Positions 1 through 64,000 of a DNA stretch of 64,000 nt are shown piece after piece. The stretch covers positions 2,976,001 through 3,040,000 of the forward strand of contig NZ_CP070968.1 of assembly GCF_017086445.1 (NCBI RefSeq), read 5' to 3'. Source of the stretch: Brevundimonas fontaquae. GTDB lineage: Bacteria > Pseudomonadota > Alphaproteobacteria > Caulobacterales > Caulobacteraceae. Positions within the stretch are counted from its first letter, which is position 1. Every line of letters begins with the position of its first letter. Both the position numbers and the translations under genes were made by a program. A model generated the notes under the pieces. That model ran no database searches. It saw only the letters and a list, made by a program, of their open reading frames with translations, and had not been told where the DNA came from.

Positions 1-810
1 GATGATGACCAGAATGCCTTCCTCGAACATGGCGCCGGCGTTGGCGTCGGCCAGTTGCTGCTTGGTCCAGGCCTTCCACTGACCGTTGCCCATGGCGTTC
101 AGTTGGGCCACCACGACGGGCGCGCGGGCCGGATCGCGCAGCTTGACCATCAGCGGACCGACGCGCGGGCCGGTGTCGGCCTGGCCCAGCATCCGCAGCG
201 TGTCGCGCGACATGACCACGCCCGGCTGCATCATATTGGGATAGCCGCGCGTGACGCCGACGACGGTGACGGTCTGGCCGTTGTACAGGGCCTTGTCGCC
301 CAGCTTCACGCCCAGGGTCGTCAGGGCCGTCTCGTCGACCGCCACGGTGTAGGGTTGGCGCAGCGCGTCGACCAGTTCCTGCGAATAGTCGGTCGGGATA
401 GTCACCGAGCCGGGACGGGTGTCGATGATGCTGGCCTGGACGAACTTCTGACGCGGCGCGCCCTGCGACGCATTGTCCGCCTGGCTCTTGGTCGGATCGA
501 CTTCCTTAATGTTCTGGAAGGTGCCCCCGGCGCCGTCCAGCGGCATGACCTCGACCACCTCAGGGTGGTTGTAGGCCAAAGGAATGAACCGACGCGGCAC
601 GCCCGACGGCCCGCCGATCAGGCTTTTGGCGCCGGGCTGCATGATGAAGATGTCGGCGTTCGACCGTTCGATCGTCGCGGTGAATCCTTTGCCGATGCCG
701 ATGAAGACGCCGGTCATCGCCAGGACCAGAAGCCCCGACAGGGCCAGGGCCATGACCGCCGCCATATAGCGGCGCCACTCGAACAGCAGTGTTGATAGCG
801 CAAGCGACAT
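1..810 (-). CDS. ABC transporter permease, FtsX/DevC-like (3' end outside window)
   Basis: The reading frame is open on the minus strand from an ATG at 810 to the window edge (270 codons, no stop), so the C-terminus is missing. The product begins MSLALSTLLFEWRRYMAAVM, a short cytoplasmic N-terminus followed by a hydrophobic segment (about residues 15-40). A long soluble extracytoplasmic region follows, with the MacB-PCD-like pattern seen in FtsX-family permeases (ERSNADIFIMQPG, then an alternating beta-rich stretch). This architecture fits the DevC/MacB type of export permease, which works with an ATP-binding subunit and usually an HlyD-like adaptor; those partners would lie beyond coordinate 1. 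Substrate cannot be told. Transcription is divergent from the S46 peptidase gene. The family call is fairly secure, the DevC sub-call less so. Confidence 0.75.
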   Translation of the reverse strand, partial: MSLALSTLLFEWRRYMAAVMALALSGLLVLAMTGVFIGIGKGFTATIERSNADIFIMQPGAKSLIGGPSGVPRRFIPLAYNHPEVVEVMPLDGAGGTFQNIKEVDPTKSQADNASQGAPRQKFVQASIIDTRPGSVTIPTDYSQELVDALRQPYTVAVDETALTTLGVKLGDKALYNGQTVTVVGVTRGYPNMMQPGVVMSRDTLRMLGQADTGPRVGPLMVKLRDPARAPVVVAQLNAMGNGQWKAWTKQQLADANAGAMFEEGILVII

Positions 811-1024
811 TGTCGTCGATAAACCCCCGGTACTTGCGCCTATCTGACCGTGCGCCTCCTCACCGCCAAGTTAAATCGGGGTAAGGCTTGTGAAGAGCTG
901 TCGTTGCGGGTTCCAAATCAGGGGATTAAGGGCCTTACAGCCTCTTGGCGCCGCCCCTTCGTCGGCGTTAGTTACAACATAACAGATGGGACAGGCCGTC
1001 CCACGCTTAGGGAAACACGCCTTC

Positions 1025-3118
1025 ATGTCCTTGCCCTCGCTTCGTCTCACCGCCTCGCTCGCCGCGCTCGGCGCCGCCACCGCCGTCCTGTCCGCGCCCG
1101 CGACCTCCGCCCGCGCCGACGAGGGCATGTGGACCTTCGACAACTTCCCCATCGCCACGGTGAACGAGAAGTACGGCACGAACATCGACCAAGCCTGGCT
1201 GGACCGCGTGCGCAACGCCGCCGTCCGCCTACAGGGCTGCTCGGCCTCGCTGGTGTCGAACGAAGGCCTGGTGCTGACCAACCACCACTGCGTCGTCTCG
1301 TGCGTGCAGGACCTGTCCACGGCTCAGAACGACTACGTCAAGAACGGCTGGATGCCCGCCACCCGTGAGGAAGAGAAGAAGTGCCCCGGCCAGACGGCCG
1401 AAATTCTGACGGACATCACTGACGTCACCGACCGCGTGACCGGCGCCGGCGCCGGTCTTGAGGGCGCCGCCTTCGTCCAGGCCCGCGCCGCCGAGATCGA
1501 CAAGATCCAGAAGGAGACCTGCGGCGACGACCAGAAGCTGACCTGCCAGGTCATCAGCTTCTACCGCGGCGGCCAGTACAAGCTGTACAAGTTCCGCAAG
1601 TATGACGACGTGCGCCTGGTCTTCGCGCCCGAGTTTCAGGCGGCTTTCTTCGGCGGCGACCCGGACAACTTCAACTTCCCGCGCTACGCTCTGGATGCCG
1701 GCTTCCTGCGCATCTACGAAGACGGCAAGCCGGTCGCCACGCCGAACCACCTGACCTGGAACGCCAATGCGCCCAAGGAAGGCGACGTCACCTTCGTCGC
1801 CGGCAACCCCGGCTCGACCCAGCGCCTGCTGACCGTGGCCCAGTTGGAGGCGCTGCGCGACCAGCAACTGCCCATCACCCTGATCCAGTCGTCGGAACTG
1901 CGCGGCCGTCTGCTGGAATATTCGACCACCGGCGAAGAGGCCAAGCGCGTCTCGGTCGATCCGATCTTCGGCCTGGAGAACAGCTTCAAGGTCTATTACG
2001 GCCAGCAGGGCGCCCTGACCGACCCGGTCTTCATGGCCACCAAGCGTCGTGAAGAGCAGGAGCTGCGCCAGCGCGTCGCCGCCGACCCGGCCCTGGCCCA
2101 ACGCATCGGCGATCCGTGGGCCGATCTGGAACGCGCCTCGACCGCCCAGCGCGACCTCTATCTGCCTTATCGCCAGCTGGAATCGGCGGCCGGTCAGCGC
2201 TCGTCGCTGTACAGCTACGCCAAGGCCATCGTCCGCGCCGCCAAGGAACGCGCCAAGCCCGTCGCTGAACGCCGCGCCGGCTATTCGGACGCCGACATCG
2301 CCTCGCTGGGCCGTCGCCTGGCGACCGAGACGCCGATCTCGAACGACCTGGAGAAGATCTATCTCGACTTCTGGCTGTCCAAGACCCGCGAATATCTGAC
2401 GGTCGACAATGCGAACGTGAAGGCGCTGCTGGGCAAGGAAAGCCCCGAGCAGATCGCGGAGCGTCTGGTCGACGGCACGCGTCTGGCCGACCCCGCCTTC
2501 CGCGCCCAGGCCCTGGCCATGACGCCGGAGCAACTGGCCGCCTCGGGCGATCCGCTGATCCAGTTCGTCCTGGCCAATGACGATGCGGCACAGGCCGTCC
2601 GCACCCAGTGGGAATCGGCCGTGTCCGGTCCGACCAGCCGCGCCGGCGAAAAGATCGCCCAAGCCCGGTTCGCGGTTTACGGCACCAATCTGTATCCCGA
2701 CGCGACCTTCTCCTTGCGCCTGTCCTACGGCCAGGTGAAGGGCTGGACCTATCGCGGCGTGACCGTCGAACCCTTCACCCAGATCGGCGGCCTTTATGAG
2801 CGCAACACCGGCGCTGAGCCCTTCAACGCGGCCGAGGACTGGCTGGCGGCCGAGGGCAAGGTCAACAAGTCGACCGTCTATGACTTCGTCTCGACCAACG
2901 ACATCATCGGCGGCAACTCGGGCTCGCCCGTGATCAACGCCAAGGGCGAAGTCATCGGCGCCGCCTTCGACGGCAACATCCACTCGCTGGGCGGCAGCTT
3001 CGGCTACGACCCCGAGCTGAACCGCACGGTGACGGTCTCGACCGCCGCCATCACCGAGGCCTTGCGCAACGTCTACAACCAGCCGCGCCTGCTGCGCGAA
3101 CTGGGCGTGCGTCGCTAA
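1025..3118 (+). CDS. S46 family dipeptidyl peptidase (DPP7-like), exported
   Basis: Serine exopeptidase expected to release N-terminal dipeptides in the periplasm. The chosen ATG gives 697 residues, normal for family S46, and a signal peptide (hydrophobic residues 8-25, cleavage near SARA-DEG); an in-frame upstream ATG at 986 would put charged residues before it. The chymotrypsin-like His lies in TNHHC (His88), a conserved acidic segment is GGDPDNFNFPR, and the nucleophile is Ser632 in GNSGSPV. In characterised S46 enzymes the residue 18 after the Ser (FDGN here, Gly650) shapes the S1 pocket: Gly goes with the DPP7 type, which prefers hydrophobic P1, and Arg with DPP11, which prefers acidic P1. 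A second S46 gene follows 179 bases downstream, so this is a tandem paralogue pair separated by a palindromic repeat. Exact substrate is inferred. Confidence 0.93.
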   Translation: MSLPSLRLTASLAALGAATAVLSAPATSARADEGMWTFDNFPIATVNEKYGTNIDQAWLDRVRNAAVRLQGCSASLVSNEGLVLTNHHCVVSCVQDLSTAQNDYVKNGWMPATREEEKKCPGQTAEILTDITDVTDRVTGAGAGLEGAAFVQARAAEIDKIQKETCGDDQKLTCQVISFYRGGQYKLYKFRKYDDVRLVFAPEFQAAFFGGDPDNFNFPRYALDAGFLRIYEDGKPVATPNHLTWNANAPKEGDVTFVAGNPGSTQRLLTVAQLEALRDQQLPITLIQSSELRGRLLEYSTTGEEAKRVSVDPIFGLENSFKVYYGQQGALTDPVFMATKRREEQELRQRVAADPALAQRIGDPWADLERASTAQRDLYLPYRQLESAAGQRSSLYSYAKAIVRAAKERAKPVAERRAGYSDADIASLGRRLATETPISNDLEKIYLDFWLSKTREYLTVDNANVKALLGKESPEQIAERLVDGTRLADPAFRAQALAMTPEQLAASGDPLIQFVLANDDAAQAVRTQWESAVSGPTSRAGEKIAQARFAVYGTNLYPDATFSLRLSYGQVKGWTYRGVTVEPFTQIGGLYERNTGAEPFNAAEDWLAAEGKVNKSTVYDFVSTNDIIGGNSGSPVINAKGEVIGAAFDGNIHSLGGSFGYDPELNRTVTVSTAAITEALRNVYNQPRLLRELGVRR

Positions 3119-3132
3119 GACGAAAACGAAGA

Positions 3133-3282
3133 AGTCTCCTCCCCGCTGCGCGGGGAGGGGTACCGCGAAGCGGTGGAGGGGCTCTTCACCACCGCATGAT
3201 CGCCTGTAAAGTGCTTAAGAGCCCCTCCGTCACGACGCTGAAGAAGCGCCGCGCCACCTCCCCGCAAGGCGGGGAGGAGACT
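3133..3282. repeat. Palindromic repeat element, subtype A, copy 1
   Basis: This 150 bp element fills the gap between the two S46 genes. Its ends are perfect 13-base inverted repeats, AGTCTCCTCCCCG at 3133-3145 and CGGGGAGGAGACT at 3270-3282. Inside lies a second nested inverted pair, GGAGGGGCTCTT at 3175-3186 and AAGAGCCCCTCC at 3217-3228, plus small hairpins at both ends. The same design occurs at 45713-45877, and a sister design at 53513-53692 and 59617-59770. It looks like a REPIN/MITE-type non-coding dispersed element. Its right end lies about 16 bases before the downstream start codon and contributes GGAGGAG. Confidence 0.85.
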
Positions 3283-3297
3283 TAAAGGACACCGCAC

Positions 3298-5376
3298 ATG
3301 CGCCCTCTTCTCCTCGCCTCCGCCGCCGTTCTCGCTTTCGCCGCCGCCAGCTCGGCCAGCGCCGAGGAAGGCATGTGGACCTACGACAACTTCCCCATCG
3401 CCCGCGCCAACCAGACGCTGGGGACCAATATCGATCAGGCCTTCCTGGATCGGGTGCGGCTGTCGTCGGTGAAGTTCGGCGGCTGTTCGGCGGGGGTGGT
3501 GTCAGGCCAGGGTCTGGTGATGACCAACAACCACTGCGTCGCCACCTGCGTAGCCAACCTGTCCACGCCGCAGCAGCAGTACGGCGAGACGGGCTTTACG
3601 CCCAAGACGCGCGAGGAAGAGCGCAAATGCCCCGGCGCCACGGCCGAGATCCTGACCGACATCTCCGATGTCACCGAGCGGATGCACAAGGCTGGCGAAG
3701 GGCTTGAGGGCCAGGCCTTCACCCAAGCGCGCGAGGCCGAGGCCGGGCGGATCGAGACCGAAGCCTGCGGCAACGAACCCAAGATCCGCTGCCAGGTCGT
3801 CAGCCTGTACCGGGGCGGCCAGTTCAAACTCTATAAGTTCCGCAAATACAGCGATGTGCGCCTGGCCTGGGCGCCGGAAGATCGCGCCGCGACCTTCGGC
3901 GGCGACCTGGACAACTTCTCCTTCCCCCGCTTCGCCATCGATGCGGCCTTCATCCGTCTGTACGAAGACGGCAAGCCAGTCGAGACGCCGGTCCACTTCG
4001 CCTGGAACGCCGACAAGCCGACCGAGGGCGAGGCCGTCTTCATCACCGGCAATCCCGGCGCGACCCAGCGCCTGCTGACGATGGATCAGCTGGCGACCAT
4101 CCGCGACGTGGTCCTGCCGCTGGATCAGTTGATCGCCTCGGAGCTGCGCGGCCGTCTGATCCGCTATTCCGAAGAGGGCGAGGACCAGGCCTTTATCGCC
4201 ATGGACCCGATCGTGGGCGTGGAGAACACCTACAAGCGCGGCCTGGGCCGTATGCGCGCCCTGACCGACGCCCAGTTCATCCAGGCCAAGGCGGCGGCCG
4301 AGGTCGACTTCATGCAACGCTACGCCGCCGCCAACGGCAATGGTCCCGATCCCTGGGGCGCGCTGGAAGCGGTCCAGCCCATCGCGCGTGAACTCTATGC
4401 GCCGACCGCCCTGCTGGAAGGCGGCACGGGCCTGGGGACCACCTCCGTCGCCGGCGGATCGCAGCTGTTCCAGTGGGCCAAGGCCATCGTGCGCGGCGCG
4501 CAGGAGCGGGCCAAGCCGTCGGACCAGCGTCTGGCCGAGTTCGCCGACAGCCGCCTGCCGGGCGTCGAATCCGGCCTGTTCGCCGAGCGGCCGACCTATC
4601 CCGAGCTGGAGCAGATCCGGCTGGAATGGTGGCTGTCCAAGACGCGCGAATGGCTGACGGTGGACAGCCCCTATGTTCGCACCCTGCTGGGCAAGGAAAG
4701 CCCCGAAGCGTTGTCGGCCCGTGTCGTCTCGGGCACCAAGCTGGCCGATCCAGCCGTGCGTCGCGCCCTGTGGACCGGCGGCCTGGCGACGGTTCAGGCG
4801 TCGGACGATCCGATGATCCAGTATGTACTGTCGATCGACGCGGACGCCCGCGCCGTTCGCACGGAATGGGAGAACAAGGTCAAGGCGCCGACCGACCGCG
4901 CGTCGGAACAGCTGGCGGCCGCTCGCTTCGCCGCCTATGGCGACGCCGTCTATCCCGACGCCACCGGCACCCTGCGCCTGACCTATGGCAAGGTCGAAGG
5001 CTCCGACGTACCGGGCCAGCGCTTCGGCGCCTTCACCACCTTCGCCGGCCTGTGGGACCGCGCCACCGGCGCCGAGCCGTTCAAGGTCGCGCCCAAGCTG
5101 ATGGCCGCCAAGGACCGGATCGATCCGAACGCGGTGATGGACATGGCCGTCTCGACCGACACCATCGGCGGTTCGTCCGGCTCGCCGGCGGTCAACGCCC
5201 GGGGCGAGATCATCGGGGCCAATTTCGACTCCACCGTCCTGACCCAGCGCAACGCATATGGCTATGACCGCAACACCAACCGCAGCGTGATCGTCACCAC
5301 CCAGGCCGTCACCGTGGCCCTGCGCGACGTCTATGGGATGGATCATCTGCTGACGGAGCTGGGCGTCAGCCGGTGA
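3298..5376 (+). CDS. S46 family dipeptidyl peptidase, second paralogue
   Basis: The 692-residue product has a clear Sec signal peptide (residues 1-22, ending ASSASA before EEGMW). It keeps the S46 hallmarks: His79 in TNNHC (the first His of the usual NHHC is Asn here), GGDLDNFSFPR, and Ser627 in GSSGSPA. It is colinear with the upstream paralogue throughout. The S1-pocket position 18 residues after the catalytic Ser reads FDST rather than FDGN, so Ser645 replaces the usual Gly. That suggests a P1 preference different from its neighbour, though not the Arg of DPP11. The start is preceded by AAAGGA about ten bases upstream. The gene ends in a GTGA overlap with a GNAT gene, so the two are probably co-transcribed. 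Periplasmic peptide catabolism is the likely role. Confidence 0.93.
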   Translation: MRPLLLASAAVLAFAAASSASAEEGMWTYDNFPIARANQTLGTNIDQAFLDRVRLSSVKFGGCSAGVVSGQGLVMTNNHCVATCVANLSTPQQQYGETGFTPKTREEERKCPGATAEILTDISDVTERMHKAGEGLEGQAFTQAREAEAGRIETEACGNEPKIRCQVVSLYRGGQFKLYKFRKYSDVRLAWAPEDRAATFGGDLDNFSFPRFAIDAAFIRLYEDGKPVETPVHFAWNADKPTEGEAVFITGNPGATQRLLTMDQLATIRDVVLPLDQLIASELRGRLIRYSEEGEDQAFIAMDPIVGVENTYKRGLGRMRALTDAQFIQAKAAAEVDFMQRYAAANGNGPDPWGALEAVQPIARELYAPTALLEGGTGLGTTSVAGGSQLFQWAKAIVRGAQERAKPSDQRLAEFADSRLPGVESGLFAERPTYPELEQIRLEWWLSKTREWLTVDSPYVRTLLGKESPEALSARVVSGTKLADPAVRRALWTGGLATVQASDDPMIQYVLSIDADARAVRTEWENKVKAPTDRASEQLAAARFAAYGDAVYPDATGTLRLTYGKVEGSDVPGQRFGAFTTFAGLWDRATGAEPFKVAPKLMAAKDRIDPNAVMDMAVSTDTIGGSSGSPAVNARGEIIGANFDSTVLTQRNAYGYDRNTNRSVIVTTQAVTVALRDVYGMDHLLTELGVSR

Positions 5377-5882
5377 CGCAGATCGCCATACGCGCGGCGA
5401 CGTCCGACGACGTCGCCGCGCTGCATCCGCTGATCGAGCGCGCCTATCGCGGCGACACCGCCAAGGCCGGCTGGACGCACGAGGCGGACCTGCTGTTCGA
5501 TGATCGCACCAGCGCGGCGGAGCTGTCGGCTCTGATCGCCGATCCCGACCGGGTCATCCTGCTGGCCCATCGCGACGGCGCGCCGATCGGCTGCGTCCAG
5601 GTCGCTCGCGCCGGGGACGACCTGGCCTATCTCGGCATGCTGACGGTCGAGCCGACCTTGCAGGCGTCCGGCCTCGGCCGTCGTCTGCTCTCGGCCGCCG
5701 AAAGCGAGGCGATCGCGCGGTTCGGCGCGCGCCGCATGGAGATGACAGTCATTCACCGCCGAACCGAACTGATCGCCTGGTACGAACGACGCGGTTACGC
5801 CCCCACCGGCGAAACCCGCCCCTTCCCCGTCGACCCGCCACGGCCCGAGCTGGAATTCGCGGTGCTGGAAAAAGCGCTCTAG
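5373..5882 (+). CDS. GNAT family N-acetyltransferase
   Basis: This 169-residue GCN5-related acetyltransferase starts with a GTG that overlaps the stop of the S46 gene (GTGA), which decides the start and implies translational coupling. The acetyl-CoA pyrophosphate-binding motif is visible as VEPTLQASGLGRRLL (about residues 90-104, a Q-A-S-G-L-G-R version of Q/RxxGxG/A). The C-terminal WYERRGY, typical of motif B, follows near residues 130-136. GNAT enzymes move an acetyl group from acetyl-CoA to an amine; the acceptor cannot be predicted. Its place behind two peptidases hints at an amino-acid or peptide substrate, but this is only context. Confidence 0.85.
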   Translation: MTQIAIRAATSDDVAALHPLIERAYRGDTAKAGWTHEADLLFDDRTSAAELSALIADPDRVILLAHRDGAPIGCVQVARAGDDLAYLGMLTVEPTLQASGLGRRLLSAAESEAIARFGARRMEMTVIHRRTELIAWYERRGYAPTGETRPFPVDPPRPELEFAVLEKAL

Positions 5883-5898
5883 CCGCCCCTTGCAAAAC

Positions 5899-5912
5899 GG
5901 ACAGTCGTGTCC
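5899..5912. promoter_or_regulatory. Inverted repeat, candidate TetR operator of the efflux operon
   Basis: GGACAGTCGTGTCC has perfect 5-base arms (GGACA/TGTCC) around a 4-base spacer. It ends 16 bases before the ATG of the adjacent tetR gene, and a TTGCAA that could be a -35 element starts at 5890. Position and symmetry fit an autoregulatory TetR-family operator controlling tetR-emrB-emrA. Binding itself is inferred. Confidence 0.55.
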
Positions 5913-5928
5913 ATTTACGCGCCTCACC

Positions 5929-6504
5929 ATGACGCGCCCTGCCGAAAAACCTGTCCGTAAGGACGCCGCTCTGAACCGGGCGGCGGTGCTGGAGGCCGCG
6001 CGCGCGGTCTTCGCCGATCAGGGACTGGATGCGCCCCTGGATCTGATTGCCGAACGGGCCGGGGTGGGGCGCGGCACCCTGTATCGGCACTTCTCCGACC
6101 GCACGGAACTGGCCCTGGCGGTGCTGGAGGCCGACGTCGCAGACCTGGGTCGGCGCACCGCCGAACAGGGCGATGATCCGCAGGCCTTCTTCTGGTTTCT
6201 GGACCGCCTGGCCGAGGACATGGTGCGCAATGCGGGACTGGCCGGCGTCGTGCGGAACGTGCGGTCGCCAGATGCGCTTACCCCCTTGCGGCAGAGCTTG
6301 ATGGAGGCGGGCGCCGCACCGCTGAAGCGGGCCCAGGCCGCCGGCCTGGTGAGGGAGGATCTGCGGCCGATGGACATCCGTCTGATCGCCACCCTGCTGG
6401 GCGCCGGTTTTCAGGGTGCCGACGAAGCCGAGCGTCAGGCCGTGTCGCTGCGCACCCGCGCGCTTGTTCTTGACGGGCTGAGACCGCGCGGGGGGCTGCG
6501 CTGA
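5929..6504 (+). CDS. TetR family transcriptional regulator of the EmrAB-type operon
   Basis: The 191-residue regulator starts at the ATG at 5929; the frame extends upstream to a TTG at 5890, but that would place the operator-like palindrome inside the coding sequence. Residues about 10-60 form the TetR_N helix-turn-helix (RAAVLEAARAVFADQG... IAERAGVGRGTLYRHFSDR), and the rest is a helical ligand-binding domain. The gene ends TGATG, sharing one base with the start of the downstream MFS exporter, so it heads a tetR-emrB-emrA operon. By analogy it should repress the operon and be released by the pump's substrate. The ligand is unknown. Confidence 0.88.
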   Translation: MTRPAEKPVRKDAALNRAAVLEAARAVFADQGLDAPLDLIAERAGVGRGTLYRHFSDRTELALAVLEADVADLGRRTAEQGDDPQAFFWFLDRLAEDMVRNAGLAGVVRNVRSPDALTPLRQSLMEAGAAPLKRAQAAGLVREDLRPMDIRLIATLLGAGFQGADEAERQAVSLRTRALVLDGLRPRGGLR

Positions 6505-8204
6505 TGGCTCGCAACAACTGGCACCTGCCCTGGGAACAGTATGTCGAGACGCTGAAGCCGCACGAGCGGCCGATGATGCCCGGCTCGCCCGCCACGCCCG
6601 ATCACGCCTGGCCGATGCGGATCCAGTACGCCCTGACCGGCCTGCTGGTCGCCATGGTCGGATCGCTGGGCAACGCCGCCGTCACCGCCAATATCCAGAA
6701 CCTGCAAGGCTCGCTGGGGATCACGATCACCGAGGCCGCCTGGCTGCCGGTCGTCTTCGTCATGACCAACGCCTGCATGAACCTGATCCTGGTCAAGTTC
6801 CGGATGCAGTACGGCCTGCGTCTGTTCACCCAGATTTTCCTGGGCGCTTTCGTGCTGGTCTGCGCTGCTCACCTGTTCGTCGACAACTATCAATCGACCC
6901 TGTTGGTGCGGGCCATCGCCGGCATGGCCGGCGCGGGGCTGAGCAGCTTGGGCTTTCTCTACATCATCCAGGCCTTCCCGGCGGCGCATAGGCTGAAGGG
7001 GCTGATCATCGGCATCGGCCTGGCCAGCTTCGCCGTGCCGATTTCGCGCCTGGTCATGCCCGGCCTGCTCCAGCTGGGCGACTGGCGCGCCTTCTATATG
7101 TTCGAGCTGGGCCTGTGCCTGGTCGCCTGGGGCGCGGTGCAGGTGGTCAAGCTGCCGCCGTCCGAGCGGCTGCGCGTGTTCGACCGGCTGGACTTCCTGA
7201 CCTTCGGCCTGTTTGCGCCCGGCGTGGCCCTGCTGTGCGCGGCCCTGGGTCTGGGACGGATCGTCTGGTGGACGCAGGCCGCCTGGATCGGCTGGGCCCT
7301 GATCGGCTCCGTCATCCTGCTGACCGCCGCCTTTTTGGTCGAGCACAATCGCAAGAACCCGCTGATCAACACCCGCTGGCTGACCGGGCCGGACCTGCTG
7401 CGCCTGTTCGGGGCGATCCTGCTGATCCGCATGGTTCTGTCGGAACAGACATCCGGCGCGGTGGGCTTCCTGACCGTCGTCGGGCTGGGACCGGATCAGC
7501 TTCACGGCCTGTTCGTCGTCATTCTGCTGTCGATGATCGCCGGCACCCTGGTCAGCGCCTTCACCCTGAATATGGAGAAGCTGAACAAGCCGATCGCCAT
7601 CGCCCTGGCGCTGATCGCGGTCGGCGCCTGGATCGACAGCCATTCGACGGTCCTGACGCGCCCGGCGCAGCTGTATTTCAGCCAGGCCCTAATCGCCTTC
7701 GCCTCGGCCATGTTCATCGGCCCGGCGCTGATGATCGGCATCGTCAAGGTGCTGACCCAGGGCAAGCAGAACCTGATCAGCTTCATCGTCATGTTCAGCG
7801 TGCTTCAGAACGTCGGCGGTCTGGCGGGTTCGGCCCTGACCGGGACGCTTCAGATCCTCCGCGAGAAATACCATTCCAACCAGCTGGCGGCCGGGATTTC
7901 GGCGTTGGACCCGCAGGTGGCCTTGCGGCTGCGCCAGCTGTCGGGCGCCTATGCCTCTACGATAACGGACCCCGCGCTGGCGAAGGCCGAAGGCGCCGTC
8001 CTGCTGGGCCGACAGGTGACGCAACAGGCCAATGTGCTGGCCTACAACGACGTCTTTCTGGTCATCGCCGTGATCGCGGCCCTGGGCTCCGCCTGGGTGA
8101 CCGTCACCCACCTGCGGCCGCGCTGGAAGGCGCGCCGCGACGCCAAGAACAACAACAATGCAGACGCTGCGGTCCAGAGCGCCGCCGTCGCCGCCGCCGA
8201 CTGA
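6504..8204 (+). CDS. DHA2 family MFS multidrug exporter (EmrB-like)
   Basis: This 566-residue polytopic inner-membrane protein has about 14 hydrophobic segments, starting with a soluble N-terminus of about 30 residues and then QYALTGLLVAMVGSLGNAAV. The length, the alternating hydrophobic profile and the pairing with an HlyD-like adaptor are typical of the drug:H+ antiporter-2 (EmrB/FarB) group, which exports hydrophobic compounds or aromatic acids. It is translationally coupled to tetR (TGATG) and followed 13 bases later by the adaptor. The C-terminus is charged and Ala-rich and lies in the cytoplasm. Substrate specificity cannot be read from the sequence. Confidence 0.9.
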   Translation: MARNNWHLPWEQYVETLKPHERPMMPGSPATPDHAWPMRIQYALTGLLVAMVGSLGNAAVTANIQNLQGSLGITITEAAWLPVVFVMTNACMNLILVKFRMQYGLRLFTQIFLGAFVLVCAAHLFVDNYQSTLLVRAIAGMAGAGLSSLGFLYIIQAFPAAHRLKGLIIGIGLASFAVPISRLVMPGLLQLGDWRAFYMFELGLCLVAWGAVQVVKLPPSERLRVFDRLDFLTFGLFAPGVALLCAALGLGRIVWWTQAAWIGWALIGSVILLTAAFLVEHNRKNPLINTRWLTGPDLLRLFGAILLIRMVLSEQTSGAVGFLTVVGLGPDQLHGLFVVILLSMIAGTLVSAFTLNMEKLNKPIAIALALIAVGAWIDSHSTVLTRPAQLYFSQALIAFASAMFIGPALMIGIVKVLTQGKQNLISFIVMFSVLQNVGGLAGSALTGTLQILREKYHSNQLAAGISALDPQVALRLRQLSGAYASTITDPALAKAEGAVLLGRQVTQQANVLAYNDVFLVIAVIAALGSAWVTVTHLRPRWKARRDAKNNNNADAAVQSAAVAAAD

Positions 8205-8217
8205 ACCGAGACCCACA

Positions 8218-9333
8218 ATGACCGACGCCGCCCCGCCCGCCCCCGCCTCGTCCGCCTCCGCCGCCCCGCAAGCGCCCGCCGCTGCTCCACCTGCGCCTGC
8301 GCCGAAGAAGAACGTCATGTGGACCGTCATCGCCGCCGGGGTCGCCCTGCTGGGCGTTCTGATGGTGCTGTACGCCTGGCAGTTGCCGCCCTTCCGGGGC
8401 GCGATCCAGCGTACGGACAACGCCTATGTGCGCGGTCAGGTGACGATCATCAGCCCGCAGGTGAACGGCTATGTCGTCCAGGTGCCGGTCCAGGACTTCC
8501 AGACCGTCCAACAGGGGCAGTTGCTGGCTCAGGTGGACGACCGCATCTATCGCCAGCGGCTGGAGCAGGCCGAGGCCAGCCTGCACTCGGCCCAGGCGGC
8601 CCTGTCCAACTCGGCCCAGACCCAGGCGTCGGCTCGCGGATCGGTGGCCCAGCAGCGCGCCTCCATCGCCGCCGCCGAAGCCACGCTGACGCGGGCCCAG
8701 GCCGACGCTGAGCGCGCCCGCACCCTGAAGGCCGGCGGCTGGGTCGCCCAGGCCAATGTGGACGTGGCCGAAGCCGCCCTGCGCAGCGCCCAGGCCCAGG
8801 TCGCCCAGGCCCGCGCCGCCGAAGGCATCGCCCAGACCGGCGTCACCTCCGCCGTCGTCGGCCGCGACAGCCTGGCCGCCGCCGTCGAGAACGCCCAGGC
8901 CGCCGTGCGTTTGGCTCAGATCGACCTGGCAAACACCCGCATCGTCGCCCCCCGCGCCGGCCGTCTGGGCGAGATCGGCGTGCGCCAGGGCCAGTATGTG
9001 ACGGCGGGCACCCAGCTGATGGGTCTGGTGCCGGACGTGGTATGGGTCACGGCCAATATGAAGGAGACGCAGATGAAGAACATCCGCGTCGGCCAGCCGG
9101 TCGAGATCACCGTCGACGCCCTGGGCGGCCAGACCCTGCGCGGCCGTGTCGAACGCATCGCCCCCGCCGCGGGATCGGAGTTCAGCGTCATCCGCCCCGA
9201 CAACGCCACCGGCAACTTCACCAAAGTCGCCCAGCGCATCCCGGTCCGCATCCGCATCGACCCGAACCAGCCCGCCACCGAGCGTCTGGCGCCGGGCATG
9301 TCGGTGGTGGCGAAGGTCAATACGGCCGGCTGA
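8218..9333 (+). CDS. HlyD family periplasmic adaptor (EmrA-like)
   Basis: Membrane fusion protein, 371 residues from the ATG at 8218; the frame runs further upstream into emrB, but this ATG follows its stop by 13 bases. Residues 1-30 are Ala/Pro-rich, one transmembrane helix (about 35-57, VMWTVIAAGVALLGVLMVLY) anchors it, and the lipoyl half-motif RTDNAYVRGQVTIISPQVNG follows. A long coiled-coil hairpin (about 110-240) and a beta-barrel containing NATGNFTKVAQRIPVRI, which is characteristic of EmrA, complete it. It should link the MFS pump to an outer-membrane channel. None is encoded in this operon, although an OprM-type gene lies convergently 0.6 kb downstream. Confidence 0.9.
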   Translation: MTDAAPPAPASSASAAPQAPAAAPPAPAPKKNVMWTVIAAGVALLGVLMVLYAWQLPPFRGAIQRTDNAYVRGQVTIISPQVNGYVVQVPVQDFQTVQQGQLLAQVDDRIYRQRLEQAEASLHSAQAALSNSAQTQASARGSVAQQRASIAAAEATLTRAQADAERARTLKAGGWVAQANVDVAEAALRSAQAQVAQARAAEGIAQTGVTSAVVGRDSLAAAVENAQAAVRLAQIDLANTRIVAPRAGRLGEIGVRQGQYVTAGTQLMGLVPDVVWVTANMKETQMKNIRVGQPVEITVDALGGQTLRGRVERIAPAAGSEFSVIRPDNATGNFTKVAQRIPVRIRIDPNQPATERLAPGMSVVAKVNTAG

Positions 9334-9384
9334 CGGAACGCGCAGCTCCCCATCGCGCTACCTCTCCCAGCAACGGAGAGCACC

Positions 9385-9561
9385 ATGGACCGCGAACAGA
9401 CCAAGGGTCGTGAAGAGAACGGCGCCGACCCGGCCGGCAAGCCCGACGCGCTGACCTCTGAGAAGGCAACGAAGGCGGTCGGTCAGGCCGAGCGCCAAAG
9501 CGCGGGACCGGACGGTCCGGACGCCGCTGAGATCGGCGACACCTTCAAGCGCAAACCCTGA
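9385..9561 (+). CDS. Small hydrophilic hypothetical protein (58 aa)
   Basis: A short frame, ATG at 9385 preceded by CGGAGAG at a good distance (ribosome-binding site about 9374-9380), encodes 58 residues beginning MDREQTKGREENGADPAGKP and ending IGDTFKRKP. It is strongly charged, has no hydrophobic core, signal or cysteine, and is probably disordered. I do not recognise a family. It follows the efflux adaptor on the same strand by 51 bases. The good ribosome-binding site and high third-position GC support coding, but chance cannot be excluded. Confidence 0.5.
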   Translation: MDREQTKGREENGADPAGKPDALTSEKATKAVGQAERQSAGPDGPDAAEIGDTFKRKP

Positions 9562-9568
9562 CGCCGAA

Positions 9569-9784
9569 TCAGGCCGATCGTTGCGAGAGGCTGGCGGCGA
9601 GCAGATGCACGTCGTGCGCCCGCATCCGCTCGAAGTTCCCTAGCCCCAAGGCCAGGGCGCGCATGATCTCGGTCTGGCGCGTATGTTCGGGATGGGCGGG
9701 CAAGGACGGCTCCGCCCGCGCCAGCTCCGCATCCAGTTCGGCCATCATATGGGCCAGGATTCCGTCGTTCATCTGATCCTCCAT
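9569..9784 (-). CDS. Small hypothetical protein (about 71 aa)
   Basis: The minus-strand frame starts at ATG 9784 (or GTG 9787, or the internal ATG at 9772) and encodes about 70 residues. They include GILAHMMAELDAELARAEPS, HTRQTEIMRALALGLGNFE and a Met/Ala-rich amphipathic helical pattern. It is convergent with the 58-residue gene. No family is recognised. A competing frame over 9483-9854 has a low-complexity Arg/Gly-rich translation and is judged a shadow. Confidence 0.45.
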   Translation of the reverse strand: MEDQMNDGILAHMMAELDAELARAEPSLPAHPEHTRQTEIMRALALGLGNFERMRAHDVHLLAASLSQRSA

Positions 9785-9867
9785 CACGCCGCCGACCGCC
9801 GCAGATGGTTAGAGCATGAATGGAACAAATGCAGAACACCCAGACAGTCGCCAAACTGTGGACGAAC

Positions 9868-9902
9868 GAAAAAGGGCCGGGCGATACGTCGCCCGGCCCC
9901 CT
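9868..9902 (-). terminator. Rho-independent terminator of the RND efflux operon
   Basis: On the minus strand a GC-rich hairpin (arms GGGCCGGGCG / CGCCCGGCCC, plus-strand 9874-9898) is followed by TTTTT. It lies 22 bases past the stop of the OprM-like gene, at the end of the acrA-acrB-oprM transcript. Confidence 0.85.
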
Positions 9903-9923
9903 TGTTTCAGTATCGCGACGCGA

Positions 9924-11357
9924 TCAGCTGTCGGCCTGCCAACCCCCGGCCAGGGCGCGGAACAGGGCGATCTGATAGGTCGTGACCAAGGCGTCGGACT
10001 GGGCCAAAGCGGCGTCCGCCGCCGCCTGTGTACGTTCGGCATCCAGCACCAGGAGGAAGCTGTCAGCGCCGGCGTTGAAGCGCAGGCGCGACAGGTCGGC
10101 GGCGCGGGCGGCCTGGTCCCTGGCTTCGGTCAGGGCCGCACGGCGGTCCAGCTCGTTGGCGTAGTTGGACAGGGCCGTTTCCGTCTCCTGCAGGGCCGTC
10201 AGCACCGTCTGGTCGAAGTTCGCCAGGGCGGCGTCCGAACGGGCGCCGGCGGCCTTGATCTGAGCGCGGGCGGCGAAGACGTTGGGGAAGGACCAGCTGA
10301 TCAGCGGACCAAAGCTGAAGCGGAAGTTCTGGTCGTCGCCCAGTTCACCCGCGTCCAGCGCGGTGGAGCCGAACGATCCGCCCAGGCTGATCTGCGGAAA
10401 CAGGTTGGCGGTCGCCACGTTCACGCGCGCGGCGGCGGCGGCCAGTTCGGCCTCGGCCTGGCGCACGTCGGGGCGGCGGGCCAGAAGCGCGGCGCCATCG
10501 CCGACCGGGATCGGCTGGCTGAGCTGGGGCGGACGCACGCAGGCGGCGGCGGCCTGGCTGGCCTCGGCCGGGGTGCGGCCGGTCAGGGTCGCGAGGCGGA
10601 ACAGGGCCTCGTTACGGGCCGCGCGCAGGGTCGGCAGGGTCGCCGCCGTCTGGGCCAGGGCCGCGCGGGCGCTGGCCACGTCCAGCCCCGTGCCCGCCCC
10701 GCCGTCGAGCAGGGTCTGGGTCAGGTTGGCGGTGTTGCGTTGCAGTTCCAGCGTCCGTTCGGCGACCGCGATCTGCGCATTGGCCGAGCAGGTGTCGGCA
10801 TAGGCGCGTGTCGTCTCGGCCGCGACCGTCACCTGGACCGTGGCCAGAGCGGCCTCGGCGGCGCGGGCGTCGGCGCGAGCGGCGCGGATGGTGGATTCCA
10901 CCCGTCCGAACAGGTCGACCTCATAGGCCGCCTGAATGCCGACGTCATAGGTGTCGATTTCGGGCGCATCTTGCCCTGCGGGCAGGCCTTGGACCGTGGC
11001 GGCCGAGGCGCGGCTGCGCTGGGCCTGGGCGCTGGTCGTCGTGGTCGGGAAACGGCCGACGCGGGCCTCCGACAACGACGCCCGAACCGCGCGCAGATTG
11101 GCGAAGGCGGCTTCTAGCTGGTTATTTTCGGCGAAGGCCTGCTGGACCAGGGCGTCCAGCGTGGGGTCTTCGTACAGCCGCCACCAGTCGTCGCGCGCCG
11201 CAGCGGTCGAGACAGTGGGGCTGGCCGAGCCGACGAAGGCGCCCGTGCCGGCGACGGGCAGGTCGGCGATCGGCGCCTTGGGCCCGACCGCGCAGGCGGC
11301 CAGCAGGGCGCTGGAGGCTGCGGCGGTCAGGAAGCTGAGGGTCTTGTTGCGGGTCAT
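9924..11357 (-). CDS. RND efflux outer-membrane lipoprotein (OprM/NodT family)
   Basis: The 477-residue TolC-like channel has a lipoprotein signal with lipobox LLAAC (Cys22), so it is predicted to be lipid-anchored in the outer membrane. Two OEP repeats follow (about 60-260 and 270-470), with heptad-rich Ala/Glu/Gln helices and motifs such as YEVDLFGRV and ARRPDVRQAEAELAAA that are typical of the OprM/NodT group. Its ATG overlaps the stop of the RND permease gene (TGATG), and a terminator follows, making it the last gene of a three-gene tripartite pump operon. It may also serve the nearby EmrAB-like pump, which lacks its own channel; that is speculation. Confidence 0.93.
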   Translation of the reverse strand: MTRNKTLSFLTAAASSALLAACAVGPKAPIADLPVAGTGAFVGSASPTVSTAAARDDWWRLYEDPTLDALVQQAFAENNQLEAAFANLRAVRASLSEARVGRFPTTTTSAQAQRSRASAATVQGLPAGQDAPEIDTYDVGIQAAYEVDLFGRVESTIRAARADARAAEAALATVQVTVAAETTRAYADTCSANAQIAVAERTLELQRNTANLTQTLLDGGAGTGLDVASARAALAQTAATLPTLRAARNEALFRLATLTGRTPAEASQAAAACVRPPQLSQPIPVGDGAALLARRPDVRQAEAELAAAAARVNVATANLFPQISLGGSFGSTALDAGELGDDQNFRFSFGPLISWSFPNVFAARAQIKAAGARSDAALANFDQTVLTALQETETALSNYANELDRRAALTEARDQAARAADLSRLRFNAGADSFLLVLDAERTQAAADAALAQSDALVTTYQIALFRALAGGWQADS

Positions 11358-14300
11358 CAGATGTCCCCTCCCCGGCCGGTCGCGGGCGCAGGCGCGTTCG
11401 AATCGGTCAGGTCGCTGGTTTCGTCATAACGCACGGGCCGGTCCGAAGGACGGTCAGGCGTCGGGGTCGGTTTCTTGCCTTGCGGCAGTTTCGAGGACAG
11501 CCAGCGGCTGACCACATAGAAGACCGGGGTGAAGATCAGGCCGAAGAAGGTCACGCCCAGCATGCCAGAGAAGACGGACGTGCCCAGCGACTGACGCATC
11601 TCCGCGCCCGGCCCCGAGGCCAGCATCAGCGGCACGACGCCGAGGATGAAGGCGAAGGAGGTCATCAGGATCGGACGCAGACGGGTCTTGGCGGCGGCAA
11701 CCGCAGCCTCGAACCGGTTCATGCCTTGCTCTTCCTCGGCCTGTTTGGCGAACTCGACGATCAGGATGGCGTTCTTGGCCGCCAAGGCGATCAGAACGAC
11801 CAAGCCGATCTGGACCAGGATGTTGTTGTCCAGGCCACGCAGGTTCACCCCGATGATGGCCGCCAGCAGACACATCGGCACGATCAGAATGACCGCGAGC
11901 GGAAGCGTGAACGCCTCGTACTGAGCCGCCAGGACCAGGAAGACGAACACCACCGCCATCAAGAAGATGGCCGTCGCGCCGGAACCCGCCGCCTTCTGCT
12001 GATAGGCCAGACCCGTCCACTCGTAGGAGAAGCCCTGCGGCAAGGTCTGGGCGGCCATGGTTTCCATGATCTGCAGCGCCTCGCCGGAAGAGACTCCCGC
12101 TGCGGCGTTGCCCTGAAGCTCGGCCGCCGGGAACAGGTTGTAGCGCACGATCCGCGCCGGGCCGGAATCGTTCACCAGATTGGCCACCGACCCGATCGGC
12201 ACCATCGCGCCCGTGGACGACTTGGTCTTCAGATTGGCGATATCGGCGATGTCGTCGCGCGCCGTCGGCTCCGCCTGCGCCGTCACCCGGAAGGTGCGGC
12301 CCAGCATGTTGAAGTCGTTGACGTAGGACGAACCCAGATAGACGCCCAGGGTGTCGAACACCGAGCTGGGTTGGACGCCCAGCATCAGCGCCTTGTCACG
12401 ATCGACGTCGGCGGTGATGCGCGGCGAGGCCGTGTTGTAGGTCGAGAAGACCTGGCTGACCTCGGTCGGCTTCTGGGCGGCGGCGCCCATCATGGCGAAG
12501 GTCGCGCCTTCCAGCGGACGATAGCCGGCGCCTTCGCGGTCCTGGATCATCATCGAGAAGCCGTTGCCGGTGCCCAGACCCTGGACCGCCGGCGGGGCGA
12601 TGACGAAGATCTGCGCATCCTCGATCTGTCCGGTCGCCTGGGTGATGGCGCCGGCCAAGGCCGTGGCGGCCTCTTCCTTGGAGCGTTCCTCGAAGCCGTT
12701 CAGGCGAACGAAGATGGTGGCGGCGTTGGAGCCGAACGAGAAGCTGGAGCCGTCCAGACCGGCGAAGGCCACGGTGCCGTTCACCCCGGCGGTGCCCTGG
12801 ATGATCTTGGTGGCGCGTTCCATCACCGCCTGGGTGCGGTCCAGAGATGCGCCGGCCGGCAGTTGGATGACGCCGATCAGGAAGCCTTGGTCCTGTTCAG
12901 GAATAAAGCCCGAGGGGGTGTCGACCAGACGCCAGGCGGTCAGGCCCAGAAGACCGGCGTAGATCATCAGCACCAGACCGACCGTGCGCACCAGACGCGC
13001 GGTCAGGCGGCCGTAACGATCCGACAGCCAGTCGAAGCCCTCGTTGAACTTCCGCCCGGCCCAGCCGCCATAATAGACGACCGTGCCCAGGACGCCCGGC
13101 TTGCGAGCGTGCTCATGATCCTTCTTGTGCGGCTTCAGCAGCAGGGCGGCCATGGCCGGCGACAGGGTCAGGGACACGAACAGCGAGATGACCGAGGCCG
13201 AGGCGATAACCACCGCGAACTGGCGATAGAAGATGCCGGGGATGCCGGGCACGAACATCGTCGGCACGAAGACCGACACCAGCACCAGGCCGATGGCGAT
13301 CAGGGCGCCGGAAACCTCCTGCATCGATCGATAGGCGGCCTCCTTGGGACTGAGCCCCTCACCGATGGCCCGCTCCACGTTCTCGACCACGACGATGGCG
13401 TCGTCGACGACGATGCCGACCGCAAGGACCAGGGCGAACAGAGACAGGGAGTTGATCGAATAGCCCAGAGCCAGCTGCACCGCGAAGGTGCCGACCAGGG
13501 CGACGGGAATGGCGACGATGGGGATGATGGCCGCGCGCCAGGTCTGCAGGAAGACCATGACCACGATGATGACCAGGATGACGGCTTCGACCAGGGTGTG
13601 CTGAACCGACTCCACCGAGGCGGCGACGAATTCGGTCGGGTTGTAGGGCACGTCCACCTTCATGCCGGCGGGCACTTCGGACTTCAGGGCCTCGACCTCT
13701 TTCAGGACGCGGTCGGCGGTGCCAAGGGCGTTGGCGCCCGGCTGCTGAACGATGGCGATGCCGACGCCGCGCTGGCCGTCGAAGAAGCCGCGGATGCCGT
13801 AGTCCTGGGCGCCCAGTTCGATCCGCGCCACGTCGCGCAGATAGGTGACGCGGCCCTGAGCGTCCGTCTTCAGCACGACGTTGGCGAACTCATTGGGATC
13901 GCTGAGACGGCCTTGGACCTGGACCGGCAGTTGGAAGGCGGCCGCGCTGTTGGGGAACGGCGGTTGGCCGATGGAGCCGGCGGCGGCCTGGACGTTCTGG
14001 GCGCGCAGGGCGGAGACGATCTCCGGACCCGTCAGACCACGCTCGGCCGCCTTGGCCGGGTCGATCCAGACGCGCATCGAATAGTTGCCGCCGCCGAACA
14101 CCTGAACCGCGCCCACGCCGTCGATCCGCAGCAGGCGGTCCCGCAGCGTGGAGTTGGCGTAGTTGCCGACATAGTCGTTATCCAGGGTGCCGTCGGGCGA
14201 CGTCAGGCCCAGGATCATCAGGAAGCCGCTCTCGGCCTTGTTGACCACGACACCCGTCTGGCGAACCGCCTCGGGAAGACGGGGCTCGGCTAGCGCCACC

Positions 14301-14635
14301 CGGTTCTGGACCAGCACCTGTGCGGCGTCGAGGTCGGTGCCGGGCTGGAAGGTCACGGTGATGGCCACCGCCCCGTCCGACGTGGACGAGGAGGAGATGT
14401 AGAGCATGTTCTCGACGCCGTTCACCTCCTGCTCGATGGGGGCGGCGACGGTTTCGGCCAGGGTCTCGGCCGAGGCGCCCGGATAGGCGGCGTTGATGGT
14501 GATCGTCGGCGGCGCGATTTCCGGGTACTGCGACAGCGGCAGCAGCGGATAGGCGGCGATGCCGATGATGGAGATCACCACCGCGATCACGGCCGCGAAG
14601 ATCGGCCGGTCGATGAAGAAGCGGGAGATGTTCAT
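11357..14635 (-). CDS. RND multidrug efflux permease (AcrB/HAE1 family)
   Basis: The 1092-residue inner-membrane proton antiporter starts MNISRFFIDRPIFAAVIAVV, the standard AcrB N-terminus. The two adjacent Asp residues of the proton relay are present in transmembrane segment 4 (AVGIVVDDAIVVVENVE), and the periplasmic porter repeats and 12-helix plan are intact. Conserved segments FIPEQDQGFLIGVIQLPAGAS and PILMTSFAFILGVVPLM are visible. It is about 45 residues longer than E. coli AcrB because of a polar, Pro/Thr-rich C-terminal tail. It lies 3 bases after the adaptor gene and overlaps the channel gene by one base. Probable substrates are hydrophobic or amphiphilic drugs, unspecified. Confidence 0.95.
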   Translation of the reverse strand: MNISRFFIDRPIFAAVIAVVISIIGIAAYPLLPLSQYPEIAPPTITINAAYPGASAETLAETVAAPIEQEVNGVENMLYISSSSTSDGAVAITVTFQPGTDLDAAQVLVQNRVALAEPRLPEAVRQTGVVVNKAESGFLMILGLTSPDGTLDNDYVGNYANSTLRDRLLRIDGVGAVQVFGGGNYSMRVWIDPAKAAERGLTGPEIVSALRAQNVQAAAGSIGQPPFPNSAAAFQLPVQVQGRLSDPNEFANVVLKTDAQGRVTYLRDVARIELGAQDYGIRGFFDGQRGVGIAIVQQPGANALGTADRVLKEVEALKSEVPAGMKVDVPYNPTEFVAASVESVQHTLVEAVILVIIVVMVFLQTWRAAIIPIVAIPVALVGTFAVQLALGYSINSLSLFALVLAVGIVVDDAIVVVENVERAIGEGLSPKEAAYRSMQEVSGALIAIGLVLVSVFVPTMFVPGIPGIFYRQFAVVIASASVISLFVSLTLSPAMAALLLKPHKKDHEHARKPGVLGTVVYYGGWAGRKFNEGFDWLSDRYGRLTARLVRTVGLVLMIYAGLLGLTAWRLVDTPSGFIPEQDQGFLIGVIQLPAGASLDRTQAVMERATKIIQGTAGVNGTVAFAGLDGSSFSFGSNAATIFVRLNGFEERSKEEAATALAGAITQATGQIEDAQIFVIAPPAVQGLGTGNGFSMMIQDREGAGYRPLEGATFAMMGAAAQKPTEVSQVFSTYNTASPRITADVDRDKALMLGVQPSSVFDTLGVYLGSSYVNDFNMLGRTFRVTAQAEPTARDDIADIANLKTKSSTGAMVPIGSVANLVNDSGPARIVRYNLFPAAELQGNAAAGVSSGEALQIMETMAAQTLPQGFSYEWTGLAYQQKAAGSGATAIFLMAVVFVFLVLAAQYEAFTLPLAVILIVPMCLLAAIIGVNLRGLDNNILVQIGLVVLIALAAKNAILIVEFAKQAEEEQGMNRFEAAVAAAKTRLRPILMTSFAFILGVVPLMLASGPGAEMRQSLGTSVFSGMLGVTFFGLIFTPVFYVVSRWLSSKLPQGKKPTPTPDRPSDRPVRYDETSDLTDSNAPAPATGRGGDI

Positions 14636-14638
14636 GGC

Positions 14639-15841
14639 TTAGCCGGCCGGCAGGCTGTTGGCGAAGGAGGCGCTGGACGCGGGCGCCGACTGGGTGACGG
14701 GCGCCTGGGACGCATCGCCGGCGACGGGTTCGATCTTGCCGTTCTTGGGCGTGACCTTGGAGCCCGGCTGGGCGGCGCGTTGCAGACCCGCAATGATGAC
14801 GCGGTCGGTCGGGGCCAGGCCGGAACGGACGACGCGCAAGCCCTGCACGATCGGGCCGAGTTGGACGGCCTTGTTCGTCACGGTGCCGTCGGCGTTGACC
14901 ACGGCGACGGTGCGGCGGGCCTGATCCGTGCCGATGGCCGAATCGGGCACCAGCAGGGCGTCATAGGCGCCGGCGCCCGCGACCTGGGCGCTGCCGAACA
15001 TGCCGGGACGCAAGAAACCGTCAGCGTTGGGCAGGATCGCGCGCAGGCGGATCACGCCCGAGGCGGTGTCCACGGCGTTGTCCGAGAAGTCCAGACGGCC
15101 GGTGTGCTTATAGGTGCTTTCGTCCTGAAGACGGACATTGACCGTCGCGCCCTGATTGGCGCCGCCCTGACGCAGGTATTTCAGCAGGACCGCTTCCGAG
15201 CCGTCGAAGACGAAGTGGATCGGGCCGCCCGAGATGATGGTGGTCAGGATGTCGCCGGCCGACGACCCTCCGGCGATGACATTGCCCGGATCGACGCGGC
15301 GGTCGGACACGCGGCCCGAAACCGGCGCGGTGACCCGAGTGTATTCCAGGTTCAGGCGGGCATTACGGACGGCGGCGTTGCCGGCCGCCAGATTGGCCTG
15401 AGCCGCATCGACGGCCGCCTTGTTGGAATCATACTCGGCCTTGGATACCGCCTGCGAGGCCAGCAGAGCCTCGCTGCGAGCCAGGTTGGCGCGGGCCAGC
15501 GACAGTTGCGACTGAGCCTGGGCTACCTGCGCCTGAGCCTGGGCCAAGGCGGCCTGGGCCGGGCGCGGATCCAGAGTGAACAGCAGCTGGCCCCTCTGGA
15601 CCATCTGACCGTCGCGGAAGTGGACCGCCTGGATATAGCCGCCGACGCGAGCGCGCACGTCCACGCTGGAGACCGCCTCGAAACGGCCGGTGAACTCGTC
15701 CCAGTCCCGCACCTGCTGCTTCAGCGGCACAGCCACCGTCACAGGCGGCGCGCCCTGCGCCGGCGCCTCGGCCTTTGGCGAACAACCATAAAGGGCACCC
15801 GTCACCATGACGGATACCGCCGCAATCTTCAGCCCGCGCAT
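14639..15841 (-). CDS. RND efflux periplasmic adaptor (AcrA/MexA family) lipoprotein
   Basis: Membrane fusion protein of 400 residues. I take ATG 15841 because it yields a proper lipoprotein signal (MRGLKIAAVSVMVTGALYGC, Cys20 lipidated); the frame extends upstream to 15952, but that adds a polar leader and overlaps the operator region. Domains in order are the lipoyl half (RARVGGYIQAVHFRDGQMV), an Ala/Gln/Ser coiled-coil hairpin (about 95-190), the second lipoyl half (RVTAPVSGRVSDRRVDPGN), a beta-barrel, and a membrane-proximal domain. The Ala/Ser/Pro-rich C-terminus is probably flexible. It is the first gene of the operon and is transcribed divergently from a TetR gene. Confidence 0.93.
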   Translation of the reverse strand: MRGLKIAAVSVMVTGALYGCSPKAEAPAQGAPPVTVAVPLKQQVRDWDEFTGRFEAVSSVDVRARVGGYIQAVHFRDGQMVQRGQLLFTLDPRPAQAALAQAQAQVAQAQSQLSLARANLARSEALLASQAVSKAEYDSNKAAVDAAQANLAAGNAAVRNARLNLEYTRVTAPVSGRVSDRRVDPGNVIAGGSSAGDILTTIISGGPIHFVFDGSEAVLLKYLRQGGANQGATVNVRLQDESTYKHTGRLDFSDNAVDTASGVIRLRAILPNADGFLRPGMFGSAQVAGAGAYDALLVPDSAIGTDQARRTVAVVNADGTVTNKAVQLGPIVQGLRVVRSGLAPTDRVIIAGLQRAAQPGSKVTPKNGKIEPVAGDASQAPVTQSAPASSASFANSLPAG

Positions 15842-15905
15842 CTGCGCATCTCCCTGTCGGAGGTAAATCCCTGTCGTGCGGACGAAGGCCGATGGGGAGT
15901 CGGCC

Positions 15906-15925
15906 TTGTCAACGCGTGGTGACTT
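15906..15925. promoter_or_regulatory. Second, degenerate TetR operator-like site
   Basis: TTGTCAAC recurs here exactly 40 bases upstream of the perfect palindrome at 15946. It is followed after four bases by GGTGACTT, which matches the expected GTTGACAA at five of eight positions. The spacing of about four helical turns would place two dimers on one DNA face between the divergent acrA and tetR genes. Confidence 0.45.
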
Positions 15926-15945
15926 AATGGTCGGCGCGGTGGCGC

Positions 15946-15965
15946 TTGTCAACAGGCGTTGACAA
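15946..15965. promoter_or_regulatory. Perfect inverted repeat, TetR operator at the RND promoter
   Basis: TTGTCAACAGGCGTTGACAA consists of perfect 8-base arms around AGGC. It overlaps a TTGACA that could be the -35 box of the rightward tetR promoter and sits about 105 bases before the adaptor start on the other strand. Location between a TetR gene and the pump it should control makes it the likely operator. Confidence 0.7.
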
Positions 15966-16009
15966 AGCCATATGTGCTCTACGGTTATTGTCTGTGGAGT
16001 GTCATCACC

Positions 16010-16579
16010 TTGTTATGTCCCGGCCCACGCCCGAGAAACGCCGCCGCCACGCGCACGGCCATTCTCGATGCTGCGCGCGAGAGATTCGCGGCCGAGAGCT
16101 ATGACGACGTGGGCATGCGCGACATCGCCCGCGACGTGGGCGTCGATGCGGCCCTGATCAGCCGCTACTTCGGCTCCAAGGACGATCTGTTCCTCGCCGC
16201 GCTGGACAGTTGCGGCGACGGCAGCGCGCTTATGCAGGGTGAAAAGGGCGAGTTCGGCCGGCGCGTGGCCCACGAGATCGTCTTCGAACCCAAGAAGGCC
16301 GAAAAGCTGAAGGGCATGTCGATCATGCTGCGCTCCATCGGCTCGGCCAAGGCGTCGGAGATGGTTCAGAACACCTGCACCCAGAGGTTCTTCGGCCCGC
16401 TTGAGGAGTGGCTGAGCGGGCCGGACGCCACGGTCCGCGCGCGTCTCCTGGCCGGCTTCATCATGGGCATGTCGGTCAGTCGCGAACTGGGCGGCGGCAG
16501 CTTCAATATCGAACCCGCTCAATGCGAGGAGATGCGCGACCGACTGGCGCCCATTCTTCAGTCCCTGATCGACGGCTGA
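16010..16579 (+). CDS. TetR family regulator, divergent from RND efflux operon
   Basis: TetR-type repressor of about 189 residues. The frame is open from a TTG at 15959, but that codon lies inside the operator. The TTG at 16010 (product starting LLCPGPRPRNAAATRTAIL) is preceded by GGAG at 15996-15999 and gives a normal N-terminus. An ATG at 16015 is out of frame with the helix-turn-helix. DNA-binding residues about 12-57 include ARERFAAESYDDVGMRDIAR and DAALISRYFGSKDDLFLAAL. The C-terminal domain begins EIVFEPKKAEKLKG and resembles the TetR_C group often found beside RND pumps. The likely role is to repress acrA-acrB-oprM and itself through the palindrome at 15946. The start is uncertain. Confidence 0.85.
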   Translation: MLCPGPRPRNAAATRTAILDAARERFAAESYDDVGMRDIARDVGVDAALISRYFGSKDDLFLAALDSCGDGSALMQGEKGEFGRRVAHEIVFEPKKAEKLKGMSIMLRSIGSAKASEMVQNTCTQRFFGPLEEWLSGPDATVRARLLAGFIMGMSVSRELGGGSFNIEPAQCEEMRDRLAPILQSLIDG

Positions 16580-16595
16580 CCCCATCGCCGAAATG

Positions 16596-16631
16596 AAAAA
16601 GGGCGCGGAGGCTGACCTCCGCGCCCTTTGT
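16596..16631. terminator. Bidirectional rho-independent terminator
   Basis: A perfect 11-bp stem (GGGCGCGGAGG / CCTCCGCGCCC, 16601-16611 and 16616-16626) with a CTGA loop is flanked by AAAAA on the left and TTT on the right. It lies between the convergent tetR and sugar MFS genes and can serve both. Confidence 0.85.
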
Positions 16632-16648
16632 ATTGTCTGGCGACCGGC

Positions 16649-17923
16649 TCAGTGCGAAGCGGTGGAGGTCACTTCGGTCCGCGCCTTGGTGCGGATGCAG
16701 CCGATCGCGAAGATGGTCAGGCCGACGTAGCCCAGCATCGGCACGATGAAGGCGGGCTGAAGCTTGCCGGCCGCATCCGCGATGTGCGCCGCGACCTGGG
16801 GCAGCAGGGCGCCGCCGATGATGCCGAACACCAGCAGGCCCGACGTCGCCGAAGTCGGTGCGGTCGAGCGCTCCAGCGTCAGGGTGAAGATGGTCGGGAA
16901 CATGATCGAGTTGAACAGGCCGATCGACAGAACGGCATAAGCCGCCGTCGGACCGCCGATCTGACTGACGGTCAGGCACAGGACGGCCGCCGCGACGGTG
17001 CAGAAGGCCAGGACGATGCCGGGGCGCACCTTGGTCAGGACGGCAGAGCCGATGAAGCGGCCGACCATGGCGCCGCCCCAGTACAGGGCGACCATCTTGC
17101 CCGCCGTCTCGATGGGGGCGTTCAGGATGTCGGGGCTTTCCAGGAAGTTAGTCAGCATGCCGCCGATGGCGACTTCGGAACCGACGTAGAGGAAGATGGC
17201 CAAGGCGCCGAACACGGCCCATGGCGACGACAGCGCCTTCAGCGGCGAGACCGCATTGTGCGATTCAGGCGCCGCCGCATTGATCTTCTTGCGCGCCGTG
17301 AAGATGAAGACGGCGATCAAGGCGAAGAAGGCGCCCATGCCCAGGAAGGCCATGTCGATGCTGCGCAGCGACTGGGTGCGGGTCGCGGCGGTGACGACGG
17401 CGCCGGCGGCGAAGACGCCGCCCGTGAGCAGGACGTGCGAGCCCAGCCAGGGGCCAACGGTCGTACCCAGCGAGTTGAAGGCCTGCGACAGGTTCAGACG
17501 GCTGGAGGCGCCCTTGGGGCTGCCGAGTTCAGCGACCAGCGGATTGGCCGCGACCTGCAGCAGGGTCACGCCCGAGGCGATGACGAACAGGGCGATCAGC
17601 ACGCCGGGATACCAGTCGGCGGCGGTGGCGGCCGGCACGATCAGGCAGCCCGCGACCATGACGATCAGGGCCCCGATGATCGAGCGGCTGTAGCCCAGCT
17701 TGCTGAGGACCGAGGCGGCCGGCAGCGACATCAGCCCGTAGGCGATGAACCAGGCGAAGGTCGTCAGGAAGGCCTCGGCGTTGTTCAGGTCGAACACCCG
17801 CTTCACCGCCGCGATCAGCGGATCGATCAGCGAGGTCGCAAAGCCCCAGGCGAAGAACAGCGTGGTGACATAGGCGAAGGCCAGGCCTGCGCCCTGGCGT
17901 TTTCCGGCGTCCGGAACGGTCAT
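16649..17923 (-). CDS. Sugar MFS transporter, FucP/GluP family
   Basis: The 424-residue inner-membrane sugar:H+ symporter has 12 predicted helices. ATG 17923 is chosen because GGGGGAT lies just upstream, while the longer frame to 18100 runs through Arg-rich sequence and the receptor terminator. FucP-family signatures are FAYVTTLFFAWGFATSLIDP near the N-terminus, VAANPLVAELGSPKGASSRL (the NPL...G...RL loop) and NSIMFPTIFTLTLERS in the C-terminal half. Members carry fucose, glucose/galactose or N-acetylglucosamine. Its place next to a maltodextrin-type TonB receptor suggests it takes up glucose released in the periplasm. It has its own transcript: the receptor gene upstream ends in a terminator. 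Confidence 0.88.
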   Translation of the reverse strand: MTVPDAGKRQGAGLAFAYVTTLFFAWGFATSLIDPLIAAVKRVFDLNNAEAFLTTFAWFIAYGLMSLPAASVLSKLGYSRSIIGALIVMVAGCLIVPAATAADWYPGVLIALFVIASGVTLLQVAANPLVAELGSPKGASSRLNLSQAFNSLGTTVGPWLGSHVLLTGGVFAAGAVVTAATRTQSLRSIDMAFLGMGAFFALIAVFIFTARKKINAAAPESHNAVSPLKALSSPWAVFGALAIFLYVGSEVAIGGMLTNFLESPDILNAPIETAGKMVALYWGGAMVGRFIGSAVLTKVRPGIVLAFCTVAAAVLCLTVSQIGGPTAAYAVLSIGLFNSIMFPTIFTLTLERSTAPTSATSGLLVFGIIGGALLPQVAAHIADAAGKLQPAFIVPMLGYVGLTIFAIGCIRTKARTEVTSTASH

Positions 17924-18064
17924 GGATGATCCCCCATTGAAATCGAACGGCCGCGCTGTGGTCGCGCGGTTCTCATCCTGCTTGGTTCGGACATCGCGAA
18001 AGGCGCGTCCAGCCGAAAAGCGCCCTCTGTAACGAAACTTTTCCGCCGGCCCGTGGCGCAGGCA

Positions 18065-18102
18065 AAAGAAAAGGGCCGCCTCGCGAACGCGGCGGCCCAA
18101 GT
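18065..18102 (-). terminator. Rho-independent terminator of the TonB receptor gene
   Basis: On the minus strand the stem GGGCCGCC / GGCGGCCC (plus 18073-18080 and 18091-18098, with extra internal GCG/CGC pairing) is followed by TTTTCTTTT. It lies about 20 bases beyond the receptor stop codon and separates it from the MFS gene. Confidence 0.8.
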
Positions 18103-18123
18103 TTGCTCAGAAGAGAGGGGAAA

Positions 18124-20973
18124 TCAGAACTTGTAGTTCAGCCCGACTGCGAAGGTGCGGCCGTAGTGCTGATAGTCGATGGTCCGGCGCTCATCGCCGT
18201 TCTCGAAGGTCTTGAACGGCTCGTCGGTCAGGTTGTTGACCTGAGCCAGAACCGACAGGCCTTCCAGCGGACCGGACTGGAACTCATAGCCGACCTGGGC
18301 GTCGACCACGGTTTCCGCCGCGACCGAACGCAGGGTGCGGCCGTTGCCGAAGCCGGCGACCTCGCCCAGGTAATCCGAGCGATAGCGGGCCGAAATGCGA
18401 GACTGGAAGCCATAACGCTCATAGTAGAGCGAACCGTTGATCACGTTTTCCGACAGACCCGGCAGGGCGGTCGGCGCCTGAGTCGGATCCGGCTGAACTT
18501 CGCTGTCCGTGGTCGAGGCGCTGAACTGGGCGCCGAAACCTTCCAGGGCCGGATGGAAGATGTCGAACGGCGCCGAGATCGAAAGCTCGAGACCCTTGAT
18601 CCAACCGCCTTCGCCGTTGTCGGGCGCGCCGACCAAGCCTTGACGCAACGCCGGCTCGGGGTTCGTCGGCGAAATCACGCCGATCGGATAGCCAGTGAAG
18701 TCGAAGATCTGATTGCGATTATAAACGTAGCTTTCGAGGTTCTTGTAGAAGGCCGCCAGCGAGATGTAGCCCTTGCGATTGGCGAAATACTTCTCGAACG
18801 ACACGTCGATCACGTCGGCGATGAACGGCCGCAGTTCCGGATTACCGCCACCGCCGCCCCACGGAGAACGATTGATGTCGGTCGATAGGGCCTGGCCGGG
18901 GTTATAGCTGTAGTTTCGCGAGGCGCGCATGTCGTCCATGCGCGGACGGGCCAGGGTGCGCGAAACCGCCAAACGCGCGAACATGTCTTCGCCGGCTTCC
19001 AGGATGAAGTTCGCGCTGGGCAGGATTTCCAGATAGTCGTCGCCGCCCGTCACCGCGATAGTTTCGGCCACTCCGGGTCCAACCTGACGCGCCGAGAAGC
19101 CGCTGGAGCTTTGGTCAGTATAGACGAACTGCATGCCGACGTTGCCGGTCAGGGCGCGGCCGAACAGGTTGTGGTCGATGTTGGCGCGGACATAGGCGGT
19201 CGAGACCTTTTCCGTCACTTCCCAGTTGCCTGCGGTGACGTCGGCGTTCGGGTTGCGGATGCGGTTCAACGCGCCGCTGTTGACCAGGCCGAGAGCGTCA
19301 TAGCTCAGCACTGCGCTAATGCCGAGATAGCCCAGGTCGGTCGGGTCCAGCAGGAAGGCCGAGGGCACCGTCAGATCACCGCCGCCGGGGACGCCTAGGT
19401 AGTATTGATCGTTGACGAAAGTCTTCTGGCGTTCGGTGTAGTTGAAGCCGAAGTCCATCGACTTGAACGGACTCTGGTGCAGCTCGCGGGTCACCGAGAA
19501 GCGCGCAGCCTTGATCTCGTCCTCAATGGACGGGGTGTTCATATAGCCGGCTTGGCCCTCAGGGATCACGTCGCCGCCCCAGCCTTGCGGGCTGGTGATC
19601 TTGATCAGCGTGGGATCGGCATAGTTCAGCTGGCTGGTGAAGCGGGTCACGCCGTCGCCGGTCAGTTGGAAGCCCAGGGTGTCCAGCGCGCCGTTGATGT
19701 TGCGGCCGGTGCCGGCGTTGGTTTCCAGGATGATGTCGTTACGCTCGACCTTCGAATAGCTGAGGTCCAGGTTCGCCGACCAATCGTCGCTGAGCGTGAA
19801 CTCGGTGTTCCAACCCAGGGCGGTGATGTTGCTGTCGCGCTTGTTCAGGTCGTTACGAACGACGCCCTTGATGTTGTCCCAGGTGCCGGCGACGATGAGG
19901 CCGTCTTCGACGGTGTAGCCGGGACGCAGCGACGGCGCCGGACGGCAGACGTTTGGCGTCGCGACATTGTTAGTGATCTGACAGCCACCCAGAACGACAG
20001 GATTGGTGCTGCGGTTGGGATTTTCGGCCAAGCCACCCCAAGCCAGCGGGAATTCGATACCGCGCAGAACCTGGGTGTTCTTGAACTCGGAATAGAAGGC
20101 GTCGATCGTGGAGTGGATGCGATCGTTCGGGCGCCATTCCAGCACGCCCATATAGCCGTCGCGCTCCAGCTCCGACGACATCACATAGGGCTTCACGCCG
20201 CCGGTCAGCAGATTGCCGTCCGTGTAGTTTGGATAGCCCCAAGCGTTGAAGCGCTCCGACTGATAGGGCGAGCTCATGTGGGCGTAGCCCAGGGCCACGC
20301 CTAGCGTACCGTCAAGGAACTGGTCGATGTAGGAGATGGTGTAGCGGTCGCCGTTGTCGGTCGTGCCCGAGTTCAGGGCGCCGATCTCGTTCCACTCGTG
20401 GCGATAGTTCATTGCGATGGCCTGGCGGCCGTAGGCCAGCGGGCGAACGGTGCGCAGGTCGACGGTGCCGCCCAGGCCCTGGCCGATCAGGGCCGCGTCC
20501 GGGGTCTTGTAGACGACGACGCTGTTCAGCAGTTCAGCGGGGAACTGGTCGAACTCGACGCCGCGGTTGTCGCCGGTGGTGACCAGTTCGCGGCCGTTCA
20601 GCAGGGCGGTCGTGAAATCGGGGCCCAAACCACGGATGGAGATCGCCTGGCTGCGGCCGTCGAGGCGCTGCATCGTCACGCCGGGAAGGCGCGCCAGGGA
20701 TTCAGCGATCGAAACGTCCGGCAGCTTGCCGATGTCTTCGGCCGAGATGACTTCGACGATCGAGGTGTTGTTCGCCTTGGCCGAGATCGCGGCTTCGATC
20801 GAACGGCGAATGCCGGTGACGACGATTTCGCCGACTTCCGTGGCCTGGTCGTCGGCCTGCGCCGTCGTGGCAGGCGCAGTTTGTGCGTGGGCCGAGCCGA
20901 CCGCCATCAGGGCGGCTGCGCCGAAGGCGACGCCGGATAGCAGGCGCGCGCGCCGGTTGAGACGTTGGAACAT
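18124..20973 (-). CDS. TonB-dependent receptor, MalA-like (maltodextrin uptake)
   Basis: The 949-residue outer-membrane receptor starts at ATG 20973, which has GGAGG six bases upstream; an ATG at 20979 sits directly against that site. The signal peptide covers residues 1-30 (ending GSAHAQ). A TonB-box-like EVGEIVVTG is followed by the plug (SIEAAISAKANNTSIVEVIS, then GKLPDVSIAESLARLPGV and SIRGLG), which is the pattern of the TonB-Xanth-Caul subfamily. The 22-strand barrel ends in an aromatic residue (GLNYKF). In Caulobacter crescentus the related MalA imports maltodextrins and sits in a locus with the same enzymes. Transcribed divergently from GH13 genes, with a shared TGCAAA motif in between, and followed by its own terminator. 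The substrate assignment comes from context and family. Confidence 0.9.
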   Translation of the reverse strand: MFQRLNRRARLLSGVAFGAAALMAVGSAHAQTAPATTAQADDQATEVGEIVVTGIRRSIEAAISAKANNTSIVEVISAEDIGKLPDVSIAESLARLPGVTMQRLDGRSQAISIRGLGPDFTTALLNGRELVTTGDNRGVEFDQFPAELLNSVVVYKTPDAALIGQGLGGTVDLRTVRPLAYGRQAIAMNYRHEWNEIGALNSGTTDNGDRYTISYIDQFLDGTLGVALGYAHMSSPYQSERFNAWGYPNYTDGNLLTGGVKPYVMSSELERDGYMGVLEWRPNDRIHSTIDAFYSEFKNTQVLRGIEFPLAWGGLAENPNRSTNPVVLGGCQITNNVATPNVCRPAPSLRPGYTVEDGLIVAGTWDNIKGVVRNDLNKRDSNITALGWNTEFTLSDDWSANLDLSYSKVERNDIILETNAGTGRNINGALDTLGFQLTGDGVTRFTSQLNYADPTLIKITSPQGWGGDVIPEGQAGYMNTPSIEDEIKAARFSVTRELHQSPFKSMDFGFNYTERQKTFVNDQYYLGVPGGGDLTVPSAFLLDPTDLGYLGISAVLSYDALGLVNSGALNRIRNPNADVTAGNWEVTEKVSTAYVRANIDHNLFGRALTGNVGMQFVYTDQSSSGFSARQVGPGVAETIAVTGGDDYLEILPSANFILEAGEDMFARLAVSRTLARPRMDDMRASRNYSYNPGQALSTDINRSPWGGGGGNPELRPFIADVIDVSFEKYFANRKGYISLAAFYKNLESYVYNRNQIFDFTGYPIGVISPTNPEPALRQGLVGAPDNGEGGWIKGLELSISAPFDIFHPALEGFGAQFSASTTDSEVQPDPTQAPTALPGLSENVINGSLYYERYGFQSRISARYRSDYLGEVAGFGNGRTLRSVAAETVVDAQVGYEFQSGPLEGLSVLAQVNNLTDEPFKTFENGDERRTIDYQHYGRTFAVGLNYKF

Positions 20974-21024
20974 GGTCATCCTCCCTGGGGCTGACCGCGA
21001 TTCTGAACGTCGCGATCTGAAGCC

Positions 21025-21044
21025 GTCGCAAAAATATGCAAATC
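21025..21044. promoter_or_regulatory. TGCAAA-type motif upstream of the TonB receptor
   Basis: GTCGCAAAAATATGCAAATC carries two GCAAA units ten bases apart, about 50-70 bases before the receptor start. The same paired unit occurs upstream of the GH13 gene (21199) and the GH97 gene (25770). It is a candidate binding site of the LacI-family regulator in this locus; that link is inferred from recurrence only. Confidence 0.45.
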
Positions 21045-21198
21045 TTCGGGAATGTTGCAAGCAGTTAATGCGGACGTCTGATTTCCGTCGCACTTCATGC
21101 CGGTTCACAGCCCGTCAACACCCGCAAATGTGCGGTTTCGTGCTGTCATCATGACGCATGGCAGCATTTCAGCGACGCGTTGACAGCCCCGCACATTG

Positions 21199-21217
21199 CT
21201 GCAAAATCTTGCAAATC
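21199..21217. promoter_or_regulatory. TGCAAA-type motif upstream of the GH13 operon
   Basis: CTGCAAAATCTTGCAAATC has two GCAAA units ten bases apart. Its core TGCAAAATCTTGCA differs from its own reverse complement at only two of 14 positions, as expected for a LacI-family operator. It lies 46 bases before the start codon. Confidence 0.5.
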
Positions 21218-21262
21218 GATCTGGAAGGCTTTGCACTTTCCAGACGCAAGGGAGTGAGCGTC

Positions 21263-23080
21263 ATGGCGAGGGGAACCCCCAGAAGGGCCGGACTGCACGC
21301 GGCGTTGGTGGCGGCGGCTCTGATGAGCGGCTGTGCAACGCCGACGACGGCGCAAACCCGCCAGGCTGAAGACGTCCTGTCGGCCCTGCGTCAACGCCTG
21401 CCTCAGGACGAGGTGATCTACTTCCTGCTGCCGGATCGGTTCGCCAATGGCGATGCAACGAACGACCACGGCGGTTACGCCGCTGACCGGCTGAAAAGCG
21501 GGTTCGATCCGGCCGATACCGATTTCTATCACGGCGGCGACTTGGCCGGCGTGACCCAACAGCTGGACTATATCCAGGGCCTCGGTGCGACGGCGGTCTG
21601 GCTGGCGCCCGTGTTCAAGAACAAGCCGGTGCAGAGCCATGGCGACTACACCGGCGCGGCGCACCACGGCTATTGGATCACCGACTTCACCGCCGTCGAT
21701 CCGCACTTCGGCGACGAGGCTGCGATGCGCGCCCTGGTCGAGGCGGCCCATGCGCGCGGGATGAAGGTCTATCTGGACATAGTCGCCAACCACACCGCCG
21801 ACGTCATCCAGTATCGCGAATGCCCGGAAGGCCGCTGCGCCTATCGCAGTCGCGCCGACTATCCCTACACCCGTCGCGGCGGCGTCGACGGTGCACCGAT
21901 CAACGAGGGCTTCGACGGTCGCGACTTCTCGCGCCTGACGCGGCCCGACTACGCCTACACGCCCTATGTCCCGGCGGGCGAAGAGAACGCCAAGGTTCCG
22001 GCCTGGCTGAACGACCCGATCCACTATCATAACCGGGGCGAGAGCACCTTCACCGGCGAAAGCAGCCTGGACGGCGACTTCGCCGGGCTGGACGACCTGC
22101 TGACCGAGGACCCGGTGGTCATCCAGGGCATGATCGACATCTTCGGCGGCTGGATCGACAAATACGGGATCGACGGCTTCCGCATCGATACCGCCCGCCA
22201 TGTGAACCCGGGCTTCTGGCAAGCCTTCATCCCCGCCATGATCGCCCGCGCCGAGGCCAAGGGCATCCCGAACTTCCACATCTTCGGCGAGGTTTATGAT
22301 CCCGATCCGGCGGTGACGGCGCGGTTCACGCGGGTCGACGGCTATCCGGCGGTGCTGGACTTCCCGTTCCAGAAGCAGGCGACCGATGTAGCGGCCGGCA
22401 AGGTCGGGACGGATGCCCTGGCCAAGCTGTTCGACGCCGACACGATCTATGACAAGGGCGCCGAGACCGCCGCCATCCTGCCGACCTTCCTGGGCAACCA
22501 TGACATGGGCCGGGTCGGCTTCTTCGTGAAACAGGCCAATCCGAACGCCGACGACGCCGAGGTGCTGGCGCGCATCAAACTGGCCCATGCCCTGATGATG
22601 TTCAGCCGGGGCGTGCCCACGCTCTATTACGGGGATGCACAGGGCTTCGCCGGCGCGGGCGGATACGGAAACTCGCGCCAGGACATGTGGCCCAGCCGCA
22701 CGCCGGTCTATGCGAACGAAACGCCGGTCGGCGGTCGCCAGCCGGCCTATTCCACGGAGGCCCCCCTCTACCAGGCGATCGCAGAGATGACCCGCATTCG
22801 GGCCGCGGAGCCGGCCCTGCGACGCGGCCGTCAGGTCGTGCGCGCCTATGGCGACAAGCCGGGTCTGTTCGCAATGTCTCGCATCGGCGAGGACGGATCG
22901 GAAGTTTTGGCCCTGTTCAACACCTCCACTGCGCCCGTCACCGCTCAAGTCGAGGTGGAGCCCGGCTCGCTGCGGTGGCAAGCTCTGCGCGGCGATTGCG
23001 CACCTGAATCCTCCGCACCCGCCAGCGTCGCCGTTCGCGTGCCCCCCCTCGATTACCTCGTCTGCAAGAGCGTGCCGTGA
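21263..23080 (+). CDS. GH13 alpha-amylase family lipoprotein (cyclomaltodextrinase/amylase-like)
   Basis: Secreted starch- or dextrin-degrading enzyme of 605 residues. ATG 21263 follows AGGGAG at good spacing and gives a lipoprotein signal with lipobox LMSGC, so surface or periplasmic anchoring is predicted; the longer frame from 21158 crosses the motif region. The (beta/alpha)8 barrel shows the four GH13 regions: DIVANHTAD, then GFRIDTARH (nucleophile Asp near 308), HIFGEVYD (acid Glu near 343) and FLGNHDMGR (third Asp near 414). The N-terminal DRFANGDATNDH segment resembles extracellular alpha-amylases and cyclodextrin-acting enzymes. The gene overlaps the next GH13 gene by GTGA. It probably breaks polymers into maltooligosaccharides for import. 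Precise specificity is uncertain. Confidence 0.9.
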   Translation: MARGTPRRAGLHAALVAAALMSGCATPTTAQTRQAEDVLSALRQRLPQDEVIYFLLPDRFANGDATNDHGGYAADRLKSGFDPADTDFYHGGDLAGVTQQLDYIQGLGATAVWLAPVFKNKPVQSHGDYTGAAHHGYWITDFTAVDPHFGDEAAMRALVEAAHARGMKVYLDIVANHTADVIQYRECPEGRCAYRSRADYPYTRRGGVDGAPINEGFDGRDFSRLTRPDYAYTPYVPAGEENAKVPAWLNDPIHYHNRGESTFTGESSLDGDFAGLDDLLTEDPVVIQGMIDIFGGWIDKYGIDGFRIDTARHVNPGFWQAFIPAMIARAEAKGIPNFHIFGEVYDPDPAVTARFTRVDGYPAVLDFPFQKQATDVAAGKVGTDALAKLFDADTIYDKGAETAAILPTFLGNHDMGRVGFFVKQANPNADDAEVLARIKLAHALMMFSRGVPTLYYGDAQGFAGAGGYGNSRQDMWPSRTPVYANETPVGGRQPAYSTEAPLYQAIAEMTRIRAAEPALRRGRQVVRAYGDKPGLFAMSRIGEDGSEVLALFNTSTAPVTAQVEVEPGSLRWQALRGDCAPESSAPASVAVRVPPLDYLVCKSVP

Positions 23081-24720
23081 CTGCCCTGCCCCTCGATCTT
23101 TCCACGGCTGACGCCGCCCCCGCATTGGCGCACGACTGGTGGCGCGGCGCGGTGCTGTATCAAATCTATCCGCGCAGCTTCGCCGACTCCAACGACGACG
23201 GCGTCGGCGATCTGAAGGGGATTACTCAGCACCTCGACCATGTCGCCTCTCTAGGCGTGGATGGCATTTGGCTGTCGCCCTTCTTCACGTCGCCGATGAA
23301 GGACTTCGGCTATGACGTGTCGGACTATTGCGACGTCGATCCGATCTTCGGCACGTTGGCCGACTTCGACGCCCTGATCGTGCGCGCCCATGCCTTGGGG
23401 CTGAAGGTCGTCATCGATCAGGTGTTTTCTCACACCTCGGACGAACATCCCTGGTTCACCGACAGCCGCGCCAGCCGAAATGGCGCCCATGCCGACTGGT
23501 ACGTCTGGGCCGACGCCAAGCCGGACGGCTCTCCGCCCTCGAACTGGCAGTCGGTGTTCGGCGGCCCGGCCTGGACCTGGGACGCGCGGCGCGGCCAGTA
23601 CTACATGCACAACTTCCTGGCCTCCCAGCCTCAGCTGAACGTCAGGAACCCGGCGGTTCAGGACGCCCTGCTCGCGGCGGCGCGGTTCTGGCTGGATCGG
23701 GGGGTGGATGGCTTCCGACTGGACGCGATCAACTTCGCGATCCACGATCCGTCCTTGCGCGACAATCCGCCGATCCAGGACGGCAAGAAGCGCACGCGGC
23801 CGTTCGATTTCCAGGACAAGATTTACAATCAGTCCCACCCGGACATCATCGGCTTCTTGAACCGCATCCGCGCCCTGACCGACAGCTATGAAGGCCGGTT
23901 CACGGTGGCGGAGGTCGGCGGCGATCACGCCGATCGCGAGATGAAGGAATTCACCGCCGGGAACGACCGTCTGCACTCGGCCTACGGCTTCCTCTATCTC
24001 TACGCCGATACGCTGAAGAGCGAACTGATCGGCGTGGGCGATGGGATGTGGCCGGATCAGCAGGGCGAGGGCTGGCCGTCCTGGACCTTCTCCAACCACG
24101 ATGCGCCGCGCGCCGTGTCGCGCTGGGCCAAGGGCCGCGACGAGAAGGCGTTTTCGGAAATGGCCCTGCTGCTGCTGATGTGCCTGCGCGGCAATGTCTT
24201 CGTCTATCAGGGCGAGGAGTTGGGCCTGCCTCAGGCCGAGGTGCCGTTCGAGCGGCTGGTCGATCCCGAGGCCATCGCCAACTGGCCCGAGACACTGGGC
24301 CGCGACGGCGCCCGCACGCCGATCCCGTGGGTGGCCTCGGCGCCCAACGCCGGCTTCTCGACGGTCGAGCCCTGGCTGCCGGTCGATCCGCGTCATCTGG
24401 CGCTGGCCGTGGATGCGCAAGAGGCGGACCCAACTTCAATCCTGCACGCCGCGCGCCGCATCATCGCCCTGCGTCAAGCCCATCCGGCGCTGCGGACCGG
24501 AGGGCTGGAGATCGAGAGCGCGGGCGACCTGTTGGTCTTCCGCCGGTTCGAACGGGTAGAGGGCGGCGAGCGTCTGCTGTGCGTGTTCAACCTGGGCTTC
24601 GAGGCCGTAGACTGGTCCGCGCCTGCCGGCGCGCGCCGGATCGCGGCGGTCAACTGGACCGAGGCGGACGGATCGACGTTGAGGCCGCTGGCCGGCCTGA
24701 TCTTCGCCGACGCCGGATGA
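23077..24720 (+). CDS. GH13 alpha-glucosidase (oligo-1,6/alpha-glucosidase type)
   Basis: The 547-residue enzyme has no signal peptide and is presumably cytoplasmic, hydrolysing imported malto-oligosaccharides to glucose. The start is the GTG overlapping the upstream stop. The N-terminal WWRGAVLYQIYPRSFADSN is diagnostic of the alpha-glucosidase branch of GH13, as is SVFGGPAWTWD. Catalytic motifs are GFRLDAINF (nucleophile Asp near 216), FTVAEVGGD (Glu near 279) and FSNHDAPR (Asp near 342). The QPQLNVRNP segment matches the usual QPDLNxxNP. It ends five bases from the convergent LacI gene. Caulobacter has a similar GH13 pair beside malA. Confidence 0.93.
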   Translation: MTALPLDLSTADAAPALAHDWWRGAVLYQIYPRSFADSNDDGVGDLKGITQHLDHVASLGVDGIWLSPFFTSPMKDFGYDVSDYCDVDPIFGTLADFDALIVRAHALGLKVVIDQVFSHTSDEHPWFTDSRASRNGAHADWYVWADAKPDGSPPSNWQSVFGGPAWTWDARRGQYYMHNFLASQPQLNVRNPAVQDALLAAARFWLDRGVDGFRLDAINFAIHDPSLRDNPPIQDGKKRTRPFDFQDKIYNQSHPDIIGFLNRIRALTDSYEGRFTVAEVGGDHADREMKEFTAGNDRLHSAYGFLYLYADTLKSELIGVGDGMWPDQQGEGWPSWTFSNHDAPRAVSRWAKGRDEKAFSEMALLLLMCLRGNVFVYQGEELGLPQAEVPFERLVDPEAIANWPETLGRDGARTPIPWVASAPNAGFSTVEPWLPVDPRHLALAVDAQEADPTSILHAARRIIALRQAHPALRTGGLEIESAGDLLVFRRFERVEGGERLLCVFNLGFEAVDWSAPAGARRIAAVNWTEADGSTLRPLAGLIFADAG

Positions 24721-24725
24721 CGGGG

Positions 24726-25739
24726 TCAGCCGCCGCAGGTCTCGCGAACGATCAGCTCGGTCGGAACGCGCTCGGAACGGCCTGCTGCGGCGCCGCCGTG
24801 ATCCAGCAGTTTGGACACCATCAACCGGCCGGCCTTCATGGTGTCCTGGGCGATAGTGCTGAGCGCCGGGCGCGAGTAACGGCTGAACGGCACATTGTCG
24901 AAACCGATGACCGAGACTTGGCCAGGCACCTCGACGCCGGCGTGCAACAAAGCCCTTACGGCTCCGAGCGCGATTTGGTCGGACGCGGCCACGACGCCAT
25001 CGAAATCCAGGCCGCGTCGGATCAGGGCGTCCACAGCGGCCTCGGCGGATTCGACCTCGAAATGCGCAGGCACGATCAGGTCGGCGTCCACGTCCAGCCC
25101 GCTCTGGCTCAAGGCGTCCAGATAGCCGCGGTGACGCTGCATGGCCTCGGGCGGATCCAGATCGCCCAGGAAGACGATGCGCTTTCGCCCCAGCCGCGCC
25201 AGATGCAGCGTCGCGCGTCGCCCGCCGGAGATGTTGTCCGAGCCGATGGAGCAATAGTCCTGGTCGGGCAGTTCGGCGCCCCAGACGACGAAACGATGAT
25301 CGGCGTCGACCAGCCGGTTGAAGGCCGAGTGCAGGCTGGATTGGCCCAGGAAGATCACGCCGTCCGCCCGGCTGGTGTTCAGCGCGGCCGACAGTTCGTC
25401 ATAGTTGGCGGGCGAGATATGGCTCATCAGCAGGTCGCAGCCGCGTTCGCGCGCCGCCTCGCCAACGCCAGCCAGAAGCTCCAGGAAGAATGGGTCGCTG
25501 AGGCGCCCTTCGCGCCCCTGCGGACGCGGCACCACCAGGGCGATGGTGCCCTGGGCGCCGATCGGGCCGGCGGGCATGTGACGGCGGAACGGATAGTCGT
25601 GTTCCTTGGCCAGCTTCCAGATCGTCTGTTTGGTGCGATCGTTGACCGCGGGGCTGTCGTTCAGGGCGCGCGAGGCGGTGGCGATGGACACGCCAGCCAG
25701 GCGGGCGATGTCTTCCAGACGGGTTGTCTTGCGGCTCAA
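24726..25739 (-). CDS. LacI family transcriptional regulator of the maltodextrin locus
   Basis: The 337-residue regulator begins with TTG 25739, preceded by GAGGA nine bases upstream; no in-frame ATG lies near the start. Residues about 6-55 are the LacI helix-turn-helix with hinge (LEDIARLAGVSIATASRALN, then KLAKEHDYPFRR). The remainder is a periplasmic-binding-protein-like sugar domain (DGVIFLG, SIGSDNISGG, VIGFDNVPFSRYSRP). It is divergent from the GH97 gene and convergent with the GH13 pair. It is probably the local repressor, released by maltose or a related sugar and acting on the recurring TGCAAA motifs. Caulobacter carries a LacI-family gene in the equivalent place. Confidence 0.92.
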   Translation of the reverse strand: MSRKTTRLEDIARLAGVSIATASRALNDSPAVNDRTKQTIWKLAKEHDYPFRRHMPAGPIGAQGTIALVVPRPQGREGRLSDPFFLELLAGVGEAARERGCDLLMSHISPANYDELSAALNTSRADGVIFLGQSSLHSAFNRLVDADHRFVVWGAELPDQDYCSIGSDNISGGRRATLHLARLGRKRIVFLGDLDPPEAMQRHRGYLDALSQSGLDVDADLIVPAHFEVESAEAAVDALIRRGLDFDGVVAASDQIALGAVRALLHAGVEVPGQVSVIGFDNVPFSRYSRPALSTIAQDTMKAGRLMVSKLLDHGGAAAGRSERVPTELIVRETCGG

Positions 25740-25769
25740 CGTCGCGGGTCCTCACAGCAGCATGGTGAA

Positions 25770-25792
25770 GCTGCAAAATTTTCTGCAAATAT
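25770..25792. promoter_or_regulatory. TGCAAA-type motif between lacI-type gene and GH97 gene
   Basis: Two TGCAAA units, TGCAAAATTTTCTGCAAAT, lie with a 12-base period around an AAAATTTT core. The site is about 50 bases before the GH97 start and about 32 bases upstream of the LacI-type gene's own start, so it could serve both directions. Third occurrence of the motif in this locus. Confidence 0.5.
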
Positions 25793-25842
25793 TTCAGCCA
25801 CCGTTCGCGGCGGTTGGCAAGAGGCGGCGTAACGGAGTTCCC

Positions 25843-27909
25843 ATGATGCAGCGCAGATCCTTCCTGGCCCTTGGCGGCGTGTCGATCCTGGCTCTGGGGG
25901 CGACGGGCGCGCGCGCCCAGACCGCGCCGAACCATGCCCGGGCGTCCTCGCCCGGCGGCGTGCTGACGGTCGAGGCCTTCACCGACAACGACGGGCGGCC
26001 GATGTATTCGGTGCTGCGTCAGGGCCGGGTCGTTGTGGCGCCGTCCAAGCTGGGCTTCCTCTTGACTGACGCGCCGGCCATCGAGCGCGGCCTGACCCTG
26101 AACGCAGGCCAGCCGATCACGGTCGACGACACCTGGGAGCAGCCGTGGGGCGAGCGGCAGTTCATCCGCAACCACTACAACGAATGGCGCGTCGCCTATG
26201 CCGAGACCGGCGGCCTGCGACGCCGCGTGGACGTGGTCTTCCGCCTTTACGACGACGGTCTGGGCTTCCGTTACGAGTTCCCGCAGCAGGCTGGCCTGAC
26301 CACCGTCCGCATCGGTTCGGAAATCACCGAGTTCAATCTGGCCGAAAACGGCGAGGCCCTGTGGTGCCCGGCGTGGGAATGGAACCGCGAGGAATATCTC
26401 TACAGCCGCACGCCGATCGATGCGGTCGGCAGCGCCCAGACGCCGATGACGGTTCGGGGCCAGTCGGGCCTGCACGTCTCCATCCACGAGGCCGCCTGCA
26501 TCGACTACGCAGGGATGAACCTGCGCCGGTCGGAGGAAACGAAGTTCCGCGCTCAGCTGACGCCAGGCCTGACCAATGCGGCGGTGGTGCGCGAGGCGCC
26601 GTTCAACACGCCCTGGCGAACCCTGCAAATCTCCGACAGCGCCTCGGGCCTACTGGACTCCAGCCTGATCCTGAACCTGAACGAGTCCAACAAACTGGGT
26701 GACGTCAGTTGGTTCAAGCCGATGAAATACGTCGGCGTCTGGTGGGAGATGCACCTGGACCTGAAGACCTGGAACTCCGGGCCCAAGCACGGCGCGACCA
26801 CCGAGAATGCGATCAAACACATCGACTTCGCGGCCAAGCACGGGCTGGGCGGAGTGCTGGTCGAAGGCTGGAACAAGGGCTGGGACGGCCAGTGGTTCGC
26901 CAACGGCGCGGACTTCAGCTTCACCGAGGCCTATCCCGACTTCGATATCGAAGCAGTCTGCGCCCACGCGCGGTCCAAGGGCGTGCAACTGATCGGCCAC
27001 CACGAGACAGGCGGCAACGCCTTCCACTATGAGCAGCAGCTCGAGCCGGCGATGGCCCTGTATGAACGCCTCGGCGTCCATTCGGTGAAGACCGGCTACG
27101 TCGCCGACGCGCAAGGCGCCCGCGTCGCCGGGCCGGACGGACAGATGGTCATGGCCTGGCACGAGAGCCAGGCGATGGCCCAGCACCACATGCGCGTGGT
27201 CGAGGCCGGCTATCGCCACAAGGTCGCCGTCAACGCTCACGAGCCGTTCAAGGACACCGGCCTTCGCCGCACCTATCCGAACATCATCAGCCGCGAGGGC
27301 CAGCGCGGGATGGAATATTCGGCCTGGGGCAATCCCGGCAATCCGCCCGAGCATGAGCCGAACTTGGTGTTCACCCGCCTGCTGGCCGGGCCGATGGACT
27401 ATACGCCCGGCATCTTCGGCATGGAGACGCGCAGCCCCGGCGGCGTGCAGACGACCTGGGCCAAACAACTGGCGCTCTATGTCGTGATCTACAGCCCGAT
27501 CCAGATGGCGGCGGATCTGCTGGTCAACTATGAGGCCAACCCCGGCCCGTTCCAGTTCATCAAGGATGTGCCGGTCGATTGGAGCGAGAGCCGCACGCTG
27601 GACGCCGCCATGGGCGACTATGTCGTCACGGTTCGCAAGCAGCGCGGCACGGACGTCTGGGCCTTGGGCGCCGTCACCGACGAGCATCCGCGTGTGCTGA
27701 AGGCCCCACTCGACTTCCTGGACGCCGGCCGTCGATATCGGGCCGAAATCTATCGCGATGGGCCCAACGCCGACTATCGCGGCAAGCGCGAGGACATCGT
27801 CATCGAGCAGCGCGAGGTGACGTCGTCTGACACCCTGACCCTGGCGCTGGCCCCCGGCGGCGGTCAGGCCATCCGGTTCGTGCCGGTCGGCCGGGCGCGA
27901 CGCGGATGA
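25843..27909 (+). CDS. GH97 family alpha-glucosidase (SusB-like), exported
   Basis: The 688-residue enzyme starts at ATG 25843, preceded by CGGAG; the longer frame from 25606 runs back through the LacI-type gene. The N-terminus MMQRRSFLALGG with a following hydrophobic run and ARAQ looks like a Tat-type signal peptide, implying a folded periplasmic enzyme. The order is an N-terminal beta-sandwich, a catalytic barrel and a C-terminal sandwich. In the barrel, GHHETGG (Glu near 388) and NAHEPFKDTGLRRTYPN (Glu near 467) match the pair of Glu residues used by inverting alpha-glucosidases such as SusB, rather than the Asp nucleophile of retaining GH97 alpha-galactosidases. It heads an operon and overlaps the next gene by ATGA. 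It should release glucose from maltodextrin non-reducing ends. Confidence 0.92.
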   Translation: MMQRRSFLALGGVSILALGATGARAQTAPNHARASSPGGVLTVEAFTDNDGRPMYSVLRQGRVVVAPSKLGFLLTDAPAIERGLTLNAGQPITVDDTWEQPWGERQFIRNHYNEWRVAYAETGGLRRRVDVVFRLYDDGLGFRYEFPQQAGLTTVRIGSEITEFNLAENGEALWCPAWEWNREEYLYSRTPIDAVGSAQTPMTVRGQSGLHVSIHEAACIDYAGMNLRRSEETKFRAQLTPGLTNAAVVREAPFNTPWRTLQISDSASGLLDSSLILNLNESNKLGDVSWFKPMKYVGVWWEMHLDLKTWNSGPKHGATTENAIKHIDFAAKHGLGGVLVEGWNKGWDGQWFANGADFSFTEAYPDFDIEAVCAHARSKGVQLIGHHETGGNAFHYEQQLEPAMALYERLGVHSVKTGYVADAQGARVAGPDGQMVMAWHESQAMAQHHMRVVEAGYRHKVAVNAHEPFKDTGLRRTYPNIISREGQRGMEYSAWGNPGNPPEHEPNLVFTRLLAGPMDYTPGIFGMETRSPGGVQTTWAKQLALYVVIYSPIQMAADLLVNYEANPGPFQFIKDVPVDWSESRTLDAAMGDYVVTVRKQRGTDVWALGAVTDEHPRVLKAPLDFLDAGRRYRAEIYRDGPNADYRGKREDIVIEQREVTSSDTLTLALAPGGGQAIRFVPVGRARRG

Positions 27910-29417
27910 CCCTGCTCTCGCACCGCCCGCGCCTGTCCGGCCTGGCGATCTGGAACATGTGCGTCGGCTTCTTCGGCATCCAGATCGGCTTCGGCCTGCA
28001 GAACGCCAACACCAGCCGCATCTTCCAGACGCTGGGCGCCGAGGTCGACAGCCTGGCGATCCTATGGATCGCCGCACCGCTGACGGGTCTGCTGGTCCAG
28101 CCGATCATCGGCCATTTCAGCGACAAGACCTGGACCCGGTTCGGCCGGCGGCGGCCCTATTTCCTGGTCGGGGCCATCGCCACCACCCTGGCGCTGATCG
28201 CCATGCCCAACAGCCCCAGCCTGTGGTTCGCCGCGTCCATGCTGTGGATCATGGACGCCTCGATCAACATCACCATGGAGCCGTTCCGCGCCTTCGTCGG
28301 CGATAACCTGCCGGAGGAGCAGCGCACCGCCGGCTATGCGATGCAGAGCTTCTTCATCGGCGCTGGCGCAGTCTTCGCCTCGGTCCTGCCGTGGCTGTTG
28401 TCCAACGTCTTCGACATCGCCTCGACCGCCGAGGCGGGCGTGGTGCCCCTGTCGGTCAAGATCGCCTTCTACGTCGGCGCCGCCGGCCTGTTCTCGGCCG
28501 TGCTGTGGACGGTGCTGTCGACCAAGGAATACAGCCCCGAACAGATCGCGGCCTTCGAACGCGCCAGAGACGACGCGCCGGCTGCGCCCGTCGAGGCCGA
28601 AGCGCCGGCTCGCAGCGTCCAGGGCTGGATGACTTCGGGCCTGGTCTGCACCGTCCTCGGCGGGCTGGGTTTCGTGCTGATCGGCGCGCTCGATCTGGAG
28701 AAGGAGCTGCTGATCCTGGCGGGCTTCTTCGCCGGATTCGGCCTGCTCCAGATCGCCGTGGGCATGATGCAGCGACGCCGCATCACCAACGCCGCGACCG
28801 AAATCCTGAACGACATCTTCCGCATGCCCGAGACGATGCGCGGCCTGGCTGTCGTTCAGTTCTTCAGCTGGTTCGCCCTGTTCGCCATGTGGATCTACAC
28901 CACCGCGGCCGTGACCCGCGTCCATTACGGTGCGACCGACACCACCTCGGCCGCCTACGCCACGGGCGCGGACTGGGTGGGGGTTCTGTTCGGGGTCTAC
29001 AACGGCGTGGCGGCCCTGGCGGCCTTCACCCTGCCAGTCATCGCCAAACGGATCGGACGAAAGGCGACCCACGCGCTGATGCTGCTGCTTGGCGCAGCCG
29101 GCCTGTTCGGCGTCTTCGCCATCCGCGAGCCCGGACTGCTTTGGCTGCCGATGATCGGCGTCGGTTTCGCCTGGGCGTCGATCGTCTCCATGCCCTACGC
29201 CATCCTGTCGGCGGCGGTGCCGGACAGAAAAATGGGCGTCTATATGGGCGTCTTCAACATCTTCATCGTCGTGCCCCAGCTGTTGGCCGCCACGGTTCTG
29301 GGCCTGATCTTGAAGACCCTATTCGATGGCCAAGCGATCTGGGCCCTGGTGCTGGGCGCCGTCTCCTTCGTCCTGGCCGCCGCCAGCGCGCTGATGGTCA
29401 GGGAGCATCGCGGATGA
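27906..29417 (+). CDS. MFS sugar transporter, GPH/SUT-like (MalY-type)
   Basis: Inner-membrane symporter of 503 residues with about 12 transmembrane segments, starting in an ATGA overlap with the GH97 gene. The cytoplasmic-loop motif GHFSDKTWTRFGRRRPYFLVG is the signature of glycoside-pentoside-hexuronide/sucrose-type carriers, and SMPYAILSAAVPDRKMGVYM is the matching C-terminal signature. Homologues beside malA in Caulobacter are thought to carry maltose or maltodextrin into the cytoplasm. Here it would feed the cytoplasmic GH13 alpha-glucosidase. It overlaps the downstream esterase gene by ATGA. Confidence 0.9.
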   Translation: MTLLSHRPRLSGLAIWNMCVGFFGIQIGFGLQNANTSRIFQTLGAEVDSLAILWIAAPLTGLLVQPIIGHFSDKTWTRFGRRRPYFLVGAIATTLALIAMPNSPSLWFAASMLWIMDASINITMEPFRAFVGDNLPEEQRTAGYAMQSFFIGAGAVFASVLPWLLSNVFDIASTAEAGVVPLSVKIAFYVGAAGLFSAVLWTVLSTKEYSPEQIAAFERARDDAPAAPVEAEAPARSVQGWMTSGLVCTVLGGLGFVLIGALDLEKELLILAGFFAGFGLLQIAVGMMQRRRITNAATEILNDIFRMPETMRGLAVVQFFSWFALFAMWIYTTAAVTRVHYGATDTTSAAYATGADWVGVLFGVYNGVAALAAFTLPVIAKRIGRKATHALMLLLGAAGLFGVFAIREPGLLWLPMIGVGFAWASIVSMPYAILSAAVPDRKMGVYMGVFNIFIVVPQLLAATVLGLILKTLFDGQAIWALVLGAVSFVLAAASALMVREHRG

Positions 29418-30355
29418 ACCGTCGGGGTCTTCTGGCCCTCATGGCCGCCCTGCCCTTCGCCGGCGCGGCGCGTGCTGAGGGCGCCATCGCGGGCGGGCGG
29501 CTGGTGCTGCATGAGGCGGTCGCGTCGGCCCATGTGAAGGCGCGCAACGTCTCGGTCTGGCTGCCGCCCGGATATGAGGCGTCCGACGCCGCCTGGCCTG
29601 TTCTCTACATGCACGACGGCCAGAACCTGTTCGATCCGGCCACGGCCAACTTCGGCGAGTGGGGCGTGGACGAGCATCTGACGCGGCTGATCGAAAGCGG
29701 TCAGGTGCGGACGCCGATCGTGGTGGGGATCTGGAACACCGACCTGCGGCTGAGGGAATATGTCCCCGCCGACCTGATCGCCGCCCTGCCCGCCGACATG
29801 CGCGATGAGGTCCAGGCCATTTACGGCGGCCCGTCCTTGTCCGACGGCTATCTGCGGTTCCTGGTCGAGGAGTTGAAGCCCTTCATCGACGGCGCCTACC
29901 GCACCCTGCGCGGGCCGCTGGACACGATGATCGCCGGCTCCAGCATGGGCGGCCTGATCTCCATGTATGCGGTGATGAAACGGCCGCAGGTCTTTTCGGC
30001 CGCCGCCTGCCTGTCCACCCATTGGCCGCTGAAGGTCGAAGGGCTTGAGCCCGGCGCGACGCTGGACGCCTGGCGCGAACGCCTGGTCGCCGCTTGGACC
30101 GGCGTGATAGAACGCGGCCTGCCCGAGCCGGGCGACCACCGCTTCTATTTCGACCGGGGCGACGAGACGCTGGATCAGTTCTACGCCGTCTTTCAGACCC
30201 AGGTGGACCAGACCTTCCGCCGTCGCGGCTATGGTCCCGGCGACTTCCGCAGCCTGGTCTTCCCCGGCGCCCAGCACAACGAGGCGTCCTGGAACCAGCG
30301 CCTGGACGTGCCTTTGACCTTCCTTCTTTCCCCCGCCCCCACGCGCAACCCGTGA
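29414..30355 (+). CDS. Exported alpha/beta-hydrolase, putative esterase (D-family)
   Basis: Serine hydrolase of 313 residues with a short signal peptide (MNRRGLLALMAALPFAGAARA). The ATG at 29414 overlaps the transporter stop (ATGA), which fixes the start inside a much longer open frame. It belongs to the putative-esterase family: VLYMHDGQNLFDP forms the oxyanion region, GSSMGG holds the nucleophile Ser177, and GAQHNEASW near the C-terminus holds the catalytic His. Family members include enterobactin esterases and carbohydrate acyl esterases. Its position between a maltodextrin transporter and a glucoamylase suggests it removes acyl groups from sugars or cleaves an ester-linked glucoside. Substrate unknown. 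Confidence 0.85.
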   Translation: MNRRGLLALMAALPFAGAARAEGAIAGGRLVLHEAVASAHVKARNVSVWLPPGYEASDAAWPVLYMHDGQNLFDPATANFGEWGVDEHLTRLIESGQVRTPIVVGIWNTDLRLREYVPADLIAALPADMRDEVQAIYGGPSLSDGYLRFLVEELKPFIDGAYRTLRGPLDTMIAGSSMGGLISMYAVMKRPQVFSAAACLSTHWPLKVEGLEPGATLDAWRERLVAAWTGVIERGLPEPGDHRFYFDRGDETLDQFYAVFQTQVDQTFRRRGYGPGDFRSLVFPGAQHNEASWNQRLDVPLTFLLSPAPTRNP

Positions 30356-30363
30356 GGACCACA

Positions 30364-32736
30364 ATGCGTCACTTCCGTACCTTCTGCCTCGCCGGCGCCG
30401 CCGGCCTGGCCCTCGCTTCCGCCGCAAGCGCCCAATCGGGCGTCGCCCCCGGCGCGCCCGGCGCCCCGCCCGTCTGGTCCAGCGCGGCCAAGACCGGCGC
30501 CGGCGCCTCTTACGAGGCCTATGTCGACGGCCAGTATCGCGACGGCGGCCCGACCGGCGCGGTGTCCAAGGTCTGGTTCTCCATCGCCGACGGCGTCCTG
30601 ACCGAGACCATGTACGGCCTGATCCATGAGGCTCAGATCAAGGCGCTGCGCTTCGCCGGCGTGACCCAGGACGGTCTGGTCGTCGAAGGCGACGATACCA
30701 CCAGCCGCACCGAATATCTGCACGTCGACGCCCAGGGACGTCCGCTCTCGCCGGCGAAGCGCGTCACGACGCAGGACAAGAACGGCCGCTTTGAGATCGA
30801 AAAGCGGATCTTCAGCGATCCCGACCGCAACGCCCTGGTGTTGCGTGTCACCATCACAGCGCTGAAAGGTGACGTGACGCCCTATCTGATGCTGGAGCCG
30901 CACATCGCCAACACGGGCGTCGACGATCGCGGTCGGGTCACGCGCGACGGCTTCCACGCCTGGGAAGGCGACACCCACCTGTTCCTGAAGCCCAGCGAGG
31001 CCTTCGACAAGGCCAGCGTCGGCTTCGTCGGCGCCTCGGACGGTCTGACGGATCTGAAGGACGGCAAGCTGGACTGGACCTACGCCTCCACCGGCGATCA
31101 GGTCGGCAATACGATGATGACCGGGGCTCTGCCGCGCCTGCGCCAAAGCAGCCGGATCACGCGCGACTTCGTCATCGGCTTCGGCGCCAGCGAAGCTGAG
31201 GCGCGCGCCGCTGCGGACGGTTCGTTCTCGACCGGTCTGGACGAGGTGCTGGCCCGCTTCAACGGCGAGGGCGAGCGCGTGGGTTGGGAGGATTATGTCG
31301 GTTCTCTCACCGAGCTGCCGCGCATCGCCGAGCAGGCGACCGACGGCGGCAAGCTGGCCTACGCCTCGGCTCTGATGCTGAAGGTTCAGGAGGATCGCAC
31401 TCATGCGGGCGCGCTGATCGCCTCGCTGTCCAATCCGTGGGGCGATACGGTGGACGCGTCGAAATCCTCGACCGGCTATAAGGCCGTCTGGCCGCGCGAC
31501 TTCTATCAGGTGGCGATGGCTCTGGCGGCGCTGGGCGACAAGGAGACGCCGCTGGCGGCCTTCAACTATCTGCCTCAGGTCCAGGTCGGCCCGAACACGC
31601 CCGGCAACACCGGCGTCGGCGGCTGGTTCCTGCAGAAGACGCACGTGGACGGCGAACTGGAATGGGTCGCGGTCCAGCTGGATCAGACCGCCATGCCGAT
31701 CATGCTCGGCTATCGTCTTTGGAAGATGGGCTGGCTGTCGGACGCCCAGATGACCGAACACTATCGGTCCATGCTGAAGCCGGCGGCCGACTTCCTGGTC
31801 GACGGCGGCAAGATCGGGCTGATGTGGAACGATGCGGAGATCAAGCCGCCCTTCACCCAGCAGGAACGCTGGGAAGAGCAGCAGGGCTATTCGCCGTCCT
31901 CGACCGCCGCCGTGGTCGCGGGCCTGACGGTGGCGGCCGAAATGGCGCGCGCCTCGGGCGACGCCGCCGGCGCGACCCGCTACCAGATCGCGGCCGACAG
32001 CTATGCGTCCAAGATCGAAGACCGGATGTTCACCACCAATGGCGACTTCGGCGACGGTCGCTACTACATCCGCATCACGCAGAACGAGAACCCGAACGAT
32101 AAGGCCCCGATCGGCGCCGCCAACGGCCAGATCGCCGCGGCCGAAGACCGGGTCGTGGACGGCGGCTTCCTAGAACTGGTGCGCTATGGGGTGCGCAAGG
32201 CCGACGATCCGCACATCCTATCCACGCTGCCCGTCTATGACGATCAGTCGCTGGAGCCGCTCTATCGCGTTCGCTACGACTTCGGTCCCGAGGGCGACAA
32301 GACGCCGGGCTGGCGCCGTTATGGCGTCGATGGCTATGGCGAGGACCATCTGACGGGCGCCAATTATGGCGTCGGCGGGGAGATGAGCCCCGGTCAGCGC
32401 GGCCGGGTCTGGCCCTTCTTCACGGGCGAGCGCGGTCACTATGAGTTGGCCCGCGTCAGCGTGAACGGCGCCCCTTCGGCCGCCGACATCGCCGCCATTC
32501 GTCAAACCTATGTGCGCGGCATGGAGCGGTTCGCCAACGGCGGACTGATGCTGGCCGAACAGGTGTGGGACGGCGTCGGAAACCCGACGGCCAAGGATTA
32601 TGCTGTGGGTCAGAATACGGACTCGGCCACGCCGCTGGCCTGGACCCACGCGGAATATCTTAAGCTGCTGCGGTCGTTGGCCGACGGCAAGGTCTGGGAC
32701 AGTTACGACCCCGTCCACGACCGCTACGCCCGCTGA
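30364..32736 (+). CDS. GH15 glucoamylase/glucodextranase-like glucan 1,4-alpha-glucosidase
   Basis: The 790-residue enzyme has a Sec signal peptide (residues 1-23, ending ASAQ). A bacterial-type N-terminal beta-sandwich (about 30-290) precedes the (alpha/alpha)6 barrel. Motifs are GYKAVWPRDFYQ (substrate subsite), QERWEEQQGYSPSS with the general acid Glu near 504, and MLAEQVWDG with the base Glu near 732, as in glucodextranase. It is last in the GH97-MFS-esterase-GH15 operon, 8 bases after the esterase, and is closed by a strong terminator. It releases beta-glucose from starch or dextran-type ends in the periplasm. Together with the GH97 enzyme it would supply glucose, fitting the FucP-like carrier at the other end of the locus. 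Confidence 0.92.
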   Translation: MRHFRTFCLAGAAGLALASAASAQSGVAPGAPGAPPVWSSAAKTGAGASYEAYVDGQYRDGGPTGAVSKVWFSIADGVLTETMYGLIHEAQIKALRFAGVTQDGLVVEGDDTTSRTEYLHVDAQGRPLSPAKRVTTQDKNGRFEIEKRIFSDPDRNALVLRVTITALKGDVTPYLMLEPHIANTGVDDRGRVTRDGFHAWEGDTHLFLKPSEAFDKASVGFVGASDGLTDLKDGKLDWTYASTGDQVGNTMMTGALPRLRQSSRITRDFVIGFGASEAEARAAADGSFSTGLDEVLARFNGEGERVGWEDYVGSLTELPRIAEQATDGGKLAYASALMLKVQEDRTHAGALIASLSNPWGDTVDASKSSTGYKAVWPRDFYQVAMALAALGDKETPLAAFNYLPQVQVGPNTPGNTGVGGWFLQKTHVDGELEWVAVQLDQTAMPIMLGYRLWKMGWLSDAQMTEHYRSMLKPAADFLVDGGKIGLMWNDAEIKPPFTQQERWEEQQGYSPSSTAAVVAGLTVAAEMARASGDAAGATRYQIAADSYASKIEDRMFTTNGDFGDGRYYIRITQNENPNDKAPIGAANGQIAAAEDRVVDGGFLELVRYGVRKADDPHILSTLPVYDDQSLEPLYRVRYDFGPEGDKTPGWRRYGVDGYGEDHLTGANYGVGGEMSPGQRGRVWPFFTGERGHYELARVSVNGAPSAADIAAIRQTYVRGMERFANGGLMLAEQVWDGVGNPTAKDYAVGQNTDSATPLAWTHAEYLKLLRSLADGKVWDSYDPVHDRYAR

Positions 32737-32742
32737 TACGAA

Positions 32743-32774
32743 AACGGCCCCGGAGATCGCTCTCCGGGGCCGTT
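32743..32774. terminator. Bidirectional rho-independent terminator
   Basis: A perfect 14-bp stem with arms AACGGCCCCGGAGA and TCTCCGGGGCCGTT and a TCGC loop sits between the convergent GH15 and porin genes. It is preceded by AAAA and followed by a T-rich run. Confidence 0.88.
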
Positions 32775-32795
32775 CTCATTTCAAGCTGACTCGGC

Positions 32796-33491
32796 TCAGA
32801 AGGTGAGCTTCACCGCGCCGACGATCCGGTCTTCGGCGCCGGGCACGCCGTCCACATCGGTGTCGTGATAGCGGACATCGACGCCCACCTTGTCGGTCAG
32901 GGCATAGCCGACGCCGACGTTCCAGGTGGTATAGTCGTCGGTGACGTCGAGCCACTGCTTGCCCAGCGCGCCCGACACCGTCCACTTGGGTGCCGGCGAG
33001 AAGGCGGCGTTGATCTCGGCGTAGGTCGCCTCGTCGTCGATGCCGAAGAAGTCGGGCGAGTAATAGGCGGCGGCGCCGAAGGTGGCGGGGCCTACCGCGC
33101 GCGAGGCCGCAGCCTTGAACTCGGCATAGTTATAGTCGGCGCCGTCGGGCTCCCCGACATACAGATAGCCGATCACGCCGAAGTCGAGCGCGAAACCGCC
33201 CGCCTCGGTGCGATAGCCGCCATACAGGTCCACTTCAGCATCGGTGTCGTCGCCGAAATCGACGTTGGAGGCCCAGGCGCCGGCGTAGAAGCTGCCCGAA
33301 GTCAGGTCGACGCCGCCCTGAATGGCCGGATCTTCGCTAGTCTGGCTGAAGCCGCGGAACACATAGTCGCTGACGACGCCGACGTTCCAGGCGACGTCGA
33401 CGTCGCTCTGGGCCGAGGCCGGAACGGCGAGGCCAAACACACCTGCGGCGAGCGTCGCGGCGGCGGCCGCGCGGATGATGGTCTTTTTCAT
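32796..33491 (-). CDS. TorF family putative porin
   Basis: Outer-membrane beta-barrel protein of 231 residues with a clear signal peptide (MKKTIIRAAAAATLAAGVFG, cleavage after ASAQ). It shows the TIGR02001-type motif WNVGVVSDYVFRGFSQT at the mature N-terminus, alternating strands rich in Tyr/Gly/Asp, and a C-terminal Phe (GAVKLTF) used for BAM recognition. It lies 69 bases after the ammonium transporter gene on the same strand. Such porins are often clustered with glnK-amtB, suggesting a part in ammonium or small-solute entry; the actual solute is unknown. Confidence 0.88.
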   Translation of the reverse strand: MKKTIIRAAAAATLAAGVFGLAVPASAQSDVDVAWNVGVVSDYVFRGFSQTSEDPAIQGGVDLTSGSFYAGAWASNVDFGDDTDAEVDLYGGYRTEAGGFALDFGVIGYLYVGEPDGADYNYAEFKAAASRAVGPATFGAAAYYSPDFFGIDDEATYAEINAAFSPAPKWTVSGALGKQWLDVTDDYTTWNVGVGYALTDKVGVDVRYHDTDVDGVPGAEDRIVGAVKLTF

Positions 33492-33560
33492 AGTCTATCC
33501 CCTTTTATTTTGTTTGCCGAGAAAGGGCGCGGATTGGGAGCCGCGCCCGATACACGGATT

Positions 33561-34904
33561 TCAGTGTTCCAGCGCCTCGCCGTGAAGCGAGGTGTCCAGA
33601 CCGGCGGCTTCTTCCGCCTCGCTCACGCGCAGGCCCGTGGTGAACTTGCAGATGAACAGGATGATCAGGGTGCCGACGGCGCTGTAGACGATGGTCCACA
33701 GCAGGCCCAGCGCCTGGGCGCCGACGTTGGCGCCTTCCGACAGGCTGTTGATCGCGGTCGTAGCGAACACGCCGGTCAGCAGGGCGCCGATCAGGCCGCC
33801 CGCGCCGTGGATGCCGAAGGCGTCCAGGCTGTCGTCGTAGCGCAGCAGCTTCTTGATCCACACCGACGAGGCATAGCAGGCCGGGCCGGCGATCAGGCCG
33901 ATGATGACCGCGCCCTTGGGATCGACGAAGCCGGCCGCCGGCGTGATGGCGACCAGACCGGCCACAACACCCGACAGCATGCCGATCAGCGAGACCTTCT
34001 TCTTCTCGATATATTCGACGATCTTCCAGGTCAGGGCGGCGGCGGCGGCGGCCAGGACGGTGTTCAACAGCGCCACGCCCATCAGGTCGTTGGCGGCGCC
34101 CGCCGAACCGGCGTTGAAGCCGATCCAGCCGACCAGCAGCAGCGAGGCGCCGATCATGGTCAGAACAGGATTGTGGGCGGTGATGACCTCTGTGCCGTAA
34201 CCCTTGCGGCGACCCAGGAAGATGGCGCAGACCAAGCCCGCGACGCCCGAGTTGACGTGAACGACGGCGCCGCCCGCGAAGTCCAGCACGCCCGCCGAAC
34301 CCAGGAACCCGCCGCCCCAGACCCAGTGGCAGATCGGCGCATAGACCAGAAGCGACCACAGGGCGGTGAACAACAATAGCGCCGAATATTTGAACCGCTC
34401 GGCGAACGCGCCGGTGATCAGCGCCGGGGTGATGATGGCGAAGGTCATCTGGAAGGAGATGAACAGGAACTCGGGAATGCCTGGCAGCAGGGCGTTGGCC
34501 GTCTTCAGCGACACGCCGTTCAGGAACAGCATGTCCAGGCTGCCGATGAAGGGTTGCAGCGCGGCGTTGCCGTTGGCGCCAAAGGCGAAGCTGTAGCCCG
34601 CGATGAACCATACCAGCGAGACCACGGCGAAGACGCCGACGGACTGGGTGATGGTGGCGATGACGTTCTTCTTGCGCACCATGCCGCCATAGAACAGCGC
34701 CAGACCGGGGAGGGTCATCAGCAGAACCAGGGCGGTAGAGGTGCCTAGCCAGGATGCGCCGGCGCTGTCCAGCTCAAGCGCAGCCTGGTGGCCGAGCAAG
34801 GCGGGCGCGGCGTCCTGCGCATTCGCCGCGCCGGCGGTCATCAGACAGAGTGTGGGAAGAAGGAGCGCAGCCGCCCCCGTAAGCCGTTTCGTGGTCCGCG
34901 ACAT
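33561..34904 (-). CDS. amtB: Ammonium transporter
   Basis: The 447-residue Amt/Rh channel has 11 predicted membrane helices after a cleavable signal (about 1-29, ANAQ). Signature segments are GLALFYGGMVRKKN, HVNSGVAGLVCAIFLGRRKG (first His of the conducting pair) and FGIHGAGGLIGALLTGVFA (second His), with GGGFLGSAGVLDFAGG just before the first His. It conducts ammonium across the inner membrane. Amt genes usually sit next to glnK/glnB, whose product plugs the channel, but no PII gene is within this gap or the flanks; a TorF-like porin occupies the downstream place. Two palindromes (34927-34959) precede it. Confidence 0.95.
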   Translation of the reverse strand: MSRTTKRLTGAAALLLPTLCLMTAGAANAQDAAPALLGHQAALELDSAGASWLGTSTALVLLMTLPGLALFYGGMVRKKNVIATITQSVGVFAVVSLVWFIAGYSFAFGANGNAALQPFIGSLDMLFLNGVSLKTANALLPGIPEFLFISFQMTFAIITPALITGAFAERFKYSALLLFTALWSLLVYAPICHWVWGGGFLGSAGVLDFAGGAVVHVNSGVAGLVCAIFLGRRKGYGTEVITAHNPVLTMIGASLLLVGWIGFNAGSAGAANDLMGVALLNTVLAAAAAALTWKIVEYIEKKKVSLIGMLSGVVAGLVAITPAAGFVDPKGAVIIGLIAGPACYASSVWIKKLLRYDDSLDAFGIHGAGGLIGALLTGVFATTAINSLSEGANVGAQALGLLWTIVYSAVGTLIILFICKFTTGLRVSEAEEAAGLDTSLHGEALEH

Positions 34905-34926
34905 GAGCTAGTACCCCCTATGCAAT

Positions 34927-34959
34927 TTCGCAGTTGCGAAGATTTTACCGCAATTGCGG
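34927..34959. promoter_or_regulatory. Two tandem palindromes upstream of amtB
   Basis: TTCGCAGTTGCGAA (34927-34940, arms TTCGCA/TGCGAA) and CCGCAATTGCGG (34948-34959, fully palindromic) have centres 20 bases apart, two helical turns. They lie 23-55 bases before the amtB start. Both share a CGCA(n)TTGCG core, so they look like paired sites for one dimeric regulator. They do not match the NtrC consensus, and no -24/-12 sigma-54 promoter was recognised. Confidence 0.45.
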
Positions 34960-35121
34960 CAGGCGCAAGAGGCTAGACCGTGAACGGCGCAACTTTCTTG
35001 CAACGGTCACGGACAAAAAGATCGAGGCCGCACAATCGTTCGATCATGCGGCCCCATATCAGATTATTCATGCCGCCAAAGCCAAGCTCAGCGGCAGGAT
35101 TTTCAGCTTCATTTTAAGCCG

Positions 35122-36228
35122 TCAGGCCCAATGCATCTGCACCCGGTGCGCCGCCGCCCAGTGGATGGCGCGGATGGCGTCGATGACGGCCTCGGTCGCC
35201 GCACGCGTGCCCAGCGCGCCGCCTAGGTCAGCCGTCACGGCGCCGGCCGCCAGAACGGCGGCGACCGCGGCCTCGATGGAATCGGCCTCGTCCTCCAGCT
35301 TCAGGCTGTGACGCAGCAGCAGGGCCGCCGACAGGATGATCCCGACCGGATTGGCCAGATCCTGACCGGCGATGTCCGGCGCCGAGCCGTGAATCGGCTC
35401 GAACAGGCCCGGCCCGCCCGCGCCCAGCGACGCCGACGGCAACAGGCCGATGGAGCCACCCAGCACAGAAATCTCGTCCGACAGGATGTCGCCGAACATG
35501 TTTTCGGTCAGGATGACGTCGTATTCGCGTGGCTTGCGGATCAGGTGCATGGCCATGGAGTCCACCAGGGCGTGCTCCAGGGTGATGTCGGGAAACTCCT
35601 CGGCATGGATGCGGGTCACGACCTCGCGCCACAGACGGCTGGTCTCCATGACGTTGGCCTTGTCGACCGATGTCACCTTGCCGCGACGCTGTTGGGCGGT
35701 CTGGAAGGCGGCGCGGGCGACGCGCTCGATCTCCGGCACGGTGTATTCGCACAGGTCGGTGGCGCGATCGGCGGTGCGGGTCTTCTCACCGAAATAGACG
35801 CCGCCGGTCAGCTCGCGGAAGACGATCAGGTCGACGCCCTCGACGATCTCCTTCTTCAGCGGCGAGCGGTGCGCCAGCACCGGCGACACCTGCAACGGCC
35901 GCAGATTGGCGAACAGGCCCATCGCCTTGCGGATCGCCAACAACCCCTGTTCCGGACGCGCCTTGCCGCCATCCCATTTCGGCCCGCCGACGGCCCCCAG
36001 CAGCACGGCGTCAGAGGCGACGCACGCGGCGCGCGTGGCCTCGGGCAAGGGTTCGCCCGTCGCATCTATGGCCGCGCCACCGATCAGGTGTTCGGAGAAC
36101 TCGAAATGGTGACCATAGAAGTCGCCGATCACCCTCAGGATGTCGCGCGCGGCCCGTGTGACCTCCGGCCCGACGCCGTCGCCGGGCAGCAGGACGATGT
36201 TGTAAGTCTTGGTGGCGGCGGTGCTCAT
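35122..36228 (-). CDS. leuB: 3-isopropylmalate dehydrogenase
   Basis: Third leucine-pathway enzyme, oxidatively decarboxylating 3-isopropylmalate with NAD+ in the cytoplasm. The 368-residue length is normal. Visible motifs are [11 protein letters not shown] at the N-terminus, [13 protein letters not shown] (the substrate-loop RELTGG), the catalytic Lys in [10 protein letters not shown], and [16 protein letters not shown] near the C-terminus, which includes the NAD-binding region. The ATG overlaps the leuD stop by ATGA. It is the last gene of the ilvDCGM-leuACDB operon; no strong terminator was seen in the 200 bases that follow. Confidence 0.97.
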
Positions 36229-36812
36229 CGTACGGTCTCTTTCGATCGCTCGTAGGCTTCGATTTCAGGCATGTTTGATTGCAGCCAGCCCAGGGTGTCC
36301 ACCCCGTCCAGCAGGCATTGGCGGGCGAAGGATTCGACCCCGAACGGCACGGGTTCGGCATTGCCGCGCTGGATCTGATTGGCCTGGAGGTCAATCGTGA
36401 CCGGCTGGTCCGGCTGCGACGCCAGATCGTCCCAAACCGCCTGACTGACGACGATGGGCAGCAGGCCGTTTTTCAGCGCATTCGATGTAAAAATGTCAGC
36501 GATTTCGGTCGAGATCACCGCCCGGAACCCGTAGTCCAGCAGGGCCCAGGGCGCATGTTCGCGCGACGAACCGCAGGCGAAGTTCCGGCCCGCCAGCAGG
36601 ATGCGATGCTCGGCCGGATCGATCCGGTTCAGAATGGCCTCGGGCTTTTCCGAGCCGTCATCCTCGTAACGCCAGTCATAGAAGGCGGCCTTGCCTAGCC
36701 CTTCGCGCGTGGTCGTGGTCAGAAAGCGCGCCGGAATGATCTGGTCGGTGTCGATATTGGCCTGGCTGAGCGTGACCGTTTTCGATGTCAGCACCTGGAA
36801 GGGTTCAGACAT
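36225..36812 (-). CDS. leuD: 3-isopropylmalate dehydratase small subunit
   Basis: Small, swivelling-domain subunit (195 residues) of isopropylmalate isomerase, which works with LeuC to convert 2- to 3-isopropylmalate. Diagnostic segments are [29 protein letters not shown] and the bottom of the active site at [13 protein letters not shown]. It overlaps leuC by 8 bases upstream and leuB by ATGA downstream, so translational coupling keeps subunits balanced. Confidence 0.97.
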
Positions 36813-38217
36813 GCTCGACCTCCTTCAGATAGACGCGCGGATCGGTCAGCACCCCGGCGACCGCCGTCGCCGCCGCCGTCGCCGGGCTGGCCAGGATGGT
36901 ACGGGCGTCCTTGCCCTGACGGCCTTCGAAGTTGCGGTTCGACGTGGATACGGCCAGTTGGCCCGGCGCGACGAAATCACCGTTCATGGCGATGCACATG
37001 GAACAGCCGGGAATGCGCCATTCGGCCCCGGCGGCGATGAAGACTTCGTGCAGCCCCTCGGCCTCGGCGTCGCGACGCACGGCCTCGGACCCCGGCACCA
37101 CCAGCATGCGCAGACCCGGCTTGACCTTGCGGCCGCGCAGCACCTCGGCGGCGGCGCGCAGATCGGGCAGGCGTCCATTGGTGCAGGAGCCGATGAAGAC
37201 GACATCCACCGGCTGGCTGGTCGTCGCCTCCCCGGCCGTGAAACCCATATAGGCGATGGCCTTGCGGTCTGAGTCCGACTGGGGTTGCGGGACGGGCGAG
37301 CCGATGGGCGCGCCCGCATCCGGCGTCGTGCCCCAGGTCGCCATGGGCCGGATGGCGGCGCCGTCGATGGTCACTTCCTTATCGAAGACCGCGCCTGTAT
37401 CTGTCGCCAGTTTCAGCCATTCGGCCGTCGCCGCCTCATAGTCGGCGGGGACGTGCTTGCGTCCGCGCAGCCAGTCGATGGTCGTCTGGTCCGGGGCGAT
37501 CATGCCGGCCCGCGCCCCGGCTTCTATGGACATGTTGCACAGGGTCATCCGCCCTTCCATGTCCAGCGACCGCACCGCCTCGCCCGCGTATTCGACGACA
37601 TAGCCGGTGCCGCCGCCGAAACCGATGGCGGCGATGACCGCCAGGGCGACATCCTTGCCCGAAACGTCGGGCTGCAACTTTCCGTCCACCGTCACCCGCA
37701 TGGCCTTGGCCTTGCGCTGCAACAGGCATTGGGTCGCCAGCACGTGACCGACTTCCGAAGTGCCGATCCCGAAGGCCAGGGCGCCGAAGGCGCCATGAGT
37801 GGCGGTATGACTGTCGCCGCAGACCACCGTCATGCCCGGCTGGGTCAGGCCCAGCTCCGGCCCCATCACATGGACCACTCCGCGATCTTCCGATCCCCAT
37901 CCGGCCAGCGGCACGCCATGGGCGGCGCAGTTGCGCTCCAGCGTATGAACCTGAGCCTCGGCCTGGGCGGTGACATAGGGTTTCAGACCATTCAGCCCCG
38001 CGGGCAGGGTCGGGGTCGAATGGTCCAGGGTCGCATAAGTCCGGTCGGGACGGCGCACCTTCAGCCCGCGCGCCTCGATCTCGCTGAAGGCTTGGGGGCT
38101 GGTGACTTCGTGGACCAGATGCAGATCGATATACAGCACGCCCGGCGTATCGGCCGTTTCCGACCGCACGACGTGGGCGTCCCACACCTTGTCGAACAGG
38201 GTCTTGGGATCAGGCAT
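36805..38217 (-). CDS. leuC: 3-isopropylmalate dehydratase large subunit
   Basis: Aconitase-superfamily subunit of 470 residues carrying the [4Fe-4S] cluster. The three ligating cysteines are visible in FIGSCTNGR and IPGCSMC, and substrate-binding [14 protein letters not shown] is present. The N-terminus [12 protein letters not shown] is typical. It overlaps leuA by 8 bases and leuD by 8 bases, giving a tight operon. Confidence 0.97.
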
Positions 38218-39460
38218 ATTGGGCCACGATCTCGGACACGCCGTCGACCCGGTCGATGATGGCGATCAGTTCGGCGTCGTTGATCTCGCCGATCTGATCC
38301 GCGCGCGACTTGAAGCCGGCGACCACCGCCGCCAGACGCTCGCCCTCGATGGGACGGCCGATGGTCTCGGCGCGCTTGGCGATGGCGTGACGGCCCGAAT
38401 GCTTGCCCAGCACGAACCAGCTGCCCTCGAAGCCCACATCCTGGGGCCGCATGATCTCATAGGTGCGGCTGTCGGCCAGCATGCCGTGCTGGTGAATTCC
38501 CGCCTCGTGGGCGAAGGCGTTGATGCCGACCACCGACTTGTTTCGGGCGATGACTGTCTCGGTGATCTCGCACAGGATCTTGGAGGCGCGCACCAGATGA
38601 CGGCTGTCGGCGCCGGTCGTGACGCCATAGCGGTCCTCGCGGACCTTCAGCGCCATGATGACTTCTTCGATCGAGCAGTTGCCGGCCCGCTCGCCGATGC
38701 CGTTTATCGCGCCTTCGATCTGACGCGCGCCGCCCTCGACGGCGGCCAGGGAGTTTGCGACCGCCATGCCCAGGTCGTCGTGGCAGTGGGCCGAGAAGAT
38801 CACGTGCGGATGGCGCTTTTTGATGCGCGCGGCCAGGGCGCGATAGGTTTCGCGCACCTCTTCTGGGGTCGCATAGCCGACGGTGTCGGGGACGTTCAGA
38901 GTGCGCGCGCCGGCGTCGGCGGCAGCCTCCAGCACATCGGCCAGGAACTCCGGCTCGGTGCGGAAGGCGTCCTCGGCCGAGAATTCGACGTCGTCGAACA
39001 GGCTGCGGGCGTATTCCACCGACCGCACGGCCGTCGACAGCACCTCATTGGTGGACATCTTCAGCTTGGCGGAACGGTGGATTGGGCTGGTGCCGATGAA
39101 GGTGTGGCACCGACGGTGCGACTTCGGCGCCGGCGCCAGAGCGCGGAAAGTGGCGTCGATGTCCTTCTCGTTGGCACGCGACAGAGAGCAGAAGATCGGT
39201 CCCTCGACCTCGCCCGCCACGCGACGGATGCAGTCCTCGTCGCCGGGCGAGGCGGCGGCGAAGCCGGCCTCGATAATGTCGACGCCCAGGTCCCGCAGAA
39301 CCTGGGCCATCTTCACCTTGGCCTGGGCGGACATGGAGAAACCCGGCGCCTGTTCCCCGTCCCGCATCGTCGTGTCGAAGACGATGACGCGGTTCGGATC
39401 GGCGGCGATCTGCTCGGTGCGCGATACGCCCGATACTCGTACTTTGTCGGGATGCATCAC
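38210..39460 (-). CDS. leuA: 2-isopropylmalate synthase, short form without regulatory domain
   Basis: First committed leucine enzyme: acetyl-CoA plus 2-oxoisovalerate gives 2-isopropylmalate. Motifs are [17 protein letters not shown] (DTTLRDGEQ family box), [20 protein letters not shown] (metal-binding HxH region) and [19 protein letters not shown]. At 416 residues it stops just after the accessory segment ([11 protein letters not shown]). The usual LeuA is about 510 residues and ends in a domain of about 130 residues that binds leucine for feedback inhibition; that domain is absent, with no frameshift remnant seen between here and leuC, which overlaps it. The start is GTG 39460 (GTGA with the ilvM stop) or ATG one codon later. 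Citramalate synthase activity is a less likely alternative. Confidence 0.93.
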
Positions 39461-39708
39461 GCGGCCTCGGATTGAATAATGTCGTTGCTGATGCGGCGCA
39501 CGCCGAACAGCCGGTCGATCTGGCGACCCAGATTGTCCATGCAGCGGCCGGAGTCGCGGCCGCGCACGGTCAGGGCGATGCGGCGGAAGGCGCCCTCGTC
39601 AGCCAGGGCCATGCCGTCGATGTGGAAGCCCCGGCGCTCCACCAGGCCGATGAGACGCTGAAGCGAACCGTCCGCACGGTCGATCTGGATGTGGATCGTG
39701 TTGCTCAT
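39457..39708 (-). CDS. ilvM: Acetolactate synthase small subunit, IlvM-type (ACT domain)
   Basis: Regulatory subunit of only 83 residues: a single ACT fold (HIQIDRADGSLQRLIGLVER, then RRGFHIDGMAL and a RRIALTV strand). This is the size and plan of E. coli IlvM (AHAS II, about 87 residues) rather than IlvH/IlvN of about 160-185 residues with a second domain. It lies one base after the large-subunit gene and overlaps leuA. Since E. coli AHAS II is not inhibited by valine, weak valine control is possible but not shown. Confidence 0.9.
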   Translation of the reverse strand: MSNTIHIQIDRADGSLQRLIGLVERRGFHIDGMALADEGAFRRIALTVRGRDSGRCMDNLGRQIDRLFGVRRISNDIIQSEAA

Positions 39709-39709
39709 C

Positions 39710-41422
39710 TCAGGAGCCCTCCATCATTTCAGCATTGCTCTTGCCCGGCGGAACCAGCGGCCAGACGTTGTCTCGGGGGTCGATGACCACATGGGCCAGG
39801 CAGGGACCGTCGGCGGCCAGCAGGCGCTGGATGCCGTCGGACACCTGATCGCGGCGATCGATGCGGAAGGCCTCGATGCCGAAGGCTTCAGCGACCTTCA
39901 CGAAGTCCGGGTTGTCGGACAGGTCGATCTCGGAATAGTTCTCGGCGAAGAACAGCTCCTGCCACTGGCGCACCAGGCCCAGCGAGGAATTGTCGATCAG
40001 CACGATCTTCAACGGGATGCCGTAACGCTTCAGCGTCGCCAGCTCCTGGATGTTCATCATGAAGCCGCCGTCGCCGGCGATGGTGACGACCGTCGCGGAC
40101 GGATCGGCCAGCTTGGCCCCGATGCCGGCGGGCAGGCCAAAGCCCATCGCGCCCAGACCGCCCGAGGTGATGTGGGCTTCCGGCTTGGCGAAGCGACAGT
40201 GCATGGCCGCCCACATCTGATGCTGGCCCACGTCGCAGGCGGCAATGAAGTCATCGCCCGCCGCTTCCGAGATTTCCTTCAGCAGGGCGGGCGCATAGAC
40301 CCCCTCGCCCGGCGCGTCATAGCGGTGAGCGCCAGCTTTGGCCGCACCAGCGCAGTCGTCGGCCCAGGCCTGGATGTTCAGCGCCGCGCCCGACCGCATC
40401 CGCGCCGTCAGCGCCTCAACGCCTTCGCGCAGCTCGCCAACAACGGCGACATTGGCGCTGCGCAGCTTGCCGACTTCCGAGGCGTCGATGTCGAAATGAA
40501 CGATGCGGGCATTGGGCGCGAATTCAGCCAGCTTGCCCGTCGCGCGGTCGTCGAACCGGGCGCCGACGACGATCAGCAGATCGCTGTCCTGCACCGCATG
40601 GTTGGCGGCGCGCGTGCCGTGCATGCCCAGCATGCCCAGCATGCCCGGTGCATCGGTCGGGATGGTGCCCAAGGCGTTCAGGGTCGAGACCTGGGGAATG
40701 CCGGTCGCGGCGACGAAGGCGCGCAGGGCTCCTGTCGCGCCGCCGATCTTCACCCCGCCGCCGATGTAGACCAACGGCTTCTTGGCCGCCCGGATCGCCG
40801 CTTCGGCGGCGGCGATGGCGTCATGATCGACGCGGGGCGCCTCGTTGGGAATGGAGAAACCGTAGTCGTCCGCAGTCGTCTCGAACTGCACATCCTTGGG
40901 CAGATCGACCAGAACCGGACCGGGGCGGCCCGAGCGAGCGATATGGAAGGCTTCCTCGATCGCGGCGGGAACCTCGGCGGCCGAGCGGACCAGGATCGAA
41001 TGTTTCACGATGGGCAGGGTGACGCCCAGGATGTCGATCTCCTGAAAGGCGTCAGTGCCCATCAGGCCTTGGGCGACATTGCCGGTGATGCAGACGATCG
41101 GCACCGAATCCATCATCGCATTGGCGATGCCGGTGACCAGATTGGTGGCGCCGGGGCCGGACGTCGCCATGCAGACGCCGACCTTGCCGCTCTTCCTGGC
41201 ATAGGCGTCGGCCGAGAAGGCCGCGCCCTGCTCATGGCGGACCAGGATGTGTTTCAGCTTGGAGCCGGCCAGGGCGTCATAGACCGGCATGATGGCGCCG
41301 CCCGGATAGCCGAACACCACCTCCACCCCCAGCCGCTCCAGGGTGGAGACCAGCAGGCGCGCGCCCGACTGGGGAGCGGTCTCGGCTGAGGGTTTGAAGG
41401 CGGCGGCGGTCATCAGGATCAT
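39710..41422 (-). CDS. ilvG: Acetolactate synthase large subunit (IlvG/IlvB family)
   Basis: ThDP-dependent catalytic subunit (570 residues), condensing two pyruvates, or pyruvate plus 2-oxobutyrate, as the first common step of valine/isoleucine/leucine synthesis. The ThDP-activating Glu lies in ILVRHEQGAAFSADAYAR, the FAD/quinone-like region in VPIVCITGNV, and the metal-ThDP motif starts GDGGFMMN and ends IDNSSLGLVRQWQ. The last motif (DNxxLGxVRQWQ) and the 83-residue partner resemble E. coli IlvG/IlvM (AHAS II); ilvB is an equally valid generic name. It lies 19 bases after ilvC. Confidence 0.93.
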   Translation of the reverse strand: MILMTAAAFKPSAETAPQSGARLLVSTLERLGVEVVFGYPGGAIMPVYDALAGSKLKHILVRHEQGAAFSADAYARKSGKVGVCMATSGPGATNLVTGIANAMMDSVPIVCITGNVAQGLMGTDAFQEIDILGVTLPIVKHSILVRSAAEVPAAIEEAFHIARSGRPGPVLVDLPKDVQFETTADDYGFSIPNEAPRVDHDAIAAAEAAIRAAKKPLVYIGGGVKIGGATGALRAFVAATGIPQVSTLNALGTIPTDAPGMLGMLGMHGTRAANHAVQDSDLLIVVGARFDDRATGKLAEFAPNARIVHFDIDASEVGKLRSANVAVVGELREGVEALTARMRSGAALNIQAWADDCAGAAKAGAHRYDAPGEGVYAPALLKEISEAAGDDFIAACDVGQHQMWAAMHCRFAKPEAHITSGGLGAMGFGLPAGIGAKLADPSATVVTIAGDGGFMMNIQELATLKRYGIPLKIVLIDNSSLGLVRQWQELFFAENYSEIDLSDNPDFVKVAEAFGIEAFRIDRRDQVSDGIQRLLAADGPCLAHVVIDPRDNVWPLVPPGKSNAEMMEGS

Positions 41423-41441
41423 CCGGTCGTTCAGGCGGCGA

Positions 41442-42455
41442 TCAGGCCGCTTCGGCCTTGGGCGTGTTCAGCCAGGCCATGCGTTCGCGCAGGCGGGCGC
41501 CGACCTGTTCGATCTGGCTTTCGCGGTCCGCCTTCAGCCAAGCCTCGTATTGCGGCTTGCCGGCCTCGTTCTCGGCGATCCAGTTGCGCGCGAAGGTGCC
41601 GTCCTGGATCTCTTCCAGAATGGTCTTCATGCGGGCCTTGGTCTCTTCGGTCACGACGCGCGGGCCGCTGGCGACGGCGCCGTATTTGGCCGTCTCGGAG
41701 ATGAAGTGGTGCATCTTGGAGATGCCGCCTTCGTAGAACAGGTCCACGATCAGCTTCAGCTCGTGCAGGCATTCGAAATAGGCGATCTCGGGCTGGTAGC
41801 CGGCCTCGACCAGGGTGTTGAAGCCCTGGATGACCAGCTCCTTGGCGCCGCCGCACAGGACCGCCTGTTCGCCGAACAGATCGGTCTCGGTCTCTTCGCG
41901 GAAGGTGGTTTCCAGCAGGCCGCCGGTCGCGCCGCCGTTGCCCTTGGCGTAACCCATGGCCCGGTCGCGGGCCTTGCCGGTGACGTCCTTCTCGACGGCG
42001 AACAGCGAAGGCACGCCGCGCCCGCGCTGGAACTCGCGGCGGACCAGATCGCCCGGTCCCTTGGGCGCGACCAGGATCACGTCCATGTCCTCACGCGGCG
42101 TGATGCGCTCGTAGATGATCGAGAAGCCGTGGGCGAACAGCAGCGCCGAGCCTTCCTTGGCGTTCGGCTCGATAATGTCGCGATAGACGTCGCCCTGAAC
42201 CATGTCGGGCGTCAGGATGGCGATGATGTCGGCGCCCTTGACGGCCTCGGCCGGCTCTGCGGTCGGGACGCCGTCGGCGGTGGCGTGTTTCCAGCCCGTG
42301 CCGCCGTGTCGGACGCCGGCGACCACGTCATGGCCGCTGTCCTTCAGGTTCTGCGCGTGGGCGCGACCCTGCGAGCCGTAGCCGATGATGGCGATGCGCT
42401 GGCCGGCGATCGCGCCCGGCTTGATGTCTTCGTTGGTGTAGATGGTGATGGCCAT
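41442..42455 (-). CDS. ilvC: Ketol-acid reductoisomerase (NADP+), class I
   Basis: The 337-residue short (class I) enzyme converts acetolactate to dihydroxyisovalerate with Mg2+ and NADPH. The Rossmann motif is [20 protein letters not shown], followed by the coenzyme-specificity loop [16 protein letters not shown] and the Mg-binding [17 protein letters not shown] and ETAKYGA segments are intact. It lies three bases after ilvD and is part of the attenuated operon. Confidence 0.97.
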
Positions 42456-42458
42456 GGG

Positions 42459-44198
42459 TCAGGCGTCCTGAGCAGCGTTGGTTTTGTGGCTTGCCGGGAC
42501 TTGGGCCGGCGGCGGGTTGGGGATGGTGACGGCGCCCTGGGCGGCCGAGGCGACCGAGGCGCGGTATTTGGCGAAGACACCTCGCGCCGGGCGGACTACG
42601 TGGGGCGTAAAGCCCGCCCGGCGCGTCGCCAGATCGACGTTGACGTCGATGCGGCGGTTGGTGACGTCGATGGTGATGCGGTCACCATCGCGAATGAGGG
42701 CGATCGGGCCGCCCACGGCGGCTTCCGGCGAGACGTGGCCGGCGACGAAGCCGTAGCTGGCGCCCGAGAACCGGCCGTCGGTCAGCAGGGCGACGTTGTC
42801 GATCTTGCGACCCTTCAGGGCGGCGGTGACCTGCAGCATCTCGCGCATGCCCGGACCGCCCTTGGGCCCTTCGTAGCGAATGATGATCACGTCGCCTTGG
42901 CCGACCGATCCATCCTGAACGGCGTGGAAGGCGTCCTCCTCTGAGTCGAAGACGCAGGCTGGGCCTTCGAACGTGTCGACCTTGTGGCCCGTCAGCTTGA
43001 TGACCGCGCCTTCCGGGGCGACATCGCCATAGATGACGGCGAAGCTGCCGCGATCCATCACAGGGGCGTCGAAGGTGGTCACCACCACCTGGCCCGGGGT
43101 CTCCTCGGCCTCGGCGGCCTCGGCAAACAGGCTGCGGCCGGTGACGGTGGGGGTGTTCACGATCTTGCCGGCCTCGGCCATCCGCTGGGTGACCAGACGC
43201 GTGCCGCCGGCGGCGAACAGATGCGAGGCCAGGAAGCGGCCGCCCGGCTTCAGATCGCAGATGACCGGCGCCTCAACGCAGGCCTGATGGCAGTCCTCGA
43301 CGCCGAACTCGACGCCGGCCTCCGCCGCGATCGCCGTCAGGTGCATGACCGCATTGGTCGACCCGCCCGAGGCCGAGACGGCGACGGCGGCGTTCTTCAG
43401 GCTGGCGCGGGTGATGTATTTGCGGGCTGTGTCGCCGGAGAAGACGCGTTCGACGATCAGGCGGCCGCAACGCTCGCCCTCGGCGGCCTTATTCGGATCG
43501 ACGGCGGGCACATCGTTGGCGCCCATGGGCGAGATGCCCATGACCGACAGGGCCATGGCCATGGTGTTGGCCGTGAACTGACCGCCACACGCCCCGGCGC
43601 CGGGGCAGACGGCCTGTTCGACCGCCTTCAGCCCCTCGTCGTCCAGGGCGCCTGCCGAATGAGCGCCGATGGCCTCGAACACCTCCTGGACCGAGACCTC
43701 CTTCGAGCCAATCACGCCGGGCATGATGGTGCCGCCGTAATAGACCAGGCCGGGGATATCCATCCGCGCCAAGGCCATGGCCGCCGCCGGGATCGTCTTG
43801 TCGCAGCCGACGATGCAGACCACGCCGTCCAGTTGGTGGCCTTCGATGGCCAGTTCGATCGAGTCGGCGACGACCTCGCGACTGATCAGCGAGGCCTTCA
43901 TGCCCGCCGTGCCCATCGAGATGCCGTCCGTGACGACGATGGTGTTGAAATCGACCGGATAGCCGCCTGCCGCGATGATGCCGGCGCGCACGTCCTTGGC
44001 CAGACGGTCCAGGTGCATGTTGCACGGCGTGACCGTCGACCAGGTGTTGACGATGCCGATCATCGGCTTGTCGAAGTCGGCGTCCTGCATGCCGGCGGCG
44101 CGCAGATACGACCGCGCGGCGGCCCGGTTCGGGCCAGCCGTCACCGCCGCGCTGCGCGCGTTGGGCTTTCTGGGCTGAGAGGTAGAATTTTGCGTCAT
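42459..44198 (-). CDS. ilvD: Dihydroxy-acid dehydratase
   Basis: Iron-sulfur dehydratase (579 residues) producing the 2-oxo acids for valine and isoleucine. ATG 44198 is used; the frame extends to 44228, but that runs into the attenuator terminator. The three cluster cysteines are visible in TPCNMHL, GCDKTIPAAAMA and CPGAGACGGQFTANTM. The size is that of the shorter, plant/bacterial type. It is the first structural gene after the attenuator and shows only a weak ribosome-binding site. Confidence 0.96.
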   Translation of the reverse strand: MTQNSTSQPRKPNARSAAVTAGPNRAAARSYLRAAGMQDADFDKPMIGIVNTWSTVTPCNMHLDRLAKDVRAGIIAAGGYPVDFNTIVVTDGISMGTAGMKASLISREVVADSIELAIEGHQLDGVVCIVGCDKTIPAAAMALARMDIPGLVYYGGTIMPGVIGSKEVSVQEVFEAIGAHSAGALDDEGLKAVEQAVCPGAGACGGQFTANTMAMALSVMGISPMGANDVPAVDPNKAAEGERCGRLIVERVFSGDTARKYITRASLKNAAVAVSASGGSTNAVMHLTAIAAEAGVEFGVEDCHQACVEAPVICDLKPGGRFLASHLFAAGGTRLVTQRMAEAGKIVNTPTVTGRSLFAEAAEAEETPGQVVVTTFDAPVMDRGSFAVIYGDVAPEGAVIKLTGHKVDTFEGPACVFDSEEDAFHAVQDGSVGQGDVIIIRYEGPKGGPGMREMLQVTAALKGRKIDNVALLTDGRFSGASYGFVAGHVSPEAAVGGPIALIRDGDRITIDVTNRRIDVNVDLATRRAGFTPHVVRPARGVFAKYRASVASAAQGAVTIPNPPPAQVPASHKTNAAQDA

Positions 44199-44227
44199 CG
44201 GTCCGGTTCGTTTCGAACCGCCGCGCA

Positions 44228-44259
44228 CTAAAAACCCCGCTTCCTTTCGGAGGCGGGGT
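44228..44259 (-). terminator. Attenuator terminator of the ilv-leu operon
   Basis: On the minus strand the hairpin CCCCGCCTCC...GGAAGCGGGG (arms at plus 44253-44258 and 44235-44240, extended by GGA/TCC pairs) is followed directly by TTTTT. It lies between the leader peptide and ilvD, 30 bases before the ilvD start, so it must be read through for operon expression. A leader segment at 44305-44313 can pair with 44253-44261 at eight of nine positions, which would break this hairpin. Confidence 0.88.
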
Positions 44260-44289
44260 GGTGCGAGGCGATCCTGAGTGTGTCTAAGG

Positions 44290-44442
44290 TCAGGTCGCGT
44301 GCATCCACGCCGCTTGCGTAAGCAGGCCGAGAAGTACGAGGGTAATGAGGAATACGGGGCTTTCCAGGCCGACCGGCGCGCGAACTGCTGCGACCGCCTC
44401 GGCGGTGCGTCCCTTCGTCATGTCGCGCGTCATCGTGGCCAC
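44290..44442 (-). CDS. ilv-leu operon leader peptide (attenuator)
   Basis: A 50-residue frame lies between the promoter region and the attenuator terminator. GTG 44442 is preceded by AGGGAG six bases upstream; ATG 44433 and ATG 44421 are alternatives. Residues run ...GLESPVFLITLVLLGLLTQA and end AAWMHAT. In the twelve codons at 44355-44320 (VFLITLVLLGLL) nine are Val, Leu or Ile, just what a multivalent branched-chain leader needs. The stop is 31 bases before the terminator hairpin. When charged Leu/Val/Ile tRNA is scarce, the ribosome should stall there and free the antiterminator, which begins right after the run (codons for AAW). The product itself probably has no other function. Confidence 0.85.
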   Translation of the reverse strand: MATMTRDMTKGRTAEAVAAVRAPVGLESPVFLITLVLLGLLTQAAWMHAT

Positions 44443-44583
44443 GGGTGGCTCCCTGTTCTGACGCCAAGAAACCATACCGCCCGGACCGGCACAAGGCCTG
44501 TCGCAAAAATTTTGCTCAAGGGGCGTCTCAACGCCTCTCAAAGGGTGTTTCTTGCCGCAACACTGAACGGAGGGCTCGGGAAG

Positions 44584-44628
44584 CGTAACTGTTCATCACA
44601 TCATGTTACGCGCGCGGGGTTGAAACCC
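44584..44628. promoter_or_regulatory. Inverted repeats in the ilv leader / gap intergenic region
   Basis: Two inverted repeats lie upstream of gap: CGTAAC...GTTACG (44584-44589 and 44605-44610) and GGGTTGAAACCC (44617-44628). They could be operators for gap or for the divergent ilv promoter. A TATATAAC at about 44659-44666 may be the gap -10 region, but no convincing -35 was found. Confidence 0.3.
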
Positions 44629-44695
44629 GCCCGCGACCGCTCCATTGAGACGCGCACCTATATAACGCTCGTCATACCGATCACAGGAGCTCTCC

Positions 44696-45703
44696 ATGAC
44701 CGTTCGCGTCGCCATCAATGGTTTCGGCCGCATTGGCCGTCTCGTCCTTCGCTCGATCATCGAGCATGGCCGCACGGACATCGAAGTGGTGGCGATCAAC
44801 GATCTGGGTCCGGTGGAGACCAACGCCCACCTGTTCCGTTACGATTCGGTCCACGGCCGCTTCCCCGGCACGGTGACCTCGGGCGAGGATTGGATCGACG
44901 TCGGCACCGGCAAGATCAAGGTCACGGCCGAGCGCGACCCCGCCAACCTGCCGCACGCCGAGCTGAAGGTGGACATCGCCTTCGAATGCACCGGCATCTT
45001 CACCTCCAAGGACAAGGCCAGCGCCCACCTGAAGGCCGGCGCCAAGCGCGTCCTGGTCTCAGCGCCCGCCGACAACGCCGACAAGACCATCGTCTATAAG
45101 GTCAACCATGAGACCCTGACCGCCGACGACATCGTCGTGTCGAACGGCTCGTGCACCACCAACGCCCTGGCCCCTGTCGCCAAGGTGCTGAACGACCTGT
45201 TCGGCATCGAGCGCGGCTATATGACCACCATCCACTCCTACACCGGCGACCAGCCGACGCTGGATACGATGCATAAGGACCTGTACCGCGCCCGCGCTGC
45301 GGCCCTGTCCATGATCCCGACCTCGACCGGCGCCGCCAAGGCCCTGGGCCTAGTCCTGCCGGAGCTGAAGGGCAAGCTGGACGGCTCGTCGATCCGCGTC
45401 CCGACCCCGAACGTTTCGGTCGTGGATCTGAAGGTCGTCGCCGGTCGCGAAGTCACGGTCGAAGAGATCAACGCGGCGCTTCAGGCCGCCGCCGACGGCC
45501 CCATGAAGGGCGTCCTGTTCACGACCACCGACCCGCTGGTTTCGCACGACCTGAACCACATCGCCGCCTCCTCCACCGCCGCTCTGCCCCAGACCCAGGT
45601 CGTCGATGGCAAGCTGGCTCGCGTTCTGAGCTGGTACGACAACGAATGGGGCTTCGCGACGCGAATGAGCGACACGGCGCTGCAGATGGCGAAGTTCCTG
45701 TAA
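44696..45703 (+). CDS. gap: Glyceraldehyde-3-phosphate dehydrogenase, type I
   Basis: The 335-residue tetrameric glycolytic/gluconeogenic enzyme starts [20 protein letters not shown] (NAD-binding glycines). Asp36 in AINDLG favours NAD+ over NADP+. The catalytic Cys153 is in [12 protein letters not shown] and the partner His in [18 protein letters not shown] is at the C-terminal end. A good ribosome-binding site (CAGGAGCT) lies just before the ATG. It is first of gap-pgk-fba, and a palindromic repeat fills the gap to pgk. Confidence 0.97.
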
Positions 45704-45712
45704 GATCGCAAA

Positions 45713-45877
45713 AGTCTCCTCCCCACACCGTGGGGAGGGGGACCACGAAGTGGTGGAGGGGGACCACGAAGTGGTCGAGGGGCTCTTTTCACCGCACCGA
45801 ACTCGGGGCCAAAGCCCCTCCGTCACGGCGCAAGCGCGCCGCGCCACCTCCCCATCGCTTTGCGACAGGGAGGAGAC
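45713..45877. repeat. Palindromic repeat element, subtype A, copy 2
   Basis: This 165 bp element between gap and pgk has ends AGTCTCCTCCCC (45713) and GGGAGGAGAC (to 45877), matching copy 1 at 3133. The inner GGAGGGG...GGCTCTTTTCACCGCACC...AAGCCCCTCCGTCACG and CGCCGCGCCACCTCCCC blocks also match. It holds a tandem duplication of GGACCACGAAGTGGT (about 45740-45775), a module shared with subtype B. The right end contributes GGAGGAG close to the pgk ribosome-binding site. Confidence 0.85.
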
Positions 45878-45889
45878 AGGGAAACGACC

Positions 45890-47086
45890 ATGACCTTCCG
45901 CACTCTCGACGACGCCAAGGATCTCGCCGGCAAGACGGCTCTGGTCCGCGTGGACTTCAACGTCCCGATGGAGGCCGGCAAGGTCACGGACGACACCCGT
46001 CTGCGGGTCGCCCTGCCGACGATCCAGCGCCTGCGCGACGCCGGCGCCAAGGTCGCCCTGCTGGCCCACTTCGACCGCCCCAAGGGCCAGCGCGTCCCGT
46101 CGATGAGCCTGAAACCCGTCGTCCAGCCGCTGGAAGAACTGCTCGGCGCGCCCGTCCGCTTCGCCGACGACTGCATCGGCCCTGACGCCGTGGAGGCCAT
46201 CCGCGATCTGGACGCCGGCGGCGTGGTCCTGTTGGAGAACGTGCGCTTCCATGCGGCGGAAGAGGCCAATGATCCGGTCTTCGCCCAGAAGCTGGCGGAT
46301 CTCGGCGACCTCTACGTCAACGACGCCTTCTCGGCCGCGCACCGCGCCCACGCCTCGACTGAAGGCGTCGCCCATCACATCCCGTCCTATGCCGGCGAAT
46401 CCATGCGACGCGAACTCGATGCGCTCGACGCGGCGCTCGGCAATCCGCAGAAGCCCGTGGTCGGCATCGTCGGCGGCTCCAAGGTCTCGACCAAGCTGGA
46501 TCTGCTGAAGAACTTGGTCGGCAAACTGGACACGTTGGCCATCGGCGGCGGCATGGCCAACACCTTCCTTTATGCGCAAGGGATCGATATCGGCGGCTCT
46601 CTGGCCGAGAAGGATATGGCGGACACGGCGCGCGAAATCCTGGCGGAAGCCGAGTCGAAGGGCTGCGACATCCTGCTGCCCGTCGATGTCGTGGCGGCGA
46701 CCGAGGTCAAGCCCGGCGCCGATGCCCGCACCGTCAAGACAGGCGAAGGCCTCTCGACTGAAGACAAGATCCTGGACGCCGGCCCAAACACCGTTGCTCG
46801 CCTGAACGCCGCCATCGACGGCTCCAAGACCCTGATCTGGAACGGCCCGCTGGGCGTGTTCGAGGTGCCGCCCTTCGACGCCGCCACAGTCGCGGCCGCC
46901 AAGCACGTCGCCGAGCGCACCAAGGCCGGCGCCCTGATCGCGGTGGCGGGTGGCGGCGACACGGTCGCGGCCGTCGGTCATGCCGGCGTCGCGGCGGATC
47001 TGACCTTCGTCTCCACCGCTGGCGGCGCCTTCCTGGAATGGATGGAGGGCAAACCCCTGCCCGGCGTCGAGGCCCTGCGCGCCTGA
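45890..47086 (+). CDS. pgk: Phosphoglycerate kinase
   Basis: The 398-residue glycolytic kinase makes ATP from 1,3-bisphosphoglycerate. ATG 45890 is preceded by ACAGGGAAA; the longer frame from 45860 lies in the repeat. Motifs are [11 protein letters not shown] (substrate-binding), [20 protein letters not shown] and [10 protein letters not shown] (nucleotide side), and the hinge/phosphate loop [13 protein letters not shown] hairpin follows 10 bases after the stop. Confidence 0.97.
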
Positions 47087-47095
47087 AGGCTCAGC

Positions 47096-47128
47096 GATGC
47101 AGGCGGATCACGCCTGCATCTTGTCTTC
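47096..47128 (+). terminator. Hairpin terminator after pgk
   Basis: A perfect 10-bp stem GATGCAGGCG / CGCCTGCATC with a GATCA loop (47096-47120) is followed by TTGTCTTC, a poor but T-rich tail. It may end or attenuate gap-pgk transcription before fba. Confidence 0.6.
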
Positions 47129-47157
47129 GAAATCGGTGCTGAAACGGCTGTAACACG

Positions 47158-47171
47158 GCGTGACTTCACGC
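47158..47171. promoter_or_regulatory. Inverted repeat in the fba promoter region
   Basis: GCGTGACTTCACGC has perfect 6-base arms (GCGTGA/TCACGC). It lies 60 bases before the fba start, just upstream of a TAATCT that could be a -10 box. Candidate operator for a dimeric regulator, identity unknown. Confidence 0.4.
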
Positions 47172-47230
47172 TGTCCGGCGTCTAATCTCTCGCCCAACCA
47201 AAAAGACTATTCGGCTCAGGAGACTACCCA

Positions 47231-48316
47231 ATGGCGCGCATCACGCTGCGACAGCTGCTCGACCACGCGGCAGAGAACGACTACGGCCTGCCCGCCTACA
47301 ACATCAACAATATGGAACAGGGTCTGGCGATCATGGAGGCGGCCCATGAGGTCAACGCCCCCGTCATCATCCAGGCCTCGCGCGGCGCCCGGAACTACGC
47401 CAACGACATCGTTCTGGCCAAGCTGATCGACGCCCTGGCCGAGCTCTATCCGCATATCCCGGTCTGCATGCACCAGGACCATGGCAACGGCCCGGCGACC
47501 TGCGCCACCGCCATCCAGTACGGCTTTACCTCGGTGATGATGGACGGCTCGCTGGAGGAGGACGCCAAGACCCCCGCCTCCTACGAATACAACGTCGACG
47601 TCACCCGTCGCGTCACCGAAATGGCCCACGCCTGCGGCGTCTCGGTCGAGGGCGAACTGGGCGTGCTGGGCTCGCTGGAAACCGGCATGGGCGAGGCTGA
47701 AGACGGCCACGGCTTCGAGGGCAAGCTGGACCACTCGCAACTGCTGACCGACCCGGATCAGGCCGTCGACTTCGTTGCCGCCACCAAGGTCGACGCCCTC
47801 GCGATCGCCATGGGCACCAGCCACGGCGCCTACAAGTTCACGCGTCAGCCGGACGGCGAGGTGCTGGCCATGAACGTGATCGAGGAAATCCACCGCCGCC
47901 TGCCCAACACCCACTTGGTGATGCACGGGTCGTCCTCAGTGCCGCAGGATCTGCAGGACATCATCAATCAGTACGGCGGCGAAATGCCCCAGACCTGGGG
48001 CGTGCCGGTCGAGGAAATCCAGCGCGGCATCAAACACGGCGTGCGCAAGGTCAACATCGACACCGACAACCGCATGGCCATCACCGGCGCCATCCGTAAG
48101 GCGCTGATGGAGAAGCCGGGCGAGTTCGACCCGCGCTACTATCTGAAGCCGGCCAAGGAAGCGATGAAGAAGCTCTGCATGGAGCGCTACCAGCAGTTCG
48201 GCTGCGAGGGTCAGGCCTCAAAGATCCGCCCGCTCTCCACCGCCCAGATGGCCAAACGCTACGCCTCGGGCGATCTGGATCCGTCCTTCCGCGGCGCATC
48301 CGTCAAGGCCGCCTAA
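47231..48316 (+). CDS. fba: Fructose-bisphosphate aldolase class II, Calvin-cycle subtype
   Basis: Zinc-dependent aldolase (361 residues) splitting fructose-1,6-bisphosphate. The ATG follows CAGGAGAC. Zinc and active-site segments are [14 protein letters not shown] (catalytic Asp and His ligand), [22 protein letters not shown] and [19 protein letters not shown] binds phosphate. The insertion [20 protein letters not shown] and the C-terminal [14 protein letters not shown] are typical of the longer Calvin-cycle-type subfamily, which many heterotrophic alphaproteobacteria use in glycolysis. It follows pgk by 144 bases with a hairpin and an inverted repeat between, so it may have its own promoter. 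Confidence 0.96.
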
Positions 48317-48325
48317 GACCGACGC

Positions 48326-48961
48326 CTAGACCGGGTAGCGGCCGCTCAGTTCGCGCCGCACCCGGCGAACGTCCCATTCCGCCTGATCCAGCGCGTCGCG
48401 TGCCTCTCGGGCATTGCGACGCGCATCCCGGATCTCGCCTCTGACCTCTTGAATGCGGTCACGAATACGCTGCCGCCCTTCATCCGTCAGGCCCTCGCCG
48501 CGCAGTTCACGCTCCTTGGCCTCCAGCTTGTCTTCGCGGTTCTCGATCCGGGCCTCGGCGCTGTTCAGCGCGCTTTCCGCCGTCTCGTACGCATCCTCGA
48601 CCTCATGCAGCAGTCGGCCGTCACGATAGGCCGGTAAAAACGCCTGTTCCTCCTCCGGCCGACAGACGCCATAATAGGCATTGCCCGCCCGCCCCTCCTC
48701 CCAACCGCGCTGGAAGGTGCAATAGGTCCGCAAGCCATCCTCACGCGCCGAGCCATAGGCGGCCGGGTTGGGTGCGATCTGAAACTTGGCGCAGGCCTTG
48801 GTGTGGTCGTCCAGTCGCGTCATCGGATAGCCCGACGCCCCGTCCACATAGCCCTTCTCGCCCCAGGCGCCGGCGAGGCATTCGTCCTTGCTCATGGTGG
48901 TGCAGCTGCTCAGCAGCGCCGCCGCAGCGAGCGCGCCCCCGGCGATCATCAACCGATTCAT
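48326..48961 (-). CDS. DUF2799 domain lipoprotein
   Basis: The 211-residue predicted lipoprotein has lipobox LLSSC (Cys20). Residues about 22-125 match the DUF2799 pattern: MSKDECLAGAWGEKGYVDG, with Asp/Glu-Cys and tandem G-W/R-x-E-G/D-G modules (GWEEGRAGNAYY) and paired cysteines. From about 125 to the end it is a charged coiled coil (Glu/Arg/Ala heptads). The function of the domain is unknown. It is convergent with fba (9 bases) and divergent from the pseudouridine synthase gene. Confidence 0.85.
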   Translation of the reverse strand: MNRLMIAGGALAAAALLSSCTTMSKDECLAGAWGEKGYVDGASGYPMTRLDDHTKACAKFQIAPNPAAYGSAREDGLRTYCTFQRGWEEGRAGNAYYGVCRPEEEQAFLPAYRDGRLLHEVEDAYETAESALNSAEARIENREDKLEAKERELRGEGLTDEGRQRIRDRIQEVRGEIRDARRNAREARDALDQAEWDVRRVRRELSGRYPV

Positions 48962-49044
48962 CGGATGTCCCCAACACCCCCAAGCTTGACTATCGCCTCA
49001 CCCGCGCCCCTCGCGCAAGCGGCCGGTCGTGCTAGGGAGACGAC

Positions 49045-50064
49045 GTGTCCGCCCAATATCTGATCGATGACGACGAAGACCCCGCTACCGGCTCCCCCGC
49101 CGAGGTGCTGGAGGCCCGCATCGACGCGGCCGGCGTTCGCCTGGACAAGGCCTTGGCCGGCGCCTTCCCCACCCTGTCGCGCGCCCGGCTCCAGGCCCTG
49201 CTGGCCGAGGGCGCCGTCAGTCGCGATGGCGCGGTCCTGACCGGCGGTTCCGCCAAGGCCCAGCCCGGCCTCTATGCCGTCGTCCTGCCGCCCGTCACGC
49301 CGGCTAAACCTCAGCCCCAGGCCATCCCCCTGATCGTCCTCTACGAGGACGCCGACCTTATCGTCATCGACAAGCCTGCGGGCATGGCCGCCCACCCCGC
49401 GCCCGGCACGCCCGACGGCACTCTGGTCAATGCGCTGTTGGCCCATTGCGGCGACAGCCTATCAGGCATTGGGGGCGTGGCCCGCCCCGGAATCGTCCAC
49501 CGGCTGGACAAGGACACCTCCGGCGTCATGGTCGCCGCCAAGACCGACCGCGCCCACGCCGGCTTGTCGGCCCTGTTCGCTGCGCACGACATCGAGCGCA
49601 CCTACATCGCCCTGACACGCGGCGCGCCGTCGCCCGCGACCGGCCGCATCCAGACCCGCATCGGCCGCTCCACCGGCGACCGCAAGAAGATGGCGGTCCT
49701 CAAGGCCGGCGGTCGCGAGGCCATCACCGACTATGTCGTCCAGGCGACCTTCGGGGAGCCTGGAAAAGCTGGCCGCGCCCCCATGGCCGCGCGCGTCGCC
49801 TGCACGCTTCACACCGGCCGCACCCACCAGATCCGCGTCCACCTGTCGTCCAAGGGCGCGCCCATCCTCGGCGACGCGACCTATGGCTCGGGCAGTCCCG
49901 CCATTCCCGTCCGCGCCGCCATCTCCGAGGCTGGCCTTGAGCGTCAAGCCCTCCACGCCGCCGTCCTAGGCTTTGTCCATCCTGTCACGGGCGAGGCGCT
50001 TCGCTTCGAGACCGCGCCGCCGTCCGACATGCAGCGTCTCGAAACGCGCCTCGCCGAACTCTGA
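49045..50064 (+). CDS. rluD: RluA family 23S rRNA pseudouridine synthase (RluD-like)
   Basis: The 339-residue enzyme has an S4 RNA-binding domain (about 28-80, GVRLDKALAGAFPTLSRARL) ahead of the RluA catalytic domain. The catalytic Asp is in HRLDKDTSGVMV. DKPAGMAAHP and LHTGRTHQIRVHLSSKGAPI are conserved. The start is GTG 49045, with AGGGAG eight bases upstream. Together with the S4 domain, its position just before rpoH, an arrangement I believe Caulobacter shares, supports RluD, which modifies helix 69 of 23S rRNA. The specific site is inferred. Confidence 0.9.
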   Translation: MSAQYLIDDDEDPATGSPAEVLEARIDAAGVRLDKALAGAFPTLSRARLQALLAEGAVSRDGAVLTGGSAKAQPGLYAVVLPPVTPAKPQPQAIPLIVLYEDADLIVIDKPAGMAAHPAPGTPDGTLVNALLAHCGDSLSGIGGVARPGIVHRLDKDTSGVMVAAKTDRAHAGLSALFAAHDIERTYIALTRGAPSPATGRIQTRIGRSTGDRKKMAVLKAGGREAITDYVVQATFGEPGKAGRAPMAARVACTLHTGRTHQIRVHLSSKGAPILGDATYGSGSPAIPVRAAISEAGLERQALHAAVLGFVHPVTGEALRFETAPPSDMQRLETRLAEL

Positions 50065-50087
50065 ACAGCCACCCGTTCGAGCGGGTC

Positions 50088-50116
50088 TTGAATAGCAACT
50101 GACGAAGTTCTATATA
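50088..50116 (+). promoter_or_regulatory. Sigma-70-type promoter of rpoH
   Basis: TTGAAT (50088-50093) and TATATA (50111-50116) are separated by exactly 17 bases, just past the pseudouridine synthase stop. A transcript from here would carry a leader of about 170 bases to the rpoH ATG. The -35 is preceded by C (CTTGAA), which could also be part of a sigma-32 -35 box, but no matching sigma-32 -10 was seen. Confidence 0.65.
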
Positions 50117-50127
50117 GGAGGTCGATC

Positions 50128-50191
50128 GGCGCGAGTGGCGCCAGGGCCACGGTCACGCTTTCGTGTGACCATCCGCCTCTAAAAATGGCGG
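50128..50191 (+). promoter_or_regulatory. Structured rpoH 5' leader with three consecutive hairpins
   Basis: Three inverted repeats follow each other downstream of the promoter: GGCGCGAGTGGCGCC (50128-50142), GGTCAC...GTGACC (50151-50170) and CCGCC...GGCGG (50173-50191). None has a T-run. The length and folding suggest a regulatory leader of sigma-32 synthesis, or an mRNA-stability element. No pairing with the ribosome-binding site (50281-50287) was established. Confidence 0.4.
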
Positions 50192-50294
50192 CAACCCATC
50201 GCTACTTCACCGGTTGAGGGGTGAGACGTCGGCGCACACACCGTGGCCGATGACGAAGAGCCCGCTCGTTCAAGACGGTCGGAGGGACCTGTAT

Positions 50295-51182
50295 ATGGCT
50301 GCCAATAGTACGCTCGCGGTGATGTCGCCTGAACAAGGCCTGTCGCGTTATCTGACGGAAATCCGCAAGTTTCCGATGCTGACCAAGGACGAGGAGTTCA
50401 TGCTCGCCAAGCGTTGGTCTGAGCACCAGGACCCTGAAGCCGCCCACCGTCTCGTCACCTCGCACCTTCGTCTCGTGGCCAAGATCGCCATGGGGTATCG
50501 CGGCTACGGCCTGCCGATCGGCGAAGTGATTTCCGAGGGCAACGTCGGCCTGATGCAGGCCGTCAAGAAGTTCGACGCCGACAAGGGCTTCCGCCTGGCG
50601 ACCTACGCCATGTGGTGGATCCGCGCCTCGATCCAGGAGTACATCCTGCGCAGTTGGTCGCTTGTGAAGATGGGCACCACCGCGGCGCAGAAGAAGCTGT
50701 TCTTCAACCTGCGCAAGGCCAAGAGCCAGATCTCGGCCTTCGAGGAAGGCGATCTGCATCCTGAACACCTCGCCGCCATCGCCACCAAGCTGGGCGTGAC
50801 GGAGGAAGAGGTCACCAATATGAACCGCCGTCTCGGCGGCGACGCGTCGCTGAACGCCCCGTTGCGGGCCGACGGCGAAAGCGAGTGGCAGGACTGGCTG
50901 GCCGATGACACGGCCGTGTCTCAGGAAACCCAGCTTGCCGACGACGAGGAAAAAGGCATCCGCATGAGCCTCCTCCAGGAGGCTATGGAAGAGCTGACCG
51001 ACCGTGAGAAGCACATCCTCACGGAACGCCGCCTCAAGGACGACCCGGTTACGCTGGAAGAGCTCGCCGGCCAGTACGGCGTGTCGCGCGAACGCGTGCG
51101 TCAGATCGAGGTCCGCGCCTTCGAGAAGCTGCAAAAGGCCATGCGCGCCGCCGCCGAAGAGCGGAACCTGGTCGACGCCTGA
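50295..51182 (+). CDS. rpoH: RNA polymerase heat-shock sigma factor sigma-32
   Basis: Directs transcription of heat-shock genes. ATG 50295 has GGAGGGA eight bases upstream and gives 295 residues, the size known for Caulobacter RpoH; the open frame continues upstream, but without family similarity. Region 2 shows YLTEIRKFPMLTKDEEFMLA, SHLRLVAKIAMGYRGYGLPI and YAMWWIRASIQEYILRSWSL. The RpoH box QKKLFFNLRKAKS is diagnostic of sigma-32. Region 4 (LTDREKHILTERRL, then the helix-turn-helix TLEELAGQYGVSRERVRQIE) recognises the -35. The leader is long and structured. Confidence 0.97.
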   Translation: MAANSTLAVMSPEQGLSRYLTEIRKFPMLTKDEEFMLAKRWSEHQDPEAAHRLVTSHLRLVAKIAMGYRGYGLPIGEVISEGNVGLMQAVKKFDADKGFRLATYAMWWIRASIQEYILRSWSLVKMGTTAAQKKLFFNLRKAKSQISAFEEGDLHPEHLAAIATKLGVTEEEVTNMNRRLGGDASLNAPLRADGESEWQDWLADDTAVSQETQLADDEEKGIRMSLLQEAMEELTDREKHILTERRLKDDPVTLEELAGQYGVSRERVRQIEVRAFEKLQKAMRAAAEERNLVDA

Positions 51183-51230
51183 GCCACTCGGCCCGCTGCG
51201 CCCCTTAGCGGTGCGGCGGACCGCCCAGCG

Positions 51231-52019
51231 TCACGAGGCTCGCGCCACCAGCGCCGCTTCATTGGCCGCTCTCGCAGCCGTCACCACCGTGCCGATCGGC
51301 TGGGCCAGTCCCGCCTTCGTCACCTGACCGCTGGCCACATAGGCCTGCAGGGTCGCCACAGCCATCGCCAGTCGCGCGTCCGCCGTCTTGATGGCCAGAC
51401 CGTTCAGCGTCTCGGCCTGTTGGCGAATTGCGCGCGTCGCTTGCGACGGGTCCTGTTCGAACTGAGACAGGGCCGAAACCAGAATTCGCGACGCCTGATC
51501 GCGGATTTCGGCGGGGCCGCCTCCGCCTGCGCCATCGCTGCGGCGCTTGCGAGCGCCCGAATATTCGCCCGAGTTGAACCGACGACGATCCGGCCCAACA
51601 TAGCCGACGGCCTCGATCCAAGGCCGCGGCTTCAGCGTCACGTTCTCGACCCGTTTGAACAGGTCGCCGGTCGTGAACGGCTTTCTCAGAAACTCGTGGA
51701 TGCCGGCGTCGCGCGCGCCCTTGATCGCCGCGGCGGTCGCCTCGCTCGTCACCATGATGATCGGCGACATGCGGCACGACATGCCGGAACGTCGAATACG
51801 CCGCGCAAGGGTTTCGCCGTTCAGCGTGTCTCCGGACCGTTCTGTGAAGATCACGCCCGGCTCGACGTCGCGCAGCAGCTCAAGCGCGCGTTCCTCGTCG
51901 CTCTCCGAATAGATTTCGCGCGCGCCCATGCCCTTCATGATGTCCGACAGCAGCCTCGCCGACGACGGATTAGGGTCCACGATGACCACCCGACGGAGCG
52001 CGGGCTCCATGCGGCTCAT
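51231..52019 (-). CDS. Receiver-domain protein with Glu at the phosphoacceptor site
   Basis: The 262-residue protein starts at ATG 52019 (ATG 52010 and GTG 52079 are possible). Residues about 8-125 are a CheY-like receiver: acidic-pocket Asp15 in VVIVDPNPSS, Thr91/Ser92 in IIMVTSEAT and the invariant Lys113 in EFLRKPF. The position that normally bears the phosphorylated Asp (eight before the conserved Gly) is Glu60 in VIFTERSGDTLNG. Glu there often mimics phosphorylation, so constitutive or phosphate-independent signalling is likely. After YVGPDRRRFNSGEYSGARKR comes a helical C-terminal half without a known output domain. It is convergent with rpoH and downstream of purA on the same strand. 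Partners unknown. Confidence 0.85.
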   Translation of the reverse strand: MSRMEPALRRVVIVDPNPSSARLLSDIMKGMGAREIYSESDEERALELLRDVEPGVIFTERSGDTLNGETLARRIRRSGMSCRMSPIIMVTSEATAAAIKGARDAGIHEFLRKPFTTGDLFKRVENVTLKPRPWIEAVGYVGPDRRRFNSGEYSGARKRRSDGAGGGGPAEIRDQASRILVSALSQFEQDPSQATRAIRQQAETLNGLAIKTADARLAMAVATLQAYVASGQVTKAGLAQPIGTVVTAARAANEAALVARAS

Positions 52020-52149
52020 GGTTCTGGCGTTTGCGGCGAACACATCAGACTCCGAAGTTGGAGCCGTTATCCTTACCACCCACGGGTTAAGACCTGTTGA
52101 ATAGGTCTTTCTGCGTAGTCCGCCGCCTCACGCCGCCCCCTCGAAGGCC

Positions 52150-53445
<1,296 letters not shown>

Positions 53446-53512
53446 AACCGTCTCTCCGCACTGGAATGCGGGCGCAGCCTATAGCGAGGGAATCGTCCGA
53501 TGTCTCCGTAAG

Positions 53513-53692
53513 ATCCTCCCCCGTTCTTCACGGGGGAGGGGGACCACGAAGTGGTGGAGGGGGCGGACGCAGACTCTGCCCATGTCCAGGTCGCACGAAA
53601 TCAATCGGAAAAGCCGGGCGCGCTATCCGCCCCCTCCACCATGCTTCGCATGGTCCCCCTCCCCCATCCCGCTTCGCTACTCGGGGGAGGAT
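53513..53692. repeat. Palindromic repeat element, subtype B, copy 3
   Basis: This 180 bp element has perfect 11-base terminal inverted repeats, ATCCTCCCCCG (53513-53523) and CGGGGGAGGAT (53682-53692). The inner module GGGGGACCACGAAGTGGTGG / CCACC..GGTCCCCCTCCCCC is shared with copies 2 and 4. It occupies the purA-serC gap and covers the last five codons (four residues plus stop) of serC. Confidence 0.88.
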
Positions 53693-54840
53693 TGCAGCGC
53701 CGTCTCGAACGCCCATTCCAGCCATGGCGTCGCCGCGATCACATCGGCCGTCTCGACGGTGCAGCCGCACCATAGCCGAAGGCCGGGCGGCGCATTGCGA
53801 TGCGGTTCCATGTCGAACACCGCCGCCTCTCCTTCCAGCAGGGCCTTGAACCGCACGACGAAGGCCTTCTGCGCCTTGTCGTCCAGCGCCGCGATCCGCG
53901 CATCGGTGAATTTCAGACAGACCGAGGTCGTCGACCGAATCTCCGGTCGGTCCGGCAGGAAGGCGATCCAGTCGGTCCGTTGCACCCATTCCGCCAGCGC
54001 GGCATAGTTGGCGTCTGTCCGCCGGATCAATTCGCTCAACCCGCCAATGTCCTTGGCCCAGCCCAAGGCGTCGATCCAGTCTTCGATGGTCAGGATCGAG
54101 AAGGTGTTGATCGCCACCCCGTCCGCCAGCGCCCGATCAAACCGTCCCTTGCCGTCGGTCAGCCGCAGCAGTTTCGGGATCGCCCGATCCGGTCGGTAGG
54201 TATCCAGCCGCTCGACCGCGCGCGGCGACAGCACCATCACCCCGATGCCCGCCTCGCCGCCCAGCGCTTTCTGGAAGCTAAAGGTCACCACATCCAGCTT
54301 GTCCCACGGCAGCGGCATGGCGAAGGCGGCCGAGGTCGCGTCGCAGATCGCCAGCCCCTCGCGATCGCCGGCGATCCAGTCGGCGTCCGGCATCCGCACG
54401 CCCGAGGTCGTGCCGTTCCACGGGAACACCACGTCCTTGGACCAGTCGGCCCGGCTCAGATCCGGCAGTTCGCCCCACGGCGCCGTCAGGGCCTCGGGCT
54501 CCAGCCCCAGATGATCCTTTACGTCGGCCAGCCAGGTCAGGCCGAAGTTTTCGAACGCCACGACCTGCACGGGCCGGGCGCCCAACATCCCCCACAGCGC
54601 CGCCTCGACCGCGCCCGTGTCCGACCCCGGCGTATAGAGCATCACATGGCTGTCGGGGACTTCCAGCACTTCGCGCGTCAGGCGCAGACCATGGGCGAAC
54701 CGCTCGACCACCTCCGGCGCGCGAATGCCGCGTCCCAGCAGATCGGACGGCAATCCGCCCAGCGCATAGCCCGGCCGCTTCGCCGTCGGCCCCGCCGAAA
54801 ACCACGGCCGCGCCGGCTTCACATCAGGCTTCGTGCTCAT
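53677..54840 (-). CDS. serC: Phosphoserine aminotransferase
   Basis: PLP-dependent transaminase (387 residues) making 3-phosphoserine from 3-phosphohydroxypyruvate in serine synthesis. The N-terminus KPARPWFSAGPTAKRPGY and the PLP-Lys segment VTFSFQKALGGEAGIGVMVL identify the archaeal/alphaproteobacterial SerC branch; NTFSILTIEDWIDAL and LRLWCGCTVE are further landmarks. The last residues SSPE and the stop lie inside palindromic repeat copy 3, so the native end has been replaced or extended. serA, commonly next to serC in alphaproteobacteria, is not in the gap to purA. Confidence 0.93.
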   Translation of the reverse strand: MSTKPDVKPARPWFSAGPTAKRPGYALGGLPSDLLGRGIRAPEVVERFAHGLRLTREVLEVPDSHVMLYTPGSDTGAVEAALWGMLGARPVQVVAFENFGLTWLADVKDHLGLEPEALTAPWGELPDLSRADWSKDVVFPWNGTTSGVRMPDADWIAGDREGLAICDATSAAFAMPLPWDKLDVVTFSFQKALGGEAGIGVMVLSPRAVERLDTYRPDRAIPKLLRLTDGKGRFDRALADGVAINTFSILTIEDWIDALGWAKDIGGLSELIRRTDANYAALAEWVQRTDWIAFLPDRPEIRSTTSVCLKFTDARIAALDDKAQKAFVVRFKALLEGEAAVFDMEPHRNAPPGLRLWCGCTVETADVIAATPWLEWAFETALQSSPE

Positions 54841-54886
54841 GCTCTTTTCCTTTGGCGCTACCGCGCTTCGCGCGGCTTGAGCGCGC

Positions 54887-55813
54887 TCACCGCCCCGGCG
54901 TATAGGGCCGCTTGGCCCGCCAATCCTCGGCGAACTGGGTCAGTTCGGCGTCCGGCGCATCGGGCAGCGTCACCATCACCCGCGCCAGCAGATCGCCCCG
55001 CCTGCCTTGCGCAAACGCGCCCCGCCCCTTCAGCCTCAGCACCTTGCCCGAGTTCGATCCGGCCGGCAGCGTCATCTGCACCACGCCCTCGGGCGTCGGC
55101 ACCCGCACCTTTGCGCCCAGCACCGCATCGGGGACCGACACCGGCAGATCCATGGTCAGGTCCGCCCCGTCGCGCTTGTAGATGGGGTGCGATTCGATCC
55201 TGAGTTCGATCAGGGCGTCGCCGTTCTCGGCCCCGCGCCCCGGTGATCCCTGGCCGCGCAGGCGGATCGTCTGGCCTTCCGACGCGCCCTTGGGAATGGT
55301 CACGTCCAGGGTGCGTCCGTCCGAAAACTGGATCCGTCGCGTCGCCCCGGCGATGGCGTCTTCCAGACTGATGTCCAGCGTCGCCTTCACGTCCTGACCG
55401 CGCGAGGTGAAGTCCCGCGCGCCGCGCTGACGCCCGCCGCCGCCGAACATGCCGAACAGGTCGTCCAGATCGACGCCTTCGAAGTTGGCCCGCCCCCCCG
55501 GCCCGCCGCCTTGTCCGAACGGATTGCCGCCTTGGCCGAACGGGCTGCCGCCGGCGCGACCGCCCCCGCCGAAGCCGCGGTACTGTTCGTTGCCGTCCCC
55601 GTCGATCTGGCCCGCGTCGTATTTGGCGCGCTTTTCCTTGTCGCCCAGGATGTCGAAGGCCGCCGTCACCCGTTTGAACTTGTCCTCGGTGATCTTGTCG
55701 CCGGGGTTCTTGTCGGGATGCAGTTCCTTGGCGAGCTTGCGATACGCCTTTTTGACCTCGTCCGCGCTCGCGCCCTTCGAAACGCCCAGTTCCTTGTAGG
55801 GGTCGCCTGCCAC
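54887..55813 (-). CDS. DnaJ-like co-chaperone, class B (CbpA-type)
   Basis: J-domain protein of 308 residues starting with GTG 55813. The J domain occupies residues 1-70 (DPYKELGVSKGASADEVKKA, with the HPD tripeptide in ELHPDKNPGD). A Gly/Phe linker (about 78-125, GFGGGGRAGGSPFGQGGNPF) and two C-terminal beta-sandwich substrate domains (DVTIPKGASEGQTIRLRGQG) follow. The zinc-finger Cys-repeat region of true DnaJ is missing, so it is a CbpA/class B type partner of DnaK. It lies between serC and the phage-like tail genes on the same strand. Confidence 0.92.
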   Translation of the reverse strand: MAGDPYKELGVSKGASADEVKKAYRKLAKELHPDKNPGDKITEDKFKRVTAAFDILGDKEKRAKYDAGQIDGDGNEQYRGFGGGGRAGGSPFGQGGNPFGQGGGPGGRANFEGVDLDDLFGMFGGGGRQRGARDFTSRGQDVKATLDISLEDAIAGATRRIQFSDGRTLDVTIPKGASEGQTIRLRGQGSPGRGAENGDALIELRIESHPIYKRDGADLTMDLPVSVPDAVLGAKVRVPTPEGVVQMTLPAGSNSGKVLRLKGRGAFAQGRRGDLLARVMVTLPDAPDAELTQFAEDWRAKRPYTPGR

Positions 55814-55903
55814 GTCCGTTGTCGCTCCAGCTGAAAAAGGTCGAGAGGCCGTCAGTTAAGCCATGCCCCGCCCCGCGCAAAGGGCTGGACACGCCCTATT
55901 TCG

Positions 55904-58900
55904 TCAGACCCGCCGGATTTCCGCCTCGACTTCAGCTTCTGGGCTCCAGCCAAACCCCTCGCCCCACTGCGCTACGGCGATCTGCGCTGTCGATGTCACG
56001 CCTTCTGGGAAGTCCGCCGACAAATCGGCCGCAGAATAGGATGCAGACAGCCCCTCGACCTCCATCGTCCGCACCACGATCTTCCCATCCAGTATGCGCA
56101 GCCGGAACTGCATCGAATCGACCGGTGTCGGTTCTCCGTCCCAGCTATCGCCGAACAGCCGCACGCGTGGCGTCCATCCGATCGTCAGACCCTCGGCCGA
56201 CGTCTCGACCGTCAGACCAGACGGCGACCACGGCCGATCATGCACGCCCCTCGGCACGAACAGAGTCTCGCTGAACCCCGCACCGCCCGGCGCCGCGCCA
56301 GCCGGTCCCGCGCGACAGACCAGCGGCAGTCCTCGCTCGCCCCGCCCGATGTCCGCGCGCGCCAGCCGGTCGTCCAGAAACACCACGACCGAACCCGCCC
56401 CGGCGCCCGCCCGCATCTCGACCTCTGTCCCCTGCTGCCCGCGCAACAGGCTCGTCAGCCGCCACGTCCCCGGCCAGACCAACTCCGCCGACCGATACTG
56501 TACGAGCTCCCAGCCCACAGCCGTCTCGACCGCCAGCGCATTGCCGCCGCCCAGCACCGCCGCCTCGACCGCGCTTTCCGGCGCCTCGCCCTCGACCCGC
56601 ACCACCACGGCGTTGGCCTCGTCCCAGCGGTGCCGCACGCCCGGCCCCAGCGCCTCGACCAGCAACCCGACCGTCGCCGGCGTCTCCACTTCGCCCCTCG
56701 CGGTCAGGGTCTCTGCGGTCGGCCCCGCATGCAGCCGCATCGGCCGCCAAGGCTCGGCCGCCACGGCGATCAAGGGCCGCGCGTCCGCCTCACGCCCCAT
56801 CAAGGGCGGCAGGTCCAAGACCTTCAGGAACGGCGCCCCGACCACGACCGGAGTCTCGCCCCCGCGCCAGACGCCGTCATCCTCGACCGTCCGCCGCGCA
56901 GTCACCGGCTCCAGCACCGCCGACGGCGTCTCGTCCGACGTGATCCGCATCACCCGCCAGTCGTCTGACCGACCCTCCAGCCGCACCCCGTCCCCCGGCT
57001 CCAGCCGCAAGGCTTCCAGCGGCCCCAACACCAGCGTTCTCGCCTCGACGCCCTCGCCCTCCAGCGCCCGCTTCGCCGCCGCCTTCGCCAGCCCGCCGCC
57101 GCACACCAGCGGCAAGTCCAGATCGACCCCGCCCGCCGTCGCCGCCGCATCGTCCGACCGCACGACCACCGCCCCGGTCTGATAGTCCGCCGTCTCGTCG
57201 ACGAAGCGCACCCTCGCCTCGCCCGCCCTGGGCTCCAGCGTCCGCGTCGCCGTCTCCGCCGCCCCACCATCGGGCAGAGCCAGCGCCTCGCCCGCGATCT
57301 CGACCACCGTCTCCACCCGCCCCAGCACGGCGACCTTCCCATCGCGCTCTGCCGCCACGGCGTCGAACGCCGTCAGCAGCGGCTCCAGCGCATCGCGCGT
57401 CCGCATCGGCCGGTCGATGACATAGCCGGCCGCCGCCCCCTCGACGCCCTCAATCGCCATCTCTTCGCGCGACAACCCGCCTCGCGCCAGCACCGCCTCG
57501 ATCAGATCGCGCCCGTCGCCCGCCAGTCGTCCGTTCAGCCAATGCCCGGCGCGCCACGCCCCTGCGTCGGCCCAGACATCGCGTTGCGCGGGAAACGCCG
57601 GATAGGGCCGCGCGTCCCAGCACCAGGCGTCCGCCGCCTCCAGCATCCGCCCGCCATAGACCTCCGAAACAGGGTTGTTACCAGGCTCCGCATAATGCCC
57701 CAGCACCGCCTCCAGCGCCCCCCGCTGCACCGCATTGTCGCGCGCGCCGGTCGATCCCGGCGGCAACCGGCTCTCCGTACTCTTTGCATCCTGAAACAGG
57801 TTCGGCGCATTGCCGCCCCGGTCCACCGCGGCACAGCCGAACTCCGACAGCCGCACCGGCTTCATTCCCGGAACCCAAGCCGTCGGCACAGCGCTCCGCA
57901 CCCCGCCCGGCCTGTCATGGTGCGGGTTCGACCACCAGCCTTTCAGGTCCTTGGGCCGAAACACCCAGTCCTCGCCATGCGCCCCGTCGACGATGGGCGT
58001 CCTTGTCTGCGCCGCCCGATCCGCCTCGCTGGCGTAGTACCAGTCGAACCCGTCCCCGCCCGCGACGCCCGCCGCTAGATAGGCCGGGTCCGCCGCCCCG
58101 CCGAACGTCGCCGCATCGACCCCGCCGTCGCCCGCTCGCCAGTCCGTCAGCGGCGGATAAAAGTCGATGGACACATGATCGATGTTCGCATCGGCCCACA
58201 GCGGATCGAGATGAAACACCACCTCCCCACCCGCCTGCCGCCCGAAATATTCGCTCCAGTCGGCCGCATAGGACAGTTTCACCCCCGGCCCGACTGCGGC
58301 CCGACACTCCGCCGCCAGCGTCCGGAGCTGATAGACCGCCGGAAAGCCTCCGGCCGCATCGCGCGTCCAGGTCACGCCCCGCATCTCCGACCCGATCAAC
58401 AGGCCGTCCGCCCCCTCATCCGCCGCGATCCGGGCATAGTGCAGCGCCATCCGCCGCAAGCCCCAGTCGTCCGTCCCGCCGAACAGCGCCGCGATCTCCG
58501 CTGTCGCCCCGGCCCCATTGACGCCCGCCACACGCCCCCGCCACGGATAACCGGGGCAGTCCATGAAGACGAACGGATACAGGGTCACCTCCAGCCCCCG
58601 CGCCTTCAGCTCGCGGATCGCCTGACGCACGCTCTCGTCCGACGGCGTCCCGCCATAGGCCGGCGCCCCATCCACCCGACTGACTTCATAGGCCTCATCG
58701 CGCGCAACACCCGCCACGGACCAGACCAGCGGTTCGGTCGGCTTGTCGCGCCGCTCCACCCCCGGCCGCACGACGCAGTGCCCGGCCCTCAGGTCGCTGC
58801 CGAACCACCCGACCACCAGGCTGACCCGTTTCAGGTTCGGCAGTTGCGCCTGAAGTTGATCCAGCGACACGGCCAGGTCCGCTCGGCCCTCGCCATTGTG

Positions 58901-59602
58901 CACATTCTCCGCCGTCGTCCGCGTCAGTCCCTCGCGGCGCACCACCGCCTCGGTCGCCAGGGCGAACTCCCCCGCGCCGGGGATCAGACACACCCCCTCC
59001 AGCAAATCTTCCAGCCGCGCCGTCTGTCCGCGCGGCCGCCGAAACACCTCGAAGCTCAGCTGAGGGACCCGATCCCCGAACGGCCCCAGCGGCAGGTCCT
59101 CGAACACCACATAGGCCGTCCCGCGATAGGCTGGCGCATCCCGTTCCACCGCCTCGATCAGCGGATCCGCCGTCTGGTCCTCGCCCCCACGATGCACCCG
59201 CATCACCACGCCGGTCATGTCCATCAGCCGCCCGTCGGCCCAGACCCGCCCGACCCCGTCGATCTCGCCCTCGCAAAGCGCCACGGCGAAGCTCAGCGAA
59301 TAGACATAGTCGACCGTCTTCGGCCCGCCCTTGCCCGCCCGGCCCTTGTTTTTGCCTTCCAGGAACCGCGCCGCCCAGATCACCTGACCCGTCACCCGCG
59401 CCCGTCCGAAGACGCAGGCCATCGGCGCGCCTTCCGCCGTGCCCTGGACCTTCAGTGTCTCCAGCCTCGGCCCCACCTGCCGCGCCGGACCCAGCGAGCC
59501 CACCACCCGATTGTCGATCGCCCGCCCAAGGGTCGAGCCGATCACCCGCCCGACCGGCCCGCCGACCGACTGCCCGACCGCGCTCAAAACGACTTGCGCC
59601 AT
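55904..59602 (-). CDS. GTA baseplate hub / host-specificity protein (TIM-barrel, gp15-like)
   Basis: The 1232-residue protein has the layout of RcGTA gene 15. A short Gly-rich hydrophobic N-terminus (VVLSAVGQSVGGPVGRVIGS) and a tail-hub-like segment (RLETLKVQGTAEGAPMACVF) lead into a TIM-barrel-like domain (about 430-740, SYAADWSEYFGRQAGGEVVF, HVSIDFYPPLTDWR, KPVRLSEFGCAAVD). The phage-tail_3 region around YVIDRPMRTRDALEPLLTAF and C-terminal beta domains follow. It would form the distal tail part that contacts the recipient cell. GGAGG lies five bases before the ATG, outside the adjacent repeat. It is directly downstream (zero spacing) of the NlpC/P60 gene and last in the visible tail block. 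Confidence 0.9.
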   Translation of the reverse strand: MAQVVLSAVGQSVGGPVGRVIGSTLGRAIDNRVVGSLGPARQVGPRLETLKVQGTAEGAPMACVFGRARVTGQVIWAARFLEGKNKGRAGKGGPKTVDYVYSLSFAVALCEGEIDGVGRVWADGRLMDMTGVVMRVHRGGEDQTADPLIEAVERDAPAYRGTAYVVFEDLPLGPFGDRVPQLSFEVFRRPRGQTARLEDLLEGVCLIPGAGEFALATEAVVRREGLTRTTAENVHNGEGRADLAVSLDQLQAQLPNLKRVSLVVGWFGSDLRAGHCVVRPGVERRDKPTEPLVWSVAGVARDEAYEVSRVDGAPAYGGTPSDESVRQAIRELKARGLEVTLYPFVFMDCPGYPWRGRVAGVNGAGATAEIAALFGGTDDWGLRRMALHYARIAADEGADGLLIGSEMRGVTWTRDAAGGFPAVYQLRTLAAECRAAVGPGVKLSYAADWSEYFGRQAGGEVVFHLDPLWADANIDHVSIDFYPPLTDWRAGDGGVDAATFGGAADPAYLAAGVAGGDGFDWYYASEADRAAQTRTPIVDGAHGEDWVFRPKDLKGWWSNPHHDRPGGVRSAVPTAWVPGMKPVRLSEFGCAAVDRGGNAPNLFQDAKSTESRLPPGSTGARDNAVQRGALEAVLGHYAEPGNNPVSEVYGGRMLEAADAWCWDARPYPAFPAQRDVWADAGAWRAGHWLNGRLAGDGRDLIEAVLARGGLSREEMAIEGVEGAAAGYVIDRPMRTRDALEPLLTAFDAVAAERDGKVAVLGRVETVVEIAGEALALPDGGAAETATRTLEPRAGEARVRFVDETADYQTGAVVVRSDDAAATAGGVDLDLPLVCGGGLAKAAAKRALEGEGVEARTLVLGPLEALRLEPGDGVRLEGRSDDWRVMRITSDETPSAVLEPVTARRTVEDDGVWRGGETPVVVGAPFLKVLDLPPLMGREADARPLIAVAAEPWRPMRLHAGPTAETLTARGEVETPATVGLLVEALGPGVRHRWDEANAVVVRVEGEAPESAVEAAVLGGGNALAVETAVGWELVQYRSAELVWPGTWRLTSLLRGQQGTEVEMRAGAGAGSVVVFLDDRLARADIGRGERGLPLVCRAGPAGAAPGGAGFSETLFVPRGVHDRPWSPSGLTVETSAEGLTIGWTPRVRLFGDSWDGEPTPVDSMQFRLRILDGKIVVRTMEVEGLSASYSAADLSADFPEGVTSTAQIAVAQWGEGFGWSPEAEVEAEIRRV

Positions 59603-60199
59603 CTACGCCTCCAAAAATCCTCCCCCGTTCACGGGGGAGGGGGACCACGAAGTGGTGGAGGGGGCGACCGCACACCCAACCTCTGATCCTGCTTCACCAA
59701 AATTCGTGGGACTTTCGCCCCCTCCACCACGCTGAGCGCGGTCCCCCTCCCCCGCTTCGCGGTGGAGGATTGGAAACCGGAACACGGCCGCCAGCCGTCT
59801 TCGCCACCACACGCCCATCCAGCTTTCGACCACCGCCCGTCCCCAATAGGCGTGGATCATCCTCGGCTCCGGCCCGCCAACATCGCTCAGGATGGCGCAA
59901 TGCTTCATCGCCGCCCCCGGCGACATCCGAAACAGCAACACGTCGCCCGCCCGCATCTGATCGACCACAACCGGGCGCATCCACCGCCCCGCCGCCTCCA
60001 GCAGCGTCTCGCGCCCGCCGACCTCGGCCCAGTCCGCCGAATAGGCCGGCAAGACCTCGGGCTCCTCTCCCACCACCTCGCGCCACACCCCGCGCACCAG
60101 TCCCAGACAGTCCGCGCCCACACCCTTCACGCTGGCCTGATGCCGATAGGGCGTGCCGAGCCAGGACCGGGCGGACACCACCACCGCGCTCCCCCTCAC
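59603..60199 (-). CDS. GTA NlpC/P60 cell-wall peptidase (gp14-like) with repeat-derived C-terminal extension
   Basis: Tail-associated peptidoglycan hydrolase, 198 residues from GTG 60199, which overlaps the DUF2163 stop as GTGA; the open frame continues upstream, but only as shadow. The core is ARSWLGTPYRHQASVKGVGA, then the nucleophile Cys31 in GADCLGLVRGVW, His100 in AAMKHCAIL, and MIHAYWGRAVVESW. RcGTA-type homologues are about 145 residues and end near ...AFRFP plus a few residues. Here residue 143 (FRFP) is followed by about 52 residues encoded by palindromic repeat copy 4 (ILHREAGEGDRAQRGG ... [14 protein letters not shown]) before FLEA and stop. The insertion seems in frame and leaves the catalytic domain intact. 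Confidence 0.88.
   Translation of the reverse strand: MRGSAVVVSARSWLGTPYRHQASVKGVGADCLGLVRGVWREVVGEEPEVLPAYSADWAEVGGRETLLEAAGRWMRPVVVDQMRAGDVLLFRMSPGAAMKHCAILSDVGGPEPRMIHAYWGRAVVESWMGVWWRRRLAAVFRFPILHREAGEGDRAQRGGGGESPTNFGEAGSEVGCAVAPSTTSWSPSPVNGGGFLEA
59617..59770. repeat. Palindromic repeat element, subtype B, copy 4, inside a coding sequence
   Basis: This 154 bp element has ends ATCCTCCCCCG (59617-59627) and CGGTGGAGGAT (59760-59770, one mismatch to perfect). The inner GGGGGACCACGAAGTGGTGG and GCGGTCCCCCTCCCCCG blocks match copy 3. It lies within the 3' part of the NlpC/P60 gene and stops 15 bases short of the next start codon, leaving that gene's ribosome-binding site untouched. Confidence 0.88.
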
Positions 60200-60882
60200 C
60201 GCCGACTCCCGCCGTCGTTTCGCGCACTCCCGGCCGGATAGGCCGTCAGGAAGTCGTCCCCCGGCACATCCGGAAATCCGCGAAAGTTCGCGCCATTCCC
60301 GAACCTCCCGACACAGGTATTCCACCGCTTGTCGCAGACCCGCCCCGCCGGCTCCGCGACCCCGCATCTCTGGTCTCCCAGCCGCGCATCGCACATCCGC
60401 CCATAGGTCCGCCCGACCACCTGCTCCAGCTTGGCCAGCCGTCCCTCAAGCTCGGCGACGAAGCCTCCTGCGCTCAAGCAGCCCGCAGGGCGATAGCGCG
60501 ACAAAGAGCCCTGGCGCCGTATCTTCGCCAGCGCCACCGACCACAATCGCACCTTCAGATCCGGCCGCGCCCAGTCCACGCGCCACAGTTCGACCGTCGC
60601 CGCATCGAACAGCCCCGCCGCCACATCCGCTTCAGTGATCGCCGCATCGTCCAGCACGCCCGCCGCCGAAACCGACCCCGCCGCCAGCCCGACCGCGCTC
60701 TCGCCCGCCCCCGCCGTCCAGCCGCTCGCCGCCCGACAGACGACCCCGTCCAACACCAGGTCCCGGTCGTGATCGGTGAACCCCATCACCACGCCGTCGG
60801 CCCGCTGCAGCCGCCAGACATGGCACAGCGTCGCCGCCCCGCTCTCGATGCGGGCGGTCATTTCGTTCGGTATGTCGCGCAT
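60196..60882 (-). CDS. GTA DUF2163 tail protein (gp13-like)
   Basis: Distal tail/baseplate protein of 228 residues. DUF2163 landmarks are visible: the N-terminal ATLCHVWRLQRADGVVMGFT, the DHDRDL box, and a central beta region. The Cys-containing C-terminal segment GRMCDARLGDQRCGV / VCDKRWNTCVGRFGNGANFR carries four Cys that probably hold a metal. The ATG lies three bases after the DUF2460 stop, and the end overlaps the P60 gene by GTGA, the RcGTA g12-g13-g14-g15 order. It ends FRGFPDVPGDDF, as usual for the family. Confidence 0.93.
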   Translation of the reverse strand: MRDIPNEMTARIESGAATLCHVWRLQRADGVVMGFTDHDRDLVLDGVVCRAASGWTAGAGESAVGLAAGSVSAAGVLDDAAITEADVAAGLFDAATVELWRVDWARPDLKVRLWSVALAKIRRQGSLSRYRPAGCLSAGGFVAELEGRLAKLEQVVGRTYGRMCDARLGDQRCGVAEPAGRVCDKRWNTCVGRFGNGANFRGFPDVPGDDFLTAYPAGSARNDGGSRR

Positions 60883-60885
60883 GGC

Positions 60886-61500
60886 TCAGACCCGAACCTC
60901 GATCAGCGGAACCGCTGCCATCCGCCCGGCCTCAAAGCTCTCCAGCGTCGTCTCGATCCGGTCCGAGTCGAACCGCACCGGCGTGTCGAACCGAAACCCC
61001 GCCGTCACCGCGACACCCGCCTCCGGCGCGCTCTCCAGCGTCACCCGCCCGGTTGCGAAGTCGACCGCAAAGGCCGTCGTCTCGACACCACCCACCGCAA
61101 TCCGCACCGATCCCTCGACCGGCTTGGCGACCGGCCGCTCCACATCGCCGTAGCGCTTCACCAGATCGAACGCGGTGCGCGTCCCATCCCCGACGCCCAG
61201 CACCTGATCCTCAGACGATACCACCCCGCCCGGCGCGCACGATTTGAAGTCGGCGAAGTCCTTCAACCGGAACCCGTACAGCCGTCCCCGCCGCGCCTCG
61301 AAGAAGGCGACCAGCTCGGCCATGTCGTCCAGCGACCTCAGGTTCGCCCCGATCAGATACCGCCTGCGCCCCAGCGCCCAGGGCGTGGAGCGCCGCTCGA
61401 ACCCTGACGCCAGCGTCGTGATCTCCGTCCGACGCTCCACCCCGCCGGTCGAACCGAACGCCAGCCGCGCGGGCAGGCGCACCTCGTGAAAGGCGTCCAT
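60886..61500 (-). CDS. GTA DUF2460 distal tail protein (gp12-like)
   Basis: Distal-tail ring-type protein of 204 residues. ATG 61500 has AGGAGAG eight bases upstream and gives MDAFHEVRLPARLAFGSTGG, the family's standard N-terminus; the frame extends to 61542 without support. Further hallmarks are ERRTEITTLASGFERRSTPW, then ALGRRRYLIGANLRSLDD, and FFEARRGRLYGFRLKDFADF. It precedes DUF2163 by three bases. In RcGTA it would follow the tape-measure gene directly, but here two opposite-strand DUF805 genes sit between. Confidence 0.93.
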   Translation of the reverse strand: MDAFHEVRLPARLAFGSTGGVERRTEITTLASGFERRSTPWALGRRRYLIGANLRSLDDMAELVAFFEARRGRLYGFRLKDFADFKSCAPGGVVSSEDQVLGVGDGTRTAFDLVKRYGDVERPVAKPVEGSVRIAVGGVETTAFAVDFATGRVTLESAPEAGVAVTAGFRFDTPVRFDSDRIETTLESFEAGRMAAVPLIEVRV

Positions 61501-61584
61501 GAACACTCTCCTGTTGTGCAATGTCGCCCGCCCGGTCCACACCTTGGTGGCGGCGCCTACGCCGCGTCTTTGCGAGACACGGCC

Positions 61585-62232
61585 TTGCGCGGCGAAATTC
61601 TCAGTTACGATCCGACGACCGGCGACGGCCTGATCAGCGGCGACGACTTGCAGCGCTACGCCTTCACCTCGGCCGCCGCCGGTCTCGAACCGGGCCGCCG
61701 CGTCGACTTCGTGGTTCAGGACGGCCAGGCCCTCAGCCTTATGGTCCTGCGCGACGGGCCGCTGCCGCCGGCCGTCTATCCGCCCGAACCGGACTTGGGC
61801 CTATGGGGCTATTTCGTCCGGTGCGTCACCGACCTCTACATCCAAGGCCACGGCCGGGCGCGGCGAAAGGAATACTGGTCCTTCGCCCTATTCCAGTTTC
61901 TGATCACGGTGATCGCCTTCATGCCGGTGATCGGCCTGGCCATCGCCGACGCCGAGATGGGCTATGACATGGAGGCCTGGGGCATGGCCTGGGTCTGCCT
62001 CGTCATCCTTGTCTATCTGGCTCTGGTGGCGCCCGGCATCGCCGTCACCATCCGACGCTTTCACGATGTCGGCTTCAGCGGCTGGATGATCCTGATCGGC
62101 CTTATCCCCTACGTCGGCGGGTTGTTCGTCTTCATCGTCAGCCTGCTGCCGTCGCAGCCGGGCGCGAACGTCCACGGCGCACCGCCCAAGGGGTCGTCCT
62201 CATTACAAACGCGACAGGATCGGCCAGCTTGA
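61585..62232 (+). CDS. Cold-shock-like/DUF805 membrane protein, first copy
   Basis: The frame is open from a GTG at 61486, but that overlaps the divergent DUF2460 gene. TTG 61585 gives LRGEILSYDPTTGDGLISGD, colinear with the second copy, and about 215 residues. Residues 1-60 form a small beta domain resembling a cold-shock/OB fold (GLISGDD, then RYAFTS and GRRVDFVV). The DUF805 membrane domain follows, with GRARRKEYWSFALFQFLI, three to four hydrophobic helices and the signature IRRFHDVGFSGWMILIGLI. Function unknown. With its neighbour it forms a tandem pair placed inside the GTA tail block on the other strand. The start is uncertain. Confidence 0.8.
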   Translation: MRGEILSYDPTTGDGLISGDDLQRYAFTSAAAGLEPGRRVDFVVQDGQALSLMVLRDGPLPPAVYPPEPDLGLWGYFVRCVTDLYIQGHGRARRKEYWSFALFQFLITVIAFMPVIGLAIADAEMGYDMEAWGMAWVCLVILVYLALVAPGIAVTIRRFHDVGFSGWMILIGLIPYVGGLFVFIVSLLPSQPGANVHGAPPKGSSSLQTRQDRPA

Positions 62233-62310
62233 CCTTTTCGGGTTGCTGGGATTGCACGGGTCGGCGATGTTGCCGCCGCGCCAGATCGGGCGCCAGTCAT
62301 GGAGATCTCA

Positions 62311-63012
62311 GTGCGCGGTGAAATTCTCAGCTACGACGCCACGACCGGCGTCGGTCTGATCAGCGGCGACGACGGCGCCCGTTACGACTTCACCTCGGCC
62401 GCGCTGCAATCGCCGGCCGTGCCCGCCGCCGGCGTCCGCGTCGACTTCGTCCCCGAAGGCGCCGCCGCCACCCAGATCCTGATCCTGGCCGGTTCGCCCA
62501 CCACCACCGGCGTCGCCGGCGGCTACGCCAGCTCGACCTCGACCGCCGTCGCCGGCTTCGACTGGCAAAAGCTGTTCCTGTCCTTCGAGGGCCGCATCCG
62601 TCGCAGCCATTTCTGGATCGGCTGGCTGATCCTGCTGGGCGTCAACGTCGTCATCAGCTGGATTCCCTTCATCAATCTGCTGGGCATCGTGCTGATCTGG
62701 CCGAACCTGGCCATTTCGGTGAAGCGTCTGCACGACATGGGCAAGACCGGCTGGCTGATCGCCATTCCCTGGGTCGGCTCGGTCGTCGCCTTTATAGCTG
62801 GCTTCGCCATGATGATCGCCGGCGCCGTCGCCAACGGCTATGCCGAGGACTATTACGAGAGCAATCCCGCCGCCGTCTTCGCCCTGATGGGCCCGGCCTT
62901 CGGCCTGTTCGCGATCGCCGGCTTGCTGGGCCTGGCCTTCCTGTTGTGGATCGGTCTGGTCGACAGCCAGAAGGGCGAAAACCGCTTCGGCCCGAACCCC
63001 AAGGGCGAATAA
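62311..63012 (+). CDS. Cold-shock-like/DUF805 membrane protein, second copy
   Basis: 233 residues from GTG 62311, which has GGAGA six bases upstream and aligns with the first copy (VRGEILSYDATTGVGLISGD); ATG 62299 would add four residues. The same plan holds: a beta-rich N-terminal domain of about 60 residues, a short Ser/Thr/Ala linker, then DUF805 with FEGRIRRSHFWIGWLILLG, helices, the SVKRLHDMGKTGWLIAIPWV signature and two further helices. It ends KGENRFGPNPKGE. Likely arose by tandem duplication of the upstream gene. Role unknown. Confidence 0.85.
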   Translation: MRGEILSYDATTGVGLISGDDGARYDFTSAALQSPAVPAAGVRVDFVPEGAAATQILILAGSPTTTGVAGGYASSTSTAVAGFDWQKLFLSFEGRIRRSHFWIGWLILLGVNVVISWIPFINLLGIVLIWPNLAISVKRLHDMGKTGWLIAIPWVGSVVAFIAGFAMMIAGAVANGYAEDYYESNPAAVFALMGPAFGLFAIAGLLGLAFLLWIGLVDSQKGENRFGPNPKGE

Positions 63013-63018
63013 GCAGCA

Positions 63019-63099
63019 AGTGGCGAGTGACGAGTGGTCAGTGGAGAGACGCGCCGCGTCGGCATCCTCGCTCGGCACTCGTCACTAACCACTCGCCAC
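63019..63099. repeat. Inverted repeat of AGTGGCGAGTG type at the convergent junction
   Basis: The left arm AGTGGCGAGTGACGAGTGG (from 63019) and the right arm ending CCACTCGCCACT (to about 63099) pair over at least 11 bases, with further internal GAGTG/CACTC modules, around a GC-rich centre. It starts seven bases after the DUF805 stop and ends just before the tape-measure stop, so it could act as a bidirectional terminator. It is unrelated in sequence to the four CTCCCC elements. Confidence 0.65.
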
Positions 63100-63106
63100 T
63101 CGTCAA

Positions 63107-63631
63107 TCACATCCGCCGCGCGCCCAGGCTGACGGCCCGCGCCAGCATCTGGGCGATCTGCGCCTCGGACCGCAGCAGGGCCGGCGCCCCGCCATTCACC
63201 GCCACATTGACCGTAACGCCCCCGCCGCCGACGGGCCCGATCTCGCCGCCCGTCGTTGGCCGAAACACCTCCGGCCCGCGCTCGCCAACCAGATAGGCCC
63301 CGCCGCCCAGCACCGGCCCGCCATCCGCCCGCGCCCCGCCGAAGCTGGACATCACCGACTGGATCGCCGCGCTCAACCCGCCGCCCTGCGATCCCGCCGC
63401 CGCATTGACGGCGTTCAGCACCGCCCGCGCCAGTTCGGCCAGCGACACCTCCCCATCCGCCGCCGCCCGCGCCAGCGATCGCGTCAGGCTGTCGCCAGCC
63501 CGCCCGAACGCCGCCTCGATCGCATCCGCCGCCTCCTGCGCCGGGGCCTTCAGCGCCTCCAGCGCCGCCCCGGCTTCGGCCGCTCTCAGCGCGACCTGAT
63601 CGATCCCGTCCCGCCCGAACTCATCCGCCAT
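63107..63631 (-). CDS. GTA tail tape-measure-like protein (gp11-like)
   Basis: Small tail-length protein of 174 residues, MADEFGRDGIDQVALRAAEA to VSLGARRM. It has an Ala-rich helical N-terminal half (LARAAADGEVSLAELARAVL), then the typical C-terminal Gly-rich module ARADGGPVLGGGAYLVGERG with PEVFRPTTGGEI, found in phage tape-measure proteins, and a final hydrophobic/helical piece. RcGTA g11 is similarly short. Its start overlaps the preceding chaperone gene by 11 bases. Confidence 0.88.
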   Translation of the reverse strand: MADEFGRDGIDQVALRAAEAGAALEALKAPAQEAADAIEAAFGRAGDSLTRSLARAAADGEVSLAELARAVLNAVNAAAGSQGGGLSAAIQSVMSSFGGARADGGPVLGGGAYLVGERGPEVFRPTTGGEIGPVGGGGVTVNVAVNGGAPALLRSEAQIAQMLARAVSLGARRM

Positions 63632-63836
63632 CCGGCCAACCCTCCATCAATCGCGCCAGCCCGTCGCGCCCTAAAGGCGCCGTCCCACGCGGGACTTGCG
63701 TCAACATCCGCCACTCCTTCAGCGACAGCCGCCAGAACGCCTCGGGCGCCACGCCCATCGCCGCCGCCAGCCGCAACATCTCGCCCCAGGGCGTCACCTC
63801 GTCAGCCTCCGGCTTGACCGGAGGAGGCGGCCGCAA
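63621..63836 (-). CDS. GTA tail assembly chaperone-like protein (gp10.1-like)
   Basis: A 71-residue protein whose core TPWGEMLRLAAAMGVAPEAF plus WRLSLKEWRMLTQ matches the short chaperone encoded between g10 and g11 in GTA clusters (pattern ...GLxPxxFWxLSxxE...). The start is ATG 63836, overlapping the previous gene by 35 bases, or GTG 63797, four bases after its stop. The overlap with g11 at the other end is 11 bases. Confidence 0.8.
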   Translation of the reverse strand: MRPPPPVKPEADEVTPWGEMLRLAAAMGVAPEAFWRLSLKEWRMLTQVPRGTAPLGRDGLARLMEGWPDGG

Positions 63837-64000
63837 ACGCCTGCGCCACCGCGACCGCCGCCTCGCGCGGATCGACAGCCGCCACCTCCGGCTCGACCTC
63901 CCCGCCCCCGCGCAACACCGCCGCCAGCACGATCATCAGATCCCGCGCCGACAGCGTCTTCATCCGCTCTGCGACCGCCGCCATCCCATCGACGCCCAGC
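63802..64000 (-). CDS. GTA gp10-like protein, 5' end outside window
   Basis: The frame is open from the window edge to a stop at 63802, giving the last 65 or so residues (LGVDGMAAVAERMKTLSARD, LMIVLAAVLRGGG, ending AAASSGQAGG). The short helical C-terminus and its place before the gp10.1-like gene fit the GTA gp10 family (tail tube/chaperone-type). An internal ATG at 63984 is probably not the start, because homologous sequence seems to continue upstream. Confidence 0.7.
   Translation of the reverse strand, partial: LGVDGMAAVAERMKTLSARDLMIVLAAVLRGGGEVEPEVAAVDPREAAVAVAQAFAAASSGQAGG

Follow-up and report, generated by a model that had tools for sequence, protein, structure and literature searches.

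A Predicted Attenuator Ahead of ilvD

We analyzed a 64,000-nucleotide stretch of the Brevundimonas fontaquae genome (NZ_CP070968.1, positions 2,976,001 to 3,040,000; hereafter, the window) and found a 213-base leader, 44442–44230 on the minus strand, that we predict, with a probability of about 0.9, to be a ribosome-mediated transcription attenuator of ilvDCGM-leuACDB responding to a shortage of charged Leu, Val, and Ile tRNA. The ilvD-ilvC-ilvG-ilvM-leuA-leuC-leuD-leuB genes are consecutive on the minus strand, from 44198 to 35122. The features of the locus are as follows.

44466..44494, minus strand, promoter-like block, TTGTGC (44494–44489), 17 nt, and TTTCTT (44471–44466); tentative, from aligned upstream regions by eye
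44449..44453, minus strand, Shine-Dalgarno GGGAG of the leader, six nt ahead of its GTG (sequence)
44290..44442, minus strand, leader peptide ORF of 50 codons, MATMTRDMTKGRTAEAVAAVRAPVGLESPVFLITLVLLGLLTQAAWMHAT, from GTG 44442 to TGA 44292–44290 (sequence, conserved ORF)
44320..44355, minus strand, control-codon run, 9 of 12 codons Ile/Leu/Val, 8 of those 9 rare synonyms
44310..44325, minus strand, 1:2 hairpin CTGCTT/AAGCGG, 44325–44320 with 44315–44310, predicted to sequester region 2 if free of ribosomes
44301..44313, minus strand, region 2, antiterminator 5' arm (GCGGCGTGGATGC), within the leader ORF
44268..44298, minus strand, conserved 9-pair hairpin within the antiterminator (GCGACCTGA/TCAGGATCGC), containing the leader stop codon
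44253..44264, minus strand, region 3, antiterminator 3' arm (GCACCACCCCGC), overlapping the terminator 5' arm
44230..44259, minus strand, intrinsic terminator, hairpin 44259–44234 and TTTTT (fold)
42459..44198, minus strand, ilvD (NF002068 match)
41442..42455, minus strand, ilvC
39710..41422, minus strand, ilvG, the sole acetolactate synthase large subunit found in the genome
39457..39708, minus strand, ilvM-like ACT subunit, 83 aa
38210..39460, minus strand, leuA, 416 aa, lacking the regulatory domain LeuA_dimer
36805..38217, minus strand, leuC
36225..36812, minus strand, leuD
35122..36228, minus strand, leuB

The first-pass annotation of this DNA had described a 50-codon leader frame with a ribosome-binding site and nine Val/Leu/Ile codons in twelve at 44355–44320; the frame was confirmed (GGGAG, GTG 44442, TGA 44290), as was the run, base for base. 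Codons 30–41 (44355–44320) read GTA TTC CTC ATT ACC CTC GTA CTT CTC GGC CTG CTT. Judged by its sequence, ribosome-binding site, and conservation, the leader is a translatable ORF. Such a combination is rare by chance: a scan of both window strands covered 772 short ORF frames, of which 23 contained at least 7 Ile/Leu/Val codons in 12, and 4 of the 23 also had a hairpin and T-run, required within 110 nt; 9 of 12 was reached by this leader only among the four.

The most likely start of ilvD is ATG 44198, ~31 nt past the T-run, in agreement with the distance of some 30 bases noted earlier, with an in-frame GTG at 44228 as the alternative. The encoded IlvD is 99% identical to that of B. huaxiensis. 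The opposite neighbor of the leader, a GAPDH gene from 44696 on the plus strand, is divergent, and thus no upstream gene is seen whose transcription the leader terminator could end.

Mutually Exclusive Pairings within the Leader

The pairing of GCGGCGTGG (44313–44305) with CCACCCCGC (44261–44253) at 8 of 9 positions, on which the first-pass annotation built its antiterminator, was confirmed and proved to be longer, joining 44313–44301 with 44264–44253 by 11 pairs at −16.0 kcal/mol. Its 3' partner does contain the 5' arm of the terminator, whose hairpin (energy −16.9 for 44258–44235, −18.6 with one pair more) is followed by TTTTT at 44234–44230. The hairpin enclosed by the antiterminator pairs 44298–44290 with 44277–44268, and the 1:2 hairpin, overlooked in the earlier annotation, connects region 2 with the last codons of the run. 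Read from the sequence, neighboring ones among the pairings 1:2, 2:3, and 3:4 are mutually exclusive; the claim that leader, antiterminator, and terminator are all visible and exclude one another thus holds, with 2:3 excluding the terminator 3:4.

Under the proposed mechanism, a ribosome supplied with plentiful amino acids would cross the run and reach the stop codon, where region 2 would be either covered or locked in 1:2, leaving region 3 free and allowing the terminator 3:4 to form. Under scarcity, the ribosome would instead halt within the run, over region 1; region 2 would then pair with region 3 while region 4 has yet to be made, and with 2:3 formed, the polymerase would read through into ilvD.

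On folding, the segment 44362–44228 had a z score of −3.8, the longer 44450–44228 one of −1.2 only, and fold energy by itself is weaker evidence than the rest. When the whole leader is folded to minimum energy, the terminator 3' arm pairs with AAGCCCCGUAUUCC, where the run begins (44366–44350), and this fold lowers the equilibrium terminator probability to 0.01–0.31 with the ribosome at codons 18–24. We set this partner aside because other Brevundimonas clades, as judged by eye, have a different sequence at the run start.

The stop-codon hairpin, ACCTGA...CAGGATCG (44298–44268), is conserved into Hyphomonadaceae, and its conservation perhaps exceeds the needs of the antiterminator model. A conserved hairpin between regions 2 and 3 is what a metabolite-binding riboswitch, acting in place of a translated leader, might display. 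We consider a riboswitch hardly credible, since the ORF and the pairings explain most of the conserved features and a scan of the window with Rfam covariance models placed no family over threshold, the two matches at E 1.7 and 3.1 being chance ones.

Conservation in Related Genomes

To follow the attenuator across species, we took loci with IlvD at least 57% identical and its start within the locus (79 loci) together with 9 loci of a Caulobacteraceae genus labeled g14, giving 88; 3 loci without an IlvD start by this criterion (L031, L049, and L106) and 30 loci below 57% identity were left out. A leader was counted as conserved if it had at least 7 Ile/Leu/Val codons in 12 and a terminator. Leader and terminator were found in 78 of the 88 loci examined. 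They precede ilvD in all 45 loci with IlvD more than 80% identical, and among the more distant ones in 6 of 7 at 70–75% and 20 of 27 at 57–64% (26 of 34 together), the last set including Parvularcula, Robiginitomaculum, Maricaulis, Lysobacter, and Arenimonas records. The 10 failing loci comprise seven with the ORF and no qualifying hairpin (L030, L037, L051, L054, L071, L121, and L122) and three without a leader (L065, L066, and L073).

In genus g14 (L114–L122), whose IlvG is 65–69% identical, leader and terminator were found in 7 of 9 loci, ~2 kb ahead of ilvG, and the Ile/Leu/Val leader ends in (V)RPM..EW or similar. The gene after the leader is, in the loci inspected, a stand-alone IlvD C-terminal domain, followed by an ilvC identified by eye. 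This free-standing domain (PF24877) lies at 1304–1906 on the minus strand of L114 and 3019–3654 on the plus strand of L119 (E-values 6e-35 and 3e-28), with the N-terminal catalytic domain absent, and was seen by eye in L120; the L114 copy is 43% identical to the window IlvD over 143 aa. It can be read either as a remnant or as a small protein in its own right that has been retained under the attenuator. A further locus, L010, is titled as a Bordetella metagenome-assembled genome and has the same kind of leader with an IlvD 89% identical to that of the window; the title is likely a binning or labeling error.

Pairing was assessed on an alignment of 44 distinct segments with more than 70% identity. 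The 1:2 and 3:4 helices pair in 88.3% of the alignment cells, versus 41–49% for slid versions, and 30 cells have changed on both sides, compared with 11.0 in shuffles (0 of 500 as high) and 0–5 in slid versions. On a stricter count, double changes are confined to 4 pairs, a number that 97 of 500 shuffles also attain. Exchanges occur chiefly between CG and UA at the inner 1:2 pair (CG in 18, UA in 14, and UG in 5 of the 44 sequences) and between CG and AU at the outer terminator pair.

For 2:3, the share of cells able to pair is 84.8% (slid versions, 32–47%), and in one clade with region 3 shorter by one C, pairing is kept through a bulge where others have a mismatch. Within this close alignment, 2:3 showed no covariation beyond chance, its score being reached by 158 of 500 shuffles. 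Among 24 representatives drawn from 64 distinct region 2/region 3 pairs, native 2:3 duplexes averaged −16.1 kcal/mol versus −14.8 kcal/mol for permuted partners (p 0.003). Of what the first-pass annotation expected from relatives, conservation of the codon run and of the pairing was thus borne out, and covariation of 2:3 in the close set was not.

The region upstream of the leader bears on another explanation. In C. crescentus, ilvD has a LysR-type regulator, IlvR, and an IlvR- or Lrp-like DNA-binding protein might mainly control the Brevundimonas operon as well, with the terminator a constitutive damper and the leader of minor effect. Besides the C. crescentus precedent, an upstream block resembling AAAATTTTTGC appears by eye to be common to close relatives, which would suit such a regulator. 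A scan upstream of the leader found no consensus sigma-70 promoter; a loose version of the promoter-like pattern is present in 22 of 40 distinct Brevundimonas upstream regions. Control mainly by a DNA-binding protein is nevertheless improbable, as it leaves unexplained the control codons, the complementarity of region 2, and the conservation of both over several families.

Ribosome Position and Terminator Pre-emption

We modeled the switch by placing a ribosome at each codon and computing how probable it is that, with the loop transcribed and the 3' arm still to come, the terminator 5' arm is already engaged with an upstream partner. In the window leader, this sequestration is 0.78–0.79 at codons 30–34 and 0.58–0.71 at codons 35–39, then falls to 0.46 at codon 40, 0.20 at codon 41, and 0.02 at codon 42, with 0.35 at the stop. 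The values are also high, 0.60–0.84, with the ribosome before the run at codons 1–29, and the curve therefore marks the end of the effect, not its beginning.

Five E. coli leaders served as controls. Sequestration in the run was 0.90 for thrL and 0.62 for trpL, both with a minimum of 0 after it; 0.67 for leuL, with a minimum of 0, a rebound to 0.42, and 0.01 at the stop; 0.75 for ilvL, with a minimum of 0.01 and 0.49 at one codon between; and 0.69 for hisL, with a minimum of 0.22 and 0.68 at the stop. The computed effect of a stalled ribosome thus resembles that of the thr, leu, ilv, trp, and his leaders, in line with the likeness to enterobacterial ilvGMEDA attenuation drawn in the first-pass annotation.

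The same computation was applied to 73 distinct leaders among the 78 loci with leader and terminator, L046 being kept though its ORF stops before region 2. Sequestration averaged 0.78 with the ribosome in the run, 0.06 at the subsequent minimum, and 0.31 at the stop codon, and the mean difference between midrun and stop was ~0.50 versus 0.10 for shuffled spacers. For the window alone, 16 of 100 shuffles reached the observed difference between run and stop, and no more than 5 of 100 did so for 34 of the 73 leaders; because shuffles of a single leader are weak, the case for a position effect rests on the set of 73, whose members are related.

The equilibrium probability of the terminator was rejected as a test of the switch. 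It is 0.80–0.98 with the ribosome in the window run, meaning that the terminator wins, and in each of the five E. coli controls it stays at 0.93–1.0 wherever the ribosome is placed. With equilibrium values near 1 in the controls, pre-emption in time is the meaningful measure, and the switch is proposed to discriminate by kinetic pre-emption of the terminator 5' arm.

Codon Signature of the Control Run

The control codons differ sharply from those of the genes they precede. In 36 distinct Brevundimonas runs, the 197 Leu codons comprise 90 CTC, 65 CTT, 41 CTG, and 1 CTA; CTC and CTT make up 79% of Leu codons in the runs and 3% in ilvD, which uses CTG at 94%. GTA accounts for 55 of 73 Val codons (75%) versus 1% in ilvD, and ATT for 39 of 47 Ile codons (83%) versus 7%. 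In the window run, 8 of the 9 control codons are synonyms used at 2–7% in eleven nearby genes. The ratio of rare to common synonyms is 163:154 in the 36 runs and 250:3997 in the ilvD genes of the same loci, a conservative contrast given that the "common" codons include CTC, rare in Brevundimonas.

The bias is local. When each codon is scored by its frequency in ilvD, Ile/Leu/Val codons in the run average 0.187 and the remaining run codons 0.565 (ilvD itself, 0.555), while Ile/Leu/Val in the 25 codons preceding the run have 0.625 (0.737 in ilvD). Past the run, both classes are low, 0.269 for Ile/Leu/Val (67 codons, some of them from the run's tail) and 0.348 for the others (246 codons), and region 2 constrains the sequence there. 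As the other codons in the run are ordinary, the in-run bias is confined to control codons and does not reflect local base composition. An explanation of the rare codons by low local GC was likewise rejected, since codons ending in G or C number 104 of 109 outside Ile/Leu/Val and 154 of 317 within Ile/Leu/Val of the same runs. In 26 distinct distant leaders (57–75% identity), the bias has the same direction and is weaker (0.226 in the run, 0.307 before it, and 0.376 in ilvD), with ATT at 28 of 34 Ile, CTG at 14 of 132 Leu, and GTA at 30 of 90 Val codons.

A run such as VFLITLVLLGLL is hydrophobic like a membrane helix, and the ORF could encode a small membrane peptide with a transmembrane segment, next to which the hairpin is incidental. 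We judge this very unlikely on several grounds. The 58 distinct runs average 9.3 Ile/Leu/Val per 12 residues and 1.1 Ala/Phe/Gly/Met/Trp/Cys, whereas 82 hydrophobic 12-mers from the AmtB-like and MFS transporters of the window (two proteins) average 5.5 Ile/Leu/Val and none reaches 8. The leader length and N terminus are variable, and Caulobacter-type leaders have runs of 3–5 residues only. A membrane peptide also gives no explanation for in-run rare codons confined to Ile/Leu/Val.

In other Caulobacteraceae genera, a short leader and terminator were found in 22 of the 24 regions that precede the acetolactate synthase gene. The genes are of the ilvB type, 44–48% identical to IlvG, and the scan accepted any run of at least 3 Ile/Leu/Val, so that the hits in L204 and L206 are probably not the true leaders. 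These leaders use CTC or CTT at 35 of 37 Leu, GTA at 28 of 29 Val, and ATT at 7 and ATC at 12 of 20 Ile codons; six of the downstream genes use CTG at 85%, GTA at <1%, and ATC at 98%.

Among 48 tRNA matches in the genome, there is one tRNA-Leu gene each for GAG, UAG, UAA, CAA, and CAG, one tRNA-Val gene each for CAC, GAC, and UAC, and two tRNA-Ile genes for GAU. Standard decoding assigns CTC and CTT to Leu-GAG and GTA to Val-UAC, and isoacceptor charging can therefore account for the choice of Leu and Val codons. ATT and ATC are both read by Ile-GAU, and the choice of ATT needs another reason. Slower wobble decoding may lie behind it; the ilvB-type leaders share ATT in part only. Because the control codons are mostly rare in the operon genes, the leader should react early in starvation.

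LeuA and Branched-Chain Gene Content

The 416-aa LeuA matched the HMGL-like and HCS_D2 profiles, and no LeuA_dimer match was found in it. This domain carries leucine feedback in other LeuA proteins, and with a LeuA lacking it, a large part of leucine control may fall to the attenuator; the missing domain is consistent with the predominance of Leu among the control codons. A search of the window's genome did not find PF08502, which was present in all 14 control genomes, and one full-length LeuA was found in the genome, a second match being weak (E 1e-4). In a draw of 199 Caulobacteraceae genomes, PF08502 was found in 148, including 5 of the 40 Brevundimonas (G107, G122, G177, G192, and G198); it was not found in the other 35, the window's genome among them.

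We also observed no match to acetolactate synthase at E 1e-120 in 16 of the 40 Brevundimonas genomes, which are 99–100% complete; members of the 16 that appeared in the ilvC comparison had only an ilvC paralog of ~45% identity or none. These bacteria may be auxotrophs for branched-chain amino acids. Outside the window, the same genome has another ketol-acid reductoisomerase-like gene with 46% identity to ilvC (G000:C1:2143850-2144809), and such a gene also occurs in Brevundimonas without the operon. 

Discussion

The control proposed here is of a well-known kind, with an unusually clear codon signature. The first-pass annotation called such leaders poorly described in Caulobacterales; this is only partly fair, given that attenuation of ilvBN in C. 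crescentus (Tarleton et al. 1994) is described and illustrated in PMC4117421. None of the matches listed in our literature searches, whose scope mostly excluded subscription papers, named a branched-chain attenuator in Brevundimonas.

The leader shares with E. coli ilvGMEDA (ilvL), leuL, and thrL a leader ORF with control codons for the operon products, a U-run terminator, and a similar computed pre-emption curve, and is likened to them by architecture and curve; it differs in that ilvDCGM-leuACDB stand under one leader and that region 2 lies inside the leader ORF. With the C. crescentus ilvBN attenuator it has in common the family Caulobacteraceae and the amino acids. It is set apart by position, preceding ilvD and not ilvBN, and by its features: the ilvB-type leaders of the Caulobacteraceae relatives, which we take as the ilvBN type, have the same GTA and CTT/CTC control codons but precede another operon, with a run of 3–5 residues, another terminator sequence, and Ile mostly as ATC (12 of 20). 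The Lysobacter and Arenimonas loci (L051, L054, L059, and L071) also have an Ile/Leu/Val leader directly before IlvD, there 57–58% identical, and differ in a VVVVLIT-type run and in the terminator, which qualified in one of the four (L059).

That control codons can be biased is already known; what is new here is the codon choice of the control run. Selective-charging theory (Elf et al. 2003; PMC1183508) predicts a biased choice among synonymous control codons. According to PMC1183508, the Leu control codon of the Salmonella leu leader is CTA, and replacing CTA by CTG in the leu leader lowered sensitivity; the Leu codons of the Brevundimonas leader are instead CTC and CTT. The theory concerns isoacceptors, whereas the preference of ATT over ATC in Brevundimonas falls within one tRNA. 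A joint reading, which we put forward only tentatively, would be that Caulobacteraceae attenuators sense codon-specific decoding speed, with slow wobble and not only selective isoacceptor charging setting the trigger, and that the Brevundimonas leader took over leucine control from a LeuA that had lost its feedback domain.

The leader would place a complete predicted attenuator over the sole acetolactate synthase and the sole full-length 2-isopropylmalate synthase found in the genome. The heavy use of CTG, GTC, and ATC in the operon genes makes the contrast with the control codons extreme, and through this contrast, theories of synonym choice in attenuators become directly testable by recoding a dozen codons.
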